Shown in pieces: positions 1 to 64,000 of a stretch of DNA of 64,000 bases. Numbering within the stretch: position 1 is the stretch's first letter; each line of letters begins with the position of its first letter. The stretch is from Candidatus Chloroploca asiatica (lineage in GTDB: Bacteria > Chloroflexota > Chloroflexia > Chloroflexales > Chloroflexaceae). The notes beneath the pieces are model-generated. The model did no database searches. It saw only the letters and a program-made list of their open reading frames with translations, and had not been told where the DNA came from. The DNA lies in NCBI RefSeq assembly GCF_002532075.1, contig NZ_LYXE01000110.1:124001-188000 (forward strand), given 5' to 3'. Made by a program: the position numbers and the translations under genes.

Positions 1-131
1 CCAATGCACATCTGAGCACACCGCCCGCGTATTGTGTTATTTTTTGCCTATTCACTTGGGTAGGCTGACACAGTCGCACCACTGCACGCTGCGACGCATC
101 GCTTGGCGTCACGTCGCCTGGAGAGGGTCCT

Positions 132-488
132 ATGCTCGGTTCATTTCTACCCATTCTTGTTCTCTTCCTCATCGCTGCGTTTATCGCTGTTTTTGTGATT
201 ACGGTTTCGTCGCTGCTTGGCCCGCGTAAGAGTACCCCACGCAAACTCGCACCCTATGAGTCGGGCATGGAGCCGATTGGGGCGGCGATTCGTCGTATTC
301 CGGTCAAGTTCTATGTGGTGGCAATGCTCTTTATCGTCTTCGATATCGAGGTCATCTTCTTCTATCCCTATGCGCTCGTCTTTCGCGAACTGGGGGTGCC
401 GGGGTTGATGGCGATGGGCTTCTTCTTCCTGGTGCTGGTGGTGGGCTTTGTGTATGAGTGGAAGAAAGGGGCGCTGAAATGGGATTAG
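132..488 (+). CDS. nuoA: NADH-quinone oxidoreductase subunit A
   Basis: Small membrane subunit of respiratory complex I, which takes electrons from NADH to quinone and pumps protons. The 118 residues form about three membrane helices. The loop between helices 1 and 2 carries the family pattern around [13 protein letters not shown] (residues about 36-48), followed by the [10 protein letters not shown] segment. A purine-rich site GGAGAGGG at 120-127 sets the start. It is the first gene of a 14-gene operon, and nuoB begins inside its last ten bases. The 131 bases upstream hold no gene, and I could not pick out a convincing promoter there. Confidence 0.97.
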
Positions 489-1021
489 AAACGAAGGCTG
501 GCGATCTGGGGGTCGTGACGACTTCGCTCGAATATGTGGTCAATTGGGGTCGTACCAATGCGATGTGGCCGCTGCTCTTTGGTCTGGCCTGCTGCGCGAT
601 CGAGATGATGGGTGCGCAGAGTCCTAATTATGATATGTCACGCTTTGGCATGGAGATTAATCGGGCTTCGCCCCGTCAGGCTGATCTGATGATCGTGGCG
701 GGCCGCGTGAGCCGCAAGATGGCTCCCGTGGTGCGCCGCCTCTACGATCAGATGAGTGAGCCTAAGTGGGTGGTCGCGATGGGCGATTGCGCTTCGTGTG
801 GGGGCATTTTCAATAATTATGCGATTGTCCAGGGGGTTGATGAGATTGTGCCGGTGGATGTCTATGTGGCCGGCTGTCCCCCGCGCCCCGAGGCGCTTAT
901 TGATGGCATTATGATGCTGCACGAGAAGGTGAAGCGTGAGAAGATTAGTGGCATCAAAGAGCAGCCGCTGCGCCTCGAGCAGCCGCTGATCCAGCAGGTG
1001 GATGTGAAGAAGTATGGATAA
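479..1021 (+). CDS. nuoB: NADH-quinone oxidoreductase subunit B
   Basis: Peripheral-arm subunit that holds cluster N2, the last Fe-S centre before quinone. The four cluster ligands are visible: the tandem Cys38-Cys39 (ACCAIEMMG), Cys104 (GDCASCGG) and Cys133 (GCPPRPEA), with the same spacing as in the E. coli protein. An upstream ATG at 458 would add seven residues. I prefer the ATG at 479 because GAAAGGGG lies just before it and translation then couples to the end of nuoA. The gene overlaps nuoC by eight bases. 180 residues. Confidence 0.97.
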
Positions 1022-1532
1022 TCAGACAATTCGTGATCGGCTTCAGGCGCAGTTTCCTCAGGCGATCCTGGCCGTTAGTGAACGGTTCGGTGATCTGAGT
1101 GTGACGCTCCGCCGTGAGGATCTGCTCGCCGTTGTGACCTGGTTGCGCGATCATCCCGAGGTGCCCTACGATTTTCTTGAACACCTCTCGGGGGTTGATT
1201 ACCTTGGGCGTACGCCGCGCTTCGAGGTGGTGATCCATCTTATGAGCCTCCGCTATCTCCATCGGATCTGCCTGAAGGTCACAGCACCCGAGGATGATCC
1301 TCACGTGCCCTCACTGACGCCGCTCTATCCAACGGCCAATTATCAAGAGCGCGAGACCTGGGATCTGCTTGGCATTGTCTTTGACGGCCATCCTTCGTTG
1401 CAACGCATTCTGATGCCCGATGACTGGATCGGCCATCCGCAACGCAAGGATCATCCGCTCGGCGAAGAAGAGGTTGCGTTTACCTTTAATCAGGAACGTA
1501 TCTACGCCCAGAAGCCTTTTGCAAAAGAGTAA
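1014..1532 (+). CDS. nuoC: NADH-quinone oxidoreductase subunit C (30 kDa type)
   Basis: Hydrophilic 172-residue subunit of the complex I connecting module. It carries the complex I 30 kDa signature near residues 103-145: [16 protein letters not shown] followed by RILMPDDW and [10 protein letters not shown]. nuoC and nuoD are separate genes here, unlike the fused nuoCD of enterobacteria. The start ATG lies inside the last codons of nuoB, and nuoD follows four bases after the stop. Confidence 0.97.
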
Positions 1533-1536
1533 GTCT

Positions 1537-2769
1537 ATGACGATTCTTGAGGTTCCAACTCCTCACGATATTACCGAGCCCGCCCTCGCTGGCACCACCG
1601 AGACGATGGTGCTCAATATGGGGCCGCACCACCCGAGTACCCACGGGGTGCTGCGCTTGGTGCTTGAGCTCGACGGCGAGATTGTGATTAGCGCTGCCCC
1701 TGATGTCGGCTTCCTCCATACGGGTATCGAAAAGAATATGGAGAGCAAGACCTATCAGAAGGCGCTGGTCATGACTGACCGGATGGATTATCTTGCCCCG
1801 CTTTCGAATAATCTCTGTTATGCGCTGGCCGTTGAGAAGTTGATGCAGGTCGAGATCCCCGAACGGGTGCAGGTGATCCGGGTGTTGCTGGTCGAGTTGC
1901 AACGCATTTCGTCGCACCTGGTCTGGCTCGGGACGCACGCGCTTGACCTGGCGGCAATGAGTGTCTTTCTCTATGCGATGCGCGAGCGCGAGCAGATCCT
2001 CGATATTTTTGAACTGGTCTCGGGTGCACGGATGATGACCAGTTATATTCGGATCGGTGGGCTCGCCTATGATATCACGGCTGATTTCTTGCCAACGGTT
2101 GATGCGCTGGTTGAGGTGATGCCGAGCCGCATTGATGAGTATGAAGATCTGCTGACCGGTAATCCGATCTGGCTTGAACGGACAGTTGGCGTTGGGGCCA
2201 TTGATGGCACCTCGGCGGTTGCCTATGGGCTGACGGGTGCGAATCTGCGTGCGACTGGGGTGCCCTACGATGTGCGCAAGGCACAGCCCTATTCGGGCTA
2301 TGAGACCTATGAGTTTCAGGTGCCGATTGGCAAGAATGGCGATATCTATGACCGCTATCGCGTGCGCATGGCCGAGATGCGCCAGAGTGTGTTAATCTGT
2401 CGGCAGGCCGTTGAACGCCTGCGGGCCATCGGCCCCGGGCCGTATGTGACGCCCGACCGCAAAGTCGCCCCACCCCCCAAGAGCGAGATCACCCATAGCA
2501 TGGAGTCACTCATTCATCACTTTAAGCTCTGGACCGAGGGCTTCAAGCCGCCGGTCGGTGATGCGTATGTGAGCATCGAGAGCCCACGGGGTAGCCTGGG
2601 CTGTTATGTGGTCAGCGACGGTGGCCCCAAGCCATGGCGGGTGCATTTCCGTAGTCCTTCTCTGATCAATTTGCAGGGCCTGCACCATATGGCGAAAGGT
2701 CGCCTGGTCGCCGATCTTGTGGCCCTGATTGCCAGCCTTGACCCCGTGCTGGGTGAGGTAGATCGGTAA
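1537..2769 (+). CDS. nuoD: NADH-quinone oxidoreductase subunit D (49 kDa type)
   Basis: Hydrogenase-large-subunit relative that forms the quinone pocket with NuoB. The 410-residue protein shows MVLNMGPHHPSTHGVLR near the N-terminus (quinone-site His residues), FLHTGIEKNME, and the DRMDY segment. The C-terminus reads SLDPVLGEVDR. The open frame extends upstream to 1420, but that part is out-of-frame nuoC sequence; the ATG at 1537, four bases after the nuoC stop, fits the family N-terminus. Confidence 0.97.
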   Translation: MTILEVPTPHDITEPALAGTTETMVLNMGPHHPSTHGVLRLVLELDGEIVISAAPDVGFLHTGIEKNMESKTYQKALVMTDRMDYLAPLSNNLCYALAVEKLMQVEIPERVQVIRVLLVELQRISSHLVWLGTHALDLAAMSVFLYAMREREQILDIFELVSGARMMTSYIRIGGLAYDITADFLPTVDALVEVMPSRIDEYEDLLTGNPIWLERTVGVGAIDGTSAVAYGLTGANLRATGVPYDVRKAQPYSGYETYEFQVPIGKNGDIYDRYRVRMAEMRQSVLICRQAVERLRAIGPGPYVTPDRKVAPPPKSEITHSMESLIHHFKLWTEGFKPPVGDAYVSIESPRGSLGCYVVSDGGPKPWRVHFRSPSLINLQGLHHMAKGRLVADLVALIASLDPVLGEVDR

Positions 2770-2773
2770 GCAT

Positions 2774-3457
2774 ATGCTGCTTGAGACACATCGCGAAGCG
2801 ATTGAGACGATTGTTGGGCGTTATGCCTCGCCGCGCAGTGCGGTGCTGCCGTTGCTTTACCTGGCCCAGGATGTCTATGGGCATCTGAGCAACGCGGCGA
2901 TCCGCGAGGTGGCGGACATCCTGGCCTTGCCCGAGACGGCGGTCTTTGAGGTGGTTGGCTTCTATACGCTCTTTTATAGTCGGCCCGTTGGCACCTGGAT
3001 GCTGCAGGTCTGTGATGATGTGCCTTGTTGTTACCTGGGTGCCGAAGAGTTGATCACGGCACTTAAAGATAGTTTGCAGATCAAGGAAGAAGAGACGAGT
3101 GCCGATGGGATGTTTACCCTGCAACGGGTGAAGTGCCTCGCGGCCTGCGACCGGGCGCCCGTGCTTCAGGCGAACCTTGATTATGTCTATGATGTGACGC
3201 CAGATAAGGTCGAGGCGCTGCTCAAGGATCTGCAGAGCCGCGCCGCTGACGCGCGACGCCGCGGGGTTTCAGGACGTTTTGCCGAAGATTTTGCGGTGAC
3301 TGAGCAGGGTGCGGTCGAATTGGTCGCCCGTGATGCCCCCTATCAGTCCCGTCAGTTCGAGGTGCAAGGCCCGCCCCCGCCACCCGAGCCGCTTCCACCT
3401 CCCGAGGTTGAGTCAGGGCAAGATCGAGCCGAGACGCGACGGGGGTCGCCTCTGTAG
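2774..3457 (+). CDS. nuoE: NADH-quinone oxidoreductase subunit E (24 kDa type)
   Basis: Thioredoxin-fold subunit of the NADH-oxidising module carrying the 2Fe-2S centre N1a. The four ligands are Cys80 and Cys85 (CDDVPC) and Cys121 and Cys125 (CLAAC). The normal family fold ends near residue 160. Here about 65 further residues follow, ending in a proline-rich run (PPPPPEPLPPPEV) and a charged tail. The tail lies next to a GC-rich palindrome, so part of it may be recruited intergenic sequence. 227 residues in all. Confidence 0.95.
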   Translation: MLLETHREAIETIVGRYASPRSAVLPLLYLAQDVYGHLSNAAIREVADILALPETAVFEVVGFYTLFYSRPVGTWMLQVCDDVPCCYLGAEELITALKDSLQIKEEETSADGMFTLQRVKCLAACDRAPVLQANLDYVYDVTPDKVEALLKDLQSRAADARRRGVSGRFAEDFAVTEQGAVELVARDAPYQSRQFEVQGPPPPPEPLPPPEVESGQDRAETRRGSPL

Positions 3458-3481
3458 GGGGCATTCCCCCCCCCTCCCCAG

Positions 3482-3502
3482 CCCTCCCCCGCTGGGGGAG
3501 GG
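3482..3502. repeat. GC-rich palindrome between nuoE and nuoF
   Basis: CCCTCCCCC, then GCT, then GGGGGAGGG: a perfect 9-bp stem with a 3-base loop, set in a C-rich run starting at 3465. It sits in the only sizeable gap (92 bases) in the first half of the nuo operon. It resembles REP-type intergenic palindromes seen in many bacteria and could act as an mRNA processing or stabilising site. No U-run follows, so it is unlikely to end transcription. Confidence 0.6.
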
Positions 3503-3549
3503 AGCCGAGCGCTCAGAGAAGAGATGCGTACACTAGCAGGAACATATAT

Positions 3550-4863
3550 ATGGGATTGAGTGACTATATTATTATGCGGGAGTTGAACTTCCCCGATATT
3601 AATCGCTTTGAACGCTACTGCCAGGTTGGTGGCTGGGAGGCCTATCGTACGGCGGTGAAAGAGCAGACGCCAGCCACGATTGTGCAGATGGTGAAAGAGG
3701 CCGGGTTGCGCGGGCGCGGTGGCGCAGGCTTTCCAACTGGTATCAAGTGGAGCTTTTTGCCCAAGGATGTCTTTCCACGCTATCTGCTCTGCAATTGCGA
3801 TGAGTCTGAGCCTGGCACTTTTAATAATCATCAGATTATTGATCGTAATCCACATCAACTCATTGAAGGTGTGGCGCTCTCGGCGTATGCGATTGAGTGC
3901 CATACGGCCTATATTTATATGCGGGGCGAGTTTGCCGCTGCGGCGTTGACCCTCGAGCAGGCCATTGACGAGGCGTACCGCGCTGGTCTGCTGGGCAAGA
4001 ATATTCTCGGGACAGGCTACGACCTCGATATCTATGTGCATCGTGGGGCCGGGGCGTACATCTGTGGCGAAGAGACGGCGCTGATGGAGTCGCTCGAAGG
4101 CAAGATCGGGCAGCCGCGCCTCAAGCCTCCCTTCCCGGCGGTCGCTGGGCTCTATGGCAAGCCGACGATCATCAATAATGTGGAGACGCTGGCCAATGTG
4201 CCGCGCATTGTCGAGAAGGGTGTGGCCTGGTACCGTTCGCACGGCACCGAGAAGAGTCCGGGCACCAAATGTTTTTCGCTCTCGGGGCATGTGAATCGCC
4301 CCGGCAACTATGAACTGCCGTTTGGCGTGCCGCTGCGCGAGTTGATCGAGAGCCCCGAGTATGGTGGCGGCATGAAGGGTAGTCGGCCAATCAAGATTAT
4401 CATCCCCGGCGGCGCCTCGGCACCATGGCTGACCGCCAAACACCTGGATGTGCCGCTCGACTATGAAGGCGTGGCGGCGGCGGGTTCGATGCTTGGCTCG
4501 GGGGCAGTGATTGTGCTCAATGATACGGTCAAAGCACCCCATGTCGCCTACAAGATGGACGAATTCTTCAAGCACGAGAGTTGCGGCAAATGCACGCCGT
4601 GCCGCGAAGGTACGCACTGGCTGGTCAAGGTGCTGCATCGCCTCGCCGAAGAGGGCCACGCCGAGCCCGATGATATCCCGACGTTGCACGGCATCTATCG
4701 CCAGATGGCAGGGAATTGCTTCTGTCTGCTCGGCGAAAGCGCCGTGATGCCGATCAAATCGGCGCTTGAACTCTTCCCCGAGGAGTTTGAGGCAATTATC
4801 AAGGCGAGTAACGAACGACACCAGCGCAATGGCGCCCACGCGATCCCGTTGAGAGTGAGCTGA
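3550..4863 (+). CDS. nuoF: NADH-quinone oxidoreductase subunit F (51 kDa type)
   Basis: Catalytic NADH dehydrogenase subunit: binds NADH and FMN and carries the 4Fe-4S centre N3. Visible motifs are the nucleotide-binding GRGGAGFPTG (residues 55-64), the FMN-site CDESEPGT (83-90), GAGAYICGEETAL, and the cluster ligands SCGKCTPC near residue 345 with a fourth Cys in NCFCL near 390. AGGAA seven bases upstream supports the ATG at 3550; an internal ATG at 3574 is possible. 437 residues, normal for the family. Confidence 0.97.
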   Translation: MGLSDYIIMRELNFPDINRFERYCQVGGWEAYRTAVKEQTPATIVQMVKEAGLRGRGGAGFPTGIKWSFLPKDVFPRYLLCNCDESEPGTFNNHQIIDRNPHQLIEGVALSAYAIECHTAYIYMRGEFAAAALTLEQAIDEAYRAGLLGKNILGTGYDLDIYVHRGAGAYICGEETALMESLEGKIGQPRLKPPFPAVAGLYGKPTIINNVETLANVPRIVEKGVAWYRSHGTEKSPGTKCFSLSGHVNRPGNYELPFGVPLRELIESPEYGGGMKGSRPIKIIIPGGASAPWLTAKHLDVPLDYEGVAAAGSMLGSGAVIVLNDTVKAPHVAYKMDEFFKHESCGKCTPCREGTHWLVKVLHRLAEEGHAEPDDIPTLHGIYRQMAGNCFCLLGESAVMPIKSALELFPEEFEAIIKASNERHQRNGAHAIPLRVS

Positions 4864-4951
4864 GACTATTACGTCACCTTTGTTACCAGGTTTTGCATGT
4901 GCGCTTGAGCGGTTGTTTGCCCTGGCATAAGCTTGCTGGAAAGAGCTATCT

Positions 4952-7741
4952 ATGGCCGATGTTACGATCACAGTGAACGGTGTCACCTTTAGGGTACCTG
5001 CGGGTACGAATGTGGTTGATGCCGCACGCATAGGCGGTATTTCGATCCCGGTCTTTTGCTATCACCCGCGGATGAAGCCGGTCGGCATGTGCCGGATGTG
5101 TCTGGTGCAGGTTGGCACGCCCCGCCTCGATCCCGCGACGCGCCAGCCGATGCTGGGTGAGGATGGCCGTCCCGTGATTGCGATGATGCCCAAGTTGCAG
5201 ACCGGGTGTACGACGCCGGTCAGTGAGGGCATGGTGATCAATACGGAGAGCGATGAGGTGCAGTTTGCCCAGAAGGGTGTGCTTGAGTTTTTGCTGACCT
5301 CGCATCCACTCGATTGCCCGGTCTGCGATAAGGGCGGCGAGTGCCCGTTGCAAAACCTGACGATGGCATGGGGGCCCGGCAACAGTCGTTTTGACTACAA
5401 CGACAAGGTTCACTTCGAGAAGCCAGTGCATCTCGGCGACCTGATTCTGCTCGACCGCGAGCGCTGTATCCTCTGTGCGCGGTGTGTGCGCTTCCAGGAC
5501 GAGCTCGCCGATGATCCGGTGCTTGGCTTCGATAACCGTGGCCGCAACTGGATGATTATCTCGAAGAGCGATCCGCCGTTCGATAGCAAGTTTTCGGGCA
5601 ATACGACCGATATCTGCCCGGTTGGCGCCCTGACCAGTGCCGACTTCCGCTTTAAGGCCCGCGTCTGGGAACTCAGTTCCAAGCCGGTGGTCTGTACGCT
5701 CTGTCCCGTAGGCTGCAATCTCAGCCTCGATATGCGCTACGACCAGTTGATGCGGGTGATGCCGCGTGAGAATGGGGCGGTCAACGATATCTGGATCTGC
5801 GATAAGGGCCGCTTTGGGCATCGCTTTATCGAGCACGAGAGTCGCTTGACGACGCCGCTGATCCGCAAGGGTGGGCACCTGGTCGAAGCAAGTTGGGACG
5901 AGGCACTGGCTCTCGTCGCCGAGAAACTCGCGGCTGTGCAGAGTAGTCGTGGGGGCAGTGCGATCGCGGGCCTTGCTTCACCACGCCTGAGCAATGAGGA
6001 TCTTTACCTCTTCCAGAAACTCTTCCGTGAATATTTTGGGAGCCACAACCTTGACCATATGCCTGGCAGTGCTGCTGATGTTGATTACGACGAGCACGGG
6101 GCGTTGATGGGGGTGGGCAAGGGTACCAATTTGATGGAGATGGGAGCCGAGAGTCTGGTGCTGGTGATCGGGGCCGATCCCGAAGAAGAGGCCCCGCTCT
6201 ATGTGCTGCGCTTGCGGGCGATGCTCGAGCGCGGGGCGAAACTGGTGGTGGCAAATATGCGCCCGACCAAACTGGATCGCTCGGCGACAACCAGGCTCTA
6301 TTATCAACCAGGGAGCGAACTTGCGTTTGTGCGCGGGTTGCTGCGGGCGGTCTTTGATCGCGTTGGTCACGAGCGCTTGCACCTCAAGCATAGTGGGCTT
6401 GAGCAGTTGCGCAAGACGTTGAGTGACCTGAGCGTTGAGCAGGCCGCCGAGTTGTGTGGCGTGCCTGCCGAAACGATCCGGGCGGTAGCGCAGGCGTTGC
6501 TTGAGGCGAAACAGGGCCTCATTATGTACGGGGCCGAGGCCCGGAGCGCTGGCGCGGGGATGAGCGAGAGTCTTGGAGTGCTGGCGGCGCTGACGGGGAA
6601 AGTCGGCAAGCCAGGCAGCGGATTGATCGCGTTGCTGCCAGGAGGCAACAGTCGCGGGGCGCTTGATATGGGGGTGCGGCCCGATGCCCGCCCCGGCTAT
6701 GCCGTGCTTTCGCAGCGCGGCCTGGGGGCACGCGAAGTCTGGCCGGCGCTGCGCGAAGGGCGCGTCAAGGCGGTCTGGATCGCCGGGCTTGATCCGGCGG
6801 CACAGTTGCCAGCGGCCCGTGCGGCCCTGGAAGCGGCTGACTTTGTGGTGGTGCAGGAACTCTTCTTGACCGCAACCGCGAAACTGGCCGATGTGGTCTT
6901 GCCAGCCGCCAGCGTCGCCGAACGCGAAGGCACCTATACCAATGCCGAGCGCCGGGTGCAACGGTCGCGCCAGGCCCGCCAGGCCCACGGCGAGGCCCGC
7001 CCCGACTGGCAGATCATTCAGGGTGTCGCCCAGCACCTGAGCGAACTGAGTGTCCCTGTGGCCGTGCCGACGCAGCGTGTCGAAGAGAGTAGCCAACCCG
7101 TCGGTGGCAAAGGCAAAAGCAAAGGCCCAGGCAAGACCACGGCAGTCACCGTGGCCGAGCCGTCAACCTGGGATTACCTGACCCCCAGTGAGATCGCCGC
7201 CGAGATTGCCGAACGGGTACCAGGCTATGCCGGGATCACCTACAGTGCGCTTGCTGCCACAGGCCAGGGTGGGGACTGGGGACGCCAGACCAACGAGGCG
7301 ATCTTCTATGATGGTACCAACTACGAAAATAGCGAAGGCATCGGGATCCAACTGCCGAATCTGATCGAGGGACAAAAGACCGCGGTGAGCCTCGGCTTGC
7401 GGCCATTGAGCAAACCGGCTCACGAGCGCAGCCTGCTGTTGGTCAGCCAGAGCCTGGCCTATGATGGCGATCTGCTACTGCGCGGATCATTGCTGGAACG
7501 CCAGATCCCGCAGCCTTACGTCGCACTCAGCCAAACTGATGCGGACAAACTCAACATCAAACCGGGTGATACGGTACGGCTCGACTCGGCGGCGGGCGAA
7601 CTGACGCTCAGCGCACGCGTTGTGGACGATGTGCCCGCCGGGGTAGCGCTGATCCCGGCGAACTTGCCAAACTTCAGTGCGGCAGCCGTGCAGACCGGGC
7701 CGCGCACACGGGTCAATCTGGTGAAGGTTGTAACGGGATAG
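4952..7741 (+). CDS. nuoG: NADH-quinone oxidoreductase subunit G
   Basis: Large Fe-S subunit that conducts electrons from NuoEF toward NuoI and NuoB. Domain order: N-terminal 2Fe-2S ferredoxin (FCYHP then GMCRMC), the His-Cys3 cluster region (HPLDCPVCDKGGECPLQN), a ferredoxin-type 4Fe-4S pair (CILCARC and ICPVGALTS), then a molybdopterin-oxidoreductase-like domain opening with CTLCPVGC. A Lys/Gly-rich insert (GGKGKSKGPGKT) lies near residue 715 before the C-terminal aspartate-decarboxylase-like fold. 929 residues. GGAAAGA precedes the ATG. The 88 bases between nuoF and nuoG hold nothing I recognise. Confidence 0.96.
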   Translation: MADVTITVNGVTFRVPAGTNVVDAARIGGISIPVFCYHPRMKPVGMCRMCLVQVGTPRLDPATRQPMLGEDGRPVIAMMPKLQTGCTTPVSEGMVINTESDEVQFAQKGVLEFLLTSHPLDCPVCDKGGECPLQNLTMAWGPGNSRFDYNDKVHFEKPVHLGDLILLDRERCILCARCVRFQDELADDPVLGFDNRGRNWMIISKSDPPFDSKFSGNTTDICPVGALTSADFRFKARVWELSSKPVVCTLCPVGCNLSLDMRYDQLMRVMPRENGAVNDIWICDKGRFGHRFIEHESRLTTPLIRKGGHLVEASWDEALALVAEKLAAVQSSRGGSAIAGLASPRLSNEDLYLFQKLFREYFGSHNLDHMPGSAADVDYDEHGALMGVGKGTNLMEMGAESLVLVIGADPEEEAPLYVLRLRAMLERGAKLVVANMRPTKLDRSATTRLYYQPGSELAFVRGLLRAVFDRVGHERLHLKHSGLEQLRKTLSDLSVEQAAELCGVPAETIRAVAQALLEAKQGLIMYGAEARSAGAGMSESLGVLAALTGKVGKPGSGLIALLPGGNSRGALDMGVRPDARPGYAVLSQRGLGAREVWPALREGRVKAVWIAGLDPAAQLPAARAALEAADFVVVQELFLTATAKLADVVLPAASVAEREGTYTNAERRVQRSRQARQAHGEARPDWQIIQGVAQHLSELSVPVAVPTQRVEESSQPVGGKGKSKGPGKTTAVTVAEPSTWDYLTPSEIAAEIAERVPGYAGITYSALAATGQGGDWGRQTNEAIFYDGTNYENSEGIGIQLPNLIEGQKTAVSLGLRPLSKPAHERSLLLVSQSLAYDGDLLLRGSLLERQIPQPYVALSQTDADKLNIKPGDTVRLDSAAGELTLSARVVDDVPAGVALIPANLPNFSAAAVQTGPRTRVNLVKVVTG

Positions 7742-7749
7742 GGGTAGCT

Positions 7750-8976
7750 ATGAACTGGCTGGGCCTTTTGATCATCATTATCCAGTCTTTTGTGATCGCC
7801 CTGGCGGTCACCACGGCCTTCGCCTATTTGACCCTCTTTGAACGGCGTCTCCTGGCGCGCTTTCAGAACCGGGTGGGGCCAAATCGGGCCGGGCCGAACG
7901 GCTTTCTCCAGCCCGTCGCCGACGCGGTCAAGCTCTTTTTCAAAGAGGATATTGTGCCCTCGGCAGCCGACAAGGCGGTTTATCTGCTCGCGCCGGCAAT
8001 CGCGGTGATCCCGGCGATCATCATCTGGGCCGTGATCCCCTTTGGTTGTCTGAATATTGACTGGAACTACCAGGCCTGCTTTGCCGAGTCGTCGAGTGGG
8101 GTCAATAATATTCTGCAGATTGCCGACATCAATGTGGGCGTGCTCTATCTGCTCGCCATCACCAGCATCGGGGTCTATGGCATTACGCTGGCAGGCTGGG
8201 CAAGCAATAACAAATACTCGATGATGGGCGGCATTCGGTCGACGGCGCAGTTGATTAGCTACGAACTCGCGCTCGGCACGGCCGTGCTGGCGGTGGTGAT
8301 GACCTTCAGCACACTCAGCACGCACGAACTGGTCTATCATCAAGGGGTGCTCTGGGGCATCGTGCCGCAATTCCTCGCCTTTGTAATCTTTATGATTGCC
8401 TCGACCGCCGAGGTGGTGCGTGCGCCGTTTGACCTGGTCGAAGCCGAACAGGAACTGGTCGGTGGCTACAATACCGAATATGGCTCGATGAAATTCGCGC
8501 TCTTCTTTATGACCGAATACATCAAACTGATTGCGGTCAGCGCGATGGCCGTCACCTTCTTTTTTGGTGGCTGGCGCTTTCCGGGGCTCGAAATGCTCGG
8601 GGCAGGGATGGAAGAACTGGCGGGGCCAGTGGTCGCCAGCATTGCAGTCGGCCTGGCCTCACTCGGGTCGTTCCTGTTGAAACTCGTTGGCTTTCTTTTT
8701 CTCTCGGTCTGGATTCGGGCCTCGTGGCCGCGTATTCGCTACGACCGCCTGATGGATCTGGGGTGGAAGTGGCTGCTTCCGCTCGGACTGATCAATCTTG
8801 CAGCGACGGCCGTGGCCTTTGTGCTCATTGAGAGCTTTGTGCTGGCGTCGTTTATGCTGCTCGCCTTTAGCCTGCTCAGCCTCGCTATTGCGGCAGGCAT
8901 CAATCGTGTGCCCAAACCGATTGACAATGTCACCTATGTGAGTGATGTACGCAGTCGGGCCGAGACAGGTCAGTAG
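7750..8976 (+). CDS. nuoH: NADH-quinone oxidoreductase subunit H
   Basis: Membrane subunit that joins the quinone chamber to the proton-pumping arm. About eight to nine helices are evident. Family signatures include FERRLLARFQNRVGPNRAGP near residue 32 and EVVRAPFDLVEAEQELVGGY near residue 218, the acidic loop facing quinone. At 408 residues it is longer than the E. coli protein (325); the extra length is mainly a hydrophobic C-terminal region (about residues 330-390). It follows nuoG by eight bases. Confidence 0.97.
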   Translation: MNWLGLLIIIIQSFVIALAVTTAFAYLTLFERRLLARFQNRVGPNRAGPNGFLQPVADAVKLFFKEDIVPSAADKAVYLLAPAIAVIPAIIIWAVIPFGCLNIDWNYQACFAESSSGVNNILQIADINVGVLYLLAITSIGVYGITLAGWASNNKYSMMGGIRSTAQLISYELALGTAVLAVVMTFSTLSTHELVYHQGVLWGIVPQFLAFVIFMIASTAEVVRAPFDLVEAEQELVGGYNTEYGSMKFALFFMTEYIKLIAVSAMAVTFFFGGWRFPGLEMLGAGMEELAGPVVASIAVGLASLGSFLLKLVGFLFLSVWIRASWPRIRYDRLMDLGWKWLLPLGLINLAATAVAFVLIESFVLASFMLLAFSLLSLAIAAGINRVPKPIDNVTYVSDVRSRAETGQ

Positions 8977-9019
8977 CAGCAACAACGCCCCGATGCGGGC
9001 GAGCGATAAGGAGTAGTTG

Positions 9020-9517
9020 ATGATCGGACAATTGTTGAAGGGGTTGCGCACAACCTTTGGCTATATCTTCACGCAGCCGGTGACCGTTCAGTACCCCGAG
9101 GTCAAGCGCCCGGTACGTGAGCGGTTTCGTGGGCGGCACGAGCTCAAGCGGTTTGCCGATGGCAAAGAGCGCTGCATTGGCTGTTCGCTCTGCGCGGCGG
9201 CGTGCCCGGCTGATGCGATCCTGGTCGTACCCGCCGAGAATACGCCCGATCATCAGGTCTCGTACGGTGAACGCTATGCCGCTACCTACGAGATCAATAT
9301 GCTGCGCTGCATCTTCTGTGGCTATTGCGAAGATGCCTGCCCAACCAATGCGATTGTGCTTGAGCATCAGTACGAGCTTTCGTTCTATGATCGGCGCGAC
9401 TCGATCTATACCAAAGAGATGCTGCTGGTTCCCGAGGATCAAGGCCACGGCGATGCGCCACCCATTCTGACTCAGCTCGAGCGCCGCCCAAGCCCACCAG
9501 CACAGATCGACCTGTAG
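9020..9517 (+). CDS. nuoI: NADH-quinone oxidoreductase subunit I (ferredoxin type)
   Basis: Carries the two 4Fe-4S centres N6a and N6b between NuoG and NuoB. Both CxxCxxCxxxCP motifs are present: Cys52, 55, 58, 62 and Cys97, 100, 103, 107. A TTG at 9017 is in frame, but the ATG at 9020 is better placed behind AAGGAG (9008-9013). 165 residues. Confidence 0.97.
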   Translation: MIGQLLKGLRTTFGYIFTQPVTVQYPEVKRPVRERFRGRHELKRFADGKERCIGCSLCAAACPADAILVVPAENTPDHQVSYGERYAATYEINMLRCIFCGYCEDACPTNAIVLEHQYELSFYDRRDSIYTKEMLLVPEDQGHGDAPPILTQLERRPSPPAQIDL

Positions 9518-9527
9518 GGGAGTGACC

Positions 9528-10085
9528 ATGGATTTTGTGCTCTTTTTTCTTACGGCAGCCATCGCCCTCGCAGGGGCCATTGCCATGCTCGTCGCACGCA
9601 ATGCCATTCATAGCGCTCTCTTTTTGTTGTTGAATTTCGGGGCAATCGCCGTCCTCTTTTTGTTGCTGCAATCACCATTTCTCTTTACGATCCAGCTCTC
9701 AATCTATGCTGGCGCGATCATGGTGCTCTTTCTCTTTGTGGTGATGCTGCTCGGGGCCGAACAGGTAGAGGCGGCACAGGACAAGTTGCCGTGGCAACAG
9801 CCGCTAGCGCTAGTAATGGGGGCGGGCTTGCTGGTGATTGCGGTGATCACGGCGGTACGTGGTGGTTCCAACGATGCGCCGCCGGGGGGCGAAGCCGCCG
9901 AAGCCTTTGGTGACCCGGCGAGCCTGGGCGAACTGCTCTTTACCGAGTATCTGTTGCCCTTTCAGATTACCGGGATCATTCTGCTGGTCGCGGTCATCGG
10001 CGTCGTGGTGCTCAACCAGCAGCGCACCCAGGCCCAGAGCGAAGAGACGCCGGGCGAGCGACCGAGTTCGAGCGTGCAACCGTAG
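9528..10085 (+). CDS. nuoJ: NADH-quinone oxidoreductase subunit J
   Basis: Integral membrane subunit of the proton-pumping arm with about five helices. It contains the conserved stretch ARNAIHSALFLLLNFGAIA and the helix-3 region IYAGAIMVLFLFVVMLLG. The last 20 residues are polar and not part of the family core. A GTG at 9522 is in frame, but the ATG at 9528 behind AGGGGAG is the likelier start. 185 residues. Confidence 0.96.
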   Translation: MDFVLFFLTAAIALAGAIAMLVARNAIHSALFLLLNFGAIAVLFLLLQSPFLFTIQLSIYAGAIMVLFLFVVMLLGAEQVEAAQDKLPWQQPLALVMGAGLLVIAVITAVRGGSNDAPPGGEAAEAFGDPASLGELLFTEYLLPFQITGIILLVAVIGVVVLNQQRTQAQSEETPGERPSSSVQP

Positions 10086-10115
10086 TCGTCTGATGCAATC
10101 GTACAAGGATCTTGC

Positions 10116-10418
10116 ATGGTTCCCACGACCTTTTATGTTCTGTTGAGTGCCGCCTTATTCACGATTGGCGTGCTCGGGGTCTTGATTCGCCGCAACGCGA
10201 TTGTGGTCTTTATGTCGGTTGAGTTGATGCTCAATGCGGCCAACCTAGCCCTGGTTGCCTATGCACGCGAACGGCTCGCGGTTGATGGTCAGGTGCTCGT
10301 CTTTTTTGTGATTACGGTAGCCGCGGCTGAGGTGGCCGTCGGTCTCGCGCTGCTGGTGGCGATCTTCAAATCGAAACGAACCGCCGATATCGACGAGGTC
10401 AGTATGCTCCGAGGATAA
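10116..10418 (+). CDS. nuoK: NADH-quinone oxidoreductase subunit K
   Basis: 100-residue, three-helix membrane subunit related to MrpC. The functional acidic residues of the family sit in [18 protein letters not shown] (helix 2) and in the [15 protein letters not shown] helix. It begins 30 bases after nuoJ. Confidence 0.97.
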
Positions 10419-10466
10419 GGGAGGCGCAAGAGCCCTTCCTTTGGCTTTGCCCATTGAGGTTGTGTG

Positions 10467-12425
10467 ATGCTGAACTGGCTTATCTGGCTCATCCCGCTGT
10501 TGCCGCTGCTCGGCTTTCTGCTCAATGTGTTTGTCATCCGCCAGGAGCGCCAGGCCGGTCTGGTGGCGAGCGCCCTGGTTGGGGGCTCGTTTCTGCTGGC
10601 CGTGGTCGCGACGGTCATGCTCGGCGGAATGCCCGAAGAAGAGCGCCGCGTGCAGACAATCGCCTGGGAATGGATCGGCACAGGCACGCTGAGTATTCCC
10701 TTCGGGTTGCTCTTTGATCCGTTGACGTCCGTGATGGTACTGCTCGTCACCGGGGTCGGCGGCCTGATCCATGTCTACTCGATTGGCTATATGCACGGCG
10801 ATCCGCGGGTCGTCCGCTATTTTGCCTACCTGAATCTCTTTGTGACCATGATGCTGATGCTGGTGATGGCGAACAATATGCTGCTGCTCTTTCTTGGCTG
10901 GGAGGGCGTGGGGCTCTGTTCGTTTTTGCTGATCGGTTTCTGGTTCGAGCGCAAGGTGGCGTCGGCAGCGGCGGTCAAGGCGTTTGTGGTCAACCGGATC
11001 GGCGATGCCGCCTTTATTCTGGCGATGCTGGCGATCTTTTCGCATTTCGGGACGCTGACCTTCTATGATGTCGAGGTGGATGGGCAGATCATTCCGGGCT
11101 TTTTGGCGCAGGTGCCCAACCTCCTGGGGCAAACCTTTGGCCCCGAGTGGCAAACGATTGCGGTGGCAACAGGCATTTCGTTTCTTTTGCTGATCGGCGC
11201 AACCGGCAAATCAGCGCAGTTCCCGCTCTTTGTCTGGCTGCCTGATGCGATGGCCGGCCCGACCCCAGTGTCGGCCCTGATCCACGCGGCAACGATGGTG
11301 ACCGCTGGCGTCTATATGATGGCCCGCACCGAGCCGATCTTTGTGGCGTCGCCAGCCACGCAGAGCTGGGTGGCCTGGATCGGGGTGCTGACGGCACTGA
11401 TTGCGGGAACAGCGGCGCTGGCGCAGTGGGATATCAAGCGCGTGCTCGCCTATTCGACCGTGTCGCAACTCGGCTTTATGGTTGCCGCCTGTGGCATGGG
11501 GGCCTATGCCGCCGCGATCTTCCACCTGCTTACCCACGGTATCTTCAAAGCACTGCTGTTCCTCGGTTCGGGGTCGGTCATCCACGGGACCCACGACACC
11601 CAGGATATGCGCAAGATGGGGGGCCTGCGCACGGCGATGCCGACCACCTACTGGACCTATCTGGTCGGGGCGGGAGCACTCGCCGGCATTGTGCCACTCT
11701 CGGGGTTCTGGAGCAAAGATGAGATCCTGGCCCACGCGGTCAGCGCGGGGTACTGGCCGCAACTGATCGGGCTCTTCATTGCCTCGCTACTGACCGCATT
11801 CTATATGGGCCGCCAGGTCTCGCTGATCTTTTTTGGCACCCAGCGCGACCCACACTACCACGCGCACGAGAGTGGGCAGGCGATGACGGTGCCCCTGGTG
11901 ATCCTCGCCGTCGGGGCCGCCATCGCTGGCCTGATGAACCTGCCGACCCTCTTTAGCGGGATGCCTGCCGCCCACCTGCTGACCGACTGGCTCAAGCCGG
12001 TGTTGCACGAAGAGGCGGGCAAGTTCAATCCGCTGCTGGCACTCTTTGCAACGCTTGGTGCCGTGGGGATGGGCTATCTGGGCTGGTCGGTCTATACCCG
12101 GAATGCCGCGAAAGTCAAGGTCGGCGGGCAAGATCCGGCGTACTACTACACCGGTGATATCTGGGACACACTCGAAGCAGCCTGGTATGTTGATACCCTC
12201 TATCAGCGTGCCGTCGTCGGGCCATTCCGCAGTATCGGCAATTTCCTGGCGCAAGTCTTTGATCCGCAGGGCATCGACGGCCTCGTCGTTGGCACTGGTC
12301 GCTTCTTTGGCTGGGTCGCAACGGGAGTACGCCAACTCCAGAGTGGCTATGTCCGGATGTATGCCCTCGTCTTTACGGTCGGTGTCGTGCTGGTACTCAG
12401 CTTTATGCTGATGATCGCCTGGTAG
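10467..12425 (+). CDS. nuoL: NADH-quinone oxidoreductase subunit L
   Basis: Largest antiporter-like proton-pumping subunit, about 652 residues and 15-16 helices, with the long lateral C-terminal helix of the family. Key segments are LFLGWEGVGLCSFLLIGFW (pump Glu), GATGKSAQFPLFVWLPDAM (pump Lys region) and the LLTHGIFKALLFL helix. A GTG at 10464 is in frame, but GAGGT six bases before the ATG at 10467 favours the latter. Confidence 0.97.
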   Translation: MLNWLIWLIPLLPLLGFLLNVFVIRQERQAGLVASALVGGSFLLAVVATVMLGGMPEEERRVQTIAWEWIGTGTLSIPFGLLFDPLTSVMVLLVTGVGGLIHVYSIGYMHGDPRVVRYFAYLNLFVTMMLMLVMANNMLLLFLGWEGVGLCSFLLIGFWFERKVASAAAVKAFVVNRIGDAAFILAMLAIFSHFGTLTFYDVEVDGQIIPGFLAQVPNLLGQTFGPEWQTIAVATGISFLLLIGATGKSAQFPLFVWLPDAMAGPTPVSALIHAATMVTAGVYMMARTEPIFVASPATQSWVAWIGVLTALIAGTAALAQWDIKRVLAYSTVSQLGFMVAACGMGAYAAAIFHLLTHGIFKALLFLGSGSVIHGTHDTQDMRKMGGLRTAMPTTYWTYLVGAGALAGIVPLSGFWSKDEILAHAVSAGYWPQLIGLFIASLLTAFYMGRQVSLIFFGTQRDPHYHAHESGQAMTVPLVILAVGAAIAGLMNLPTLFSGMPAAHLLTDWLKPVLHEEAGKFNPLLALFATLGAVGMGYLGWSVYTRNAAKVKVGGQDPAYYYTGDIWDTLEAAWYVDTLYQRAVVGPFRSIGNFLAQVFDPQGIDGLVVGTGRFFGWVATGVRQLQSGYVRMYALVFTVGVVLVLSFMLMIAW

Positions 12426-12441
12426 GATAAAAGGAAGCCGC

Positions 12442-13998
12442 ATGCAAGTTCCGATCCTGTCACTTGTGCTCTGGCTCCCCGCACTCGGAGCACTCTTGTT
12501 GCTCACGGTGCCGCGGAGGAGTGACGAACTAGCGCGCCGGATTGCCCTGGTCGTCGCTGTTGTCACCTTTCTCGTCTCGTTGACCCTGCCGCTCAGGTTT
12601 GTGCCCGCGAGTGCGCTCGGCGCGGGGCCGGTGACGATGCAGTTTGCCGAGACGCTGCCCTGGTTGCCGTCGTGGGGCATCAGCTATAGCCTTGCCATTG
12701 ATGGCATCAGTCTCTGGCTGGTGATGTTGACCACGTTCCTGACGCCGATTGTGGTGCTCTCGACCTGGGATTCGGTACACAAAGAAGTTCGCAATTTCCA
12801 GATCCTGCTGTTGCTCTTGACCACGGCGATGCTCGGGGTCTTTATGGCCCAGGATCTCTTGCTCTTCTATATCTTCTGGGAATTCACGCTGATTCCGATG
12901 ACCTTTTTGATCGGGATCTGGGGTGGCAGCAACCGGGTCTATGCGGCCCGCAAGTTTTTCCTCTATACCTTTGCCGGGTCAGTACTGATGCTGCTTGCCG
13001 TGATCGGGCTCTATGTCTTGCACCGCGAGAGCATCGCTGTGAGTCAGCCCGGCTATCAGGGTACGCTCAACTTTGGCGAGATTGTGGCCGATCTGCGGAG
13101 CGGGGCATTCGTGCTGGAGACAGCGACCGAGCGGTTGCTCTTTGGGGCGTTCTTCCTTGCCTTCGCGATCAAGGTGCCGCTCTGGCCGTTCCACACCTGG
13201 TTGCCCGATGCGCACGTCGAAGCACCCACGGCTGGCTCGGTGGTGCTGGCGGGGGTGCTGCTGAAACTTGGTGGCTACGGCATGATCCGCTACTGCCTGA
13301 CACTCTTTCCCGAGGCGTCGCGCTGGGCGGCCCCGGCGATCGGGGTACTGGCGGTGATTGGCATCATCTATGGCGCAATTGTTGCTTTTGCCCAGACCGA
13401 TATGAAGAAACTGGTGGCCTATTCATCGGTGAGCCATATGGGCTTCATTGTGCTTGGCATCTTCGCGCTCAACAGCGAGGGCATCACCGGCGCCATCATC
13501 CAGATGATCAACCACGGCCTCTCGACCGGCGCGCTCTTCTTGATTGTCGGCGTGCTCTACGAGCGACGGCATACCCGCGAAATGGCGGCGTACAGCGGCA
13601 TCTGGACGGTGATGCCGATCTATGCGGGCATCACCTTGCTGGTGGCCCTCTCGTCGGCAGGTTTGCCTGGGCTCAATGGTTTCATCGGCGAGTTTGTGAT
13701 TATGCAGGGGGCATTTCTCGCGCCTGAGCTTGGTTGGCCCTTTCTGGCGTTTGCCGTGCTCGGCGTCGTGCTGGCGGCGATCTACCTGCTCAAGCTCTAC
13801 CGCGAAGTCTTTATGGGCGAAGTGAACGAAGCGAGCGCGGGCCTCCCCGATCTCAACCAGCGCGAACTGGTCACGCTGGTGGCCCTGTGCATCCCGATTG
13901 TGATCATCGGCCTCTATCCCGGCTTTCTCTTTGGCCCGATGCAGAGCAGTGTCGCCGAGGTGGTCAATGGGCTGGTGCCTGTGGTTGCAGGACGTTAA
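12442..13998 (+). CDS. nuoM: NADH-quinone oxidoreductase subunit M
   Basis: Second antiporter-like subunit, 518 residues and about 14 helices. It has the FYIFWEFTLIPMTFLIGIWGG helix with its conserved Glu, the AIKVPLWPFHTWLPDAHVEA segment with its Lys, and MINHGLSTGALFLIVG. It starts 16 bases after nuoL, with AAGGA upstream. Confidence 0.97.
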   Translation: MQVPILSLVLWLPALGALLLLTVPRRSDELARRIALVVAVVTFLVSLTLPLRFVPASALGAGPVTMQFAETLPWLPSWGISYSLAIDGISLWLVMLTTFLTPIVVLSTWDSVHKEVRNFQILLLLLTTAMLGVFMAQDLLLFYIFWEFTLIPMTFLIGIWGGSNRVYAARKFFLYTFAGSVLMLLAVIGLYVLHRESIAVSQPGYQGTLNFGEIVADLRSGAFVLETATERLLFGAFFLAFAIKVPLWPFHTWLPDAHVEAPTAGSVVLAGVLLKLGGYGMIRYCLTLFPEASRWAAPAIGVLAVIGIIYGAIVAFAQTDMKKLVAYSSVSHMGFIVLGIFALNSEGITGAIIQMINHGLSTGALFLIVGVLYERRHTREMAAYSGIWTVMPIYAGITLLVALSSAGLPGLNGFIGEFVIMQGAFLAPELGWPFLAFAVLGVVLAAIYLLKLYREVFMGEVNEASAGLPDLNQRELVTLVALCIPIVIIGLYPGFLFGPMQSSVAEVVNGLVPVVAGR

Positions 13999-14041
13999 TG
14001 TGCATGGGCCAGATGGCCCTTAACCCTCGCCGGGAGGCGTA

Positions 14042-15505
14042 ATGGACTCAATTCAGATTCCACCAATTGATTTCAGACTAATAGCACCGTTGCTCGTGGT
14101 GACAACCTGGGCTATGGTCTTGCTGCTTGTTGACGTCTTTGCCATTCCCGCCAACCGCAAAAAGCTGACGGGCTACCTTGCCATTGCCGGGCTGGTGGTC
14201 GCGGGCCTGGTCGCCATTCCTCTCTGGGATGTGAGTGGCAGCACCTTTAGTAACATGGTCGTGCTTGACCGCTATAGCCTAATCCTGACCTGGATCTTCC
14301 TGATCATCGGGGCGCTGACCATCACAATGGCCCTCGACTATCTACCACGGCACGGCATCGAACAGGGCGAGTTCTACCCGCTGATTATGTTTGCCGTCGC
14401 CGGCATGATCCTGATGGCGCAGGGTACCGATCTGATCGTGCTCTTCCTCGGCGTCGAGTTGCTCTCGATCACGCTCTATATTTTGACCGGCTTTGCCTAT
14501 CCACGCCTCACCTCGGAAGAGGCGGCGATGAAGTATCTGGTGCTCGGGGCGTTTGCGGCAGGCTTTTTCATTTATGGCATCGCGCTGACCTACGGAGCCG
14601 TGGGGACGACCAATCTCGCCCTGATTGCCGAGCGCCTGGCTGACCCGGCGGCCGAGACCAATCAGTTGCTGCTACTCGCCGGGGCGTCACTCATTCTGAT
14701 CACTTTTGCCTTCAAAGTCGCGCTGGTACCCTTCCACATGTGGACGCCCGATGTCTACGAGGGCTCGCCAACCCCGGTGGCCGCGTTTATGAGTGTCGGC
14801 ACCAAAGGCGCGTCTTTTGCCGCCCTGTTGCGCATCCTGGTGACCGCCCTGCCCGCGCTCGAACCATTCTGGCTGCCGGTACTCGGCATGCTCGCCGCGC
14901 TGACGATGATCATCGGCAACCTGGGTGCGTTGAGCCAGACCAACGTGAAACGCATGCTCGCCTATTCGAGTGTCGGGCACGCAGGCTACATTCTGCTGAG
15001 CATCATGGTCGTCTCGGAGCGCGGGGCGCAAGCGTTTCTCTTCTACACGCTGGCGTATACGCTGACCAACCTGGGGGCCTTTGCGGTCGTGATTGCGCTC
15101 GAGCAGCGCAGCAACGCAACCTGGAGCCTCGATGATTTTACGGGGTTGTACAAACGGCAACCGTTGCTCGCGCTAGCGATGGCCGTCTTTATGTTCTCGC
15201 TAGCCGGGGTACCGCCAACCGCCGGCTTCATGGCGAAATTCTATGTCTTCACCACAGCCTACGAAGGTGGCCTAGGCTGGCTCGTCTTGATTGGCGTATT
15301 GACAAGTGCGCTGGCCGTCTTCTTTTACCTGCGCGTCGTCATCCGCATGTTTATGCACGAACCGCAGGGCGAGCTCGAACCCACACTCGACCGGGGGCTC
15401 TCAGCCGACATCGCGATTGCAGGCGGGCTGACCTTGCTCTTTGGCATCGTGCCGGCACCGATCATCTTCCTGGTCGAGCGTTCACTGGTCGCGGCGGGCG
15501 GCTAA
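14042..15505 (+). CDS. nuoN: NADH-quinone oxidoreductase subunit N
   Basis: Third antiporter-like subunit and last gene of the complex I operon. 487 residues with about 14 helices. Diagnostic segments are LFLGVELLSITLYILTGF (pump Glu), TFAFKVALVPFHMWTPDVYE (pump Lys), and KRMLAYSSVGHAGYILL. GGGAGG immediately precedes the ATG. The operon ends here, with a hairpin about 150 bases downstream. Confidence 0.97.
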   Translation: MDSIQIPPIDFRLIAPLLVVTTWAMVLLLVDVFAIPANRKKLTGYLAIAGLVVAGLVAIPLWDVSGSTFSNMVVLDRYSLILTWIFLIIGALTITMALDYLPRHGIEQGEFYPLIMFAVAGMILMAQGTDLIVLFLGVELLSITLYILTGFAYPRLTSEEAAMKYLVLGAFAAGFFIYGIALTYGAVGTTNLALIAERLADPAAETNQLLLLAGASLILITFAFKVALVPFHMWTPDVYEGSPTPVAAFMSVGTKGASFAALLRILVTALPALEPFWLPVLGMLAALTMIIGNLGALSQTNVKRMLAYSSVGHAGYILLSIMVVSERGAQAFLFYTLAYTLTNLGAFAVVIALEQRSNATWSLDDFTGLYKRQPLLALAMAVFMFSLAGVPPTAGFMAKFYVFTTAYEGGLGWLVLIGVLTSALAVFFYLRVVIRMFMHEPQGELEPTLDRGLSADIAIAGGLTLLFGIVPAPIIFLVERSLVAAGG

Positions 15506-15659
15506 CGAGGCGCTCGCCACCGGTTAAAAGTTGTGAATTTTTCGCCTGTTTGCACCCAAAGTGGCGATTTTGCTACCCGCAAACGGACACGGCAATGCTA
15601 GAATAGCCCGCAAAGTACAGCTCTACCATTCATTTGCGGTAACTTGATACTGCTTGCAT

Positions 15660-15705
15660 AGACGCAGGGGCACGACGCAAAGACGCACGGCATGCCCCTG
15701 CGTCT
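15660..15705 (+). terminator. Hairpin downstream of the nuo operon
   Basis: The arms AGACGCAGGGGCA (15660-15672) and TGCCCCTGCGTCT (15693-15705) are perfectly complementary over 13 bp, and the right arm runs into a short T tract. The 20-base loop itself contains two more GACGC words. This fits an intrinsic terminator between nuoN and the hdr block. The rest of the 15506-15777 gap holds no gene; a TAGAAT hexamer at 15599 has no properly spaced -35 partner. Confidence 0.75.
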
Positions 15706-15777
15706 TTTTGTGTTCCGTGTCGAATCGTCGCCCGCGTGTGCCATGCTCGTGATGGCACTGCGGAGGGTTGCAACTCT

Positions 15778-18700
15778 ATGGACGCACACGCCTACGATGC
15801 CTTGGTGATTGGGGCTGGGATTAGCGGGATGCAGGCGGCCCTGGATCTTGCCGAGAAGGGCTATCAGGTACTCGTCGTAGAACGCCAGGCAAGCATTGGC
15901 GGCACGATGGCGAAACTTGACAAGACCTTCCCAACGAATGATTGCGCGATCTGCATCACTGCCCCCAAGATGGTCGAGTTGGCCCGCCACCCCAACATTA
16001 CGCTGCTCACCTCGGCGCAAGTCGAGCGGGTCGCGGGGTCGGTCGGGCATTTCGAGGTGACGATCTGGCGGCAGACGACCTATGTTGACCCCGAGAAGTG
16101 TACAGGCTGTGGCGATTGCGCCCGCGCCTGTCCCGTCGAGGTGGCCGATACGTTCAATGGGCGACTGTCGCGACGCAAGGCGATCTATCTCCAGTTTCCC
16201 CAGGCGGTGCCGGCGGTCTATACGATTGACTATGCCCAGTGTACGGGCTGTGGGGCCTGCGACCGCGCCTGTGGCCCCGGGGCGATTTCGTTTCTGCGGC
16301 GCTCGCAACCGCTGACGGTCACGGTTGGCAGCATCGTGGTCGCCACGGGTTTCGAGGTGCTCGAGCCAACCGAGTTGCGGCGCGAGTATGGCTATGGGCG
16401 CTTTGCGAATGTGTTGACGGCGCTGCAGTACGAGCGTTTGATGGCCGCTTCCGGGCCAACTGATGGACATGTGACCCGGCCTTCTGATGGGCAGGCGCCG
16501 CGCAGCATCGCCTGGATCCAGTGCGTCGGCTCGCGCAGTACCCAGGGCGGCCACCCCTACTGCTCGAAGATCTGTTGCATGTATGCGACCAAAGAGGCGC
16601 TCATTACCCGCGAACACGCCCCTGACACCGCAACAACGATCTTTTATATGGATCTGCGGGCCTATGGCAAAGATTTTCAGCAGTACTATCGCCGTGCGGC
16701 CGACCACGGCGTGCGGTATGTGCGGAGCCGCCCCGCCAGCGTGAGTGAAAATGCCGATCAGAGCTTAATGCTAGAGTATGAGGATACGTTGACGGGGAAA
16801 GTGGCGAGCGAGACGTTTGATCTGCTGGTGCTCTCGACTGCCGTGGTGCCCCCGCCCGAGAATCGGCGACTGGCGCAGGCGCTCGGCATTGCAGTGGATG
16901 AACATGGCTTTTTTGTCGCCCGTGATGCGTTGCGCGCCCCGCTGCACGCGACCCGCGAGGGCATTTTCCTCGCCGGGGGTGCCCAAGGGCCCAACGATAT
17001 CCCCGATTGCGTTGCGCAGGCCAGCGGTGCCGCCGGGCTCGCGGCGATCCCGCTGAGTCAGCGCCAGCGCACCGCCGAACCGGTGCCGCCCGCCGAGCGC
17101 GATGTCGCCGCTGAAGCCCCGCGTACCGGCGTCTTTGTCTGTAGTTGCGGCAAGAATATTGGCGGGTTTGTTGATGTCGAGGCCGTGACCGCCTCGGCGC
17201 GGGCGTTGCCCGAGGTGGCCTTCGCCGAGGCTTGTACGTTCGCGTGCTCGGAGGATGCCCAGCGGAAGATCAGGGGGGCCATCGAAGCCAATGGGCTCAA
17301 TCGGGTCGTCGTGGCGGCCTGCTCGCCCATTACCCACGGCCCGGTCTTCCAACAGACCTGCGCCGAAGTTGGGCTCAACGCCGGCCTCTTTGAGATGGCG
17401 AATATCCGCAATCAGTGTTCGTGGGTGCATTCGTCTGAGCCCGGCCCCGCGACCACCAAGGCCGCCGATCTGGTGCGCATGGCCGTTGCCCGTGCTAGTT
17501 ACGTCAAGTCACTGCCTGTCCAGACGATCGAGGTGACCCCGGGATGCCTGGTGATTGGCGGCGGCGCGGCTGGCATGACGGCGGCGATCACGCTGGCCGA
17601 GATGGGCATCGAGGTCGTTCTGGTCGAACGCGAGACGGTACTGGGGGGCAAGCTGAATCTGCTTGGCAAACTGGCCCCCAATGATCTGCCGGCCAGTACG
17701 TTCCGCGAACATCTGGTTCACGAGGTGCAACGCCGCCCGCAGATCAAGGTCTTTACGGGCACCGAGGTGGGCGAGGTGAGCGGCCATGTCGGCAATTTCC
17801 AGGTGACGCTCGACGGCGGGCTCGGCGAGGCGATCACACAGGTGCAGGTCGGCACGATCATTGTGGCCACAGGCTTCCGTGAGGTAGACCTGCGCGGGCG
17901 CTATGGCTACGGTGATGACCCGCGCATTATCACGCAACTCGAACTCGAGCGGCACCTGCGGGACGGCACGCTTGGCAAGCCACGTTCAGTGGTGATGATC
18001 AATTGTGCCGGCTCGCTCGATGCCGCGAATCCATCGTGCTGCCGCATCGGGTGCAGCGTCGCCGTCAAAAATGCCCGCCTGGTACACCAGGCCGCCCCCG
18101 GTACGCAGGTCTTTCTGCTCTACCAGGATCTGCGCGTCTATGGCAAAGGCCAGGAAGAGGCCTTTACCCAGATGCTCGCTGAAGTCGCGCCGCAGCGGAT
18201 CAGGTACGACGCCGAGCGTCCGCCCCAGGTGAGCCTCGAGCACGGGCGCATCATGGTGACGGTCTACGATACCCTGCTGCGCGACGAGCTTGAGGTCGAA
18301 GCGGATCTGGTGGTGCTGACGGCTGCGTTACGCGGCGATGGCGAAACACCGCGCCTCAAGCAGATGCTCAAGGTTGGCGCCAATGCCCAGGATTTTTATC
18401 ACGAGGCGCATGCGAAGATCCGGCCACTCGACTTTACCACCGAGGGCATCTACCTCTGCGGGGGCGACCATTACCCACGGAGCATTCCCGATACGCTGGC
18501 GCAGGCCGCCGGCGCTGCGTCGCGTGCGGCGATCCCGCTGTTGCGCGGGCGAGTCAAGGTTGAGCCAATCGTCGCCGAGGTTGAGGCAGCACGCTGCTCG
18601 GGCTGTGGTCTCTGCGTGCCGCACTGCCCGTATGGCGCCATGAGGCTCGATCCTGAACGGGGAGTGCTGGTGATCGAAGAGGTCTTGTGCAAGGGTTGTG

Positions 18701-18807
18701 GCACATGTGTCGCGGCCTGCCCGTCGGGGGCGCTGCAGCAACGTGGCTTCGCCGATGCACAAGTGCTGGCCATGATCGAGACCGCCTGGGAGGGGGCGCT
18801 GGTATGA
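15778..18807 (+). CDS. hdrA: Double-length HdrA-like FAD/Fe-S electron-transfer protein
   Basis: HdrA is the FAD subunit of heterodisulfide-reductase-type complexes and, in known cases, the site of flavin-based electron bifurcation. This 1009-residue protein contains two HdrA units. The first has a Rossmann FAD motif (GAGISG, near residue 12), the canonical GGTMAKLDKTFPTNDC segment, and two ferredoxin clusters (CTGCGDC near 108, CTGCGAC near 155). The second starts near 450 with the HdrA N-domain (CSCGKNIGG) and AACSP, then a second FAD motif (GGGAAG, near 594). Two ferredoxin clusters close the chain (near 941 and 971). The frame is open from a GTG at 15736, but the ATG at 15778 behind GGAGGG matches the family start. 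Its last bases overlap mvhD. Confidence 0.9.
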   Translation: MDAHAYDALVIGAGISGMQAALDLAEKGYQVLVVERQASIGGTMAKLDKTFPTNDCAICITAPKMVELARHPNITLLTSAQVERVAGSVGHFEVTIWRQTTYVDPEKCTGCGDCARACPVEVADTFNGRLSRRKAIYLQFPQAVPAVYTIDYAQCTGCGACDRACGPGAISFLRRSQPLTVTVGSIVVATGFEVLEPTELRREYGYGRFANVLTALQYERLMAASGPTDGHVTRPSDGQAPRSIAWIQCVGSRSTQGGHPYCSKICCMYATKEALITREHAPDTATTIFYMDLRAYGKDFQQYYRRAADHGVRYVRSRPASVSENADQSLMLEYEDTLTGKVASETFDLLVLSTAVVPPPENRRLAQALGIAVDEHGFFVARDALRAPLHATREGIFLAGGAQGPNDIPDCVAQASGAAGLAAIPLSQRQRTAEPVPPAERDVAAEAPRTGVFVCSCGKNIGGFVDVEAVTASARALPEVAFAEACTFACSEDAQRKIRGAIEANGLNRVVVAACSPITHGPVFQQTCAEVGLNAGLFEMANIRNQCSWVHSSEPGPATTKAADLVRMAVARASYVKSLPVQTIEVTPGCLVIGGGAAGMTAAITLAEMGIEVVLVERETVLGGKLNLLGKLAPNDLPASTFREHLVHEVQRRPQIKVFTGTEVGEVSGHVGNFQVTLDGGLGEAITQVQVGTIIVATGFREVDLRGRYGYGDDPRIITQLELERHLRDGTLGKPRSVVMINCAGSLDAANPSCCRIGCSVAVKNARLVHQAAPGTQVFLLYQDLRVYGKGQEEAFTQMLAEVAPQRIRYDAERPPQVSLEHGRIMVTVYDTLLRDELEVEADLVVLTAALRGDGETPRLKQMLKVGANAQDFYHEAHAKIRPLDFTTEGIYLCGGDHYPRSIPDTLAQAAGAASRAAIPLLRGRVKVEPIVAEVEAARCSGCGLCVPHCPYGAMRLDPERGVLVIEEVLCKGCGTCVAACPSGALQQRGFADAQVLAMIETAWEGALV

Positions 18808-19220
18808 GTGAGCCGTTCGAACCAAAAATCGTGGGGTTGCTCTGTAGCTGGTGCGCGTATGCGGGGGCCGACACCGCAGGCGTCAGTCGCGTCCAGTACC
18901 CACCCAACCTTCGCATTGTGCGCGTGATGTGCAGCGGGCGCGTCGATCCACTCTTTGTGGCGCGTGCGTTTGAACATGGCGCCGATGGGGTGCTGGTCGC
19001 GGGGTGCCATCCCGGTGATTGCCACTATCTTTCGGGCAACAACTATGCCGAAGAGCGCTTTGCCAAATTTGCCCAGTTGCTCGACTTCTTTGGCCTTGAC
19101 CAGCGTCGCTTCAAACTGGCCTGGGTCTCGGGATCAGAAGGTGCTCGTTTTGCCGCAATTGTGGCCGAGATGACCGAGGAATTGCGTGCCCTCGGGCCAC
19201 TCGAGTTGAAGGTGCAGTGA
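18804..19220 (+). CDS. mvhD: MvhD/FlpD-type 2Fe-2S protein
   Basis: Small adaptor that passes electrons between an external donor module and HdrA. Its 138 residues carry the five conserved Cys of the family: Cys14 and Cys17 (CSWC), Cys43 (CSGR), Cys68 and Cys73 (CHPGDCHY). The start codon overlaps the hdrA stop as ATGA, showing tight coupling. In methanogens MvhD connects hydrogenase to HdrABC. No hydrogenase or formate dehydrogenase gene lies nearby, so the electron donor is not evident. Confidence 0.92.
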   Translation: MSEPFEPKIVGLLCSWCAYAGADTAGVSRVQYPPNLRIVRVMCSGRVDPLFVARAFEHGADGVLVAGCHPGDCHYLSGNNYAEERFAKFAQLLDFFGLDQRRFKLAWVSGSEGARFAAIVAEMTEELRALGPLELKVQ

Positions 19221-20095
19221 TGACAACCGCGCTTGAAACCCAACTCCGGAGTCGTGCCCACGACCTGCTGGCCGAGGGCGTTGTTGAGCTCTTTCTCGGC
19301 TACCGCCAGGGTTCCAACCCGCTGCGGGTCGCCCCTTTTGTCGCCCGTACGCCGCTCGAAACGGCCAAGCTCGTCTGGAATGCCGTCTGTGTGCCGAATC
19401 TGGCGGGTACGCTGGCGAAGCATGCCGGCCAGCGCATCGGGGTGGCGCTGAAAGCGTGTGATGCACAGTCAGTCCGCGAGTTGCTCAAGTTGAACCAGCT
19501 TGAACGCAGTCGCCTCTATCTCATCGGCATCGGCTGCGCAGGCATGGCTGACCCCGCAGCGATCACCGACGCCGCCCCAGGGCGGGTCACTGGTCTCGCC
19601 GAAGCAGGCCCTGACCTGGTGCTCACCACGGCGGACGACGTTGTCCGCCGTGAACGGGGTACTCTGCTCCTGACAAAATGCGCAACGTGTACCGGGATGC
19701 CAACTGATTTCTGTGACGAGTGGCTAGGTGAAGCACCGCCCGCGCCGCCCGCAGTTCCCGCCGAACGCTTTGCGGCGGTGCAGGCGCTCGCAACGCTTGC
19801 GCCACCCGAACGCCTGGCTTTCTGGAGTGAACACCTGAGCAGATGCACGCTCTGTTATGCCTGTCAGACGGTCTGCCCGCTCTGCTTCTGCAAAGAGTGT
19901 GCCCTGACGCTCGAACGCGACCATCCCCGGCGGCAGGCGCGTGAGCCAATGACCATCTTTGCGTACCATCTGATGCGCGCCTATCACCTGGCCGACCGTT
20001 GCACCGGCTGCGATGAGTGTAGCCGGGTCTGCCCCGAAGATATCCCGCTGAACCTGATCTGCCGCAAGCTCGAACAAGATCGGAGCCAGGTATGA
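19220..20095 (+). CDS. FrhB/FdhB-like 4Fe-4S electron-transfer subunit
   Basis: 291-residue protein. The first 200 residues resemble the N-terminal part of F420-hydrogenase/formate-dehydrogenase beta proteins (KACDAQSVRELLKLNQ, LTKCATCTGMPTDFCDEW). The C-terminal third has a Cys-rich region CTLCYACQTVCPLCFCKEC and a ferredoxin-type CTGCDECSRVCPEDIP. Proteins of this kind accompany HdrA and MvhD in anaerobic bacteria and may be the entry point for reduced cofactor. Which cofactor (NADH, NADPH, F420H2) cannot be read from the sequence. The start ATG overlaps the mvhD stop by one base; a GTG three bases earlier is less likely. Confidence 0.7.
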   Translation: MTTALETQLRSRAHDLLAEGVVELFLGYRQGSNPLRVAPFVARTPLETAKLVWNAVCVPNLAGTLAKHAGQRIGVALKACDAQSVRELLKLNQLERSRLYLIGIGCAGMADPAAITDAAPGRVTGLAEAGPDLVLTTADDVVRRERGTLLLTKCATCTGMPTDFCDEWLGEAPPAPPAVPAERFAAVQALATLAPPERLAFWSEHLSRCTLCYACQTVCPLCFCKECALTLERDHPRRQAREPMTIFAYHLMRAYHLADRCTGCDECSRVCPEDIPLNLICRKLEQDRSQV

Positions 20096-20496
20096 CCACA
20101 AGCATCCGTATCGGCAGTGGGCGCAACGAGTTGTTGCAAAAAGTCGAGGCCTTGAGTGGGCAACACCTCGCCAACTGCTATCAGTGTGGCACCTGCGCCG
20201 CAGGTTGTCCGTTTCACCAGGCGATGGATCTGCTACCTGATGCCCTGATCCAGCACCTGCGGCTCGGCTTGCCAGGCATCCTTGAGCGACAAACCTTCTG
20301 GATTTGTGCTGGTTGCGATACGTGCAGTGACCGCTGCCCGCGGGGGCTGGATATCGCGCGGATCATGGAAGCCCTACGCCAGATCTGCCTCCGTGAAGGC
20401 GGTGATCATCCCGCACTGACCCAGTTGGAGCGCGCCGACCTTGGTGCGTTGCCGCCGATTGCGCTGGTTGCGAGTATGCGGCGCAACTCAGGCTAG
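20092..20496 (+). CDS. hdrC: HdrC-like 4Fe-4S subunit
   Basis: 134-residue soluble subunit that links HdrA to HdrB. It has two complete CxxCxxCxxxCP motifs: Cys29, 32, 35, 39 (CYQCGTCAAGCP) and Cys72, 75, 78, 82 (CAGCDTCSDRCP). It overlaps the previous gene as ATGA. No membrane helix is present, as in the soluble HdrABC type. Confidence 0.9.
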   Translation: MTTSIRIGSGRNELLQKVEALSGQHLANCYQCGTCAAGCPFHQAMDLLPDALIQHLRLGLPGILERQTFWICAGCDTCSDRCPRGLDIARIMEALRQICLREGGDHPALTQLERADLGALPPIALVASMRRNSG

Positions 20497-20544
20497 GAGA
20501 GGGAAAGCGGAAAGCGGAACCATTGTCCAAGAAAGAACCGTGGC

Positions 20545-21435
20545 ATGCAGATCGCATATTATCCTGGATGTACGATAAAAGTCTCGGCCCCCGAGCACGA
20601 AATTGCTGCGCTGGCGGTGATGCGTGTGCTTGGCCTCGACTTGCACGAGATGCGCGAGTGGAACTGCTGTGGCGTGGTCCATTCGCTCGCCACCGATAAC
20701 CTGATCCGCCATATGGCTCCCGTCCGGGTCTTTGCCCGCCTGCAGCAGCAAGGCGAACGCGAGGTCGTTACGCTCTGCGATATGTGCTTCAATACGCTGG
20801 CGCGGGCCAACCAAGTAGCCCGGCGGCAACCCGAGCAGATGGACGCGATCAAGGCGACCAGCGGCGATGAACTCAACTACGATGGCAGCGCCGAGGTGCT
20901 ACATCTGCTGCAGATCCTGCGTGACCGGGTGGGCATGGCGGCGATCAAGGCGCGGGTGCGCCAACCACTGCACAACCTGCGGGTCTACCCCTACTACGGG
21001 TGCAAGCTCTTGCGCCCGACCGAGGTGGGCCTTGACGACCCCGAAGTTCCCACGGTGCTCGGTGATCTGATGGCAGCGCTGGGAGCGACCGTCGTCGAGG
21101 GGAACCTGCAGACGCGCTGCTGCGGAGCGTACCACGTGGTCAACCGCGAAAACCTGGTGGCAGAGCGCGTCGCGGCGACCGTTGCGCAGGCCCGGGCCAA
21201 CGGAGCCAACGCGATCGTGCTCTCGTGCCCCCTCTGCCATTTCAACTTGGCGACCCGCCAGAGCAACCCCGACCATGCGTTGCCTGTGCTCTACTACACG
21301 CAATTGATGGGCCTCGCCTTTGGGTTGCCCCCCGCAACGCTCGGGCTACCAGATGCGACTGCACTTTTCGAGGAAGCGTTGCCCACCGCGCACCACGCGC
21401 AAGCCGTGCCTATGTGTACGAAAGGAGAACGGTGA
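20545..21435 (+). CDS. hdrB: HdrB-like CCG-domain protein
   Basis: 296-residue protein with two CCG-type cysteine domains, which in HdrB bind the noncubane 4Fe-4S clusters that cleave heterodisulfides. Domain 1 runs from YYPGCTIK through WNCCGVVH to CDMCFNT; domain 2 runs from YYGCKLLRP through RCCGAYH to SCPLCHFNL. The stop overlaps the start of the Fe-S subunit gene by one base. In methanogen thiol:fumarate reductase the TfrB subunit fuses an SdhB-like half to such a CCG half; here the same halves appear as two adjacent genes. Confidence 0.88.
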   Translation: MQIAYYPGCTIKVSAPEHEIAALAVMRVLGLDLHEMREWNCCGVVHSLATDNLIRHMAPVRVFARLQQQGEREVVTLCDMCFNTLARANQVARRQPEQMDAIKATSGDELNYDGSAEVLHLLQILRDRVGMAAIKARVRQPLHNLRVYPYYGCKLLRPTEVGLDDPEVPTVLGDLMAALGATVVEGNLQTRCCGAYHVVNRENLVAERVAATVAQARANGANAIVLSCPLCHFNLATRQSNPDHALPVLYYTQLMGLAFGLPPATLGLPDATALFEEALPTAHHAQAVPMCTKGER

Positions 21436-22211
21436 TGAGCGAACAAGCCCCCCTGATCACGATGCAATTGATGGGCAAGAATTACCGTGTTCCCGCTGGC
21501 CTGACGCTTATGGCGGCGATCGAGTATGCCGGGTACAAACTGGTGCGCGGGGCCGGTTGTCGCGGCGGCTTCTGTGGCTCGTGTCCAACGCTCTATCGTC
21601 GCGAAGGCAACCACCGGATCTTCACTGCCCTGGCTTGCCAAACCCTGGTCGAAGACGGAATGTGCCTCGTCCAGATGCCGTTTGTCCCCCTGATCACCAG
21701 GCCGTACGATCTGTATACCATCACGCCACAGGCCAACACCCTGTTGCAACACTTCCCCGAAATTGCGGGCTGCGTCGCATGTAATACCTGTACCCGTTCG
21801 TGCCCACAGGGGTTGCCCGTGATGGACTACATCCAGGCGAGTCTGCGTGGCGACATCGAACGGGCCGCGCTGCTCTCGTTCGATTGCATCTCGTGCGGCA
21901 TCTGTTCGAGCCGTTGCCCGGCGGATATCAAACACTACGCGGTGGGCCTGCTCGCCCGACGGCTCTATGGCAAATATATCACGCCGAACGCCCCCGATCT
22001 CGCTGAACGCGTTGCCGCCATTGAAACCGGAGACGTTACCGCCGAACTTGACACCTTGATGGCCTTGTCTGCCACTGAACTGCGCAGCCGCTATGAACAG
22101 CGCACCTTTGAAGTTGTCGCCGAACAAGAAGATCCCTACAGCGCAACCCGCTCGTACAACTCGGCCATGGATCCCGTTGACTACCAGGACGAGCTCGAGG
22201 TGAGTGGGTGA
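21435..22211 (+). CDS. frdB: Fumarate reductase/succinate dehydrogenase-type Fe-S subunit
   Basis: 258-residue SdhB/TfrB-N-like protein that would pass electrons to the flavoprotein. The N-terminal 2Fe-2S domain has Cys42, 47, 50 (GCRGGFCGSC) and Cys68. The C-terminal part has two 4Fe-4S motifs, Cys113, 116, 119, 123 and Cys151, 154, 157, 161. AAGGAG at 21422 directs the ATG at 21435, although the frame is open from 21225. It lacks membrane anchors, and none is encoded nearby, which argues for a soluble enzyme. Confidence 0.85.
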   Translation: MSEQAPLITMQLMGKNYRVPAGLTLMAAIEYAGYKLVRGAGCRGGFCGSCPTLYRREGNHRIFTALACQTLVEDGMCLVQMPFVPLITRPYDLYTITPQANTLLQHFPEIAGCVACNTCTRSCPQGLPVMDYIQASLRGDIERAALLSFDCISCGICSSRCPADIKHYAVGLLARRLYGKYITPNAPDLAERVAAIETGDVTAELDTLMALSATELRSRYEQRTFEVVAEQEDPYSATRSYNSAMDPVDYQDELEVSG

Positions 22212-22212
22212 C

Positions 22213-22247
22213 GGCATAGTCAGCGGGCTGCGCCCGCTGACTATGCC
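22213..22247. repeat. 16-bp perfect hairpin between frdB and frdA
   Basis: GGCATAGTCAGCGGGC and its exact reverse complement are separated by TGC. The stem begins two bases after the frdB-like stop and sits 36 bases before the flavoprotein start, inside an apparent operon. No T tract follows. It could stabilise or process the mRNA, or give partial termination. Confidence 0.75.
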
Positions 22248-22282
22248 ATATACTCTGACAAGAGGCAAAAGGAGAAGCTCCG

Positions 22283-23932
22283 ATGGAAATAAGCGACGGA
22301 TACCCCGCCGCTATGCGGCAGAGTATCGCCAGGGTTGAAGCGACGCGCTCGGCGCGGCTGGGGCGCACCTTCCCTGCGATGAGCCTGGACGAGCGCAAAG
22401 CGTTGTTGCTCAGCCATCACCCCGATTACAAAGCCGGCGCAAAACGCCCGCTGCTTTTTGGATCCGGCCAAGGGATGGCGCTCAACCACGAACTGGCCGA
22501 TCTCTTCGAGGCGCGACCGCTAGTGCGTGCGAGTCTCGATCTGAGCAAGATTGACCACGACGTTGACCTGCTTGTGATTGGCGGGGGCGGTGCGGGCACG
22601 GTCGCGGCGATCTGGGCGGTGAAAGCCGGTCTCGACCCGCGCAAGATCCTGGTGACCACCAAGTTGCGCCACGGCGACTCGAACTCAACGATGGCGCAGG
22701 GGGGCATTCAGGCCGCCGACCGCCCCGAAGACTCGCCGGCGCAACACTTTCTTGATGTGATGGGGGGCGGCCACTTTACTAATCAGCCCGAACTGGTGCG
22801 TGCGCTGGTGCAGGATGCACCATTGATCATCCAGTGGCACGAACACCTCGGGATGATGTACGACAAAGATGCCAGCGGTCACTTCATCGAACACCCCGGC
22901 GGCGGCACGTCGCGCAACCGGATGCATTCGGCCCGCGACTATACCGGGCTCGAAATGATGCGCGTCTTGCGCGACGAAGCTCGCAACCTTGGCATTCCGG
23001 TGATCGAGTTTTCCCCGGTGATCGAGTTGCTTTGCGATGACGAGGGGCGCGTAAGCGGGGCGGTGCTGATCAATCTGGAGACCAGGCATTACCACATTGT
23101 GCGCGCCAAGGCGACAATTATTACTACGGGCGGCCTCGGACGCTTGCATATGCAGCAGTACCCGACGACCAATCACTATGGCGCAACCGCCGATGGGTTG
23201 GTGCTCGCGTATCGTGTCGGGGCCAGGCTGATTGACCTTGATGCGGTACAGTACCATCCAACGGGGGCGGCGTTTCCCGCCCAAATGGCCGGCCTGCTGA
23301 TTACCGAGAAGGTGCGTGGCCTTGGGGCGCAACCACTCAACTGCGACGGCGAACAATTTGTCTTTCCGCTCGAACCACGCGATGTCGAAGCCTCGGCCTT
23401 TATTCGCGAGTGTGCCGAACGCGGCAAAGGCATCAAGACGCCACAGGACATGTGTGGCGTCTGGCTTGATGCGCCGATGGTTGACCTGATCCATGGGCCA
23501 GGTACGATCCGCGAAGCCCTGCCCGCCATGTTCCGCATGTATGCCCGCTTTGGCATTGATATGACCCGTGACCCGATCCTCGTCTTTCCAACGCTGCACT
23601 ACCAGAATGGCGGCATTGCAACTGATGAGCACGGCGCAACCAGTGTGCCCGGGCTCTATGCGGCGGGCGAGGTGATGGGTGGAGTTCATGGAAAGAACCG
23701 GCTAATGGGCAATTCACTGCTCGACTTCAATGTCTTCGGGCGACGGGCGGGGATGGCCGCCGCCACGTATGCCCGCGAGCATCCCGCCGGGAAGCTCAGT
23801 CTTGCCCACGTTGCCGCCTACGAGGCCATGTTGCACGACGCAGGCATCAAAACGACGCGTACGGCCCCGCGCATCTTGCCCGACTATCGCGGCAAAGAGG
23901 CGCTGGATCGGTACCTTGATATTCCGTTATAG
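22283..23932 (+). CDS. frdA: Fumarate reductase-type flavoprotein (TfrA/NadB-like)
   Basis: Catalytic FAD subunit interconverting fumarate and succinate. The Rossmann motif GGGGAG is near residue 100, after an N-terminal extension of about 90 residues. The stretch SNSTMAQGGIQAA replaces the H-T-V-A-A region of classical SdhA/FrdA, so the His that binds FAD covalently is missing; TfrA and NadB also bind FAD non-covalently. Other active-site segments are HSARDYTG, YHPTGAAFP, TEKVRGLGA and GVHGKNRLMGNSLLD. AAAAGGAG lies upstream. L-aspartate oxidase is an alternative, but no nadA or nadC is adjacent and the Fe-S partner genes favour fumarate reductase. Confidence 0.82.
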   Translation: MEISDGYPAAMRQSIARVEATRSARLGRTFPAMSLDERKALLLSHHPDYKAGAKRPLLFGSGQGMALNHELADLFEARPLVRASLDLSKIDHDVDLLVIGGGGAGTVAAIWAVKAGLDPRKILVTTKLRHGDSNSTMAQGGIQAADRPEDSPAQHFLDVMGGGHFTNQPELVRALVQDAPLIIQWHEHLGMMYDKDASGHFIEHPGGGTSRNRMHSARDYTGLEMMRVLRDEARNLGIPVIEFSPVIELLCDDEGRVSGAVLINLETRHYHIVRAKATIITTGGLGRLHMQQYPTTNHYGATADGLVLAYRVGARLIDLDAVQYHPTGAAFPAQMAGLLITEKVRGLGAQPLNCDGEQFVFPLEPRDVEASAFIRECAERGKGIKTPQDMCGVWLDAPMVDLIHGPGTIREALPAMFRMYARFGIDMTRDPILVFPTLHYQNGGIATDEHGATSVPGLYAAGEVMGGVHGKNRLMGNSLLDFNVFGRRAGMAAATYAREHPAGKLSLAHVAAYEAMLHDAGIKTTRTAPRILPDYRGKEALDRYLDIPL

Positions 23933-23965
23933 GCAAAGCACGGCGAGCATGTTCGTTGGGCTAAA

Positions 23966-24124
23966 TAGTCTGTAACAAAAGTTTGCTGCTCTAGGGATTG
24001 GCTTCGACAAGCTCAGCCAACGGCGGACGATGGGCATTGCGAACGGACGGAGGCTGAGCCTGTCGAACGCAGGCTGAGCCGGTCGAAGCCCCCGCTGGGA
24101 TCAAGCAACGTACGTTACAGACTA
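23966..24124. mobile_element. 159-bp MITE-like inverted-repeat element
   Basis: TAGTCTGTAAC at 23966-23976 is repeated in exact inverse at 24114-24124 (GTTACAGACTA), and weaker complementarity continues inward for about eight more bases. Each end starts with TA, the target duplication made by IS630/mariner-type elements. Inside are inverted copies of a GGCTTCGACAAGCTCAGCC / GGCTGAGCCNGTCGAA palindrome (24000-24018 and 24051-24090). There is no coding capacity. It fills most of the gap between frdA and korD. No transposase is visible in the window. Confidence 0.6.
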
Positions 24125-24168
24125 CCAAGCTCAACAAACAAACTAGCATATAGAGTAGGCAGGGAACG

Positions 24169-24390
24169 ATGCATGTGATCGAACTAAATGAACACTGGTG
24201 CAAAGGGTGTCGAGTGTGTGTCTTCCACTGCCCGACCAGGAGCCTGCGTATCGCATCACGGTTTACTATGCGGGGCATTCACCCACCTGAACTGGTCGAG
24301 GCAGAACGCTGCAATGGGTGCCGCCTCTGCGAATTGCTCTGCCCAGATTTCGCGATTACCGTCATGGAGGCTGTCAGTGTCAACGCATAG
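24169..24390 (+). CDS. korD: 2-oxoacid:ferredoxin oxidoreductase delta (ferredoxin) subunit
   Basis: 73-residue dicluster ferredoxin: Cys11, 14, 17, 21 and Cys48, 51, 54, 58, both CxxCxxCxxxCP. As the first gene of a korDABC set it is the electron carrier subunit of a CoA-dependent 2-oxoacid:ferredoxin oxidoreductase. AGGGAA precedes the ATG. The 3' end overlaps the alpha-subunit gene. Confidence 0.9.
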   Translation: MHVIELNEHWCKGCRVCVFHCPTRSLRIASRFTMRGIHPPELVEAERCNGCRLCELLCPDFAITVMEAVSVNA

Positions 24391-25555
24391 AGACCGTCTT
24401 CGGCAAGCGATGGGCGACAAGGTTCAGTTTGTTCAGGGCGACGATGCCTGTGCCTACGGGGCGATCCTGGCGGGTTGCACCTTCTTTGCTGGCTATCCCA
24501 TTACCCCGGCGACCGAAGTCGCCGAGCGTATGGCCGAGATTTTGCCCAAAATCGAGGGGTGCTATATCCAGATGGAAGACGAGATCGCCAGCATGGGGGC
24601 CATCGTCGGGGCAAGTTGGACCGGGGTCAAAACGATGACCGCCACCTCTGGCCCTGGTTTTTCGCTGATGCAAGAGAATCTCGGCTACGCGATCATGACC
24701 GAGACACCCTGCGTGATCGTCAATGTCCAGCGCTCGGGGCCTTCGACCGGCCAGCCAACGCTCGGCGCATACGGCGATATGATGCAGGCGCGCTGGGGCA
24801 CCCACGGCGACCACGAGATTATTATGCTCTGTCCGGCGTCGGTGCAAGAGGCGATGGAGTTGACGATTGTTGCGTTTAACCTGGCCGAAGCCTACCGGAC
24901 GCCGGTGCTGGTCTTTATTGACGGCGAACTGGGCCATATGCGCGAGCGGCTCGTCATTCCCGAGGACGACGAATTTGAACTGGTCGAACGCACGTGTGCC
25001 ACCTCACGCGAGGGCTATCGCCCCTTTGCGGCGGGCGAGAACCTTGTGCCGGCCTTTGCCCCCTTCGGGGCCGGGTTCCGCACCTATGTCACCGGCTTAA
25101 CCCACAACGAAGCGGGCTTGCCTCGCTCGGCGAGTGCGCCGATCCACGACCAACTGGTGCGCCGTCTGGCCGACAAGATTCTACGCAACACTGACCAGAT
25201 CATTCGTTATGAAGAGTTTGGGGCCGAGGAGTGCGAGATCGCGATCATCGCCTATGGCATTACCGCCCGCGCATGCCGTGATGTTGTTGAAGAAGGCCGC
25301 CAACGTGGCCTCAAGGTCGGCCTGTTGCGCCTGATCACCATCTGGCCCTTCCCCGACGAAGTCGTCGCCAGGTGGGCCGCACGGGTGCAGGCCATCCTGG
25401 TACCCGAAATGAACCTGGGCCAGATCGTGCATCCAATCCGCGAAGCGGTCGCCGGGCGCTGCCCGGTCATGTTGCAGAGTAAAATCGGCGGCGAGTTGCA
25501 TACACCAACCGAACTAAGCGAGGCGCTGGAGGAACTGCGATGTCAGGTCTGCTAA
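24377..25555 (+). CDS. korA: 2-oxoglutarate:ferredoxin oxidoreductase alpha subunit
   Basis: 392-residue alpha subunit of the TPP-dependent enzyme that interconverts 2-oxoglutarate and succinyl-CoA using ferredoxin. Family markers are FFAGYPITPATEVAERMAE near residue 38, QMEDEIASMGAIVGASW, TATSGPGFSLMQE and the C-terminal transketolase-like region. The best start is the GTG at 24377 behind GGAGG (24366-24370), overlapping korD by 14 bases; an ATG at 24410 is the alternative. The frame upstream of this is out-of-frame korD. The alpha layout fits the 2-oxoglutarate-type KOR, though related 2-oxoacids are possible. Confidence 0.88.
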   Translation: MSTHRDRLRQAMGDKVQFVQGDDACAYGAILAGCTFFAGYPITPATEVAERMAEILPKIEGCYIQMEDEIASMGAIVGASWTGVKTMTATSGPGFSLMQENLGYAIMTETPCVIVNVQRSGPSTGQPTLGAYGDMMQARWGTHGDHEIIMLCPASVQEAMELTIVAFNLAEAYRTPVLVFIDGELGHMRERLVIPEDDEFELVERTCATSREGYRPFAAGENLVPAFAPFGAGFRTYVTGLTHNEAGLPRSASAPIHDQLVRRLADKILRNTDQIIRYEEFGAEECEIAIIAYGITARACRDVVEEGRQRGLKVGLLRLITIWPFPDEVVARWAARVQAILVPEMNLGQIVHPIREAVAGRCPVMLQSKIGGELHTPTELSEALEELRCQVC

Positions 25556-26400
25556 AGCTCAAAACCGCCGCCGAGTTGCGCCAAACCTATCTGCGCCACG
25601 AGATGTTCCCAACCATCTTTTGCGATGGGTGTGGCCTTGGCAATGTGCTCAACTACACCCTCTGGGCGCTCGACGAACTGCAACTCGACCTCGACCGCAC
25701 CGTCTTTGTCTCGGGCATCGGCTGCTCATCACGCCTCTCGGGTTATGTCAACGCAGACGGAATGCACACCACGCATGGCCGGGCGCTGGCATTTGCGTCG
25801 GGAATCAAAGCCGCGCAGCCCGACTTGAACGTCATCGTCTTTACCGGCGACGGCGACGGCTCGGGCATTGGTGGCAACCACCTGTTGCACACGATCCGGC
25901 GCAATATGGATCTGACGGTCATCCTGGTCAACAACTTCACCTACGGCATGACCGGCGGTCAGGCTGCCCCGACCACACCGATCGACAGCTTCAGCACCAC
26001 GACACCGTATGGCAACATCGAATACCCGCTCGACATCTGCGCATTGGCCCAGACGCTTGGGGCACCCTACGTAGCACGCTGGATGATCAACCAGCCCTAT
26101 CCACCGATCAAATCAATTGCCCAGGGCATCCAGAAACGCGGCTTTGCGCTGATCGAAATGCTCGTTCCCTGCCCAACCGCCTATGGCCGACGCAACGGGC
26201 TCAAGCAACTCGAAACGATCTGGCAATGGTACCGCGAGCATACCATCCTGATTGACGACTACGAACACATTATGCACTTTGGCTCACCCGAAGAACGAGC
26301 CGCGCTGCACGACACGATCAAGATCGGCGTCTTCCAGGACTGCGAACGCGAAAGCTTCGAGGCACGCTGGGCCACGCTGGTCGAGCAGGTGAAATTATGA
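25540..26400 (+). CDS. korB: 2-oxoglutarate:ferredoxin oxidoreductase beta subunit
   Basis: 286-residue TPP-binding subunit. FCDGCGLGNVL near residue 28 and GIGCSSRLSGY near residue 60 are typical of KorB and coordinate the Fe-S cluster with later Cys residues. The TPP/Mg motif is GDGDGSGIGGNHL near residue 105, and NNFTYGMTGGQAAPTTP follows. It overlaps korA by 16 bases and korC by four. Confidence 0.92.
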   Translation: MSGLLKLKTAAELRQTYLRHEMFPTIFCDGCGLGNVLNYTLWALDELQLDLDRTVFVSGIGCSSRLSGYVNADGMHTTHGRALAFASGIKAAQPDLNVIVFTGDGDGSGIGGNHLLHTIRRNMDLTVILVNNFTYGMTGGQAAPTTPIDSFSTTTPYGNIEYPLDICALAQTLGAPYVARWMINQPYPPIKSIAQGIQKRGFALIEMLVPCPTAYGRRNGLKQLETIWQWYREHTILIDDYEHIMHFGSPEERAALHDTIKIGVFQDCERESFEARWATLVEQVKL

Positions 26401-26933
26401 AACAAGAGATCCGCATCTGTGGGTTTGGCGGGCAAGGAGTCATCACCGCAGCCGTCATCCTCGGCAAAGCGGCCGCCGTCTATGATGGCCTGATCGCCTG
26501 CCAGGTGCAATCGTACGGCCCCGAAGCACGCGGCGGCGCAGCGCGCGCCGAGGTCATCATTGCCAACGAACCAATCGGCTATCCAGGCATTCACGCTGCC
26601 GATATCCTCGTCGCTATGTCGCAAGAAGCGTTCAACCGCTACATCAACGACATCAGACCAGGAGCAACGATCATTATTGACCCCGACATGGTTATCACCT
26701 ACGAGGCAGCACCCTATGCACACCTGGTGCCCTCAACCAGGATCGCCGAAGAACTAGGCAACGTCGTCGTCGCCAACATCGTCATGCTCGGCGCAGTGAC
26801 TGCCTTGACCGGCGTCGTTTCACGTGAAGCGATGCTCGCCTCGACCCTCGCAAGCGTCCCGAGCAAATTCAAAGCGCTCAACCAACAGGCGCTTGAAGCA
26901 GGGATGACGGTGGTCGCGGGGCTGTCGCCCTAA
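26397..26933 (+). CDS. korC: 2-oxoglutarate:ferredoxin oxidoreductase gamma subunit
   Basis: 178-residue gamma subunit with the family features GFGGQGVITAAVILGKAA near the N-terminus and SYGPEARGGAARAEV near residue 40. The start is ATGA-coupled to korB. Its last few codons (AGLSP and the stop) lie within a dispersed repeat that also occurs at 29188, so the present C-terminus may have been set by repeat insertion. Confidence 0.9.
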   Translation: MKQEIRICGFGGQGVITAAVILGKAAAVYDGLIACQVQSYGPEARGGAARAEVIIANEPIGYPGIHAADILVAMSQEAFNRYINDIRPGATIIIDPDMVITYEAAPYAHLVPSTRIAEELGNVVVANIVMLGAVTALTGVVSREAMLASTLASVPSKFKALNQQALEAGMTVVAGLSP

Positions 26934-26981
26934 AAACCCATGCTTGTGCTCACGGCCAGCTTCGCTGGCCGTGAGCACAAG
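26918..26981 (+). repeat. Two-hairpin intergenic repeat, copy 1 (end of korC)
   Basis: A short hairpin GGGGC-TGTC-GCCCT (26918-26931) overlaps the korC stop codon. A linker AAAACCCATGCTTGTGCT (26933-26950) follows. Its end forms an 18-bp perfect stem running from 26943 to 26981 with the apex GGCCAGC-TTC-GCTGGCC. The first 33 bases match 29188-29220 at 30 positions. It lies between convergent genes (korC and the - strand gene ending at 26992), so it may end transcription from both sides. Confidence 0.8.
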
Positions 26982-26991
26982 AGACAGCATC

Positions 26992-27480
26992 TCAACGCCG
27001 GAGTTTGCGCAGGTTGGTATAGATCACGCCACCATCCACGAGTTGCACCGGCAGCATGCTCAGGACAAAGAGCAAACCGTGCTGAGTAGCAGCAATGGCA
27101 AGCAACTGCCTCGCCAGGGAATTGGTGACACGGCTACGCAACAGCAGCAACACCAGTGTGGCAAGCAAAGAGGCCGCAACCCCACCACCAGCACGGCCAA
27201 TATGCTGCTGCGGCGAAACATCATGGTTGACATACACACTCATTGGATACAAGCCAAAATCAACTGCATCCATCGGTGCGCCCACCGCCTCGGAAGAGAC
27301 AATATGCCCGACGACGTGGGTAAAATCGGCAGTATACCAGAGTCCCCCGGCGGCAATGCCCAGCGCAACGCGGCGTTCGCGGGTCACAAGGGCAACGACA
27401 AGTGCGGACAAGAGACCGGCCCCGAGAGATGTGGGCCGTATCGTGACAGGGACACCAAGCAACGAAAAGTTTGCGTGCAT
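26992..27480 (-). CDS. Hypothetical multi-pass membrane protein, possibly degenerate M50-like
   Basis: 162 residues with about four hydrophobic segments and no clear signal peptide. HVVGH followed by VGAPMDAVDFGLYP resembles the zinc-binding helix and following segment of site-2-protease-like (M50) proteins, but the catalytic Glu of HExxH is replaced, so protease activity is doubtful. The frame is open upstream into a repeat; the ATG at 27480 is chosen because AGGAA lies seven bases before it on the - strand. Function unknown. Confidence 0.6.
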   Translation of the reverse strand: MHANFSLLGVPVTIRPTSLGAGLLSALVVALVTRERRVALGIAAGGLWYTADFTHVVGHIVSSEAVGAPMDAVDFGLYPMSVYVNHDVSPQQHIGRAGGGVAASLLATLVLLLLRSRVTNSLARQLLAIAATQHGLLFVLSMLPVQLVDGGVIYTNLRKLRR

Positions 27481-27536
27481 CACATTTTCCTGTAGGAGCA
27501 CGGCGCCGCCGTGCCCCCCCCTCCGGCCACGGCACC

Positions 27537-27723
27537 TAGGGCGATTGCATCTTCCGTGTAGGCACCCCGCCAAGGCACCCGCAAGGGCACCCGCAAGGGG
27601 TGCCCCTACACCGGATGCGGCCTCGCCCCGGTACGGGCACCCCTTGCGGGTGCCCCGCCCCGGCACGGCCCAACCCTTGCGGGTGCCCCGTTGTATCCGA
27701 TTTCGTATGATGCAATCGCCCTA
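27537..27723. mobile_element. 187-bp MITE-like element with 15-bp terminal inverted repeats
   Basis: TAGGGCGATTGCATC (27537-27551) is repeated in exact inverse at 27709-27723. Both ends start with TA, as expected for an IS630/mariner-type target duplication. The interior is GC-rich with many interlocking copies of GGGCACCCGCAAGGG and its complement (27575-27690), which would fold strongly. It has no open frame of its own. It lies between the promoter side of the membrane protein gene and the 3' end of the glycosyltransferase gene. Confidence 0.65.
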
Positions 27724-27742
27724 CCACGGCACCCCCGTGCCC

Positions 27743-29158
27743 CTACCCGATCCGTTGGGCAATGCTTGCCAGCACAACCTGATCATCTTCGGTTAAACCA
27801 AGCTCGGCCATTGCCGTGGCAACCCGTTTGATCAGCGGATTGACGTCGTCCTCGGCAGGAGGATGAGGGTGGCGCGGGGCAGCAGGGGCGAGGTCCCCAG
27901 AAAGATCAACCGACTCGGGGATCACATCCCAGAGCGGCGTGGGACGATAGCGTTGAATGACCGGCCACCGATACCAGCGTGCGAGTGTACGGATATAGCC
28001 GAGGGCCGCAGCTTCTAAGGTATGGTCAGTCGCAACATACGCACGGGCCTGGGCACCAAGGGCCTGCGCCAGATCCGGCTGGCCCAGCAAGAGTTGGCAA
28101 TAGGCGAAGATCTGAGCATATTCGGCAGGCCCGGGGTCAACCTGCGCGACCACGCCCGCAGGCAGTTCGGCAAACGAACCCACGGCACTCACCAGGGTCG
28201 GGCGCCCCGCACCAAGCAGGCGCAAGAGGCTTGCGCTCGTCTCACCGCCAGTTGGGTAGCGCAGATTCACACAGAGGTCAGCCGCAGCCACATAGGCCTC
28301 AAATTGTTCACGTGGCACATGACCGGTCACAATGACTGCATCGCCAAGGCGCAAACGGTCGATCAAGCTCATCAGATCGTAGTTTGGCGAAACACTGCCC
28401 ACCAGAAGATACCGCACATCAAGCCCCTGGGCACGCAGATCACCGAGCACACGCAGCGTCGGCTCGACCCGCTTCCAGGCATTGATATGCCCAAAACTCG
28501 CCAGGAGAAGCGCATCAGGCGGCAAGCCAAGAAACGCACGGGCCGCAGCCCGCTCTACCGGTGGCAGCAGCGGCACACCCATCGGCACAATCGCCACCGG
28601 GAGATTGGGCCGCAAGGCGGCAACGTGTTCCTGGACATAGCGACTATGCGCAAGCAAACCACGGGCCGCAGCGAGGACGGACTCACACAAAGGAAAATCA
28701 AAAGCCGCATCAGTAAACCGCGAACGAATCATCAGTTGCGCCATGTGTGCGCCCGCATCGCCATAGCGCGCCTCCATCGCCCGCACATACTGCTGAATAT
28801 CACGGCCCACATTCGCCGCATACCAGAGCATAAAATGGTGCAAGACAAGATCATGGAGCACAATCACCCCCGGCAAGCGGCGCGCCTGTCGCCAGATCGC
28901 GGCGTGAGCCGGACTGTTCCCCATATGATAGACCAGCGCATCAAACGGGCGGCGGCGTGCCTCACGTTCAAGACGACGGATCGGCAATACCTCGAGATGG
29001 CTGTTCAAGGCCGGATTGGTTGGCTTGAGCCCATCTTCAACAAAAAGGGTGACATCAGCATACTGCCCAAGATAGGGCAGCAACTCTTCACTATAATCAG
29101 AAATCCCCGACGGGGCGGGGTTGACTGGTGAGCAATAGGCAATTCGTGGGATGTTCAT
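27743..29158 (-). CDS. Glycosyltransferase family 4-like protein
   Basis: 471-residue cytoplasmic transferase that would move a sugar from a nucleotide donor to an envelope acceptor. The N-terminal fold opens with IAYCSPVNPAPSGISDYSEEL, typical of GT4 proteins. The C-terminal GT-B domain shows FGHINAWKRVEPTL, RYLLVGSV, VTGHVPREQFEAYVAAADLCVNLRYPTGGETSASLLRLLGAGRP in broken segments, including the donor-binding region. The last 60 residues form a Pro/His-rich linker and a small acidic helix. Acceptor and product are unknown. Confidence 0.85.
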   Translation of the reverse strand: MNIPRIAYCSPVNPAPSGISDYSEELLPYLGQYADVTLFVEDGLKPTNPALNSHLEVLPIRRLEREARRRPFDALVYHMGNSPAHAAIWRQARRLPGVIVLHDLVLHHFMLWYAANVGRDIQQYVRAMEARYGDAGAHMAQLMIRSRFTDAAFDFPLCESVLAAARGLLAHSRYVQEHVAALRPNLPVAIVPMGVPLLPPVERAAARAFLGLPPDALLLASFGHINAWKRVEPTLRVLGDLRAQGLDVRYLLVGSVSPNYDLMSLIDRLRLGDAVIVTGHVPREQFEAYVAAADLCVNLRYPTGGETSASLLRLLGAGRPTLVSAVGSFAELPAGVVAQVDPGPAEYAQIFAYCQLLLGQPDLAQALGAQARAYVATDHTLEAAALGYIRTLARWYRWPVIQRYRPTPLWDVIPESVDLSGDLAPAAPRHPHPPAEDDVNPLIKRVATAMAELGLTEDDQVVLASIAQRIG

Positions 29159-29187
29159 GGCGTTGCCATTGTACCATACGGTTTTTA

Positions 29188-29242
29188 AGGGCGGTCGCCC
29201 TCAAAACCCATGCTTGTGCTAGCCGATTTCGCCAGCACAAGC
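29188..29242 (+). repeat. Two-hairpin intergenic repeat, copy 2 (upstream of gltB)
   Basis: AGGGC-GGTC-GCCCT (29188-29201), then AAAACCCATGCTTGTGCT (29203-29220) identical to copy 1, then the complementary GCCAGCACAAGC (29231-29242) with one mismatch and a short loop. It differs from copy 1 in lacking the CCAGC-GCTGG extension. It lies between two divergently transcribed genes, so a terminator role is not expected here. Confidence 0.75.
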
Positions 29243-29262
29243 AAGATTTTTGGAGCCGCCCC

Positions 29263-29340
29263 CCTTTTGCATACCCCCTGTACGGGAGTTGTGCAAAAGG
29301 TACAAAACGACTTGACAACTTTTGGCATACATTGTATAGT
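29263..29340 (+). promoter_or_regulatory. Strong sigma-70-type promoter of gltB with upstream inverted repeat
   Basis: TTGACA at 29312-29317 and TATAGT at 29335-29340 are separated by exactly 17 bases, close to the consensus. Transcription should start near 29347, leaving a leader of about 150 bases before gltB. Just upstream, CCTTTTGCA (29263-29271) and TGCAAAAGG (29292-29300) form a 9-bp inverted repeat centred near position -65. That is a good position for an activator or repressor of nitrogen assimilation, but no regulator can be named. Confidence 0.8.
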
Positions 29341-29387
29341 AGCCAACAATACTATCCGGCAAAACTACCACATCCTAGTGCGACAAT

Positions 29388-29429
29388 GGCGCTCGTCAAT
29401 TGCTCAGTGATCTGAGTTTGGCGAGCGCC
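29388..29429 (+). promoter_or_regulatory. Stem-loop in the gltB leader, possible attenuator
   Basis: GGCGCTCGTCAA (29388-29399) pairs with TTGGCGAGCGCC (29418-29429) with one G-U, and an inner CTCAG-TGAT-CTGAG hairpin stacks inside. The right arm is followed by TGTTTGTAGGTTTTT, an interrupted T-rich run. The structure lies about 40 bases into the predicted transcript and ends 67 bases before the start codon, so it could act as a conditional terminator. No known riboswitch core was recognised. Confidence 0.55.
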
Positions 29430-29495
29430 TGTTTGTAGGTTTTTCCTCGGTTCAACGTTTCAACGGTTCGACACTCTACTAGTAAGGTGAATAGC

Positions 29496-32400
29496 GTGAA
29501 CAATCTCCCTGCACGAGTGACTGAGAGTCTGTATGACCCACGCTTTGAGCGTGATGCCTGTGGGATCGGCTTTGTTGCCCGGATTAATGGGCATCCTGGT
29601 CACGAGATTCTAGCGATGGCCCTTGAGGCGTTGGGTAATCTTGAGCATCGCGGGGCAGTCGCAGATGATGCCAAGACAGGTGATGGTGCAGGGGTATTGA
29701 TTCAGATTCCACGCGAATTTGTGCAACGTGAGTTGCAACGCCTGAATATCGGGGCGGATCCATCCACAGTTGCCCTGGGGATGTTTTTTTTCCCGGCTGA
29801 CGTTGAGGCCCACGCAGCAGCACGAGCGGTGGTTGCCCACGAACTCGAGGCCCATAATCTGCGCTTGCTCGGGTGGCGTGAGGTGCCCGTTGACCCCGAG
29901 GCACTTGGTGAGCGCGCCCGCGAGGCAATGCCTGCCATTGATCAGGCGTTGATCGCTCCGACCAATGGGCTCGATGAACTGGCTTTTGAACGGACCCTCT
30001 TTATTGCCCGCAAGGCAATGGAGCAGAGTTTTGCCCGCGAGGGGCTCGCAGCCTATGTCCCTTCTCTCTCGTGTCGTACTGTGGTCTATAAGGGTCTGTT
30101 GCTGGGAACGACGCTAAAGCAGTTTTATCCCGATCTGAGCGACCCAAGCATAAAGACGGCCCTGGCCGTCTATCATCAGCGCTATTCGACCAATACCTTC
30201 CCGACCTGGGATCGTGCGCAGCCCTTTCGCATGCTTTCGCATAACGGCGAGATCAATACGGTGCAGGGCAATGCCAACTGGATGCGCGCTCGTCAGGCGG
30301 TGTTGCACCTACCCGCCGATTTTCTTGAAGTAGCCGTCGATGGGCCGTCAGCCCTCAATCCTGTGCTTGATGATAATGGCTCTGACTCGGGGATGCTTGA
30401 TAATACGCTCGAGTTGCTGGTGCTCGCCGGGCGCGATGTTCGCCACGCGTTGGCAATGCTTGTGCCCGAGGCCTGGGAGAAGATTCCTGATATGAGCCCG
30501 GCCCTCCGTGCCTTTTATCAGTATCACGCTTGTCTTGTTGAACCCTGGGACGGTCCGGCGGCACTGACCTTCTCGGATGGGCGGATTGTGGGAACCTCCC
30601 TCGACCGCAATGGTCTGCGTCCGGCCCGCTATATCATCACCGATGATGGCCTGGTGATCTCGGGATCTGAGGTGGGCGCGGTTGCCATTGATGAGGCGCG
30701 CGTTGTCCATAAGGGCAAGCTTGGCCCTGGGCAGATGATTGCCGTCGACACAGCCACCGGGCGCTTCTTTACCGATGAGGAGGTCAAGGAATATCTGGCC
30801 CAGCAGCAGCCGTACGAGGCCTGGGTCGGGCAGCATTTGCGCCGGATGGCCCAGGTGGCCGAAGAGGTTCGCAATGCGGGAGGCGATACGCCTGCGCTGC
30901 CCTATCCCTCGGCGGCAACCCTCCAGCCCTTGCAACAGGCCTTTGGCTATACGAGCGAAGAGTTGAATGTCGTGCTCAAGCCGATGGGCATCACCGGGCA
31001 AGAGCCGGTTGGTTCAATGGGTGATGATACCCCTGCGGCGGTGCTGTCAGAGTTTGAGTTGGGTCGCCCGCTCTTCCAGTATTTCAAGCAGCGTTTTGCG
31101 GAAGTGACCAACCCACCCATCGACTCGCTCCGCGAAGAACTCGTGATGTCGCTGAGTGTCGCGGTTGGTCGTCGGCGCAATCTGCTCGAAGCCACTCCTG
31201 AACACGCTCATCTCCTCGAACTCAATTCGCCGATCCTGACTGATCGCGAACTCGCTGCACTGCGGGCAAATGGCGATCCGCTGCTGCCCGTGGCTACAGT
31301 GTCAGCCCTGATGCCCCTTGGGGCATCGTTGCAACAGGCCGTCGAGCACCTTTGTGCCAGCGCCGAAAAAGCGGTGCGCGACGGGGCCGCCGTCGTGATT
31401 GTCAGCGATCAGGGCGTCGATGCCGAGCATGCACCGCTTCCGGCCCTGCTCGCCGTGAGTGCCGTCCATCATCACCTGATCCGGACGGGGTTGCGTACCC
31501 TCTGTAGTCTGTTGGCTGAGACCGGTGAAATGCGCGAGGTGCATCATCTGGCTTGTCTCGTTGGGTATGGGGCCGAGGCAGTCAATCCGTATCTCGCCCT
31601 GGCCAGTGTGCGCCAACTCGCCCTCGAGCGCGATGCGGTCAAGCAGCGCGCCAGTGCCCCCATTGGGGCCGATGATCCGCTGATTGCAGCGCCGCGTGCC
31701 CATTCGCTGGGCCTCGAAGCCGAACGCAATGTGATCAAAGCCCTCGAAAAAGGCCTGCTCAAAATTATGTCCAAGATGGGCATTTCGACCCTCGATAGCT
31801 ACTGCGGTGCCCAGATCTTCGAGGCGCTCGGCATTGAACAAGCCCTGGTTGATCGCTGTTTTACCGGGACACCAACACGCATTGGGGGCATTGGCTTCGC
31901 CCGCCTTGAGCAAGATGTGCGTGCTCGCCATCGTAAGGCGTTTACGGCTGAAGAGCATGACGGCGTGACGATTTTGCCGCATCCGGGCTTTTACAAGTAC
32001 AAGAAGGATGGCGAGTACCACGCCTTTAGCCCGCCCGTGGTACACGCGCTGCAGAAGGCCGCCAAGAACCCCTATGCCCTGAACGGCGATAGCCACGGTC
32101 CGGGGGTGAGTGCCGAAGGCTATGCGATCTATCGTACCTATGCCGATCTGGTCAACGGTCGTCCGGCCACCGATCCGCGCGATTTGCTCGAGTTTGTGCC
32201 TGCTGGTGCGCCGGTGCCCCTTGATGAAGTAGAGTCAATCGAGGCGATTGTGCAGCGCTTCAGTACGGCAGCGATGAGCCACGGGTCAACCAGTAGTGAG
32301 GCCCACGAAACGCTGGCGATTGCGATGAATCGCCTCGGTGGGGCAAGCAATTCGGGGGAAGGTGGAGAGGATGCCGAACGCCTCAAGGACGAGCGCAATT

Positions 32401-34145
32401 CCAAGATCAAGCAGGTTGCCTCGGGACGTTTCGGCGTAACCCCTGGCTACCTCGCAAGTGCCAGTGAATTGCAGATCAAGATGGCGCAGGGTTCTAAACC
32501 CGGTGAGGGGGGACAACTCCCCGGCCACAAGGTCAATGAGGAGATCGCCCGGATTCGCCATACGGTGCCAGGCGTGGCCTTGATTTCGCCCCCACCCCAC
32601 CACGACATCTATAGCATCGAAGACCTGGCCCAGTTGATCTATGATCTCAAGCAAGTTAATCCGGACGCACGCGTCTCGGTCAAGTTGGTGGCAACCTCGG
32701 GGGTGGGCACCATTGCCGCCGGTGTCGCCAAAGGCTATGCCGATACGATCCTGATTAGTGGTCACTCGGGTGGTACCGGGGCGTCGCCACTCAGCAGCAT
32801 CAAGAATGCCGGGTTGCCCTGGGAACTGGGCCTCGCCGAAACCCAGCAGACCCTGGTACTCAACGGGTTGCGTGGCCGCGTGCGCCTCCGGGCCGATGGG
32901 GGTCTCAAGACTGGACGCGATGTGGTGATCGCCGCAATGCTCGGGGCCGACGAATATTCGTTTGGGACAGCCGCCCTGGTCGCCGAGGGCTGCATTATGG
33001 CCCGCGCCTGCCACAATAATACGTGTCCCGTAGGCATTGCGACCCAGCGCGCTGAACTGCGCTCGAAGTTCCCAGGCAAACCCGAGATGGTCATGGCCTT
33101 CTTCCGCTATCTCGCCCAAGAGGTGCGTGAGTGGCTCGCGAGCCTGGGGTTACGTTCGCTTGATGAGGCCATCGGGCGCAGCAACCTGCTCCGGCAGCGC
33201 CAGGTCGGGCATGCTGGCCCCGACTCGCTTGATCTGACGCCGGTGATTGGCACCGCCCACATCGTTCCTGGGGCCGAGCTCAAGCATGGGGGCGAGCGCA
33301 ACCCCCTGCCAGCCACCGAGAGCCTCAATGATCGCATTATGCACGATACCCGTGCAGCCCTCGCTGCGCGTGGGCCAGTGACGCTCACCTACCAGATCCA
33401 TAGCCGCGACCGCTCGGTTGGCACGCGGTTGGCCGGGGCTATTGGGCAGATCTATGGCGACAAAGGGCTGCCTCCCTCCACCATCAGGATCAACCTCCGT
33501 GGTAGCGCCGGGCAGAGTTTTGGGGCTTTCAATGCCCCTGGGGTTGACCTACTCCTGACTGGCGATGCCAACGATTATGTGGGCAAAGGCATGGCCGGAG
33601 GAAGCATCGTCATTGCCCCTGACCCCAAGGCTCGCTTTGCCTCGCACGAAAATGTGATCGCAGGCAATACGCTGCTCTATGGCGCAACTGGGGGCGAACT
33701 CTATGCCGCTGGTCAGGTGGGCGAACGGTTTGCCGTACGCAATTCAGGGGCGGTTGCGGTTGTCGAAGGCGTTGGCGATCACGGGTGTGAGTATATGACG
33801 GGTGGAACCGTGGTCATCCTCGGTGGTACCGGACGCAACTTTGGGGCCGGGATGACGGGCGGCATTGCCTATGTGCTTGATGAAGCCGGTCATTTTGCCC
33901 AACGCTACAATCCCCAGTTGATCGAGTTGCGCTCGATGAGTACCCGTGACGAAGCCCAGGTGCAGACGTTAATCCGTCGCCACGTCGAGGTGACCGGAAG
34001 TTCGCGGGGTGCCGAAGTCCTCGCCCGCTGGGAAGTCTATCGTAGCCTCTTCCGCGTTGCCGTGCCACGCGACGCGGTGGCAAAGATCGAGAATGCGAGC
34101 GAAGGCACCGAGGAGATTAAATCAGCCTCGGCACGCGCAGCCTGA
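29496..34145 (+). CDS. gltB: Glutamate synthase (GOGAT) large subunit
   Basis: Transfers the amide of glutamine to 2-oxoglutarate, giving two glutamates. About 1549 residues. The N-terminal class II amidotransferase domain is exposed by removing a short propeptide before the Cys of DACGIGFV. The central and FMN domains include LKQVNPDARVSVKLV and GHSGGTGASPLSSIK. The 3Fe-4S cluster site is ARACHNNTCPVGIATQ, and the C-terminal beta-helix has many G-x-x-G repeats. Two GTG codons (29487, 29496) could start it; AAGGTGA six bases before 29496 favours the second. The small subunit gene gltD is not in this window. Confidence 0.95.
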   Translation: MNNLPARVTESLYDPRFERDACGIGFVARINGHPGHEILAMALEALGNLEHRGAVADDAKTGDGAGVLIQIPREFVQRELQRLNIGADPSTVALGMFFFPADVEAHAAARAVVAHELEAHNLRLLGWREVPVDPEALGERAREAMPAIDQALIAPTNGLDELAFERTLFIARKAMEQSFAREGLAAYVPSLSCRTVVYKGLLLGTTLKQFYPDLSDPSIKTALAVYHQRYSTNTFPTWDRAQPFRMLSHNGEINTVQGNANWMRARQAVLHLPADFLEVAVDGPSALNPVLDDNGSDSGMLDNTLELLVLAGRDVRHALAMLVPEAWEKIPDMSPALRAFYQYHACLVEPWDGPAALTFSDGRIVGTSLDRNGLRPARYIITDDGLVISGSEVGAVAIDEARVVHKGKLGPGQMIAVDTATGRFFTDEEVKEYLAQQQPYEAWVGQHLRRMAQVAEEVRNAGGDTPALPYPSAATLQPLQQAFGYTSEELNVVLKPMGITGQEPVGSMGDDTPAAVLSEFELGRPLFQYFKQRFAEVTNPPIDSLREELVMSLSVAVGRRRNLLEATPEHAHLLELNSPILTDRELAALRANGDPLLPVATVSALMPLGASLQQAVEHLCASAEKAVRDGAAVVIVSDQGVDAEHAPLPALLAVSAVHHHLIRTGLRTLCSLLAETGEMREVHHLACLVGYGAEAVNPYLALASVRQLALERDAVKQRASAPIGADDPLIAAPRAHSLGLEAERNVIKALEKGLLKIMSKMGISTLDSYCGAQIFEALGIEQALVDRCFTGTPTRIGGIGFARLEQDVRARHRKAFTAEEHDGVTILPHPGFYKYKKDGEYHAFSPPVVHALQKAAKNPYALNGDSHGPGVSAEGYAIYRTYADLVNGRPATDPRDLLEFVPAGAPVPLDEVESIEAIVQRFSTAAMSHGSTSSEAHETLAIAMNRLGGASNSGEGGEDAERLKDERNSKIKQVASGRFGVTPGYLASASELQIKMAQGSKPGEGGQLPGHKVNEEIARIRHTVPGVALISPPPHHDIYSIEDLAQLIYDLKQVNPDARVSVKLVATSGVGTIAAGVAKGYADTILISGHSGGTGASPLSSIKNAGLPWELGLAETQQTLVLNGLRGRVRLRADGGLKTGRDVVIAAMLGADEYSFGTAALVAEGCIMARACHNNTCPVGIATQRAELRSKFPGKPEMVMAFFRYLAQEVREWLASLGLRSLDEAIGRSNLLRQRQVGHAGPDSLDLTPVIGTAHIVPGAELKHGGERNPLPATESLNDRIMHDTRAALAARGPVTLTYQIHSRDRSVGTRLAGAIGQIYGDKGLPPSTIRINLRGSAGQSFGAFNAPGVDLLLTGDANDYVGKGMAGGSIVIAPDPKARFASHENVIAGNTLLYGATGGELYAAGQVGERFAVRNSGAVAVVEGVGDHGCEYMTGGTVVILGGTGRNFGAGMTGGIAYVLDEAGHFAQRYNPQLIELRSMSTRDEAQVQTLIRRHVEVTGSSRGAEVLARWEVYRSLFRVAVPRDAVAKIENASEGTEEIKSASARAA

Positions 34146-34199
34146 TCACACGAAGCTGATTGTATGGTATAAATGCAGGGTTCACGTCTATTTGCTGAT

Positions 34200-34248
34200 T
34201 GCTCTTCCAGGGAAGGTAGACTTGGCGTAGGGTCTACCTGGAAGAGCA
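34200..34248. repeat. Imperfect hairpin downstream of gltB
   Basis: TGCTCTTCCAGG near 34200 and CCTGGAAGAGCA ending at 34248 are complementary. Inside, GGTAGAC and GTCTACC pair after a small bulge. It could end gltB transcription, although no T run follows. The gap 34146-34279 also contains GGTATAAAT (34167-34175), a possible -10 region without a clear -35. Confidence 0.5.
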
Positions 34249-34279
34249 TTCATATGTGGTAGAGAAGAGAAGGACACGT

Positions 34280-34402
34280 ATGGCCTGGCTTGGTTTGCTT
34301 GCTTTGATGGTGTGTATTGCTGCGCTCCCTGGGATTTCCGTCTATCTCGAGTCAACCCGTTCCAATCAAGCATCCGATCTACCCGAAGGCGACGCTTCAT
34401 AG
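34280..34402 (+). CDS. Possible 40-residue single-helix membrane peptide
   Basis: A short frame that starts with an ATG five bases after AAGGA. It reads MAWLGLLALMVCIAALPG, continues ISVYLESTRSNQASDLPEG, and ends DAS before TAG. The N-terminal 20 residues form one hydrophobic helix; the rest is polar. Its stop codon lies inside the hairpin at 34398-34429, as expected if that hairpin ends or processes its message. Function unknown; no family recognised. It may be a chance frame. Confidence 0.4.
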   Translation: MAWLGLLALMVCIAALPGISVYLESTRSNQASDLPEGDAS

Positions 34403-34429
34403 CTTCTCTGGTGCGCCAGAGAAGCTATG
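34398..34429. terminator. 14-bp hairpin before the exopolysaccharide operon
   Basis: CATAGCTTCTCTGG and CCAGAGAAGCTATG are separated by TGCG. The stem is perfect. It is followed directly by TACAAT (34431-34436), which could be the -10 element of a promoter for the downstream operon. Confidence 0.6.
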
Positions 34430-34444
34430 GTACAATAATCTTGC

Positions 34445-34491
34445 CTTCGCTGGAAAAAGAGCCAGCTATGCTGGCTTTTTTTCCAGCGAAG
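34445..34491. repeat. 22-bp hairpin with CCAGC/GCTGG apex in the leader of the sugar-transferase gene
   Basis: The left arm 34445-34466 starts CTTCGCTGGAAAAA and the right arm 34470-34491 ends TTCCAGCGAAG. The apex is GAGCCAGC-TAT-GCTGGCTT. One G-U pair is the only deviation. It contains an A run on the left and a T run on the right, so it could act as a terminator in either direction. It lies 43 bases before the start codon of the next gene, where it may attenuate the operon. Confidence 0.7.
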
Positions 34492-34533
34492 ATGTTGAGC
34501 GAGCGGGTGGAAACCCGAAGACAGGAGGCCTGG

Positions 34534-36048
34534 ATGGATCAAAGTATCCGTCACCCTACCGGGCCGACACTGGTTGTGGAGACTGAACAAAAGAGTATCC
34601 GTCGCAGCCGACGTTTCACTGCACTCGGGATGTTGCTTTGGGATCTAGCCCTGATTCTCGCGAGTGTGGTTTTTGCCTACTGGTTGCGTTATACGGCCAA
34701 TTGGCCTGAACCTTTTGACCGCATTGTTTCGGAAGTAGCAACCCAGAATCAGGTCGAATTTGAGGCTTTTTTGCCGATTTTTTTGCCCATGATGCTGTTG
34801 CTTGCCTTCCAGTTTGGTCGGCGTGGGCTCTATCAGGTATCTCCTCGCCTTAGTTTGCTCGATCAAATAGGCATTATTGTGAGCAGTACCCTCACGGTGA
34901 TTGCCTTCCTGATTGTGGTCGTCTTTCTCTATAAGCCCTTTTACTATTCACGGCTGATCTTTGCCTTTACCGGGGCAACAATCATCCTGCTCCTCGCGGT
35001 GTGGCGGGTCATCCGTACCGGATTACAGCACTGGCAATGGTCACGTGGGATTGGGCAGGAACGGGTACTCGTAGTCGGCGGAAGCGGACTCGGCCAGGAT
35101 GTGATGAATGGGATCGTGAGTTCGCCGGGGCTTGGTTATACACTCGCTGGCTATCTCAATGATCGGCCGGTCGTTGAAGAAAATGGACGGGCGACCCGCG
35201 TCTATCGGCACCTGGGTGATTTTGATGACCTCGAGCAAGCGATCCGCACAAGTAACTCGCAACAGGTCATTCTTGCACTACCCTTCTGGGAACAGGGACG
35301 GTTGCCCGAGTTCGTCATGATCTGTGAGCGCCTCGGGGTCGAGTATCTGCTTGCGCCCGATTTTTATCAACTCAGTTTTGATCGGGTTGATCTGCATCAA
35401 CTCAGTGGCGTGCCCCTCTTGCGGCCCAAAGAGATCCGGTTGCAGGGTATTAATCTGACCATTAAACGGGTGATGGATGTCGCGCTTGTGCTTGTCCTTG
35501 CCCCTGTGATCCTGATGATCGGGGCGCTTGTAGCCCTGCTGGTGCGGCTTGACTCGCGTGGGCCAGTGATCTTTCGTCAGCAACGCGTCGGACGAGGGGG
35601 CACGATCTTCAATTGCTATAAGTTTCGTACCATGGTGCCTGATGCCGAAGCACGCAAAGCAGAACTGGTACACCACAATGATGCCGATGGTCCGCTCTTC
35701 AAAATGCGCGACGATCCCCGCATTACCCGGATCGGACACTTCCTGCGCCGTAGCAGCCTCGATGAACTGCCCCAACTCTGGAATGTACTCCGTGGCGAGA
35801 TGAGCCTGATCGGGCCTCGCCCGGCCCTGCCGGACGAGGTCGCACGCTATGAACCGTGGCATCGCCGCCGCCTGGAAGTAATGCCTGGCTGCGCTGGCAT
35901 TGTGCAGGCCCTCGGGCGCAGCGATATGTCGTTTGATGAACAAGTGCGGCTCGATATCTATTACGCCGAAAACTGGTCGGTCAGCATGGATATCCGTATT
36001 ATGTTGATGGTAATCCCGGCAGTGATCGGGGGGCGTGGTGCCTACTAA
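34534..36048 (+). CDS. Polyprenyl-phosphate sugar-1-phosphate transferase (WcaJ/WbaP type)
   Basis: Starts exopolysaccharide repeat units by putting a sugar-1-phosphate on undecaprenyl phosphate in the membrane. 504 residues: four N-terminal helices (residues about 30-160), a CoA-binding-like middle domain with [15 protein letters not shown], and the C-terminal bacterial sugar transferase domain. That domain opens with a helix, then [20 protein letters not shown], and [23 protein letters not shown] in broken form. AGGAGG five bases upstream fixes the ATG at 34534; the frame open from 34312 includes a hairpin and is not coding. First gene of a four-gene operon. Confidence 0.92.
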
Positions 36049-36064
36049 GAGAGGAGCGGGTCTG

Positions 36065-37015
36065 ATGCGTGTGTTAATTACCGGTGCGGCAGGCTTTCTC
36101 GGATCCCATCTATCCGACCGGTTTTTGAGCGAGGGCCATGAGGTGATCGGGATGGATAATCTGATCACCGGAACAACTGATAATATTGCCCATCTAGCCA
36201 ATCATGCTCGTTTCAGCTTTATCAAACACGACGTTACCAACTACATCTATGTCGCCGGCCCGCTTGATGCGATTCTGCACTTTGCCTCGCCCGCGTCACC
36301 GATTGATTATCTGGAATTACCGATCCAGACGCTGAAGGTCGGTGCCCTCGGTACCCATAAAGCCCTCGGTCTCGCCCGCGATAAGGGGGCCCGTTTCCTG
36401 CTCGCGTCAACCTCTGAGGTCTATGGCGATCCACAGGTGCATCCGCAACCCGAAACCTATTATGGTCATGTGAATCCGGTCGGGCCTCGTGGGGTCTATG
36501 ATGAGGCCAAACGCTTCGCTGAGGCGATCACGATGGCCTATCATACCTACCACGGCCTCGAGACACGCATTGTGCGCATCTTTAATACCTATGGCCCCCG
36601 GATGCGTCTGCGTGATGGACGAGTCGTACCCAATTTCATTGCCCAGGCCCTCAAACGCCAACCCCTGACCCTCTATGGTGATGGGATGCAGACCCGCTCG
36701 TTTCAGTATGTGAGCGATCTGGTCGAGGGGATCTATCGGTTGCTTCTTTCTGATGAGGCCGAACCGGTCAATATTGGCAATCCGGGCGAATTTACGATCA
36801 AGGAGTTTGCCGGGATTGTCAATGAACTGACCGGCAATGAGGCAGGGACCGTGACGAAAGATCTGCGGACACTGGATGATCCACAGGTACGCCAGCCCGA
36901 TATTAGCAAGGCGCGACGCATTCTCGGGTGGGAACCACAGGTAACGTTGAGTGAGGGCCTGGCTTTGACCATCCCCTGGTTTCGGGAGGAACTGCACCGC
37001 CGCAATGAGATCTAG
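36065..37015 (+). CDS. NAD-dependent epimerase/decarboxylase, UDP-xylose synthase-like
   Basis: 316-residue extended short-chain dehydrogenase acting on a nucleotide sugar. NAD motif [10 protein letters not shown] is near residue 7, and the catalytic YxxxK is in GVYDEAKR near residue 141, with STSEVYGDP before it. [13 protein letters not shown] and [20 protein letters not shown] are typical of UDP-glucuronate decarboxylases. It could equally be a related dehydratase. The ATG at 36065 follows GAGGAG and starts 16 bases after the sugar-transferase gene. Confidence 0.85.
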
Positions 37016-37042
37016 CGCACGCAGGACAATGGCTTTGATGGT

Positions 37043-38593
37043 ATGACGCATCCGTGGTTCAAGGTTGTAGTCTGGTCGGTGGTCGGCAGCAGTGCGCTCG
37101 CGCTCGCCCTGCTGCCTTTGGCGACCGCAGCATTGTTGCTCTTTACCTTGGTTGCCGTCACCCTGGCGGTGGTCAATCCGGTCTGGATCATCTACCTGGC
37201 GATCCTCTCGGTACCGGTGCAAGAATTGCTGGTGTTGCCGGGCGGGCTTTCGTTGACCCAGGCCTCGCTCGTGCTGATGATCGGTTCGTTTGCCCTACAT
37301 ACGCTGATCCGGCCTGATGATCCCCAGCGCTTCGGGCGGCTCTTGCCCCCACTGGCGCTGTTTGTCTGGACCCTCGCGCTATCGGCGGTCGGAACACCCT
37401 ACAACCGTAGCGAGGCGGTGCGTGAGGTCGTGCGCTGGGCTACGGTACCCTTGATCTATCTTTTTGCCCTGCGGATCCTCGATCCGGTGCTCCTGCGCGA
37501 AGACCGGGGCTGGGCCGGGGTGAGTTGGCGCATCTGGGGCCTGGTAGCCGCCCTGCTCATCGCCCCTGCGGGAACGGCGCTCGTTGGCCTCGTTCAATAC
37601 TGGTATGGTCTCGGGCCACCAAGTTTTGCGATTGGTGGCGGAAGAGTGCGTGCGTATGGTACGATAGGACAACCCAATTCATTTGCGGGCTATCTGAACC
37701 AGGCATGGCCGCTCGCCGTAGGGATGGCGCTCTTTGCCGGGGTCGGGTTGATGCGTGGGGCAAGGCGTCTGCCAGCCCTGATAGCCCTGGGAGGGGCGGG
37801 GCTTGCCGGTGGTTTGTTGCTGACCGGGTTGCTGGCAAGCTTCTCGCGCGGAGGCTGGATCGGGGCGGTCGGGGGTACGCTCGCCCTGGGAGTTGCGACC
37901 GTGATCATGCTGCCGGCCCAACTCCGGCGCCTAGTGCGGCAACTGGCCCTGGTTGCGGCGGCTGGGCTGATCGGGTTGGCCCTCCTCGGCGGGGGAGGAG
38001 TGCTGCCTACGACCTTCACCCAGCGGATCGCGAGTCTGACCAATAATCTGCGCCTGTTTGATGCCCGCGGGGTGGCCATTACCCCGGCAAATTTTGCGGT
38101 AGTCGAACGCATGGCGCATCTTCAAGCAGCCTGGCATATGCTCGAACGTTACCCACTGACCGGGGTTGGGCCAGGCAATTATAGCATTGCGTATGAAGCC
38201 CCACCACGGGTAGGCGAGCGACCGATTAGTATTCGGCCCTGGTATCAGTCACGTGGTCATGCCCATAATTACTATTTACATATTGCCGCCGAAGCGGGTA
38301 TTATTGGTCTAACCGCCTACTTGATCCTCATTGGGACGGTGATCGTTCAGGCGGTGCGTGCCGTGCAAACGGCCGAGGGCTGGTTTTGGCAGGGAATTGC
38401 AGCGGGAAGCGTCGGGGTCGTGGGGGCCGTGGCGGCCCATAATCTGTTTGAGCATCTGCATGTCCTGAATATGGGCCTGCAGCTCGGCTCCATCTGGGCA
38501 TTGCTTGTCCTGGTTGAATGGCATGGCCTTGGCACGTCACAACCAGCGCCAGATCGGGTGTCGGCGGTCGGAAACTGGTCGTATGAGCGTTGA
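37043..38593 (+). CDS. O-antigen ligase/polymerase-like membrane protein
   Basis: 516 residues with about 12 membrane helices and one large periplasmic-type loop. The Wzy_C/WaaL signature is visible: GTIGQPNSFAGYL near residue 210, ASFSRGGWIGA near 267, and YPLTGVGPGNY with RGHAHNYYLHIAAEAGIIGL near 370-415. Such proteins polymerise or ligate lipid-linked glycans at the outer face of the membrane. The place in the operon supports a role in exopolysaccharide assembly. Confidence 0.85.
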   Translation: MTHPWFKVVVWSVVGSSALALALLPLATAALLLFTLVAVTLAVVNPVWIIYLAILSVPVQELLVLPGGLSLTQASLVLMIGSFALHTLIRPDDPQRFGRLLPPLALFVWTLALSAVGTPYNRSEAVREVVRWATVPLIYLFALRILDPVLLREDRGWAGVSWRIWGLVAALLIAPAGTALVGLVQYWYGLGPPSFAIGGGRVRAYGTIGQPNSFAGYLNQAWPLAVGMALFAGVGLMRGARRLPALIALGGAGLAGGLLLTGLLASFSRGGWIGAVGGTLALGVATVIMLPAQLRRLVRQLALVAAAGLIGLALLGGGGVLPTTFTQRIASLTNNLRLFDARGVAITPANFAVVERMAHLQAAWHMLERYPLTGVGPGNYSIAYEAPPRVGERPISIRPWYQSRGHAHNYYLHIAAEAGIIGLTAYLILIGTVIVQAVRAVQTAEGWFWQGIAAGSVGVVGAVAAHNLFEHLHVLNMGLQLGSIWALLVLVEWHGLGTSQPAPDRVSAVGNWSYER

Positions 38594-38658
38594 GATGCGC
38601 GAGATGAAGGTGGCGAAGTGGCAGCGAAGCGCGACAGCACAAGGGGTAAATTGAGTTG

Positions 38659-39729
38659 ATGATTGATAAGAGCAACACCAATGAGGAAGGGTCTGATTTT
38701 ACATCAGATGCGCTGCCCGACGAAGCAGAAGTCGAGCAGAAGGGCTTTGTCCTTTGGGATCGGCTACGCAGTCCACGCACCCTGATTTCATTTGGCCTCG
38801 CGATTGCTATCGTGGTCTTTGTCTTTTCGGGGCTGAATATTGACATTCGCCAGACCTGGCAATATATCCGACAGGTCAATCCATGGATGCTCGTGCTCGG
38901 CTTTCTGATCTTCTATCTAACCTTCCCTATGCGTGCCTTGCGCTGGCGGCTCTTGCTGGGCAATGCGGGGGTTCCTGTCCACGAAGGACGACATGACTGG
39001 GCCTCACTTCCTGCGTTGATGGAATATATCTATCTCTCGTGGTTTGCCAACTGCATCGTACCGGCCAAACTCGGCGATGCGTATCGAGGGTATCTGCTCA
39101 AGCATAATGGGCGCGTCTCGTTCTCGTCGGCCTTTGGCACCATCTTTGCCGAGCGGTTGCTCGATATGTTGGGCCTGTTCTTGCTCCTCCTTATTTCGGC
39201 CTGGTTTACCTTTGGCGTCCACATGCCCGAAGGCACGCAACTCATCTTTGGCTTCGGGGCCATCCTGGTGGTCGCCATTCTGACTGGGCTCGCCGGGATG
39301 CGTTGGCTCGGGCCAGTGGTGCGCAAGATCATCCCGCAGCGCATGCACCAGTTTTATGACCGTTTCGAGCACGCTGCCCTCAGTTCGTTCAAGCCAACCG
39401 TCTTGCCACGCCTGATCGCCTTCACTGGGATGATCTGGATGCTTGAGGGGTTCCGGCTCTTTTTTGTGATCGAAGCCTTTGGCCCAGCCGTCTCGGAACT
39501 CTCGCTCTCGGCGATCATCTTTGTCGCGCTCGCTTCATCGCTCTTGACGGCCCTGCCGATTACGCCTGCCGGGCTCGGGGTGGTGGAGGGGGCGATCACG
39601 GTCGTGCTGCTCTTCTTTGGCATTGAACAGAGCCTGGGGATCGCGATTACGCTGCTCGACCGCCTGATCAACTTCTGGAGCATTGTCGTCGGGGGGTTTT
39701 TCGTCTATCTGTTCAGCAAACGACGCTAG
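38659..39729 (+). CDS. UPF0104 / lysylphosphatidylglycerol-synthase-like integral membrane protein
   Basis: 356 residues with an acidic cytoplasmic N-terminus (about 35 residues) and about eight helices. The family pattern appears in FPMRALRWRLLLGNAG, VPAKLGDAYRGYLLKH, GTIFAERLLDMLGL, and TPAGLGVVEGAITVVLLFFG. Relatives are thought to move lipids or lipid-linked molecules across the membrane, and it closes the exopolysaccharide operon. A TTG at 38656 is in frame; the ATG at 38659 is preferred. Confidence 0.82.
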   Translation: MIDKSNTNEEGSDFTSDALPDEAEVEQKGFVLWDRLRSPRTLISFGLAIAIVVFVFSGLNIDIRQTWQYIRQVNPWMLVLGFLIFYLTFPMRALRWRLLLGNAGVPVHEGRHDWASLPALMEYIYLSWFANCIVPAKLGDAYRGYLLKHNGRVSFSSAFGTIFAERLLDMLGLFLLLLISAWFTFGVHMPEGTQLIFGFGAILVVAILTGLAGMRWLGPVVRKIIPQRMHQFYDRFEHAALSSFKPTVLPRLIAFTGMIWMLEGFRLFFVIEAFGPAVSELSLSAIIFVALASSLLTALPITPAGLGVVEGAITVVLLFFGIEQSLGIAITLLDRLINFWSIVVGGFFVYLFSKRR

Positions 39730-39733
39730 CAGA

Positions 39734-39797
39734 GCCGAAGCACCCGCACCGACAACCTCGCGCCGTAGCGCGAGGTTGTCGGTGCGGGTGCTTCGGC
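39734..39797. terminator. 30-bp perfect hairpin between convergent genes
   Basis: The arms 39734-39763 and 39768-39797 are fully complementary around the loop CGTA; the outer part reads GCCGAAGCACCCGCACC. It begins four bases after the stop of the + strand flippase gene and ends 27 bases before the stop of the - strand lyase gene, so it probably stops transcription from both sides. A partial third copy of its outer arm (AAGTGCTTCAGCCCC) follows at 39804. Confidence 0.85.
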
Positions 39798-39823
39798 CCC
39801 AGCAAGTGCTTCAGCCCCCGGCG

Positions 39824-41239
39824 TTAACCCGCGGCAGCAATCCCCTGGATGCCACCTTCGGTCAGTTTACGCGCATCAATCAGCTTGTCAACCTCTTCGC
39901 CCGAAAGCAAACCCTTCTCGACAACAACTTCTTTGATCGTCCTGCCCGAAGCCATCGCCTCCTTGGCGACCGCCGCACCGTTGTTGTAGCCAATCACCGG
40001 ATTGAGTGCCGTCACCAGGATGGCATTCTTGGCCAACCAACCCTCGGCCTTTTCGCGGTTGGCGGTGATCCCGACCACACACTTGGTCGTAAAGGCATTG
40101 ATCGCACCAATCAAGACATGCATCATCTCAAAGAGATTGTGGGCAATGATCGGCATCATCACGTTGAGTTCGAGTTGCCCGGCCTGCGCAGCAAGATTGA
40201 CCGTCAGGTCACAGCCCTGCACGTGGAAAGAGGCCATATTGAGCATCTCGGCCAGCACGGGATTGACCTTGCCCGGCATGATGCTAGAGCCAGGCTGCAC
40301 CGCAGGCAGGCGGATCTCGTCAAAGCCCGTCGCCGGACCCGAGCTAAGCATCCGGAAATCATTGGCGATCCGCACGAGCGTCCCACACAACGTGCGCATA
40401 CTCGCCGAGAAATCAGCCGGATCAGCCATACTCTGCATCGACTCAAAGAGGTTGCCCGAGGAACGTAGACCCTGCCCGGTCAACTCACTCAACTTGTCAA
40501 CCATGCGCTGATGGTACTCGTCATGGGCATTCAGCCCGGTACCGGTTGCCGTACCGCCAATGCCCAGACGGCGCATCCGCTCAGCCGCGGTCACTATCCG
40601 CTCCATATCATTACGCACCGCCAGCGCATAGGCCCCAAACTCTTGCCCAAGGCGCACCGGTACGGCATCCTGCAAGTGGGTACGGCCCGACTTGACCACA
40701 TCGTCGAACTCGGCGGCCTTGGCCTCCAGCGCATTGGCCAGATCATCAATCGCGGCGAGCAACTCGGGCAAGCGCCAGAGGCACCCGAGGCGGATTGCGC
40801 TCGGGATCGTATCGTTGGTTGACTGCGCCATATTGACGTGGTCATTCGGATTGACTGGCTTCTTGGGATCATCGAGCGTAAACCCGAGGATCTGATTGGC
40901 CCGATTGGCAATCACCTCGTTGACATTCATATTGTGGGACGTACCGGCCCCGGCCTGGAAAGGATCAACGACAAACTGATTCTGCCATGTACCGGCAAGC
41001 ACCTCATCGGCAGCCTGGATAATTGCCGCAGCCAATTCCGGCTCGAGCAAGCCGAGATCACGGTTGACTTCAGCCGCCGCCCGCTTGAGCATGGCCTGCG
41101 ACCAGACAAACGCTGGATAGGGGCGCTGCCCACTTACCGGAAAATTGAGCACGGCGCGTTGCGTCTGCGCCCCATAGAGCGCATCAGCCGGAACTTGCAT
41201 CTCACCGAGCGAATCCTTCTCAATGCGGAAACCATTCAT
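39824..41239 (-). CDS. Fumarase/aspartase superfamily lyase, aspartase-like
   Basis: 471-residue enzyme that adds or removes ammonia (aspartase) or water (class II fumarase) at fumarate. The superfamily signature GSSIMPGKVNP near residue 317 supplies the catalytic Ser. Several positions match aspartases: VDPFQAGAGTSHNMN instead of WQTGSGTQSNMN, THLQDAVPVRLGQEF, and AAQAGQLELNVMMP instead of GNFELNV. IGGTATGTGLNAH is more fumarase-like. I therefore lean to aspartate ammonia-lyase. The frame is open from 41458, but MNGFRIEKDSLGEMQVPAD at 41239, behind GGAG, is the family start. Confidence 0.85.
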   Translation of the reverse strand: MNGFRIEKDSLGEMQVPADALYGAQTQRAVLNFPVSGQRPYPAFVWSQAMLKRAAAEVNRDLGLLEPELAAAIIQAADEVLAGTWQNQFVVDPFQAGAGTSHNMNVNEVIANRANQILGFTLDDPKKPVNPNDHVNMAQSTNDTIPSAIRLGCLWRLPELLAAIDDLANALEAKAAEFDDVVKSGRTHLQDAVPVRLGQEFGAYALAVRNDMERIVTAAERMRRLGIGGTATGTGLNAHDEYHQRMVDKLSELTGQGLRSSGNLFESMQSMADPADFSASMRTLCGTLVRIANDFRMLSSGPATGFDEIRLPAVQPGSSIMPGKVNPVLAEMLNMASFHVQGCDLTVNLAAQAGQLELNVMMPIIAHNLFEMMHVLIGAINAFTTKCVVGITANREKAEGWLAKNAILVTALNPVIGYNNGAAVAKEAMASGRTIKEVVVEKGLLSGEEVDKLIDARKLTEGGIQGIAAAG

Positions 41240-41344
41240 ACTGTCGGGCTCCTTTGTCCATTTCATTACGCCACAGAGCGCACCACCACGGCTAGATTGT
41301 AGCACACGTCCAGGCAACTGTGGTAAGGCGCTGAAAGTCTCATG

Positions 41345-41396
41345 CGAAAGCGGGAACCAACGGTCAGCGGATGCTGGCCGTTGGTTCCCGCTTTCG
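41345..41396. terminator. 24-bp hairpin between the protease and lyase genes
   Basis: CGAAAGCGGGAACCAACGG (left arm from 41345) pairs with CCGTTGGTTCCCGCTTTCG (right arm to 41396) around the apex CGGTCAGC-GGAT-GCTGGCCG, with one G-U pair. It lies 18 bases past the stop of the - strand protease gene. It belongs to the CCAGC/GCTGG-apex group. The remainder of the 41240-41414 gap holds nothing else I recognise. Confidence 0.8.
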
Positions 41397-41414
41397 TGAA
41401 ATAAGGAGTGAAAT

Positions 41415-43040
41415 TTACAATTCGCCAACCACGATAAACGTATCGAGGATACGATCAAGTGCTTCGAGATCCGCTTCCGTCACCACCTGTACCTGCACCA
41501 GGCCGAGGAACGAACCATCTTCTGGTGCAAAGGCGACCACGATCAAAACCGTATCGGTGCCACCACAGTTTGTCCAGGTGTCGAAGAACCCGGTATAGAG
41601 GCCATCGCTATAATCGTCACGGCCTTCGTAGGTACAACTCTGACTGAAGGAGTTCTGATCAAGTAGATCGGTGACACTCATCTCTTGCGCGAGTTGCTGC
41701 GAGGCCCCAATAAAGACGCCGGGGCTATCCCAGGTATTGATGAACGCATCAATATCAGGGGCTGCCGTCATACCAACGCTACGCTCCATTTCACGGCCAG
41801 CAAAGTTCCAGGTGCCCGACGAAACATCACTCCAGGAGGTAGGCACTTCAACGATCAAAAGCTCGTTGACATCGGTGATCTGCTCGTAGCCATCATAAGT
41901 GGCCGAGCCACCGTCCTGAAAACCAGGGATATTCTCATCGCGCGCAAACGAGAAGGTCTCTTCGAGTTCACGCCCATTGATCTGGCCCTCCAGCACCTGC
42001 TGGGTATCGCCACGGACAACTTCAATTGCCAGGGTATCGCTCGGGTTACGGCTGCGGAGAATATCGCAGTAGTCGGTCATCGTACCGTCCGTCGCCAGCA
42101 CGAGCCGCTCGAGCTTGGTGATGATATCACCCGGTTTCACCCCAGCATTATCAGCCGGTGAGCCCGACTTGACCGACCAGACCCAGATGCCCGAGTCGAA
42201 ACCATTGCTAAAGGCTTCACCGTTAATCCCAATCGAGGTAACATCCTGTCCATCGCGCATCTTCTCGATCAGCGGCAGCGCCTCGTCACGCGAGATCGCA
42301 TAGTACTGTTTCGTATCCGAGCGACCAGCATAGTTGACGCCAATGACCGCGCCATCATTGCTCAACAATGGCCCGCCAGAATTGCCGGGGTTGATCGTCG
42401 CATCGTGTTCGAGCACATTATCAACCGAGGCCCAGCTTGTTTCGCCATCAGTACGAGCCTTCGAGATAATGCCACGGGTCAAGGTGAACTCAGGATCACC
42501 AAGCGGATAACCAGCGGCAAAGACATCCAGCCCGACCTGCAAATTGTCGTCATACCAATCGAGATAAGCGAAACCGTCGCCCTCAATATCGATCACGGCC
42601 AGATCGGAGCATTCCGAGACGCCAAGGACACGCGCATTGCGTGGACGACTCTCACCATTGACAAAGACCTTGAGCAACGCCGCACCCGTAACCACGTGGT
42701 TATTCGTAACCGCAATCCCACTCTCATCAATAATGAAACCAGAGCCGCGTCCGGCAACATTGAAGAGCATCCCTTCATCGGGTGAAACAAATGTTCCTTG
42801 GGCTTCAATCTGAATGACTGCTTGCTGCGCATCGGCCAGCGAGCCAAGGCCACGGGCAGGCTCGGGGGTCGGCTCAGCTGTTGGGGGTTCGCTTGTTGCG
42901 GCCTCGGTGGGCACAGCGGTTGGCCCGGTAGCACCAGGGATCGCAGCCCCACATCCACTCAGCGCTACCATAGCGATCACGAGAAGCAGCCAGCCGAATG
43001 TCCCTACCTTTCGCCCAACACACCATCTGCTCAACTTCAT
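41415..43040 (-). CDS. Trypsin-like (S1C/DegP-type) serine protease lipoprotein with PDZ domain
   Basis: 541 residues. A lipoprotein signal ends at LSGC with Cys30, followed by a Thr/Pro/Glu-rich spacer (residues 35-65). The protease domain has the catalytic triad His115 (VTNNHVV), Asp146 (SDLAVIDI) and Ser221 (GNSGGPLL). A PDZ-like domain (VKSGSPADNAGVKPGDII) follows near 285, then a 200-residue C-terminal domain with paired Cys that I do not recognise. It likely degrades or checks extracytoplasmic proteins. GGAGG five bases before the ATG at 43040 sets the start; a GTG one codon earlier is in frame. Confidence 0.88.
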   Translation of the reverse strand: MKLSRWCVGRKVGTFGWLLLVIAMVALSGCGAAIPGATGPTAVPTEAATSEPPTAEPTPEPARGLGSLADAQQAVIQIEAQGTFVSPDEGMLFNVAGRGSGFIIDESGIAVTNNHVVTGAALLKVFVNGESRPRNARVLGVSECSDLAVIDIEGDGFAYLDWYDDNLQVGLDVFAAGYPLGDPEFTLTRGIISKARTDGETSWASVDNVLEHDATINPGNSGGPLLSNDGAVIGVNYAGRSDTKQYYAISRDEALPLIEKMRDGQDVTSIGINGEAFSNGFDSGIWVWSVKSGSPADNAGVKPGDIITKLERLVLATDGTMTDYCDILRSRNPSDTLAIEVVRGDTQQVLEGQINGRELEETFSFARDENIPGFQDGGSATYDGYEQITDVNELLIVEVPTSWSDVSSGTWNFAGREMERSVGMTAAPDIDAFINTWDSPGVFIGASQQLAQEMSVTDLLDQNSFSQSCTYEGRDDYSDGLYTGFFDTWTNCGGTDTVLIVVAFAPEDGSFLGLVQVQVVTEADLEALDRILDTFIVVGEL

Positions 43041-43293
43041 CACAACCTCCTATCAGGGCCTTGCAGAAAGAAAAAGCGGACTACAACATCTCCAACTCTG
43101 GCTGTCTTCTGGTCGACCAGATAACATGTGAGCGGTTGAGGAGAGGGTGAGGGGAGCACCGGGGAGATCCCATCAACGCCAGACCTTTGTGCCTACAGGA
43201 AGCAGGACGACCTGGACATCTTCAGCCTAAGTATACAACGCTTTTGGCGACTTGTATTGCATACAACGAGGCCTGCGACCCCCAAGAATCTTC

Positions 43294-43327
43294 AGACCTC
43301 ACAGGCCTTGAAGGGCCTGTGAGGTCT
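43294..43327. terminator. 14-bp hairpin after the thiamine pyrophosphokinase gene
   Basis: AGACCTCACAGGCC and GGCCTGTGAGGTCT flank a six-base loop. It lies 17 bases past the - strand stop at 43344. The 303-base gap 43041-43343 also holds a short inverted repeat TTGTAT-TGC-ATACAA (43252-43266) and a TATACT-like hexamer on the - strand near 43232-43237 that may serve the protease gene; no good -35 is visible. Confidence 0.65.
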
Positions 43328-43343
43328 CAGGCGAGTTTTATTT

Positions 43344-43982
43344 CTAGCGGGTAAAACGATGCACAACCACCAACAAACCCTCGCGCACACTCACGTGCGC
43401 AGGCGTTGTGATGATGGTATTGCTGATGCCACGGGAGTGTTCAAAGTAGAGGTCGGCTTCATGCAGGCTATACTCAAGACCACGGGTCGTAATGCCACGG
43501 GCAGGCCCCCCCAGCGGCAAGAGCGAGACAACATCGCCGATAGCACCATTGATCACCACCGACCGATGGGCCAGATAGACCTCTTGCTCGGCATCAAGCA
43601 GACGAACCCGACACGAGGCGAGCTCGGGCAGGGCAAGCAGCGCGACATTCGCCAGGCTCTGATCGAAGCGCCCGCCAAGCGCACCCAGAATATCAATGCG
43701 GGTTGCGTGAGCGTCAACGGCCTGGAGCAAGGCCAGTTCCAGATCAGTCTCGTCTTTGGCGGGTGGATACTGGCGGATCACAACCCCGGCCTGACGAAAC
43801 GCATGTAACGCCTGCGGCTTGAGTGAGTCAAGGTCGCCCACCAGCAGATCAGGGGTCAAACCAGCGCGATGCAAGCTATTGCCACCACCATCTGCAGCAA
43901 TCAAAAGATCAGCATGACTCAACAAGCCATAAAATGGCTCGATCATAAAGGCAGGGGCATTGGCAACAATGACAGCATACAT
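43344..43982 (-). CDS. thiN: Thiamine pyrophosphokinase
   Basis: Transfers pyrophosphate from ATP to thiamine to make TPP, the cofactor needed by the KOR enzyme in this window among others. 212 residues. The family landmarks are AADGGGNSLHRAGLTPDLLVGDLDS near residues 32-56, QYPPAKDETDLELAL, and GALGGRFDQSLANV. The frame is open from 44120; starts at 43982 (MYAVIVANAP) or 43991 are both possible and neither has a clear ribosome site. Confidence 0.88.
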   Translation of the reverse strand: MYAVIVANAPAFMIEPFYGLLSHADLLIAADGGGNSLHRAGLTPDLLVGDLDSLKPQALHAFRQAGVVIRQYPPAKDETDLELALLQAVDAHATRIDILGALGGRFDQSLANVALLALPELASCRVRLLDAEQEVYLAHRSVVINGAIGDVVSLLPLGGPARGITTRGLEYSLHEADLYFEHSRGISNTIITTPAHVSVREGLLVVVHRFTR

Positions 43983-44021
43983 GCGCACCATTGTAACACG
44001 CAGCACACACTCTGTCCCGGC

Positions 44022-44069
44022 TTGACACTCATCGCAGAGTATCCTATCATAGTGTATAAGTAACACTAT
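44022..44069 (+). promoter_or_regulatory. Promoter and overlapping palindrome upstream of the Nudix regulator
   Basis: TTGACA (44022-44027) and TATCAT (44045-44050) are 17 bases apart, a good sigma-70-type promoter with a start near 44057. ATAGTGT (44049-44055) and ACACTAT (44063-44069) form a 7-bp inverted repeat over the start point, a natural site for autorepression by the regulator encoded 16 bases downstream. The divergent thiN start is 40 bases to the left. Confidence 0.7.
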
Positions 44070-44084
44070 CATGAGGAGCACATT

Positions 44085-44804
44085 ATGGAGGAGTCTGCTG
44101 CCACATATGACCCGACCCACTACCAGCGCCCCTCGGTGACAGTTGATGTGGTAATCTTTACCCTGATCAACCAGGAGCTACACGTCTTGCTTGTGCAGCG
44201 GCGCCACTGGCCTTTTGAGGGCTACTGGGCAATCCCTGGTGGATTTATCAATATGGACGAGTCGCTCGTCGAGTCGGCGCGCCGCGAGCTAGCCGAAGAG
44301 ACCGGGGTACGCGATGTCTACCTCGAGCAACTCTACACCTTTGGCGAAGTAGGCCGCGATCCGCGTTCGCGGGTGATCAGTGTCGCCTACATTGCCTTGA
44401 TCAGCGCCGATGCCCAGAAGATTCGTGCAAGTGACGAGAGCACCGACGTGCGCTGGTTCCCGGTCAGCGGGTTACCCGAACAGCTTGCGTTTGACCACGA
44501 CCAGATCCTGGCCTATGCCATCTCGCGCCTGCGTTCAAAGCTGGAGTATACAACGCTGGCGTTTCAATTGTTGCCCGAGCTCTTTTCGATCCTTGAACTG
44601 AAGCATATCTATGAACAGATTCTTGGCGAAGAGCTTGATAAAGGCAATTTTTACCGCAAGATCAAAGAGTCGGGCCTGCTCGAAGAGACCCAGTTGACCC
44701 GCGAAGGGCGCGGACGCCCAACCCGACTCTGGCGCTTCCGCCGTGATCGGGCCGGCGAAAAGCAGTTTGTCTTCCGCTGGCGCGAAGATCGCCTGAGTAG
44801 ATAA
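44085..44804 (+). CDS. NrtR-like Nudix domain transcriptional regulator
   Basis: 239 residues. An N-terminal Nudix domain carries a full Nudix box at residues 53-75 (G-x5-E-x7-RE-L-A-EE-T-G-V). A C-terminal winged-helix domain contains LGEELDKGNFYRKIKESGLL and GRGRPTRLWRFR. NrtR proteins sense ADP-ribose and control NAD metabolism; relatives control sugar genes. Canonical NrtR proteins often have a degraded Nudix box, so the intact one suggests retained hydrolase activity. GAGGAG precedes the ATG. It is 19 bases from the MATE gene, which may be its target. Confidence 0.82.
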   Translation: MEESAATYDPTHYQRPSVTVDVVIFTLINQELHVLLVQRRHWPFEGYWAIPGGFINMDESLVESARRELAEETGVRDVYLEQLYTFGEVGRDPRSRVISVAYIALISADAQKIRASDESTDVRWFPVSGLPEQLAFDHDQILAYAISRLRSKLEYTTLAFQLLPELFSILELKHIYEQILGEELDKGNFYRKIKESGLLEETQLTREGRGRPTRLWRFRRDRAGEKQFVFRWREDRLSR

Positions 44805-44823
44805 GAGATGGTCAGATCGTTTT

Positions 44824-46221
44824 ATGCATGTAACAACCACCGCTCAAGGCGAAGTTCGCATTCCTACCATCAAGATCCGCAAACGCGTCTTGCTCCTGGC
44901 CCTACCAGCCGTCGGTGAACAACTGCTCAATACCCTGGTCGGTCTGGTTGATATCTATCTTGTCGGTAACCTGAGCGCCGAAGCAACCGCACAGCTTGGC
45001 TATGGCAGTGCGACCGCGTTGACAGCAGCCGGGCTAGGCAATCAATTCACCTGGCTTATGATGGTTCTGTTTATGGCGGTCGGCATCGGGGCGACGGCCC
45101 TGGTCTCACGCGCCATTGGGGCCAAAGACGAGGCCAGTCTGGTACGGATCATCCGCCAGACGATCTTTCTCGCTTCACTGGTGGGACTGGCAGCGACCCT
45201 GCTGGGCTTTTTGGTTGCCGAGCCGTTCCTGCGGCTGGTCGGAGCACCAGCAGAGGTTCAGAGTCTCGGCGCGAGTTACATTCACATCAATGCTGCCACC
45301 TTTCTGCCCGCGACGTTGCTCCTGGTTGGCACGGCCTGTTTGCGCGGGGCGGGCGATACACGCACCCCGTTACTCGTGATGCTGGGGGTCAATGCGTTGA
45401 ACATCGGGGTCTCGTGGTTGCTGGTCAATGGGCAACTCGGTGCGCCTGCCCTCGGGGTCCATGGGGCCGCCGTTGGCACCGCACTGGCCCGCGGGCTAGG
45501 GGGTCTCATAATGCTAGGCCTGCTCTTCCGTGGGCATGCCGGTCTGCGCTTTGTCTTTGACCACCGGCCTGACCCTGAAACAATGCGGCGACTGCTCAAC
45601 GTCGGGCTCCCCACGGCAGGCGAGCAGTTTGTCTTTCAAGCCGCTCTGTTGATCTTTGTTCGTTTTGTGACGGGCCTGGGCACTGCCGCCTATGCTGCGC
45701 ATACGATCTCGATCACGATCGAGTCACTCTCGTTTCTCCCTGGGATGGGCTATGCAGCCGCAACCAGTGCCCTCGTTGGGCAATCACTCGGCGCACGCCA
45801 GCCACAGCAAGCGAAACGGTTTGCCTACGAAGCGCTGCTCCAGGGTGGCTTGATGATGAGTGCCGTCGGTGGGCTGATGATCCTCTTTCCGCAACAACTG
45901 CTGGCCTTCTTTACCAACGATCCGACTGTGATCGAAGCCGCGATTCCCGTGCTCCGTGCCGCAGGACTGGTGCAGCCAGCGCTGGCCGTGAGCTTTATCC
46001 TGCTCGGGGCGTTGCGAGGGGCTGGCGATACACGGTGGCCGCTCTACAGCCGCCTTGTGACGACCTGGCTCGTCCGTCTGCCCTTGACCTTCCTGCTGGT
46101 TGGCGGGTTAAACCTTGGGCTTGCCGGCATCTGGCTCGCGATGTGCAGTGATTTCACGTTGCAAGCAATCCTCGTACTGTGGCGCTTCAACGCAGGCACC
46201 TGGCAAAAAATTCAGGTCTAA
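44824..46221 (+). CDS. MATE family efflux transporter
   Basis: 465 residues with 12 predicted helices in two similar halves. Typical segments are LALPAVGEQLLNTLVGLVDIYLVG at the start, FMAVGIGATALVSRAIGAKD near residue 80, RGAGDTRTPLLVMLGVNALNIG near 178, and the matching LRGAGDTRWPLYSRLVTTW near 398. Such pumps export drugs or metabolites using a Na+ or H+ gradient. Probably co-transcribed with the Nudix regulator; substrate unknown. Confidence 0.92.
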   Translation: MHVTTTAQGEVRIPTIKIRKRVLLLALPAVGEQLLNTLVGLVDIYLVGNLSAEATAQLGYGSATALTAAGLGNQFTWLMMVLFMAVGIGATALVSRAIGAKDEASLVRIIRQTIFLASLVGLAATLLGFLVAEPFLRLVGAPAEVQSLGASYIHINAATFLPATLLLVGTACLRGAGDTRTPLLVMLGVNALNIGVSWLLVNGQLGAPALGVHGAAVGTALARGLGGLIMLGLLFRGHAGLRFVFDHRPDPETMRRLLNVGLPTAGEQFVFQAALLIFVRFVTGLGTAAYAAHTISITIESLSFLPGMGYAAATSALVGQSLGARQPQQAKRFAYEALLQGGLMMSAVGGLMILFPQQLLAFFTNDPTVIEAAIPVLRAAGLVQPALAVSFILLGALRGAGDTRWPLYSRLVTTWLVRLPLTFLLVGGLNLGLAGIWLAMCSDFTLQAILVLWRFNAGTWQKIQV

Positions 46222-46227
46222 TAGCTA

Positions 46228-46278
46228 TTTTCGCCAGCACAAGCCTTAACATTAGGGCTGGTGCCCTAATGTTAAGGC
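46228..46278 (-). repeat. Two-hairpin intergenic repeat, copy 3 (between MATE and ubiB)
   Basis: TTTCGCCAGCACAAGC (46229-46244) is identical to 29227-29242. It runs into a 16-bp perfect stem, GCCTTAACATTAGGGC-TGGT-GCCCTAATGTTAAGGC (46243-46278). In reverse orientation this gives AGGGC-NNNN-GCCCT followed by CTTGTGCTGGCGAAA, the same order of parts as copies 1 and 2. It sits between convergent genes. Confidence 0.75.
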
Positions 46279-46287
46279 GAATCGATC

Positions 46288-47964
46288 TCATTCCCAACGA
46301 CGCAGCAGCGCAAAAACGAGGGCAACCCCGGTCAAGAGGAACGCCGCCACACTAAAGCCAAGCAACAGGTTGGGCAAGACACCCGTCCACCCACCAATGC
46401 CAATGGCGACCGCAAGCATGCCAATACCGAGGATGAGGGCAGCCAGCACCACCGCCACCGCCAGCCGATTGGCGGCCCCAACGAGCGCACTAGACACCCG
46501 GCGCAATTCGCGTTCTTCAGTCTGAATGCGCAATTCACCGCTATTCAACCGATGGATCAGATCGCTCGCCTGGTAGGGCAATTCCACCGCAACTTCGCCG
46601 AGATCACGCACTCCGCGCAGCGCTTGATTGCTCAGGTTTGCCGGGGCGAAGTCTTCCAGAATGGCCTGCTCGACATACGGGCGCGCAATGCCAAAGACAT
46701 CCAGTTGCGGATCGAGCTGCAAACCGACGCCCTCCATCATCACCAGCGCCTTCATCAAGAGGGCCAGTGGACCGGGGAGGCGGATGTGATGGCGCCGCAG
46801 CAGGCTCAGCAATTCATTAATCGTCTCTTGAGCTGAAATTTCACAGAGCGGGCGATCAACAAAGCCCTGGGTAAAGCGTTCAAGATCGCGCTGCAACTGA
46901 GAAGTGACATCCCGCCGGGTAATCAAGCCCAGGCGCTCGAGCGAGCGAATCGTCCCGTCGGTATCCTGGTTAACGATGGCCGTCAATAACAAAAGCAGCG
47001 CGTGGGTCGTCTGGGCATCAAGGCTCCCCATCTGCCCATAATCAACGACGCCAAGCACTTCACCGGGCATGGCGAAAAAATTGCCAGGATGCGGATCGCT
47101 ATGGAAAAAGCCCAGGGTAAAAATTTCGCGCAGAATCAAGGCGAGACAATTGCGTGCCAACTCGACCCGATCAATCCCAGCGGCGTCAAGGCCGGCGTGA
47201 TCCGTCACCTTGACCCCATAGAGACGCTCACTGGTCAGAACCTTGCTGCCACTGTAATCCCAATAGATCTGAGGAATATAGATCGAGTCATGGTCAGCAA
47301 AGAGACGCCGGAACCGATCGGCATTGCGTCCCTCACGCCGATAATCAAGTTCAGCCCGGAGTGTCGCGGTAAATTCCCAGGTCAATTCAATTAAATTATA
47401 CTGTTGACCGAGGGGCAAGCGTTCCTGCGCGAGGGCTGCGAGATCAGCGAGAATCGCGAGGTCGGTATTGATGCGCCCGGCAATATCAGGGCGTTGCACC
47501 TTGACGACGACCTTTTCGCCGGTATGCAACTGCGCGGCATGAACCTGACCAAGCGAAGCAGCGGCCAGGGGAACCGGATCGAAACTGGCAAAGATCTGAT
47601 CAACCGGGCGGCCGAGGCACTCTTCAATTGTTGCAATGGCTACCTCAGCCGGAAACGAGGGTACAGTATCCTGGAGTTTGCCAAGTTCGGTAACAAACTC
47701 GGGGGGCAAAAGATCGGGGCGCGTACTAAGGGCCTGCCCCAACTTGACAAAGGTCGGCCCCAGCGCCACCAGCGCCTCACGCAGGCGGCCAGCCGTGCCA
47801 AGCGGCGGAGTCGGTGGCACGCGCAGCACCGCACGGCGGGGCAGCGACAACAACGAGATCAGACCGAGTTGCTCGACCAGCGCCCCAAACCCATGCCCAA
47901 CAAGCACCTGGGTAATTTCACGGTAGCGCCCAAGATAACGAGCCTGGCGAACCAGAGGCCACAT
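46288..47964 (-). CDS. ubiB: UbiB/ABC1 family atypical kinase-like protein
   Basis: 558 residues. The diagnostic ABC1 opening is LGPTFVKLGQALSTRPDLLP near residue 71, containing the KxGQ motif, followed by FASFDPVPLAAASLGQVHAA, the ATP-site Lys in KVVVKVQRP, and FHSDPHPGNFF with the catalytic-loop Asp. Two C-terminal helices anchor it in the membrane. Members support quinone biosynthesis or lipid homeostasis, which would fit the menaquinone demand of complex I. Confidence 0.92.
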   Translation of the reverse strand: MWPLVRQARYLGRYREITQVLVGHGFGALVEQLGLISLLSLPRRAVLRVPPTPPLGTAGRLREALVALGPTFVKLGQALSTRPDLLPPEFVTELGKLQDTVPSFPAEVAIATIEECLGRPVDQIFASFDPVPLAAASLGQVHAAQLHTGEKVVVKVQRPDIAGRINTDLAILADLAALAQERLPLGQQYNLIELTWEFTATLRAELDYRREGRNADRFRRLFADHDSIYIPQIYWDYSGSKVLTSERLYGVKVTDHAGLDAAGIDRVELARNCLALILREIFTLGFFHSDPHPGNFFAMPGEVLGVVDYGQMGSLDAQTTHALLLLLTAIVNQDTDGTIRSLERLGLITRRDVTSQLQRDLERFTQGFVDRPLCEISAQETINELLSLLRRHHIRLPGPLALLMKALVMMEGVGLQLDPQLDVFGIARPYVEQAILEDFAPANLSNQALRGVRDLGEVAVELPYQASDLIHRLNSGELRIQTEERELRRVSSALVGAANRLAVAVVLAALILGIGMLAVAIGIGGWTGVLPNLLLGFSVAAFLLTGVALVFALLRRWE

Positions 47965-47979
47965 GATCGTAACTTACTA

Positions 47980-48396
47980 TCAAAACCAGGCAATCAGCCG
48001 GGGCAAAAAGATCAAACACCCAACAACAATGCTCCCACACGCACAGAGCAAGACCGTTCCTGCCGCAACATCCTTGGCAATTTTCGCCAGCGGATGATAG
48101 CTCGTTGTGGCGAGATCAACGGTGGCCTCAACGGCCGTATTGACCCCCTCGGCGGCAAGGACGAGGGTTATTGTCAACACCAGAATCAGCCATTCCCAGC
48201 GCTCGATGCGCAGCAACGCGCCGAGCAGCGTCGCCACTAGCGCAGCAAAGCAATGGATCTGCGCATTGCGCTGCGTGCGCAGCAGATACCCGAGCCCGTG
48301 AAAGGCATACTTAAACGACGCTATCAGTCTACTCAGACGATAGGCATTCCCTCGGGGCGGCATCGACTGCTCTTGCTGATTGCGTGGCTGTTGCAT
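47980..48396 (-). CDS. dgkA: DgkA-family diacylglycerol/undecaprenol kinase
   Basis: Three-helix membrane kinase that phosphorylates diacylglycerol or undecaprenol, recycling the carrier for cell-wall and exopolysaccharide synthesis. The signature LAAEGVNTAVEATVDL and YHPLAKIAKDVAAGTVLL are present, along with the N-terminal SFKYAFHGLGYLLRTQRNAQIH. The start is uncertain: ATG at 48396 (138 residues) or 48363. A TATAAT on the - strand near 48405-48410 suggests a very short leader. It is followed 16 bases later by ubiB. Confidence 0.88.
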   Translation of the reverse strand: MQQPRNQQEQSMPPRGNAYRLSRLIASFKYAFHGLGYLLRTQRNAQIHCFAALVATLLGALLRIERWEWLILVLTITLVLAAEGVNTAVEATVDLATTSYHPLAKIAKDVAAGTVLLCACGSIVVGCLIFLPRLIAWF

Positions 48397-48501
48397 AACG
48401 TGATAAATTATACACCAGGTAGCCACAGAGGTGCGCGATTGCTTTATAATGGGCACCTGGAGACTTAGTGATCTCTATGTAACATAAAGGGTAAGCTCGA
48501 T

Positions 48502-49143
48502 ATGCGTCTCATCATTGTTCGTCACGGCGAAAGCGAATGGAATCGGATTCATCGGTATCAGGGCCAGCTTGATGCAGCCCTCTCAGAACTAGGTATGCGC
48601 CAGGCAGCCGCGCTTGCCGAACGCCTCAAGGCTGAGCAGATCGATCAGATCTACAGTAGCCGCCTGCAACGCGCTGCGCGTACAGCCGAAGCTATTGCCG
48701 GCTTCCATCCCAACACCCCCTTTGCCTATTCTGAAGCCTTGCTTGAGATCAATCATGGAGAGTGGGAAGGCAAATACGCTGACGAAATCACCAGCAAATA
48801 CGCCGATGGCCTCCGTGAATGGCGTGAACACCCAACCCGCTCGCAGATGCCGGGGGGCGAGAGTTTCTCGAATGTGCTGAAGCGCACCCTCGATTTCCGT
48901 GAGCAGATCACGGCGACCCATATGGATCAGACCGTTTTGATCAGCACGCACGATGTCGTGGTCAAAATTCTCGTGGCCGATGCGCTGGGGATGAACATGG
49001 ATCGCATCAACCGGATCTGGGTCACCAACGCCAGCATTTCGGTGATCGAATACGGCAACGACCTGCCCTACCTGGTCAGCCTCAGCGAAGCCTGCCATCT
49101 TGGCACGCTCGCCAGCACCCGCGAAGGCCAGAAGGCGTTGTAA
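48502..49143 (+). CDS. Histidine phosphatase family protein (phosphoglycerate mutase-like)
   Basis: 213 residues. The phosphohistidine motif VRHGESEWN is at residues 6-14, YSSRLQRAARTAEAI supplies a conserved Arg, LLEINHGEWEG the Glu, and LISTHDVVVKIL the second His. This makes it a cofactor-independent phosphatase of the PhoE/CobC/GpmB type; its substrate cannot be told. TATAAT at 48445-48450 is a possible -10 element, and the divergent dgkA start is about 105 bases to the left. Confidence 0.9.
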   Translation: MRLIIVRHGESEWNRIHRYQGQLDAALSELGMRQAAALAERLKAEQIDQIYSSRLQRAARTAEAIAGFHPNTPFAYSEALLEINHGEWEGKYADEITSKYADGLREWREHPTRSQMPGGESFSNVLKRTLDFREQITATHMDQTVLISTHDVVVKILVADALGMNMDRINRIWVTNASISVIEYGNDLPYLVSLSEACHLGTLASTREGQKAL

Positions 49144-49149
49144 ACACCA

Positions 49150-49192
49150 GCGTACGAGGCCAGCTTCGCTGGCCTCGTACGCCAGCATACGC
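49150..49192 (-). repeat. Two-hairpin-type intergenic repeat, copy 4
   Basis: A 15-bp perfect stem runs from 49150 to 49182 with apex GGCCAGC-TTC-GCTGGCC, identical at the apex to the hairpin after korC but with different outer arms (GCGTACGA/TCGTACGC). The tail CGCCAGCATACGC (49180-49192) recurs exactly at 62191-62203. It lies between convergent genes and could terminate both. Confidence 0.75.
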
Positions 49193-49215
49193 GCAAGCAC
49201 CAGAAGGCCCCACCC

Positions 49216-50673
49216 TCAACAGGTTTGATTGGTGGTCAGACGGCAGCGATCAAAGAGCAACGCCCCGATCCGGTCAACGATCTGGCGGGGCACCTCGACA
49301 AACTGGTAGTAGAGCATATCAGACCAGATCAACTCGCGCCGCAGCGCGGGACGAATAATTGTCCACTGGGCGATCAGGCCGATATTCCAATAGATCAACA
49401 AGGCCGCGCCAAGCAGGATCGGCCCAAGCCCGATGCGTGGGCGCAGCCACATCAACAACGCAGCCAACCCCAGCACAAAGATGGGGGTCATCTCGATCAA
49501 GCGGCGAAAGCCAAACGCCCCCCGCAAATGCCAGGTTGTCCCAAACGCCCCGTTGATATAGGTCTGCGCGAGAAAACCGGCCAGCAGGAGTAACGCCAAC
49601 CCCCGGTCATGACGAGCCAACCAGATCAAGCCCAACAGACCAAGGGCGAGCACAGGTGCCCAAAGAAACGCCCCCCGCCCAGGGTCAAAGAGGGTATTGA
49701 AGAAATTGGGACTTGTCCAGTCAAGTTTGCCCGCCACGGTTGCCGACGGCCCGGGGCGACCGTTGAGGATCTGATAGGCAACGAGCTGTGGCGTCACGGT
49801 CAGTACCAGCGTGAGGAGAAACGCAACATGACGGCCCAGAAGCCCTGGCACAGCAGCGAAACGGCGTTCACGCAGCAAACGCCAGTAGAGTCCGAGGGCT
49901 TCAAGGGCAGGTACGATCAGCAACAAACCGAGTTGCTCGCGGGTGATCACCATCAACCCACCGATCACCCCGAGGATCAGCCAGCGCCCGAGGCTACGCT
50001 GCTCGCCCTTACCCCAATCATCAATCCAGAGATAGAGAAAGAGCGCCCAGAGAAAAAAGCCTGGCCCGTGCGACCAGACCATCGCGATATAGGTATAGAA
50101 GACCAGTGGCGATGCCAGGAAGACCGTCAGCGTCGCGATCGTTGCCACCATATCATCGCTATACCGTCGCGCCAACCGATAGGTCAGTTGCAACCCGAGG
50201 CAGGTATAGAGGACAGTCATCAGGGAGACCGCCACGATATACGGGCGCGAAAAGCCATCACGGGGAATGGATGCGCCCAAGGCGTTAGCCAGACCAACCA
50301 CAAGATCAGCGAGCACAAACCCCGGTGCCCACATGATCGCCGACCCGACCGGCGCTACATTGCGGAGCAGACCGGTGGTTGGATTGGGATTGACGGCATC
50401 CTCACGGAGTAACGCATTCGCGACGGCTTCATCACCAAACTGCCGCCCCTGCTCGGCAAAATAGTGATACTCATTCTGAAAATCGAGATCGCGATCAAAA
50501 TAGACCGAGCGTAGGTACGCGTAATATTGCACCTCATCACTCAACGCGACGCGGGGCAAACTGATTGGGAGCAGCAACAGACAAACCGCCAGAATGATCC
50601 AGGGGCCATAGTCCCGATCTTTCAGGCGCGTCAACAAGGCTTCACGACGAAACACAGATCTTATCCCCAACAC
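49216..50673 (-). CDS. Multi-pass membrane protein, GT-C glycosyltransferase-like
   Basis: 485 residues with about 11-12 helices. The first loop has an acidic pattern (ALSDEVQYYAYLRSVYFDRDLDF) typical of GT-C enzymes that use polyprenyl-phosphate sugars at the outer membrane face, and a large loop after the second helix. Substrate unknown. The start is uncertain: the frame opens with a GTG at 50673 without a ribosome site, and another GTG lies at 50655. Confidence 0.72.
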   Translation of the reverse strand: MLGIRSVFRREALLTRLKDRDYGPWIILAVCLLLLPISLPRVALSDEVQYYAYLRSVYFDRDLDFQNEYHYFAEQGRQFGDEAVANALLREDAVNPNPTTGLLRNVAPVGSAIMWAPGFVLADLVVGLANALGASIPRDGFSRPYIVAVSLMTVLYTCLGLQLTYRLARRYSDDMVATIATLTVFLASPLVFYTYIAMVWSHGPGFFLWALFLYLWIDDWGKGEQRSLGRWLILGVIGGLMVITREQLGLLLIVPALEALGLYWRLLRERRFAAVPGLLGRHVAFLLTLVLTVTPQLVAYQILNGRPGPSATVAGKLDWTSPNFFNTLFDPGRGAFLWAPVLALGLLGLIWLARHDRGLALLLLAGFLAQTYINGAFGTTWHLRGAFGFRRLIEMTPIFVLGLAALLMWLRPRIGLGPILLGAALLIYWNIGLIAQWTIIRPALRRELIWSDMLYYQFVEVPRQIVDRIGALLFDRCRLTTNQTC

Positions 50674-50746
50674 AGTTCTGTCAACAACGTTTTTTGGATG
50701 TTTACTCAGTAGAGTGTAACCTACGTTTTCTGCTCTGCTGCCGAAG

Positions 50747-50838
50747 GGAGGGCCGGCTTCAGCCGGCTAAAGCCGGCCCTCCAGAATGCCCGAAAACTTC
50801 GCGCGCTGGGAGCGAAGGCGGGACGCCCTCGCTCCCAG
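50747..50838. terminator. Pair of GC-rich hairpins downstream of the secreted propeller protein gene
   Basis: First stem: GGAGGGCCGGCTT (50747-50759) with AAGCCGGCCCTCC (50770-50782), perfect 13 bp. Second stem: CTGGGAGCGAAGGCG (50806-50820) with CGCCCTCGCTCCCAG (50824-50838), one mismatch. The second lies 18 bases past the - strand stop at 50856 and is the better terminator candidate for that gene. Confidence 0.7.
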
Positions 50839-50855
50839 TAACCTTCACACACCAC

Positions 50856-53117
50856 TTAACGCCGGATCAGTGGCAGATGCACCTTTGGCTGCGTAATCGT
50901 TTCAACGGTGATCATCGTCGAGATCACCCCATCAGTCGCATTGCCGGCACCATCAAGGAAACGCAGATAGATATAGTAATCACCAGGCGACACAGCGCTC
51001 ACCTCAAGGCCGTTGGCAAGGCTCCAGCCTGGTACATCAAAGTTACTTGCGCCACCCGGCACTTCAATCGGAATCCAGTTGAGCGCCGACGACGTTGCAG
51101 GTGAAGCAACGGGTGTCCGACTATTGGCGACCCACACCCCCCAGAAGCCACGGCCCGGATAGAGATTATCCGTCACCGCGACATCACGCACGGTAAGACT
51201 GGTCACAATTGTAGCAGAAAGATCGACGGTCGCCGTCAGCGACTCGGCGGTACTCGAGGCCAGCACCGGTTTGACGGTATCATAGAACATCGTCGCTGGA
51301 TAGTCGAGGAGATTGCCAACCTTATCGGTGACCCGCACAACCAGCGCGTTTGCACCCTGAGACATCGTCCCCGGATAAGCGACCACATTGGCAAAGCGTT
51401 CATTGGTCAGTTCAGTTGGTGCACCAAGGCTATTCGCATCACGCCCAATAGCAACCGAATGCAACTGACTGCAATCATTGAGGCCACGCAATTCCAAATA
51501 AACCAGCGGCGCACGGGTATAGGCCGGATGGCCCTTGCTCGCCCCGCCTCGTCCATCGTCAGCCAGGGTCGGAAGGCCACTCAGCGCGGTAAAGATCGGC
51601 GCTTTGTTGCCACCATAGGGATTGCCCACATAGACACTGGCATCAATCGCGCCATCAAGGATAATCTCATCGCTCTGCACCGGGCTCACCGAGCCATCAT
51701 CGCCACGCACCTGGGTATAGAGGGTGACAGGCGCACAGGCAAGGGCATTGATAATGCGCTCGGGCACCTCGATCAAGGCAGGATTCGCAAAAGGTTGCCA
51801 GCCTCCCGAGTCATCATTCGCGGCATCAAGTGACGCATCCCAACGCCAGCGCATCTCGACGGGCGTCCCCTGAATATTATCGAAACGCACCTGCACCAGC
51901 TTTGAGGTCGTATCAAACCGCGCGATGGGGGCACCACCCTCAATAACGGGCGAAGCATTGACATCCTGGGCAATATTCGCCGACACGAGCGCATAATTGA
52001 CGGCGAGGCCACTGCCGCCAAAGACCTCGTGAACCGTATGGGTAAAGGCCTGACCATCGCCAAGGGTCGTCGCAATGCGCCCATTAAAGATACTACCACC
52101 AGGGCTCGGCACCATCAAAGGATTGCCAAAGACACCTCCACGAGGACGGATTGAATAGAAGAGGTGTTGCGTACGATTGAAATCGGCAATCCAGGCCGCG
52201 TGAAGATTGCCCCGGGTATCAGCAAAGATATTCGAGATACTGATCGAATTGACACGGTCGGTCAAGCGATTGATTTGCCATTGCGTGCCGCCCTGGTACG
52301 TACCGAGCCAGATTCCCGAGTTGGGTGAATTTTCGATCCCCCGCCAGAGCAGATAGAGTTGACCATCTGGGGCAAAGGTCGCACCGGGATCGGCATAATC
52401 GCCATCAAAAGGACTCACGAGTTGCGCATCAAAGCCATTGCCATTCCAAAACGCCGCAAAGATGCGTAAGCCATCAGCGAAGCCGGCAGCATAGGCAACG
52501 GCAATCTGGCCCTGCAAACCCCTGGCAATCGTGGGGGCACCAAGGGCCGTCGAAGCACCAAGGCGATAGGCTGAACTCCAATTGATCCCATTATCGCCTG
52601 AGCGGACAACATGGATCGGAGCATCAACTTCACGCCAGCCAATAAAGATGCCCCCATCACTGGCGACATTCATGTGCAAATTAGCCGGAAAAATGCGTGA
52701 GACATAAGCCGTACGGATCGGGCCAAACACCCCACCGAGCGGCTTCTGGGTATAGTAAATCGTCCGTTCAGGCCCATTGATCCACGCAACGTGGACGGTG
52801 CCATCGACACCCGTGGCAACAGCACCAGGCGAATAGTCAGGCGTACCTTGAGCACGACCGATGACCTGGAGCGGCGAAAAGACTTGGGCGGTATCCTGTT
52901 TGGTCAGATAGACCAGATCCCGACGGCCTGAATTGGTCACGACGTGAATCTGCCGGTCAAATCCGGCCACACTCGGAAACTTCGGTTCTGAGATGCCAGG
53001 TATTTCGAATTGGAAGGCAAAGTTTGGCACCGGTGGATTTTGCGCAAAAACAGGGCTACTCACACTCAGCAGACTGAGCATGAGCAAGCCACTTAACACG
53101 AGATAAAAACGTCGCAT
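50856..53117 (-). CDS. Secreted repeat protein with propeller-like and Ig-like regions, C-terminal LPLIRR tail
   Basis: 753 residues. A signal peptide ends near SSPVFAQ (about residue 25). The next 350 residues hold repeated strands such as GTVHVAWINGPERTIYYTQ and GNLHAAWIADFNRTQHLFYS, as in sialidase-type beta-propellers. The C-terminal 300 residues look like Ig-like domains (TVKPVLASSTAES, RFLDGAGNATDG). The chain ends KVHLPLIRR, similar to the end of the protein at 62373. GGAGGA sets the ATG at 53117. Exported; ligand unknown. Confidence 0.75.
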   Translation of the reverse strand: MRRFYLVLSGLLMLSLLSVSSPVFAQNPPVPNFAFQFEIPGISEPKFPSVAGFDRQIHVVTNSGRRDLVYLTKQDTAQVFSPLQVIGRAQGTPDYSPGAVATGVDGTVHVAWINGPERTIYYTQKPLGGVFGPIRTAYVSRIFPANLHMNVASDGGIFIGWREVDAPIHVVRSGDNGINWSSAYRLGASTALGAPTIARGLQGQIAVAYAAGFADGLRIFAAFWNGNGFDAQLVSPFDGDYADPGATFAPDGQLYLLWRGIENSPNSGIWLGTYQGGTQWQINRLTDRVNSISISNIFADTRGNLHAAWIADFNRTQHLFYSIRPRGGVFGNPLMVPSPGGSIFNGRIATTLGDGQAFTHTVHEVFGGSGLAVNYALVSANIAQDVNASPVIEGGAPIARFDTTSKLVQVRFDNIQGTPVEMRWRWDASLDAANDDSGGWQPFANPALIEVPERIINALACAPVTLYTQVRGDDGSVSPVQSDEIILDGAIDASVYVGNPYGGNKAPIFTALSGLPTLADDGRGGASKGHPAYTRAPLVYLELRGLNDCSQLHSVAIGRDANSLGAPTELTNERFANVVAYPGTMSQGANALVVRVTDKVGNLLDYPATMFYDTVKPVLASSTAESLTATVDLSATIVTSLTVRDVAVTDNLYPGRGFWGVWVANSRTPVASPATSSALNWIPIEVPGGASNFDVPGWSLANGLEVSAVSPGDYYIYLRFLDGAGNATDGVISTMITVETITQPKVHLPLIRR

Positions 53118-53192
53118 CGTGGTGTCCTCCAACAAGGTACGCGTAAGCCAAGTTACGCAAGAACGGTGGTTATCGCAGCAACATGGCCTACG

Positions 53193-53972
53193 CTATGGCG
53201 TCACCACCACAACATCATCAAAGAGGATCGTCCCTACCGCCCTGGTCGCGATCCCGGCTTTGCCTGCTGGCAACGGATTAGCATCAACCGCCTGGAGCAT
53301 CACTTCGCCATTCATGCGAACTTCGATCGCATTGCCCACGACCTGCATACTCAAGACGTGCCACATGCGCTCCTCAAAGCCAACCTGCTGCACTTCCGCC
53401 AGCGGCACAGCCACCCCTCGTTCGACCCGTTCGAGCACCTGACGCGGCGTGTCGCGGAAACTATTTTTGATAATGCGATAGCGATAGTAGGTCGCGGTAA
53501 GCGGATCGTCACCCTGGTAGCGAGCAATCAGACCTGCCGTGCCATTGAGTTGGTCATAGAAGCTGACCTGCACGGTATAATCACGCCACGTCTCGTCACC
53601 GATCAACGCGGCGGTCTGATGGATCGACGGGCTAAAGGCTAGACCGGCCCGGTTCTGCACCAGGCGACCATCGCTCACCTGCCAGTTGGCCCGGTTATCC
53701 GCAAGCACAAATTCGAGATCAACCACCTCCCAGGCATCCAGCGCCTCGGGGGTATCAAAGGTCGCCTCGGCGAGGATCACGCTCGCCAGCGCGGGCATGA
53801 CGGTAGGATTTGGCCCGACCGTCGGGGTGGGGTCCTGAGGAGGATAGGTCAACATAGGTTGCTGCTCTTGGGCAACCCCCTGAGGCACCTGCCAGAGCAC
53901 GAAGGCGAGCGCGGAGCCCAGGATTGCGATCACAAACGCCCCGATCACCGTAGGGATACGCCATTGTTTCAT
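53193..53972 (-). CDS. Membrane-anchored LamG/concanavalin-like protein
   Basis: 259 residues: one N-terminal helix (about residues 8-28), a Pro/Thr spacer (TYPPQDPTPTVGPNPT), and a jellyroll-type domain with WRDYTVQVSFYDQLNGTAGLIARYQG and GKAGIATRAVGTILFDDVVV. This matches the LamG/family-16-like lectin fold that binds glycans. It lies 75 bases upstream of the secreted propeller gene and is likely co-expressed with it. The ATG at 53972 is preferred to the frame's first ATG at 54008 because the hydrophobic helix follows directly. Confidence 0.72.
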   Translation of the reverse strand: MKQWRIPTVIGAFVIAILGSALAFVLWQVPQGVAQEQQPMLTYPPQDPTPTVGPNPTVMPALASVILAEATFDTPEALDAWEVVDLEFVLADNRANWQVSDGRLVQNRAGLAFSPSIHQTAALIGDETWRDYTVQVSFYDQLNGTAGLIARYQGDDPLTATYYRYRIIKNSFRDTPRQVLERVERGVAVPLAEVQQVGFEERMWHVLSMQVVGNAIEVRMNGEVMLQAVDANPLPAGKAGIATRAVGTILFDDVVVVTP

Positions 53973-54115
53973 GGTGAGACCTGACCTTACTTGTATGAAA
54001 GTCTTCACAGACTTATAACGTAGATTCGTTCACATTTCATTGTACTATGTTGGTAGGTGCGTTGTGAGTAGGAATCTGGTCACATCTTTCTCGACCATGG
54101 TTTCGCCTGGCATAG

Positions 54116-54144
54116 CAAAACGGCCAGCAATGCTGGCCGTTTTG
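54116..54144. terminator. Bidirectional terminator with CCAGC/GCTGG apex
   Basis: CAAAACGGCCAGC-AAT-GCTGGCCGTTTTG: a 13-bp perfect stem with an A run on the left and a T run on the right, so it reads as an intrinsic terminator on either strand. It lies 19 bases past the stop of the - strand aldehyde dehydrogenase gene. No other feature was seen in 53973-54163. Confidence 0.85.
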
Positions 54145-54163
54145 TTCTGTCAAGCAAAAAGCA

Positions 54164-55711
54164 TTACGCTTCTTCATCGAGTGGTGGGAGCAACGCATCC
54201 CACCAGATTTTGCCCGAGCGGTGGCGTTGGAAATCAACGTGGATATGCTTTGGCTCGGTATATTCAAGCATGCCAGCGACACCCATTTCGCGGCCAATGC
54301 CACTCTCTTTATGGCCGCCAAACGGGGCATAGGGATTGAGCACGTGGTGCTCGTTGATCCCAACCGTACCAGTACGCAGCCGTTTCGCAACTTCGATCGC
54401 CTGTTGAATATCTTCCGACCAGACCGAGGCGGCGAGACCGTAGATCGAGTCATTTGCCATTTCAATGGCGTCACCGATCTCGTCATAGCGAATGATCGCA
54501 AAGACCGGGCCAAAGATCTCTTCCTGAGCCAAACGGGATCGATTTTTAACATTGGCAAAGATCGTCGGCTCAACGAATGGCCCGCGCTCGTACTCTTCAC
54601 CGATGGGGCGGCCACCGCCAATCACGACATTTGCGCCCTCTTCACGGCCAAGCGCAATATAACGCTCAACCGTATCACGCTGCTTGAAACTAATCAAGGG
54701 GCCAATATCAGTCGCGAGATCAAGTGGATCACCAACACGCAGTTGCCGCGTCCGATGCACGAGGCGCTCAATCACCTCATCATACATCGAGTTCGGCACA
54801 AAGCAGCGTGTTCCAGCTTCACAGAGCTGGCCGGCGTGATAAAACATACCAAAGAGCACGCCATCAATCGCTTTATCGAGATCGGCATCAGGCAAAATAA
54901 TGCTTGGTGACTTGCCCCCAAGTTCAAGCGTCACCTTCTTGATATGGGGTGCGGCAATGCCCATAATCTTGCGCCCGACCTCGGTCGAGCCGGTAAAGGC
55001 AACCTTATCAATCTTGGGGTGGCCGACCAGATATTCGCCAACGTCACCGCCAGGCCCGGTGATCAGGTTGACCGTACCGCGAGGCAAGAGGCCCGACTCA
55101 TCAATAATGCGCACCAGTTCAATCGCGCTCAACGGGGCCAGCGACGACGGTTTGAAGACCACCGTATTGCCGGTTGCCAGGGCCGGGAAGATCTTCCAGA
55201 CGGCCATACAAAACGCATAATTCCAGGGAATAATCTGGGCACACACCCCAAACGGATCACGCCAGACAAAGTTCCACGAGACGGTTGGAAAATCATTCCA
55301 CGGCAAGGGCTCGTAGGGCGAACGGCGCGCGAGTTCGCCAAAGACGTGGATCATATGGAGGCCAAGCGGGATGTCGTTGAAGGTCGTCTTGCGGATGGGC
55401 ACACCGCCGTCGCGGGACTCAAGCTCGGCCAGTTCTGAGCTGCGCTCTTGAACGAGTTGAGCCAACTGATGAATAATATGCGCACGCTCATAATGGGGGG
55501 TATGCGGCCATGGCCCCTTATCAAATGCGTGACGCGCAGCGGCAACCGCCCGATCAACATCAGCATGGCTCGCCTGCGCAACACGAGCCAGCGGCTCACC
55601 CGTAGCAGGCTCAGTCACTAAGAACCTGCGCTCCTCCTGGGCATCACACCATTCACCATTGATATACAACGGATGATAGGGCACATCACCCTCTGCTGGC
55701 TCAAGCGTCAT
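54164..55711 (-). CDS. NAD(P)-dependent aldehyde dehydrogenase
   Basis: 515 residues, oxidising an aldehyde to its acid. The cofactor domain has QIIPWNYAFCMAVWKIFPALATGN and FTGSTEVGRKI; the catalytic Glu is in LELGGKSP and the nucleophile Cys in GQLCEAGTR. EEIFGPVFAIIRY and NPYAPFGGHKESGIGREMG are family marks. The sequence resembles betaine-aldehyde/phenylacetaldehyde-type dehydrogenases, but substrate cannot be assigned. AAGGAG lies before the ATG on the - strand. Confidence 0.93.
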   Translation of the reverse strand: MTLEPAEGDVPYHPLYINGEWCDAQEERRFLVTEPATGEPLARVAQASHADVDRAVAAARHAFDKGPWPHTPHYERAHIIHQLAQLVQERSSELAELESRDGGVPIRKTTFNDIPLGLHMIHVFGELARRSPYEPLPWNDFPTVSWNFVWRDPFGVCAQIIPWNYAFCMAVWKIFPALATGNTVVFKPSSLAPLSAIELVRIIDESGLLPRGTVNLITGPGGDVGEYLVGHPKIDKVAFTGSTEVGRKIMGIAAPHIKKVTLELGGKSPSIILPDADLDKAIDGVLFGMFYHAGQLCEAGTRCFVPNSMYDEVIERLVHRTRQLRVGDPLDLATDIGPLISFKQRDTVERYIALGREEGANVVIGGGRPIGEEYERGPFVEPTIFANVKNRSRLAQEEIFGPVFAIIRYDEIGDAIEMANDSIYGLAASVWSEDIQQAIEVAKRLRTGTVGINEHHVLNPYAPFGGHKESGIGREMGVAGMLEYTEPKHIHVDFQRHRSGKIWWDALLPPLDEEA

Positions 55712-55746
55712 CGCTTTACTCCTTATGATTTTTCTTGTATGCCGCT

Positions 55747-55782
55747 ATGCGTCATGATAACACAATGCGTCATCAATCACAA
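55747..55782 (-). promoter_or_regulatory. Aldehyde dehydrogenase promoter with direct repeats
   Basis: On the - strand TTGTGA (55782-55777) and TATCAT (55759-55754) are 17 bases apart. ATGCGTCAT occurs twice in direct orientation on the + strand (55747-55755 and 55765-55773), once in the spacer and once over the -10 element, suggesting a repressor site. No regulator can be named. Confidence 0.6.
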
Positions 55783-55828
55783 GCCCTGGCACAGATAATT
55801 AGAAAGGCGCAAAGCTACGTAAAACTGC

Positions 55829-56896
55829 TCACATCTCCCGGGCGGTGGCAACAATATCCGCCAGGACACCGGCGGCAGTCAACGCCTGCCCGGCCCCGGG
55901 CCCACGCACCACGAGGGGGCGTTCGGCGTAGCGGGCCGTGGTGAAACTAAAGAGATTATCAGCCCCGCGCAGGCTGGCAAGCGGGTGCTCGGCGGGGACG
56001 ATGCGCAGACCAACACTTGCTCCCTGGGGGGTCACGGTTGCGACATAGCGGAGGGCCCCGCCGACGGCGCGGGCTTCGGCGACGCGGGCGGCAAAGGATG
56101 CATCGAGCTCTTCAGCACGGGCCAGGAATTCATCGCGACTGAGCCCGGCCATCGCCGGGGGGAACCACGGCTCGGCAGGGATGTCGTTGATGCTCCACGG
56201 CAGGCCACAGGTACGGGCAAGAATAAGTGCTTTGCGGGCAACGTCGGCCCCACTAAGATCATCGCGGGGATCAGGCTCGGTATAGCCGAGGGCATGGGCG
56301 GCCCGCAGCGCGGTCGAGAGCGATTCGCCCGCTTCGAGTTGGCTGCACAGGTAGCCGAGCGTGCCACTCATCGCGGCCTCGATGCGCGTCACGGTATCAC
56401 CGCTGTCAAGCAGGGCTTGCAGGGTGGCAATGATCGGCAAGCCAGCGCCAACCGTGGCCTCATAGCGCGTCGCAGCATCAAACATCAGGGCTTGAAACTG
56501 CGCAAGCCCGGCGCTGAGCGGCAATTTATTCGCCAGCACCACGCGGCTCCCTGCGGCAACGCGCTCAGCCAGCATCATCTCGTGACCAGGGGCCGCCGAG
56601 ACATCAACGAAGATCGCCGCCTCGCGCAGGGCCAACGAAGACCAGGGCATGCCCGAACTTTTGCCTGCGATGGTCGCAATCGAGCGCCCTTCAGCTTTGG
56701 CCGCCAGCGCTGCCTCGATCTCATCCCTGGTGAGCGCCGCACCGGTAGCACGCACACCGCCACTATCAGCCAGGGCAAGGTAGACCAGGCTCAACCGATA
56801 GTGTTTTGCCAGCGCCTCACGGGTGGCAAGCACCTGCCGAACAAGCTCGCGGCCAACGCCGCCGAGTCCAATCTGTACAATGGGAATGCTTCGCAT
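55829..56896 (-). CDS. hom: Homoserine dehydrogenase
   Basis: Reduces aspartate semialdehyde to homoserine for threonine and methionine synthesis. 355 residues without the C-terminal ACT domain, a known short form. The NAD(P) motif is IGLGGVGRELV near residue 9, the active-site region is SGTLGYL with YTEPDPRDDLSGADVARKALILAR, and ANKLPLS carries the catalytic Lys. It follows nadE by 17 bases and probably shares its transcript. Confidence 0.9.
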   Translation of the reverse strand: MRSIPIVQIGLGGVGRELVRQVLATREALAKHYRLSLVYLALADSGGVRATGAALTRDEIEAALAAKAEGRSIATIAGKSSGMPWSSLALREAAIFVDVSAAPGHEMMLAERVAAGSRVVLANKLPLSAGLAQFQALMFDAATRYEATVGAGLPIIATLQALLDSGDTVTRIEAAMSGTLGYLCSQLEAGESLSTALRAAHALGYTEPDPRDDLSGADVARKALILARTCGLPWSINDIPAEPWFPPAMAGLSRDEFLARAEELDASFAARVAEARAVGGALRYVATVTPQGASVGLRIVPAEHPLASLRGADNLFSFTTARYAERPLVVRGPGAGQALTAAGVLADIVATAREM

Positions 56897-56913
56897 AGGC
56901 GTATTGTTGCTCC

Positions 56914-58968
56914 TTATGGTACGTTGGCGCGTAATTCATCTAACCAGACGCGTGCCTCAGAGTCGCTTGGGGCTCGCCAGTCGCCACGCGGTGAAAGTGA
57001 GCCGCCCGAGCCGACTTTCGGGCCGTTGGGCATGGCCGAGCGTTTGAACTGGCTGATCTGGAAAAAGCGGTATAAAAAGACGTTGAGCCACTGTTTGATA
57101 CTTGGCAGATCATAGGCGATCTGCTGGGCAATAGGCAAGCCGTCGGGCCACGCACCCCGCGTGGCGTCCGACCAGGCGTGATGGCAGAGAAAGGCGACTT
57201 TGCTGGGGCGAAAGCCATAGCGCGTGATGTAGTAGAGGTTGAAATCTTGCAGCGCGTATGGCCCGATCTTCGCCTCGGTGCTCTGCGCTGGTGCATGGGT
57301 CGAGCCGTCGCTCGCCGGGACAAGCTCGGGCGAGATTTCGGTATCGAGGATCGATTGCAGGATGACGCCTGCCGCCGGGTCAAAATCACCGGACCTGATT
57401 ACCCAGCGGATCAGGTGTTGAATCAGCGTCTTGGGCACCGAGGCGTTGACGTTGTAGTGCGACATCTGATCGCCAACGCCATAGGTGGCCCAACCCAGGG
57501 CCAGTTCGCTCAGGTCGCCGGTGCCAAGCACCAGCCCGTTGTGGAAGTTGGCGAGCCGAAAGAGGTGCGAGGTGCGTTCGCCAGCCTGGACATTTTCAAA
57601 GGTAATGTCATAGACCGGCTCGCCTACTGCATAAGGGTGTCCAAGATCGTTGAGCATCTGCAAGGCCGACGGGCGAATGTCAATTTCGTTCGCCGTTACG
57701 CCCAGCGCCTCCATCAAGGCATGGGCATTGGAACGAGTATGCTCAGAGGTCGCAAAGCCCGGCATCGTATAGGCGAGGATATTGCGGCGGGGCAAGCCCA
57801 GGCGATCCATTGTCCGGGCCGCCACAATCAGCGCCTGGGTGCTGTCGAGCCCTCCCGAGACGCCGATGACCAGATGCTTGATGCCAGTGGCTTTGAGCCG
57901 CTTGATCAGACCGTGGACCTGAATATTGTACGCTTCGTAACAACGGGCGTCGCGGGTCGCCGGATCGTTGGGCACAAAGGGAAAGCGCTCGACCGTACGG
58001 ATCAGGGCGAGTCCACCTACGGGCAGATCAAGCTCGAAGGGAATCTGGCGGAACTGGCGCAAGGCTTCGCGGTGATCGTGAACCGTGTCGGTAAAACTGC
58101 CGAGACGCATGCGATCCTGGGCGAGCCGCTCGAGATCAACATCCGCCAGGATCAGTTGCTCATCATCGGCAAAGCGCTCGGACTCGGCCAGCAATTCGCC
58201 ATTTTCATAGATCAACGCGTGGCCGTCCCAGGCCAGATCGGTCGTACTCTCACCAGGGCCAGCCGCCGAGTAGAGGTACGCCGCCACACAGCGGCCCGAC
58301 TGACCGGCACAGAGCGCATGCCGATAATCGGCTTTGCCAATCGTAATATTGCTCGCCGACAGATTGCAGAGCACCGTCGCCCCCGCCAAGGCAGCATAGG
58401 TACTCGGCGGAATGGGGGTCCAAACATCCTCACAGATCTCGGAATGTACCAACAGGCCCGGCAAACCCTGCGCGACATAGATCAGGTCGGTACCAAAAGG
58501 AACCGACGCGCCACCAATTTCGATGGTCGTGCCAAGGGCATCGCGGGCGGCGGCAAACTGACGCTTCTCGTAGAACTCGCGATAATTGGGCAGAAAGCTC
58601 TTGGGGGTCACGCCAAGAATGCGCCCGGCATGGATGGCGACCGCACAATTGAAGAGGCGTCCTTCGGTACGCAGCGGCACACCAACGATGATCAGCAGCG
58701 GCAACGCCAGACTCGCCGCGACCACCTGCGCTAACGCGTCACGGGAAGCATCGAGCAGGGCATCCTGATGAAAGAGATCCTCGTTGCTATAGGCCGAGAG
58801 CCCAAGTTCGGGAAAGATGACCACCACAGCGCCAGCCGCGTGGGCGCGCTGCGCCAGCGCAAGCGTCTGCTGCGCATGGAAGAGCGGATCGGCCACGCGC
58901 ACCGCCGGCACCCCAACGGCAACTCTGGCGAACCCATGACGATAGATCGAGAAAAATGGTTTGCCCAC
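56914..58968 (-). CDS. nadE: Glutamine-dependent NAD+ synthetase
   Basis: Makes NAD from nicotinate adenine dinucleotide, ATP and glutamine-derived ammonia. 684 residues in two domains. The N-terminal nitrilase-type glutaminase has Glu in FPELGLSAY, Lys in PKSFLPNY and Cys in HSEICEDVW. The C-terminal synthetase has the PP-loop SGGLDSTQA near residue 370, [11 protein letters not shown] and [13 protein letters not shown]. The start is the GTG at 58968, seven bases after [22 protein letters not shown] follows as in relatives. The ATG-like start at 59016 is less likely. Confidence 0.92.
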
Positions 58969-59249
58969 GCGATGATCCTTCTCCCTTTTCCCCCTCTGGT
59001 GGGTCAATTGTAGCATGGGTTTGAGTGAATGGGCGAAGGATCGATCGCTGCTGCGTCCATCAGCGGGGAGGGGCGTGATGCGGAGGGCTGGGTTTTAACC
59101 CAATAACTTCACAGATAGAATGCAATCATGCGGCGCCAGTAGGCTGGGCGATGCGCCTCGCCATCCCGATACCATTCCATAGCCTTCCCCCAACACATTG
59201 CAAACGAGCCCAAAGAAATGACGGCTTATGGTAGCATGCTTTGCCCAAA

Positions 59250-59319
59250 TTGATAAACCTGGCTTGCGCTGTCATACTTGGTAACAATTTGATCACAGGC
59301 TGGGTCTAGCTTGTGATCA
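59250..59319 (+). promoter_or_regulatory. Candidate promoter and hairpin upstream of the lipoprotein gene
   Basis: TTGATA (59250-59255) and CATACT (59273-59278) are 17 bases apart. A 12-bp stem with one G-U pair (TGATCACAGGCT, 59290-59301, with AGCTTGTGATCA, 59308-59319) lies in the leader. The rest of the 400-base gap 58969-59368 holds no gene I can support; TACAAT on the - strand about 40 bases before nadE may be its -10 element. Confidence 0.5.
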
Positions 59320-59368
59320 CGTCTGGTGGTACAACAGAAAGAGACGATATGATCATTGGAGGATACCC

Positions 59369-60505
59369 ATGCGACGGATAAGCTTGTTTCTTGTTTTGTT
59401 GATCAGTGTGCTGAGCCTTGCCGCCTGTACCGAGGCGCTGCCCACTGCTGAAGAGATTGTTGAACGGATGGAGACGGCGCGCGAGGGGATGAATGATGCC
59501 CACGCGACCGTGGCGTTTGATTTCACCTCGCCCGAGCAGTCAGGTCGGATTGTGGTGGAAGGTTGGATGCAGAAGACCGGGGAGACCGATGCCGCCGGGA
59601 AGCCGGTTGGCCGGATGCGCGTCGAGGTGCTTGAGGCAAGCGAGGCAGCCATGGTTGGCACCATCGCGGTGAGCGACGGGGCGACGTTCTGGCTCTACAA
59701 TCCCGCCGAGAATACCGCGATCACCGGTGAAGCCGGCCAGATGAAAGATGCCATGCAAGCCACCCCGGCTGGCGCGGCCACGATGTTGACGGATATCATT
59801 GCGCAGGGCCTTGATGCCGTAAACCTGGAAGTGCTTGGCACCGAACAGGTCGCTGGCAACGAGACCTGGAAAGTTTTGGTGACGCCCAAGAGCGAAACCA
59901 CCGCCCAGTTGCAACTTGATGGTATCATTGAGGGCACAATGTGGGTTGATACCGAGCTCGCCCTGCCACTCAAGCTCGCCGTGGATGCGCGTGACTTTGG
60001 GCAGGGAACGATGGAAGTGCAGAGCATTGAGACCAACAGCGGGCTGAATGCCGAGATCTTTGCCTTTACCCCGCCGGCTGGCACGACGATCATTCAGGCC
60101 GAGGAACTGATGGCGCAGATGAGCCAGCGGGCACCTACGGCAGCAACGATCGAAGAGGCACGTACGTCCGTCAGTTTTGTCCTGCGTGAGCCGACCTACA
60201 TTCCCGCCGGGATGACACTGATCGAAGTACGCGTGGTTGGCACTTCAACCGTCATTCTGAACTATAGCGGCGATACCGGCAGCATGAGCGTGGTGCAAAG
60301 CAATGAAGATGTCGGGCGTGACCGTGAACCGCCGACAGGCAGTGTGGTCGAAGAAGTCACCGTTGACGGTGTACCGGCGACCTTGATCAGTGGCAACAAC
60401 GGCCAGGGGAGCTTGTTGCGCTGGGAGGTAGACGGGATTCGTTATGTCATTGCTGGGACGCTGAGCGGAGATGAGGCTATCGCGGTAGGCGAAGGGCTAG
60501 AGTAA
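59369..60505 (+). CDS. LolA/LppX-like lipoprotein
   Basis: 378 residues. A lipoprotein signal ends LSLAAC (Cys about residue 20). Residues 25-245 have the pattern of LolA/LppX-type lipid-binding proteins (EEIVERMETAREGMNDAHA, GTIAVSDGATFWLYNP, GTMWVDTELALPLKLAV). A second domain near 265-375 resembles the DUF4367 fold (EPTYIPAGMTLIEVRV, YVIAGTLSGDEAI). GGAGGA precedes the ATG. The ABC ATPase downstream suggests a link to lipid or lipoprotein handling. Confidence 0.8.
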   Translation: MRRISLFLVLLISVLSLAACTEALPTAEEIVERMETAREGMNDAHATVAFDFTSPEQSGRIVVEGWMQKTGETDAAGKPVGRMRVEVLEASEAAMVGTIAVSDGATFWLYNPAENTAITGEAGQMKDAMQATPAGAATMLTDIIAQGLDAVNLEVLGTEQVAGNETWKVLVTPKSETTAQLQLDGIIEGTMWVDTELALPLKLAVDARDFGQGTMEVQSIETNSGLNAEIFAFTPPAGTTIIQAEELMAQMSQRAPTAATIEEARTSVSFVLREPTYIPAGMTLIEVRVVGTSTVILNYSGDTGSMSVVQSNEDVGRDREPPTGSVVEEVTVDGVPATLISGNNGQGSLLRWEVDGIRYVIAGTLSGDEAIAVGEGLE

Positions 60506-60512
60506 AAGAGTC

Positions 60513-60557
60513 TTGCTGACCCACGACGCCAACTTTGTTGGCGTCGTGGGTCAGCAA
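60513..60557. terminator. 21-bp hairpin between the lipoprotein and ABC ATPase genes
   Basis: TTGCTGACCCACGACGCCAAC-TTT-GTTGGCGTC... forms a perfect stem spanning 60513-60557, with the apex CGCCAAC-TTT-GTTGGCG, a variant of the shared CCAGC/GCTGG apex. An A run follows on the + strand. It would reduce, not necessarily stop, read-through into the ATPase gene. Confidence 0.75.
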
Positions 60558-60576
60558 AAAACCTTCGAGGATTACT

Positions 60577-61317
<741 letters not shown>

Positions 61318-61319
61318 AG

Positions 61320-62144
61320 TTAAAAATCCCAGCCCTCAGGCAACGCATATCTTTCGCGGCGCCAGCGCCAGTCCGGCTCAAAAATGAGGCCCGGTTCTTC
61401 GGCGGTATAGAGCTTTTCGAGCGCGTAGTGGATCACGTTTAACTGTTGCGCGGCATTGCCTGGTTCGCCGAGCGGATGCCCAAACGGCCACTTGAGATGC
61501 ACCGTACGCGGCGGGCGCACCCGCTCGGCGATCTCGCGCAGCCCGACAATGCTCACCGTTGCGATGCCAGCCGCCTCAGCGGCCCGTGCGATCAGTCCCA
61601 CGGACTGATTGCAGAGTCCTCAGCCAGGGGTGAGCAGCAGCGCATCGACGCCTTCCTCGCGCATCAAACGCGCCGCCTCGGGAGCCGTCTCATTGATCAA
61701 AGCCTCAAGATGGGGTGGCTCGATATGGCCCATAAAACCATAGCATGTACCCAGGCTGCCGATATGGCCGGCAGCAACAAGATCGCGTAGATGTTCCAGC
61801 GGAAAGAGAATATTGAGATCACGGACGGCATTGGTATGATCGTAATAGTCATGCGTGATCATCAGATCCTCACGCGGGGTTGCGGCGGGTAGCGGGCGAA
61901 AGGTCGCATCGCCCCGCGAATCAGCCATATCAAACGGCGTCTGATTGCGCAGATGGACACCGCCTGTCGTCGCGAGGGCGAGGCGCACCTCACGCAACGG
62001 CTTCGGCAACCGGGTAAACGGCACCTCTTCACTGATCACCGACTCAAACGTGCGGCCCCACGTCTGAGCCAGAGCGGGCACATGCGACAAAACCTGTCCA
62101 AACATTCGCGACAAATTCTGGCGCAACCCATCAAAATCTGACAT
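61320..62144 (-). CDS. GrdB/PrdB-family reductase-like protein, probable selenoprotein (in-frame TGA at codon 175)
   Basis: One gene of 275 codons on the - strand, interrupted by TGA at 61622-61620. Upstream of it is MSDFDGLRQ through LATTGGVHLRNQTPFDM, ITHDYYDH and VDALLLTPG; downstream, in the same frame, comes GLCNQSVGLIARAAEAAGI and RPPRTVHLKWPFGHPLGEPG. In glycine/sarcosine/betaine/D-proline reductase selenoprotein B-family relatives this site reads TP-C-P-x-C-NQS or has Sec. Reading TGA as Sec gives U-G-L-C, a redox UxxC motif. A SECIS-like stem follows. TGA is a normal stop for other genes here, so the code is not reassigned. AAGGGA seven bases before the ATG at 62144 supports the start. 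Substrate unknown; a nonsense mutation is the alternative. Confidence 0.82.
61587..61613 (-). promoter_or_regulatory. Candidate bacterial SECIS element
   Basis: In the mRNA, six bases after the UGA, UGC-A-AUCAGUCC pairs with GGACUGAU-C-GCA around the loop GUG: an 8-bp upper stem, one A-C mismatch and a 3-bp lower stem. The first loop base is G and lies 19 bases after the UGA. Known bacterial SECIS rules ask for a G in the first two bases of a small apical loop, 16-37 bases after UGA, on a 4-16 bp upper stem; all are met. Confidence 0.75.
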
Positions 62145-62159
62145 GTACTTTTCCCTTAT

Positions 62160-62220
62160 GGCGCAAACGTCCAGCTTTGCTGGCTGTTTGCGCCAGCATA
62201 CGCATAGGGCTATCGCCCTA
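62160..62220 (-). repeat. Two-hairpin intergenic repeat, copy 5
   Basis: A 16-base arm pair (62160-62175 with 62179-62194) with two non-Watson-Crick positions has the apex TCCAGC-TTT-GCTGGC. Then CGCCAGCATACGC (62191-62203), identical to 49180-49192, then TAGGGC-TATC-GCCCTA (62205-62220). Read on the - strand, the order short hairpin, GCGTATGCTGGCG linker, apex hairpin matches copies 1 and 2. It lies just before the ribosome site of the selenoprotein gene. Confidence 0.75.
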
Positions 62221-62303
62221 CAACCTTTTCTTATTGTAACAAAGCTTTGGCAAGGTCGCCTCCGGCGGGAGGGTGTGGCGCGGCTGCGCCGCGTCACGAG
62301 ATT

Positions 62304-62348
62304 TTTTTGGTTCGTTGTGGCGGCGAAGCCGCCACAACGAACCAAAAA
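62304..62348. terminator. 21-bp bidirectional terminator
   Basis: TTTTTGGTTCGTTGTGGCGGC-GAA-GCCGCC... is a perfect stem with T and A runs at its outer ends, so it reads as an intrinsic terminator on either strand. It lies 25 bases past the - strand stop of the secreted protein at 62373. Further GC-rich palindromes (CCTCCGGCGGGAGG, GGCGCGGCTGCGCCG) occupy 62261-62294. Confidence 0.85.
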
Positions 62349-62372
62349 CTGGGAATTGCCGGAAAAAGCACG

Positions 62373-64000
62373 TTAGCGTTGGAGCACGGGCAAGAAGACC
62401 TGGAAACGGCCTCCGGGTGGGGGTGCCGAGGCTTCAACAAGCACAGTGAGCGTATTGAAGCCATTTTCGGCGTCACTGATCGTATAGACGCCGGGTTCGT
62501 CAAAGGTGGCAAAGAAGCTGCCGCCAGGGGCAATCAAGCCCGTGGTAAACAACGCTCCTTGCTCGTGATCATGATCATGGTCGCCGTGCTGGGGCGCCAC
62601 ACGGGGGCGAGGATCGGGCGAGCCTTCGGGTTGACGCGGCACCAAAAGCTCGTTTTCCCAGATATCGCTGTTGACAAACTCGACGACCGAGCCAGGTTGA
62701 ATAGTGAGTGACGAACCCTCAAAGCCACCTGAACCGATGATCTTGCGATAGCGGCCCCCCCCACCGAACGAGGGCGAGAGACGGAGCGTTGCCGTCAATG
62801 GCTCTCGCCAGTGTATGGCAGGCGTGATCGTGCCTAGGCCATCTTCCGGCTCACCCGAAGGGGCAACCCGCGGCACGCTCAGCAGATCCTGGATCTCAAA
62901 GTTGCCCAACCCATTGCTACTCCGAATGATTACGGGTTGGAAGCCATCGGCCTGAACACGTACCAGAAGGCTGCGGGGGTTAACGGTAAAGCCAAAGCGC
63001 CCATTGGCATCAGGATTGATCGGGTTCTGGAATTCGTCATCCTGATAGTCGAGCGGCACGTCGCTGAAACCATCCGTCGTCATGCGATAGAACGTCACGG
63101 TGGCGGTGACGATTGGCGTATCGGTACGGCCATCGAGGATCTGCACGTCCTCGAAGGACGTCAGCAGCCCATTACTTTCAGTGTTTTGCGCACCACAGAC
63201 AACCGTCAACCGGAACGCCACATCCTCAGCCAGATCCCCGGTGGTAAAGGTACCGGTATAGATGCCATTGCCGGTTGCATCGGTCAACACGATCGGATCA
63301 AGCCCCCGTATTTGCAAGGTCAAGGACGCTTCGGCGGCGTCGCAGCACGAACGGACACTGAAGGTATAGGTGGTATTGGGGCGCAAATGGACAAACCAGC
63401 CATCGGGCGAAGTAATCCCACGCCGATCCTCCGGACGCGTCCGTGTATTCGTGCCTTCTTCGCTAAAGACCATGCTAAGCGGATCGAAGGGCAGATTCGG
63501 ATTCACAAAGATCGCCAGGGGTGCCGAACGAGGGCTTATTTGCTCGCCAAGCCGGGCCTGCGCATAGAGTTGATTGCGCCCCTGGTTCAGGGTGACAGCA
63601 ATTTGCCAGCGCCCATTTGGCCCTGCCGTCGTCGGCGAACCAACGGTGGCCCCGCCCGCATTGAAGAGGCGCACCTCGGCCCCCGGAGTCGCAAGGCCGC
63701 GCACCGTCACCTCAGCATTGCACGTCACCCCCGAGCCAGGGGCAACAATGATTGGCGCGGGCAGGCCAATGCGGATCGTCGCAGACGCATTCGCATTGCT
63801 CGTGGCGTCAGCCCGCATCGTGACCGTATTGATCAGCGCGGCACGCCCGGTCGTCGCGGGAAGGCGTGTACGGACGACAATGCGCCCACCGGTATCGGGA
63901 TCAAGCTTGCCAACGGCAAAACTGAGCCGATTCTCTTCGGCAGTTGGCTCAACTTCAGGGTTGCTCTGCACATCAATGAGCAACTCGTTGATATTCTGGC
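62373..64000 (-). CDS. Secreted multidomain protein with cupredoxin-like C-terminus and FLPVLQR tail (5' end outside window)
   Basis: The frame stays open to the right edge, so only the last 542 codons are seen. Visible parts, in order: a DUF11-like strand region (NINELLIDVQ onward), a bacterial-Ig-like segment (GLATPGAEVRLFNAGG), a domain with paired Cys (SVRSCCDAAEASL), a carboxypeptidase-regulatory-like segment (GRFGFTVNPRSLLVRVQ), and a cupredoxin-like domain (GSVVEFVNSDIWENELLV to PGVYTISDAENG). The cupredoxin loop contains HGDHDHDHE, a likely metal site. It ends FQVFLPVLQR, like the protein ending at 50856. Function unknown; surface or extracellular location inferred. Confidence 0.75.
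   Translation of the reverse strand, partial: QNINELLIDVQSNPEVEPTAEENRLSFAVGKLDPDTGGRIVVRTRLPATTGRAALINTVTMRADATSNANASATIRIGLPAPIIVAPGSGVTCNAEVTVRGLATPGAEVRLFNAGGATVGSPTTAGPNGRWQIAVTLNQGRNQLYAQARLGEQISPRSAPLAIFVNPNLPFDPLSMVFSEEGTNTRTRPEDRRGITSPDGWFVHLRPNTTYTFSVRSCCDAAEASLTLQIRGLDPIVLTDATGNGIYTGTFTTGDLAEDVAFRLTVVCGAQNTESNGLLTSFEDVQILDGRTDTPIVTATVTFYRMTTDGFSDVPLDYQDDEFQNPINPDANGRFGFTVNPRSLLVRVQADGFQPVIIRSSNGLGNFEIQDLLSVPRVAPSGEPEDGLGTITPAIHWREPLTATLRLSPSFGGGGRYRKIIGSGGFEGSSLTIQPGSVVEFVNSDIWENELLVPRQPEGSPDPRPRVAPQHGDHDHDHEQGALFTTGLIAPGGSFFATFDEPGVYTISDAENGFNTLTVLVEASAPPPGGRFQVFLPVLQR

Follow-up and report, generated by a model that had tools for sequence, protein, structure and literature searches.

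A PrdB-like gene of Candidatus Chloroploca asiatica with an in-frame UGA and a SECIS-type hairpin very probably encodes a selenoprotein

We analyzed a 64,000-nt stretch of the genome of Candidatus Chloroploca asiatica, a photosynthetic bacterium of the green filamentous type (GCF_002532075.1, contig NZ_LYXE01000110.1, positions 124,001-188,000), hereafter the window, whose own numbering is used for coordinates below. On its minus strand lies a reading frame, 62144-61320, with a single interruption, a TGA at codon 175 (61622-61620), after which translation continues as UGLCNQSVGLI... on to a TAA (Table 1). An earlier interpretation made from the DNA letters (the sequence-only reading) had proposed that two adjoining minus-strand frames are one frame split by this TGA. 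Profile searches bear this out, as TIGR04483, the PrdB model, spans residues 40-252 of the joined protein (E=5e-49) and also matches each half singly (E=5e-31 for the first, E=2e-9 for the second).

The gene is neighbored in the window by a convergent ABC transporter ATPase gene and, upstream, by a gene for a large hypothetical protein. These neighbors are not conserved outside the genus, and operon context was therefore dropped as a guide to function. Elsewhere in the family, a rhodanese-like gene lies upstream in about 14 loci, mostly of the Desulfuromonadales type, and a DUF547 gene lies directly upstream in Chloroflexus; both associations are weak hints. A Herpetosiphonaceae genome and a Thermodesulfovibrionia genome each carry two distinct PrdB-like selenoprotein genes on the same strand, within 2-3 kb of one another (L064:4413 and 6490; L092:4821 and 7260). 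Upstream of the Chloroploca gene, at 62240-62360, the window also carries a near-perfect palindrome (TTTTTGGTTCGTTGTGGCGG followed by its reverse complement). This is a dispersed repeat with 28 BLAST matches in the genome, many of which pair up as opposite strands of a single palindrome, and one copy adjoins the tRNA-Sec gene on contig C33.

Table 1. Features of the PrdB-like locus, in window coordinates
Feature	Position	Strand	Details and basis
Selenoprotein CDS, PF07355 / PrdB-like (predicted)	61320..62144	-	274 residues, Sec at residue 175, stop TAA
Predicted Sec codon TGA (U175), opening the U-G-L-C redox motif	61620..61622	-	TGA in 121/122 sites; nine distant homologues encode Cys
Bacterial SECIS core, 8-bp stem AUCAGUCC/GGACUGAU with GUG apical loop	61591..61609	-	Fold, covariation, synonymous conservation peak
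Whole predicted SECIS hairpin, including lower stem	61581..61619	-	Minimum-free-energy fold; the covariation test concerns the 8-bp core stem
Shine-Dalgarno-like AAGGGA	62152..62157	-	7 nt upstream of ATG 62144; sequence
In-frame GTG, possible gene-caller start for the second half	61599..61601	-	Is the SECIS loop; without ribosome site

The sequence-only reading had assigned the protein to a GrdB/PrdB family. This holds at the superfamily level, where the protein scores 27.5 bits against PF07355 (GRDB superfamily; curated cut-off 22), but not at the level of the named enzymes: with the PrdB equivalog model TIGR04483 it reaches 166.8 bits, short of the curated cut-off of 300, and the GrdB (TIGR01917), GrdF and GrdH models give 40-47 bits where 602-800 are required. 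TIGR01918, a general model for the subfamily, likewise stays below its threshold (44 bits against 65). In a wider alignment, all 47 of 47 members match PrdB/Grd models, with PrdB the best. The C-terminal part is homologous to GrdB, GrdF and GrdH, the selenoprotein B of glycine, sarcosine and betaine reductase, and Sec stands at the corresponding place; these proteins are, however, about 435 residues long, compared with 274 here, and no GrdE-type partner was found in the genomes searched.

That the protein is a true PrdB, the subunit of D-proline reductase, is suggested by the best NCBIfam match (PrdB, E 5e-49), by the UxxC motif with Sec that the protein shares with clostridial PrdB alongside homology over residues 40-252, and by the filing of such genes as proline reductase PrdB in the literature. 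Unlike clostridial PrdB, the Chloroploca gene falls below the equivalog cut-off and is isolated. A profile search for PF09338, the PrdA/GrdE-type family, which we take to cover PrdA, also speaks against this identity: no such protein was found in the 100%-complete draft assembly of Chloroploca, nor in its two congeners, a further member of its family (G029) or Herpetosiphon (G053), making five Chloroflexales genomes in all, whereas the positive controls, three Chloroflexota genomes, all gave strong matches. In D-proline reductase, the Sec subunit acts with a pyruvoyl group on the partner subunit (Kabisch et al., 1999, as cited in the available text of PMC13188914). Since this pyruvoyl-bearing partner was not found, the Chloroploca protein is probably not a proline reductase subunit, an identity we regard as very unlikely, and a stand-alone redox enzyme becomes the likelier reading. 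Motif and distant homology point, with fair probability, to a thiol/selenol redox enzyme that works on its own and is a distant relative of the Sec subunit in proline and glycine reductases; gene neighbors vary across the family.

Downstream of the TGA, the RNA is predicted to form the GUG-loop stem at SECIS spacing that the sequence-only reading had pointed out. The stem arms (61609-61602 and 61598-61591) enclose a GUG loop (61601-61599) located 18 nt after the UGA, and the predicted folding energy of the 48-nt Chloroploca RNA is -20.7 kcal/mol (z -2.46), matched or bettered by 5 of 200 shuffles. Across 79 distinct sequences, the 8-bp stem is paired in 96.8% of cells, compared with 6.5-52.5% in a control in which the partner was slid by one to three columns. 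Stem cells changed on both sides number 25 against a shuffled mean of 4.5 (0/500 shuffles as high), and the stem covariation score is 0.219 versus 0.141. Synonymous identity, that is, codons being the same given the same amino acid, reaches 0.88 at codons 179-185 against a gene mean of 0.48; this seven-codon stretch is the most conserved of the gene at synonymous sites and coincides exactly with the hairpin. Part of the stem conservation is due to coding, because the stem overlaps conserved protein sequence, but synonymous and compensatory changes speak against coding as the whole cause: the stem shows a synonymous double change from CAG...CTG to CAA...TTG, and a change from Ser TCC to Thr ACC can be accompanied by GGA to GGT in the Gly codon, so that the pair is kept. 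The contrast between Sec and Cys forms in minimum-free-energy z-score alone is weak (p 0.06, with nine Cys forms).

The hairpin also bears on whether the locus encodes two separate proteins, the first stopping at the TGA and the second restarting at GTG 61601. This GTG is in frame and is the only candidate start near the second half. As the sequence-only reading had claimed, the second half has no start with a ribosome site of its own: the GTG sits within the stem-loop, in the loop itself, and no Shine-Dalgarno-like sequence is found at normal spacing. Moreover, it is TGA, not TAA or TAG, that is retained at the Cys-equivalent position. The predicted structure (47 homologues; mean pLDDT 93.2, pTM 0.92) is a single alpha/beta domain, modeled with high confidence as continuous through the junction, in which Sec175 lies in the loop that follows strand 168-172 and helix 178-191 begins with Cys178. 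We consider a two-protein arrangement very unlikely. A PDB sequence search returned no solved relative, and what fold searches turned up was of a generic alpha/beta kind (best Foldseek E 0.045; best Z 7.4).

Codon 175 is TGA in 121 of 122 homologous sites drawn from Chloroflexales, relatives of Geobacter and Desulfuromonas, Nitrospirota and others, a set in which some species are present twice via two collections; the remaining site is TGC, and conservation at this level lies well outside chance. Named GTDB genomes were added from Chloroflexus, Oscillochloris, Herpetosiphon, Geobacteraceae, Desulfuromonadales, Nitrospirota and others, among them Candidatus Chloroploca mongolica (96% identical) and Chloroploca sp. 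Khr17 (95%). With duplicates dropped and a further sample added, distinct Sec-form sequences number 105. The gene was matched in 31 of 61 related genomes, with TGA in every match covering codon 175. Eight further distant homologues, beyond the TGC site mentioned above, carry TGC or TGT at this codon within a CPLC motif, bringing the Cys forms to nine. The homologue alignment thus agrees with the proposal that the TGA of U-G-L-C takes the place of the first Cys in CxxC homologues. The CPLC homologues, from other Chloroflexota (L141-L149), belong to the same family by alignment and have Cys exactly at the Sec column, but they are 35-40% identical to the Chloroploca protein and have largely lost its type of hairpin.

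Cys at codon 175 in distant homologues would also fit a TGA that arose by nonsense mutation or sequencing error while relatives encode Cys, the locus then being a pseudogene or an artefact. However, TGA is found in the 95-97% identical relatives and in every relative at the order level, which speaks against a strain-specific change. Downstream of the hairpin, dN/dS is 0.02-0.09 in most close pairs, equal to or below its value before the TGA, so that the region past the TGA is, judging from these comparisons, under purifying selection at the protein level. The presence of TGA in 121/122 sites refutes this explanation, which we regard as having a negligible chance of being correct.

Throughout the alignment, TGA is confined to the Sec/Cys column, except in double-TGA paralogues, where the second TGA also falls at a Cys column. 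These paralogues, with the motif U-P-I-U, a putative double-selenocysteine arrangement, were seen in three other Chloroflexota genomes (L035:1909-1956, plus strand; L151:626-673, minus strand; L150:806-853, plus strand), and their hairpin is unlike the main-family type. UxxU is described for a few other prokaryotic families in the available text of a 2026 review (PMC13188914), which does not mention PrdB among them. Another homologue (L158, minus strand, codon at position 851 of the reversed locus) has the motif U-P-H-I-C, in which Sec and Cys are apparently set one residue further apart.

The Chloroploca assembly holds every component of the Sec insertion machinery that was searched for: a tRNA-Sec (70.4 bits; ARAGORN type tRNA-SeC, anticodon TCA), selA (558 bits, cut-off 268), selB (321 bits, cut-off 242) and selD (379 bits, cut-off 125). 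The matches to selA and selB are free of in-frame stops, while that to selD (L047; G000 contig C166:7661-8590) contains one in-frame TGA, and selD is therefore probably a selenoprotein gene as well. The absence of selB and selC, which the sequence-only reading had named as evidence that would overturn its proposal, is thus not what the genome shows. Among 61 related genomes, scored for selA or a strong tRNA-Sec, one or the other is present in 31/31 genomes with the gene and in 19/30 without it (Fisher p 1e-4, kinship ignored), and none of the 11 genomes lacking both has the gene. Among gene-bearing genomes, selA is missing from two and tRNA-Sec from one, each of them an incomplete assembly (76-88%). 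An apparent large serine recombinase gene abuts the 3' end of the Chloroploca tRNA-Sec gene (L001:1-1593, G000 contig C33), as if a mobile element, whose far end would lie beyond the contig, may have used it as an integration site. Genome-wide reassignment of TGA, for instance to Trp, for which one could argue in that Sec at residue 175 is read from sequence, is the least credible alternative of all, given the complete insertion system, the selA and selB matches without in-frame stops and the restriction of TGA to the Sec/Cys column, bar the double-TGA paralogues.

Taken together, machinery, TGA conservation, coding constraint past the TGA, RNA structure with stem covariation, and co-occurrence form five agreeing lines, and because of them we take the selenoprotein gene to be real: with a probability of roughly 96%, the Chloroploca gene encodes a selenoprotein with Sec at residue 175. 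The proposal that an in-frame TGA and a SECIS-like stem mark a probable selenoprotein is thereby supported. From comparative genomics we infer that the UGA is recoded. SelB, with GTP and Sec-tRNA(Sec), would recognize the hairpin just 3' of the UGA, and selenocysteine would be put in at residue 175 in place of termination. Sec175 and Cys178 would then most likely form a reversible Se-S pair.

A selenoprotein family described as PrdB, with a UxxC motif, has been on record since 2005. The Sargasso Sea survey listed 42 selenoproteins under "Proline reductase PrdB" with UxxC (PMC1088965), and the GOS survey counted 235 in the family, as pfam07355 (PMC2398784). The available text of a 2006 genome survey (PMC1794560) assigns selenoproteins of the proline reductase type to Anaeromyxobacter and to one Geobacter, and puts the selenoproteins of Chloroflexi at three without giving names there; that of the 2026 review (PMC13188914) places D-proline reductase under TIGR04483. 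The Chloroploca gene resembles the PrdB family of Zhang and Gladyshev (PMC1088965, PMC2398784, PMC1794560) in its Pfam family, its UxxC motif and the bacterial SECIS after the UGA. Beyond clostridia, that family occurs widely (Sargasso Sea, GOS, Anaeromyxobacter, a Geobacter), and its name implies proline reductase, for which the Chloroploca gene context gives no support. Our literature search found no report naming the Chloroploca gene, which is a new and very well supported member of a catalogued, functionally unexplored selenoprotein family.

We lean slightly toward the view that the non-clostridial "proline reductase PrdB" proteins are mostly separate, stand-alone selenoenzymes that have no pyruvoyl partner and catalyze an uncharacterized redox reaction, with the Chloroploca gene representing a Chloroflexales branch and some paralogues now being UxxU. 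Ordinary gene calling would break the Chloroploca gene into two, and the RNA signal of the hairpin is strong enough for training or testing selenoprotein finders. The family is almost always in the Sec form in Chloroflexus, Herpetosiphon, Chloroploca, relatives of Geobacter and Nitrospirota. It is named after an enzyme whose partner subunit is missing in the five Chloroflexales genomes checked; "proline reductase" may be the wrong name for most of its members, and their real substrate is a testable question.
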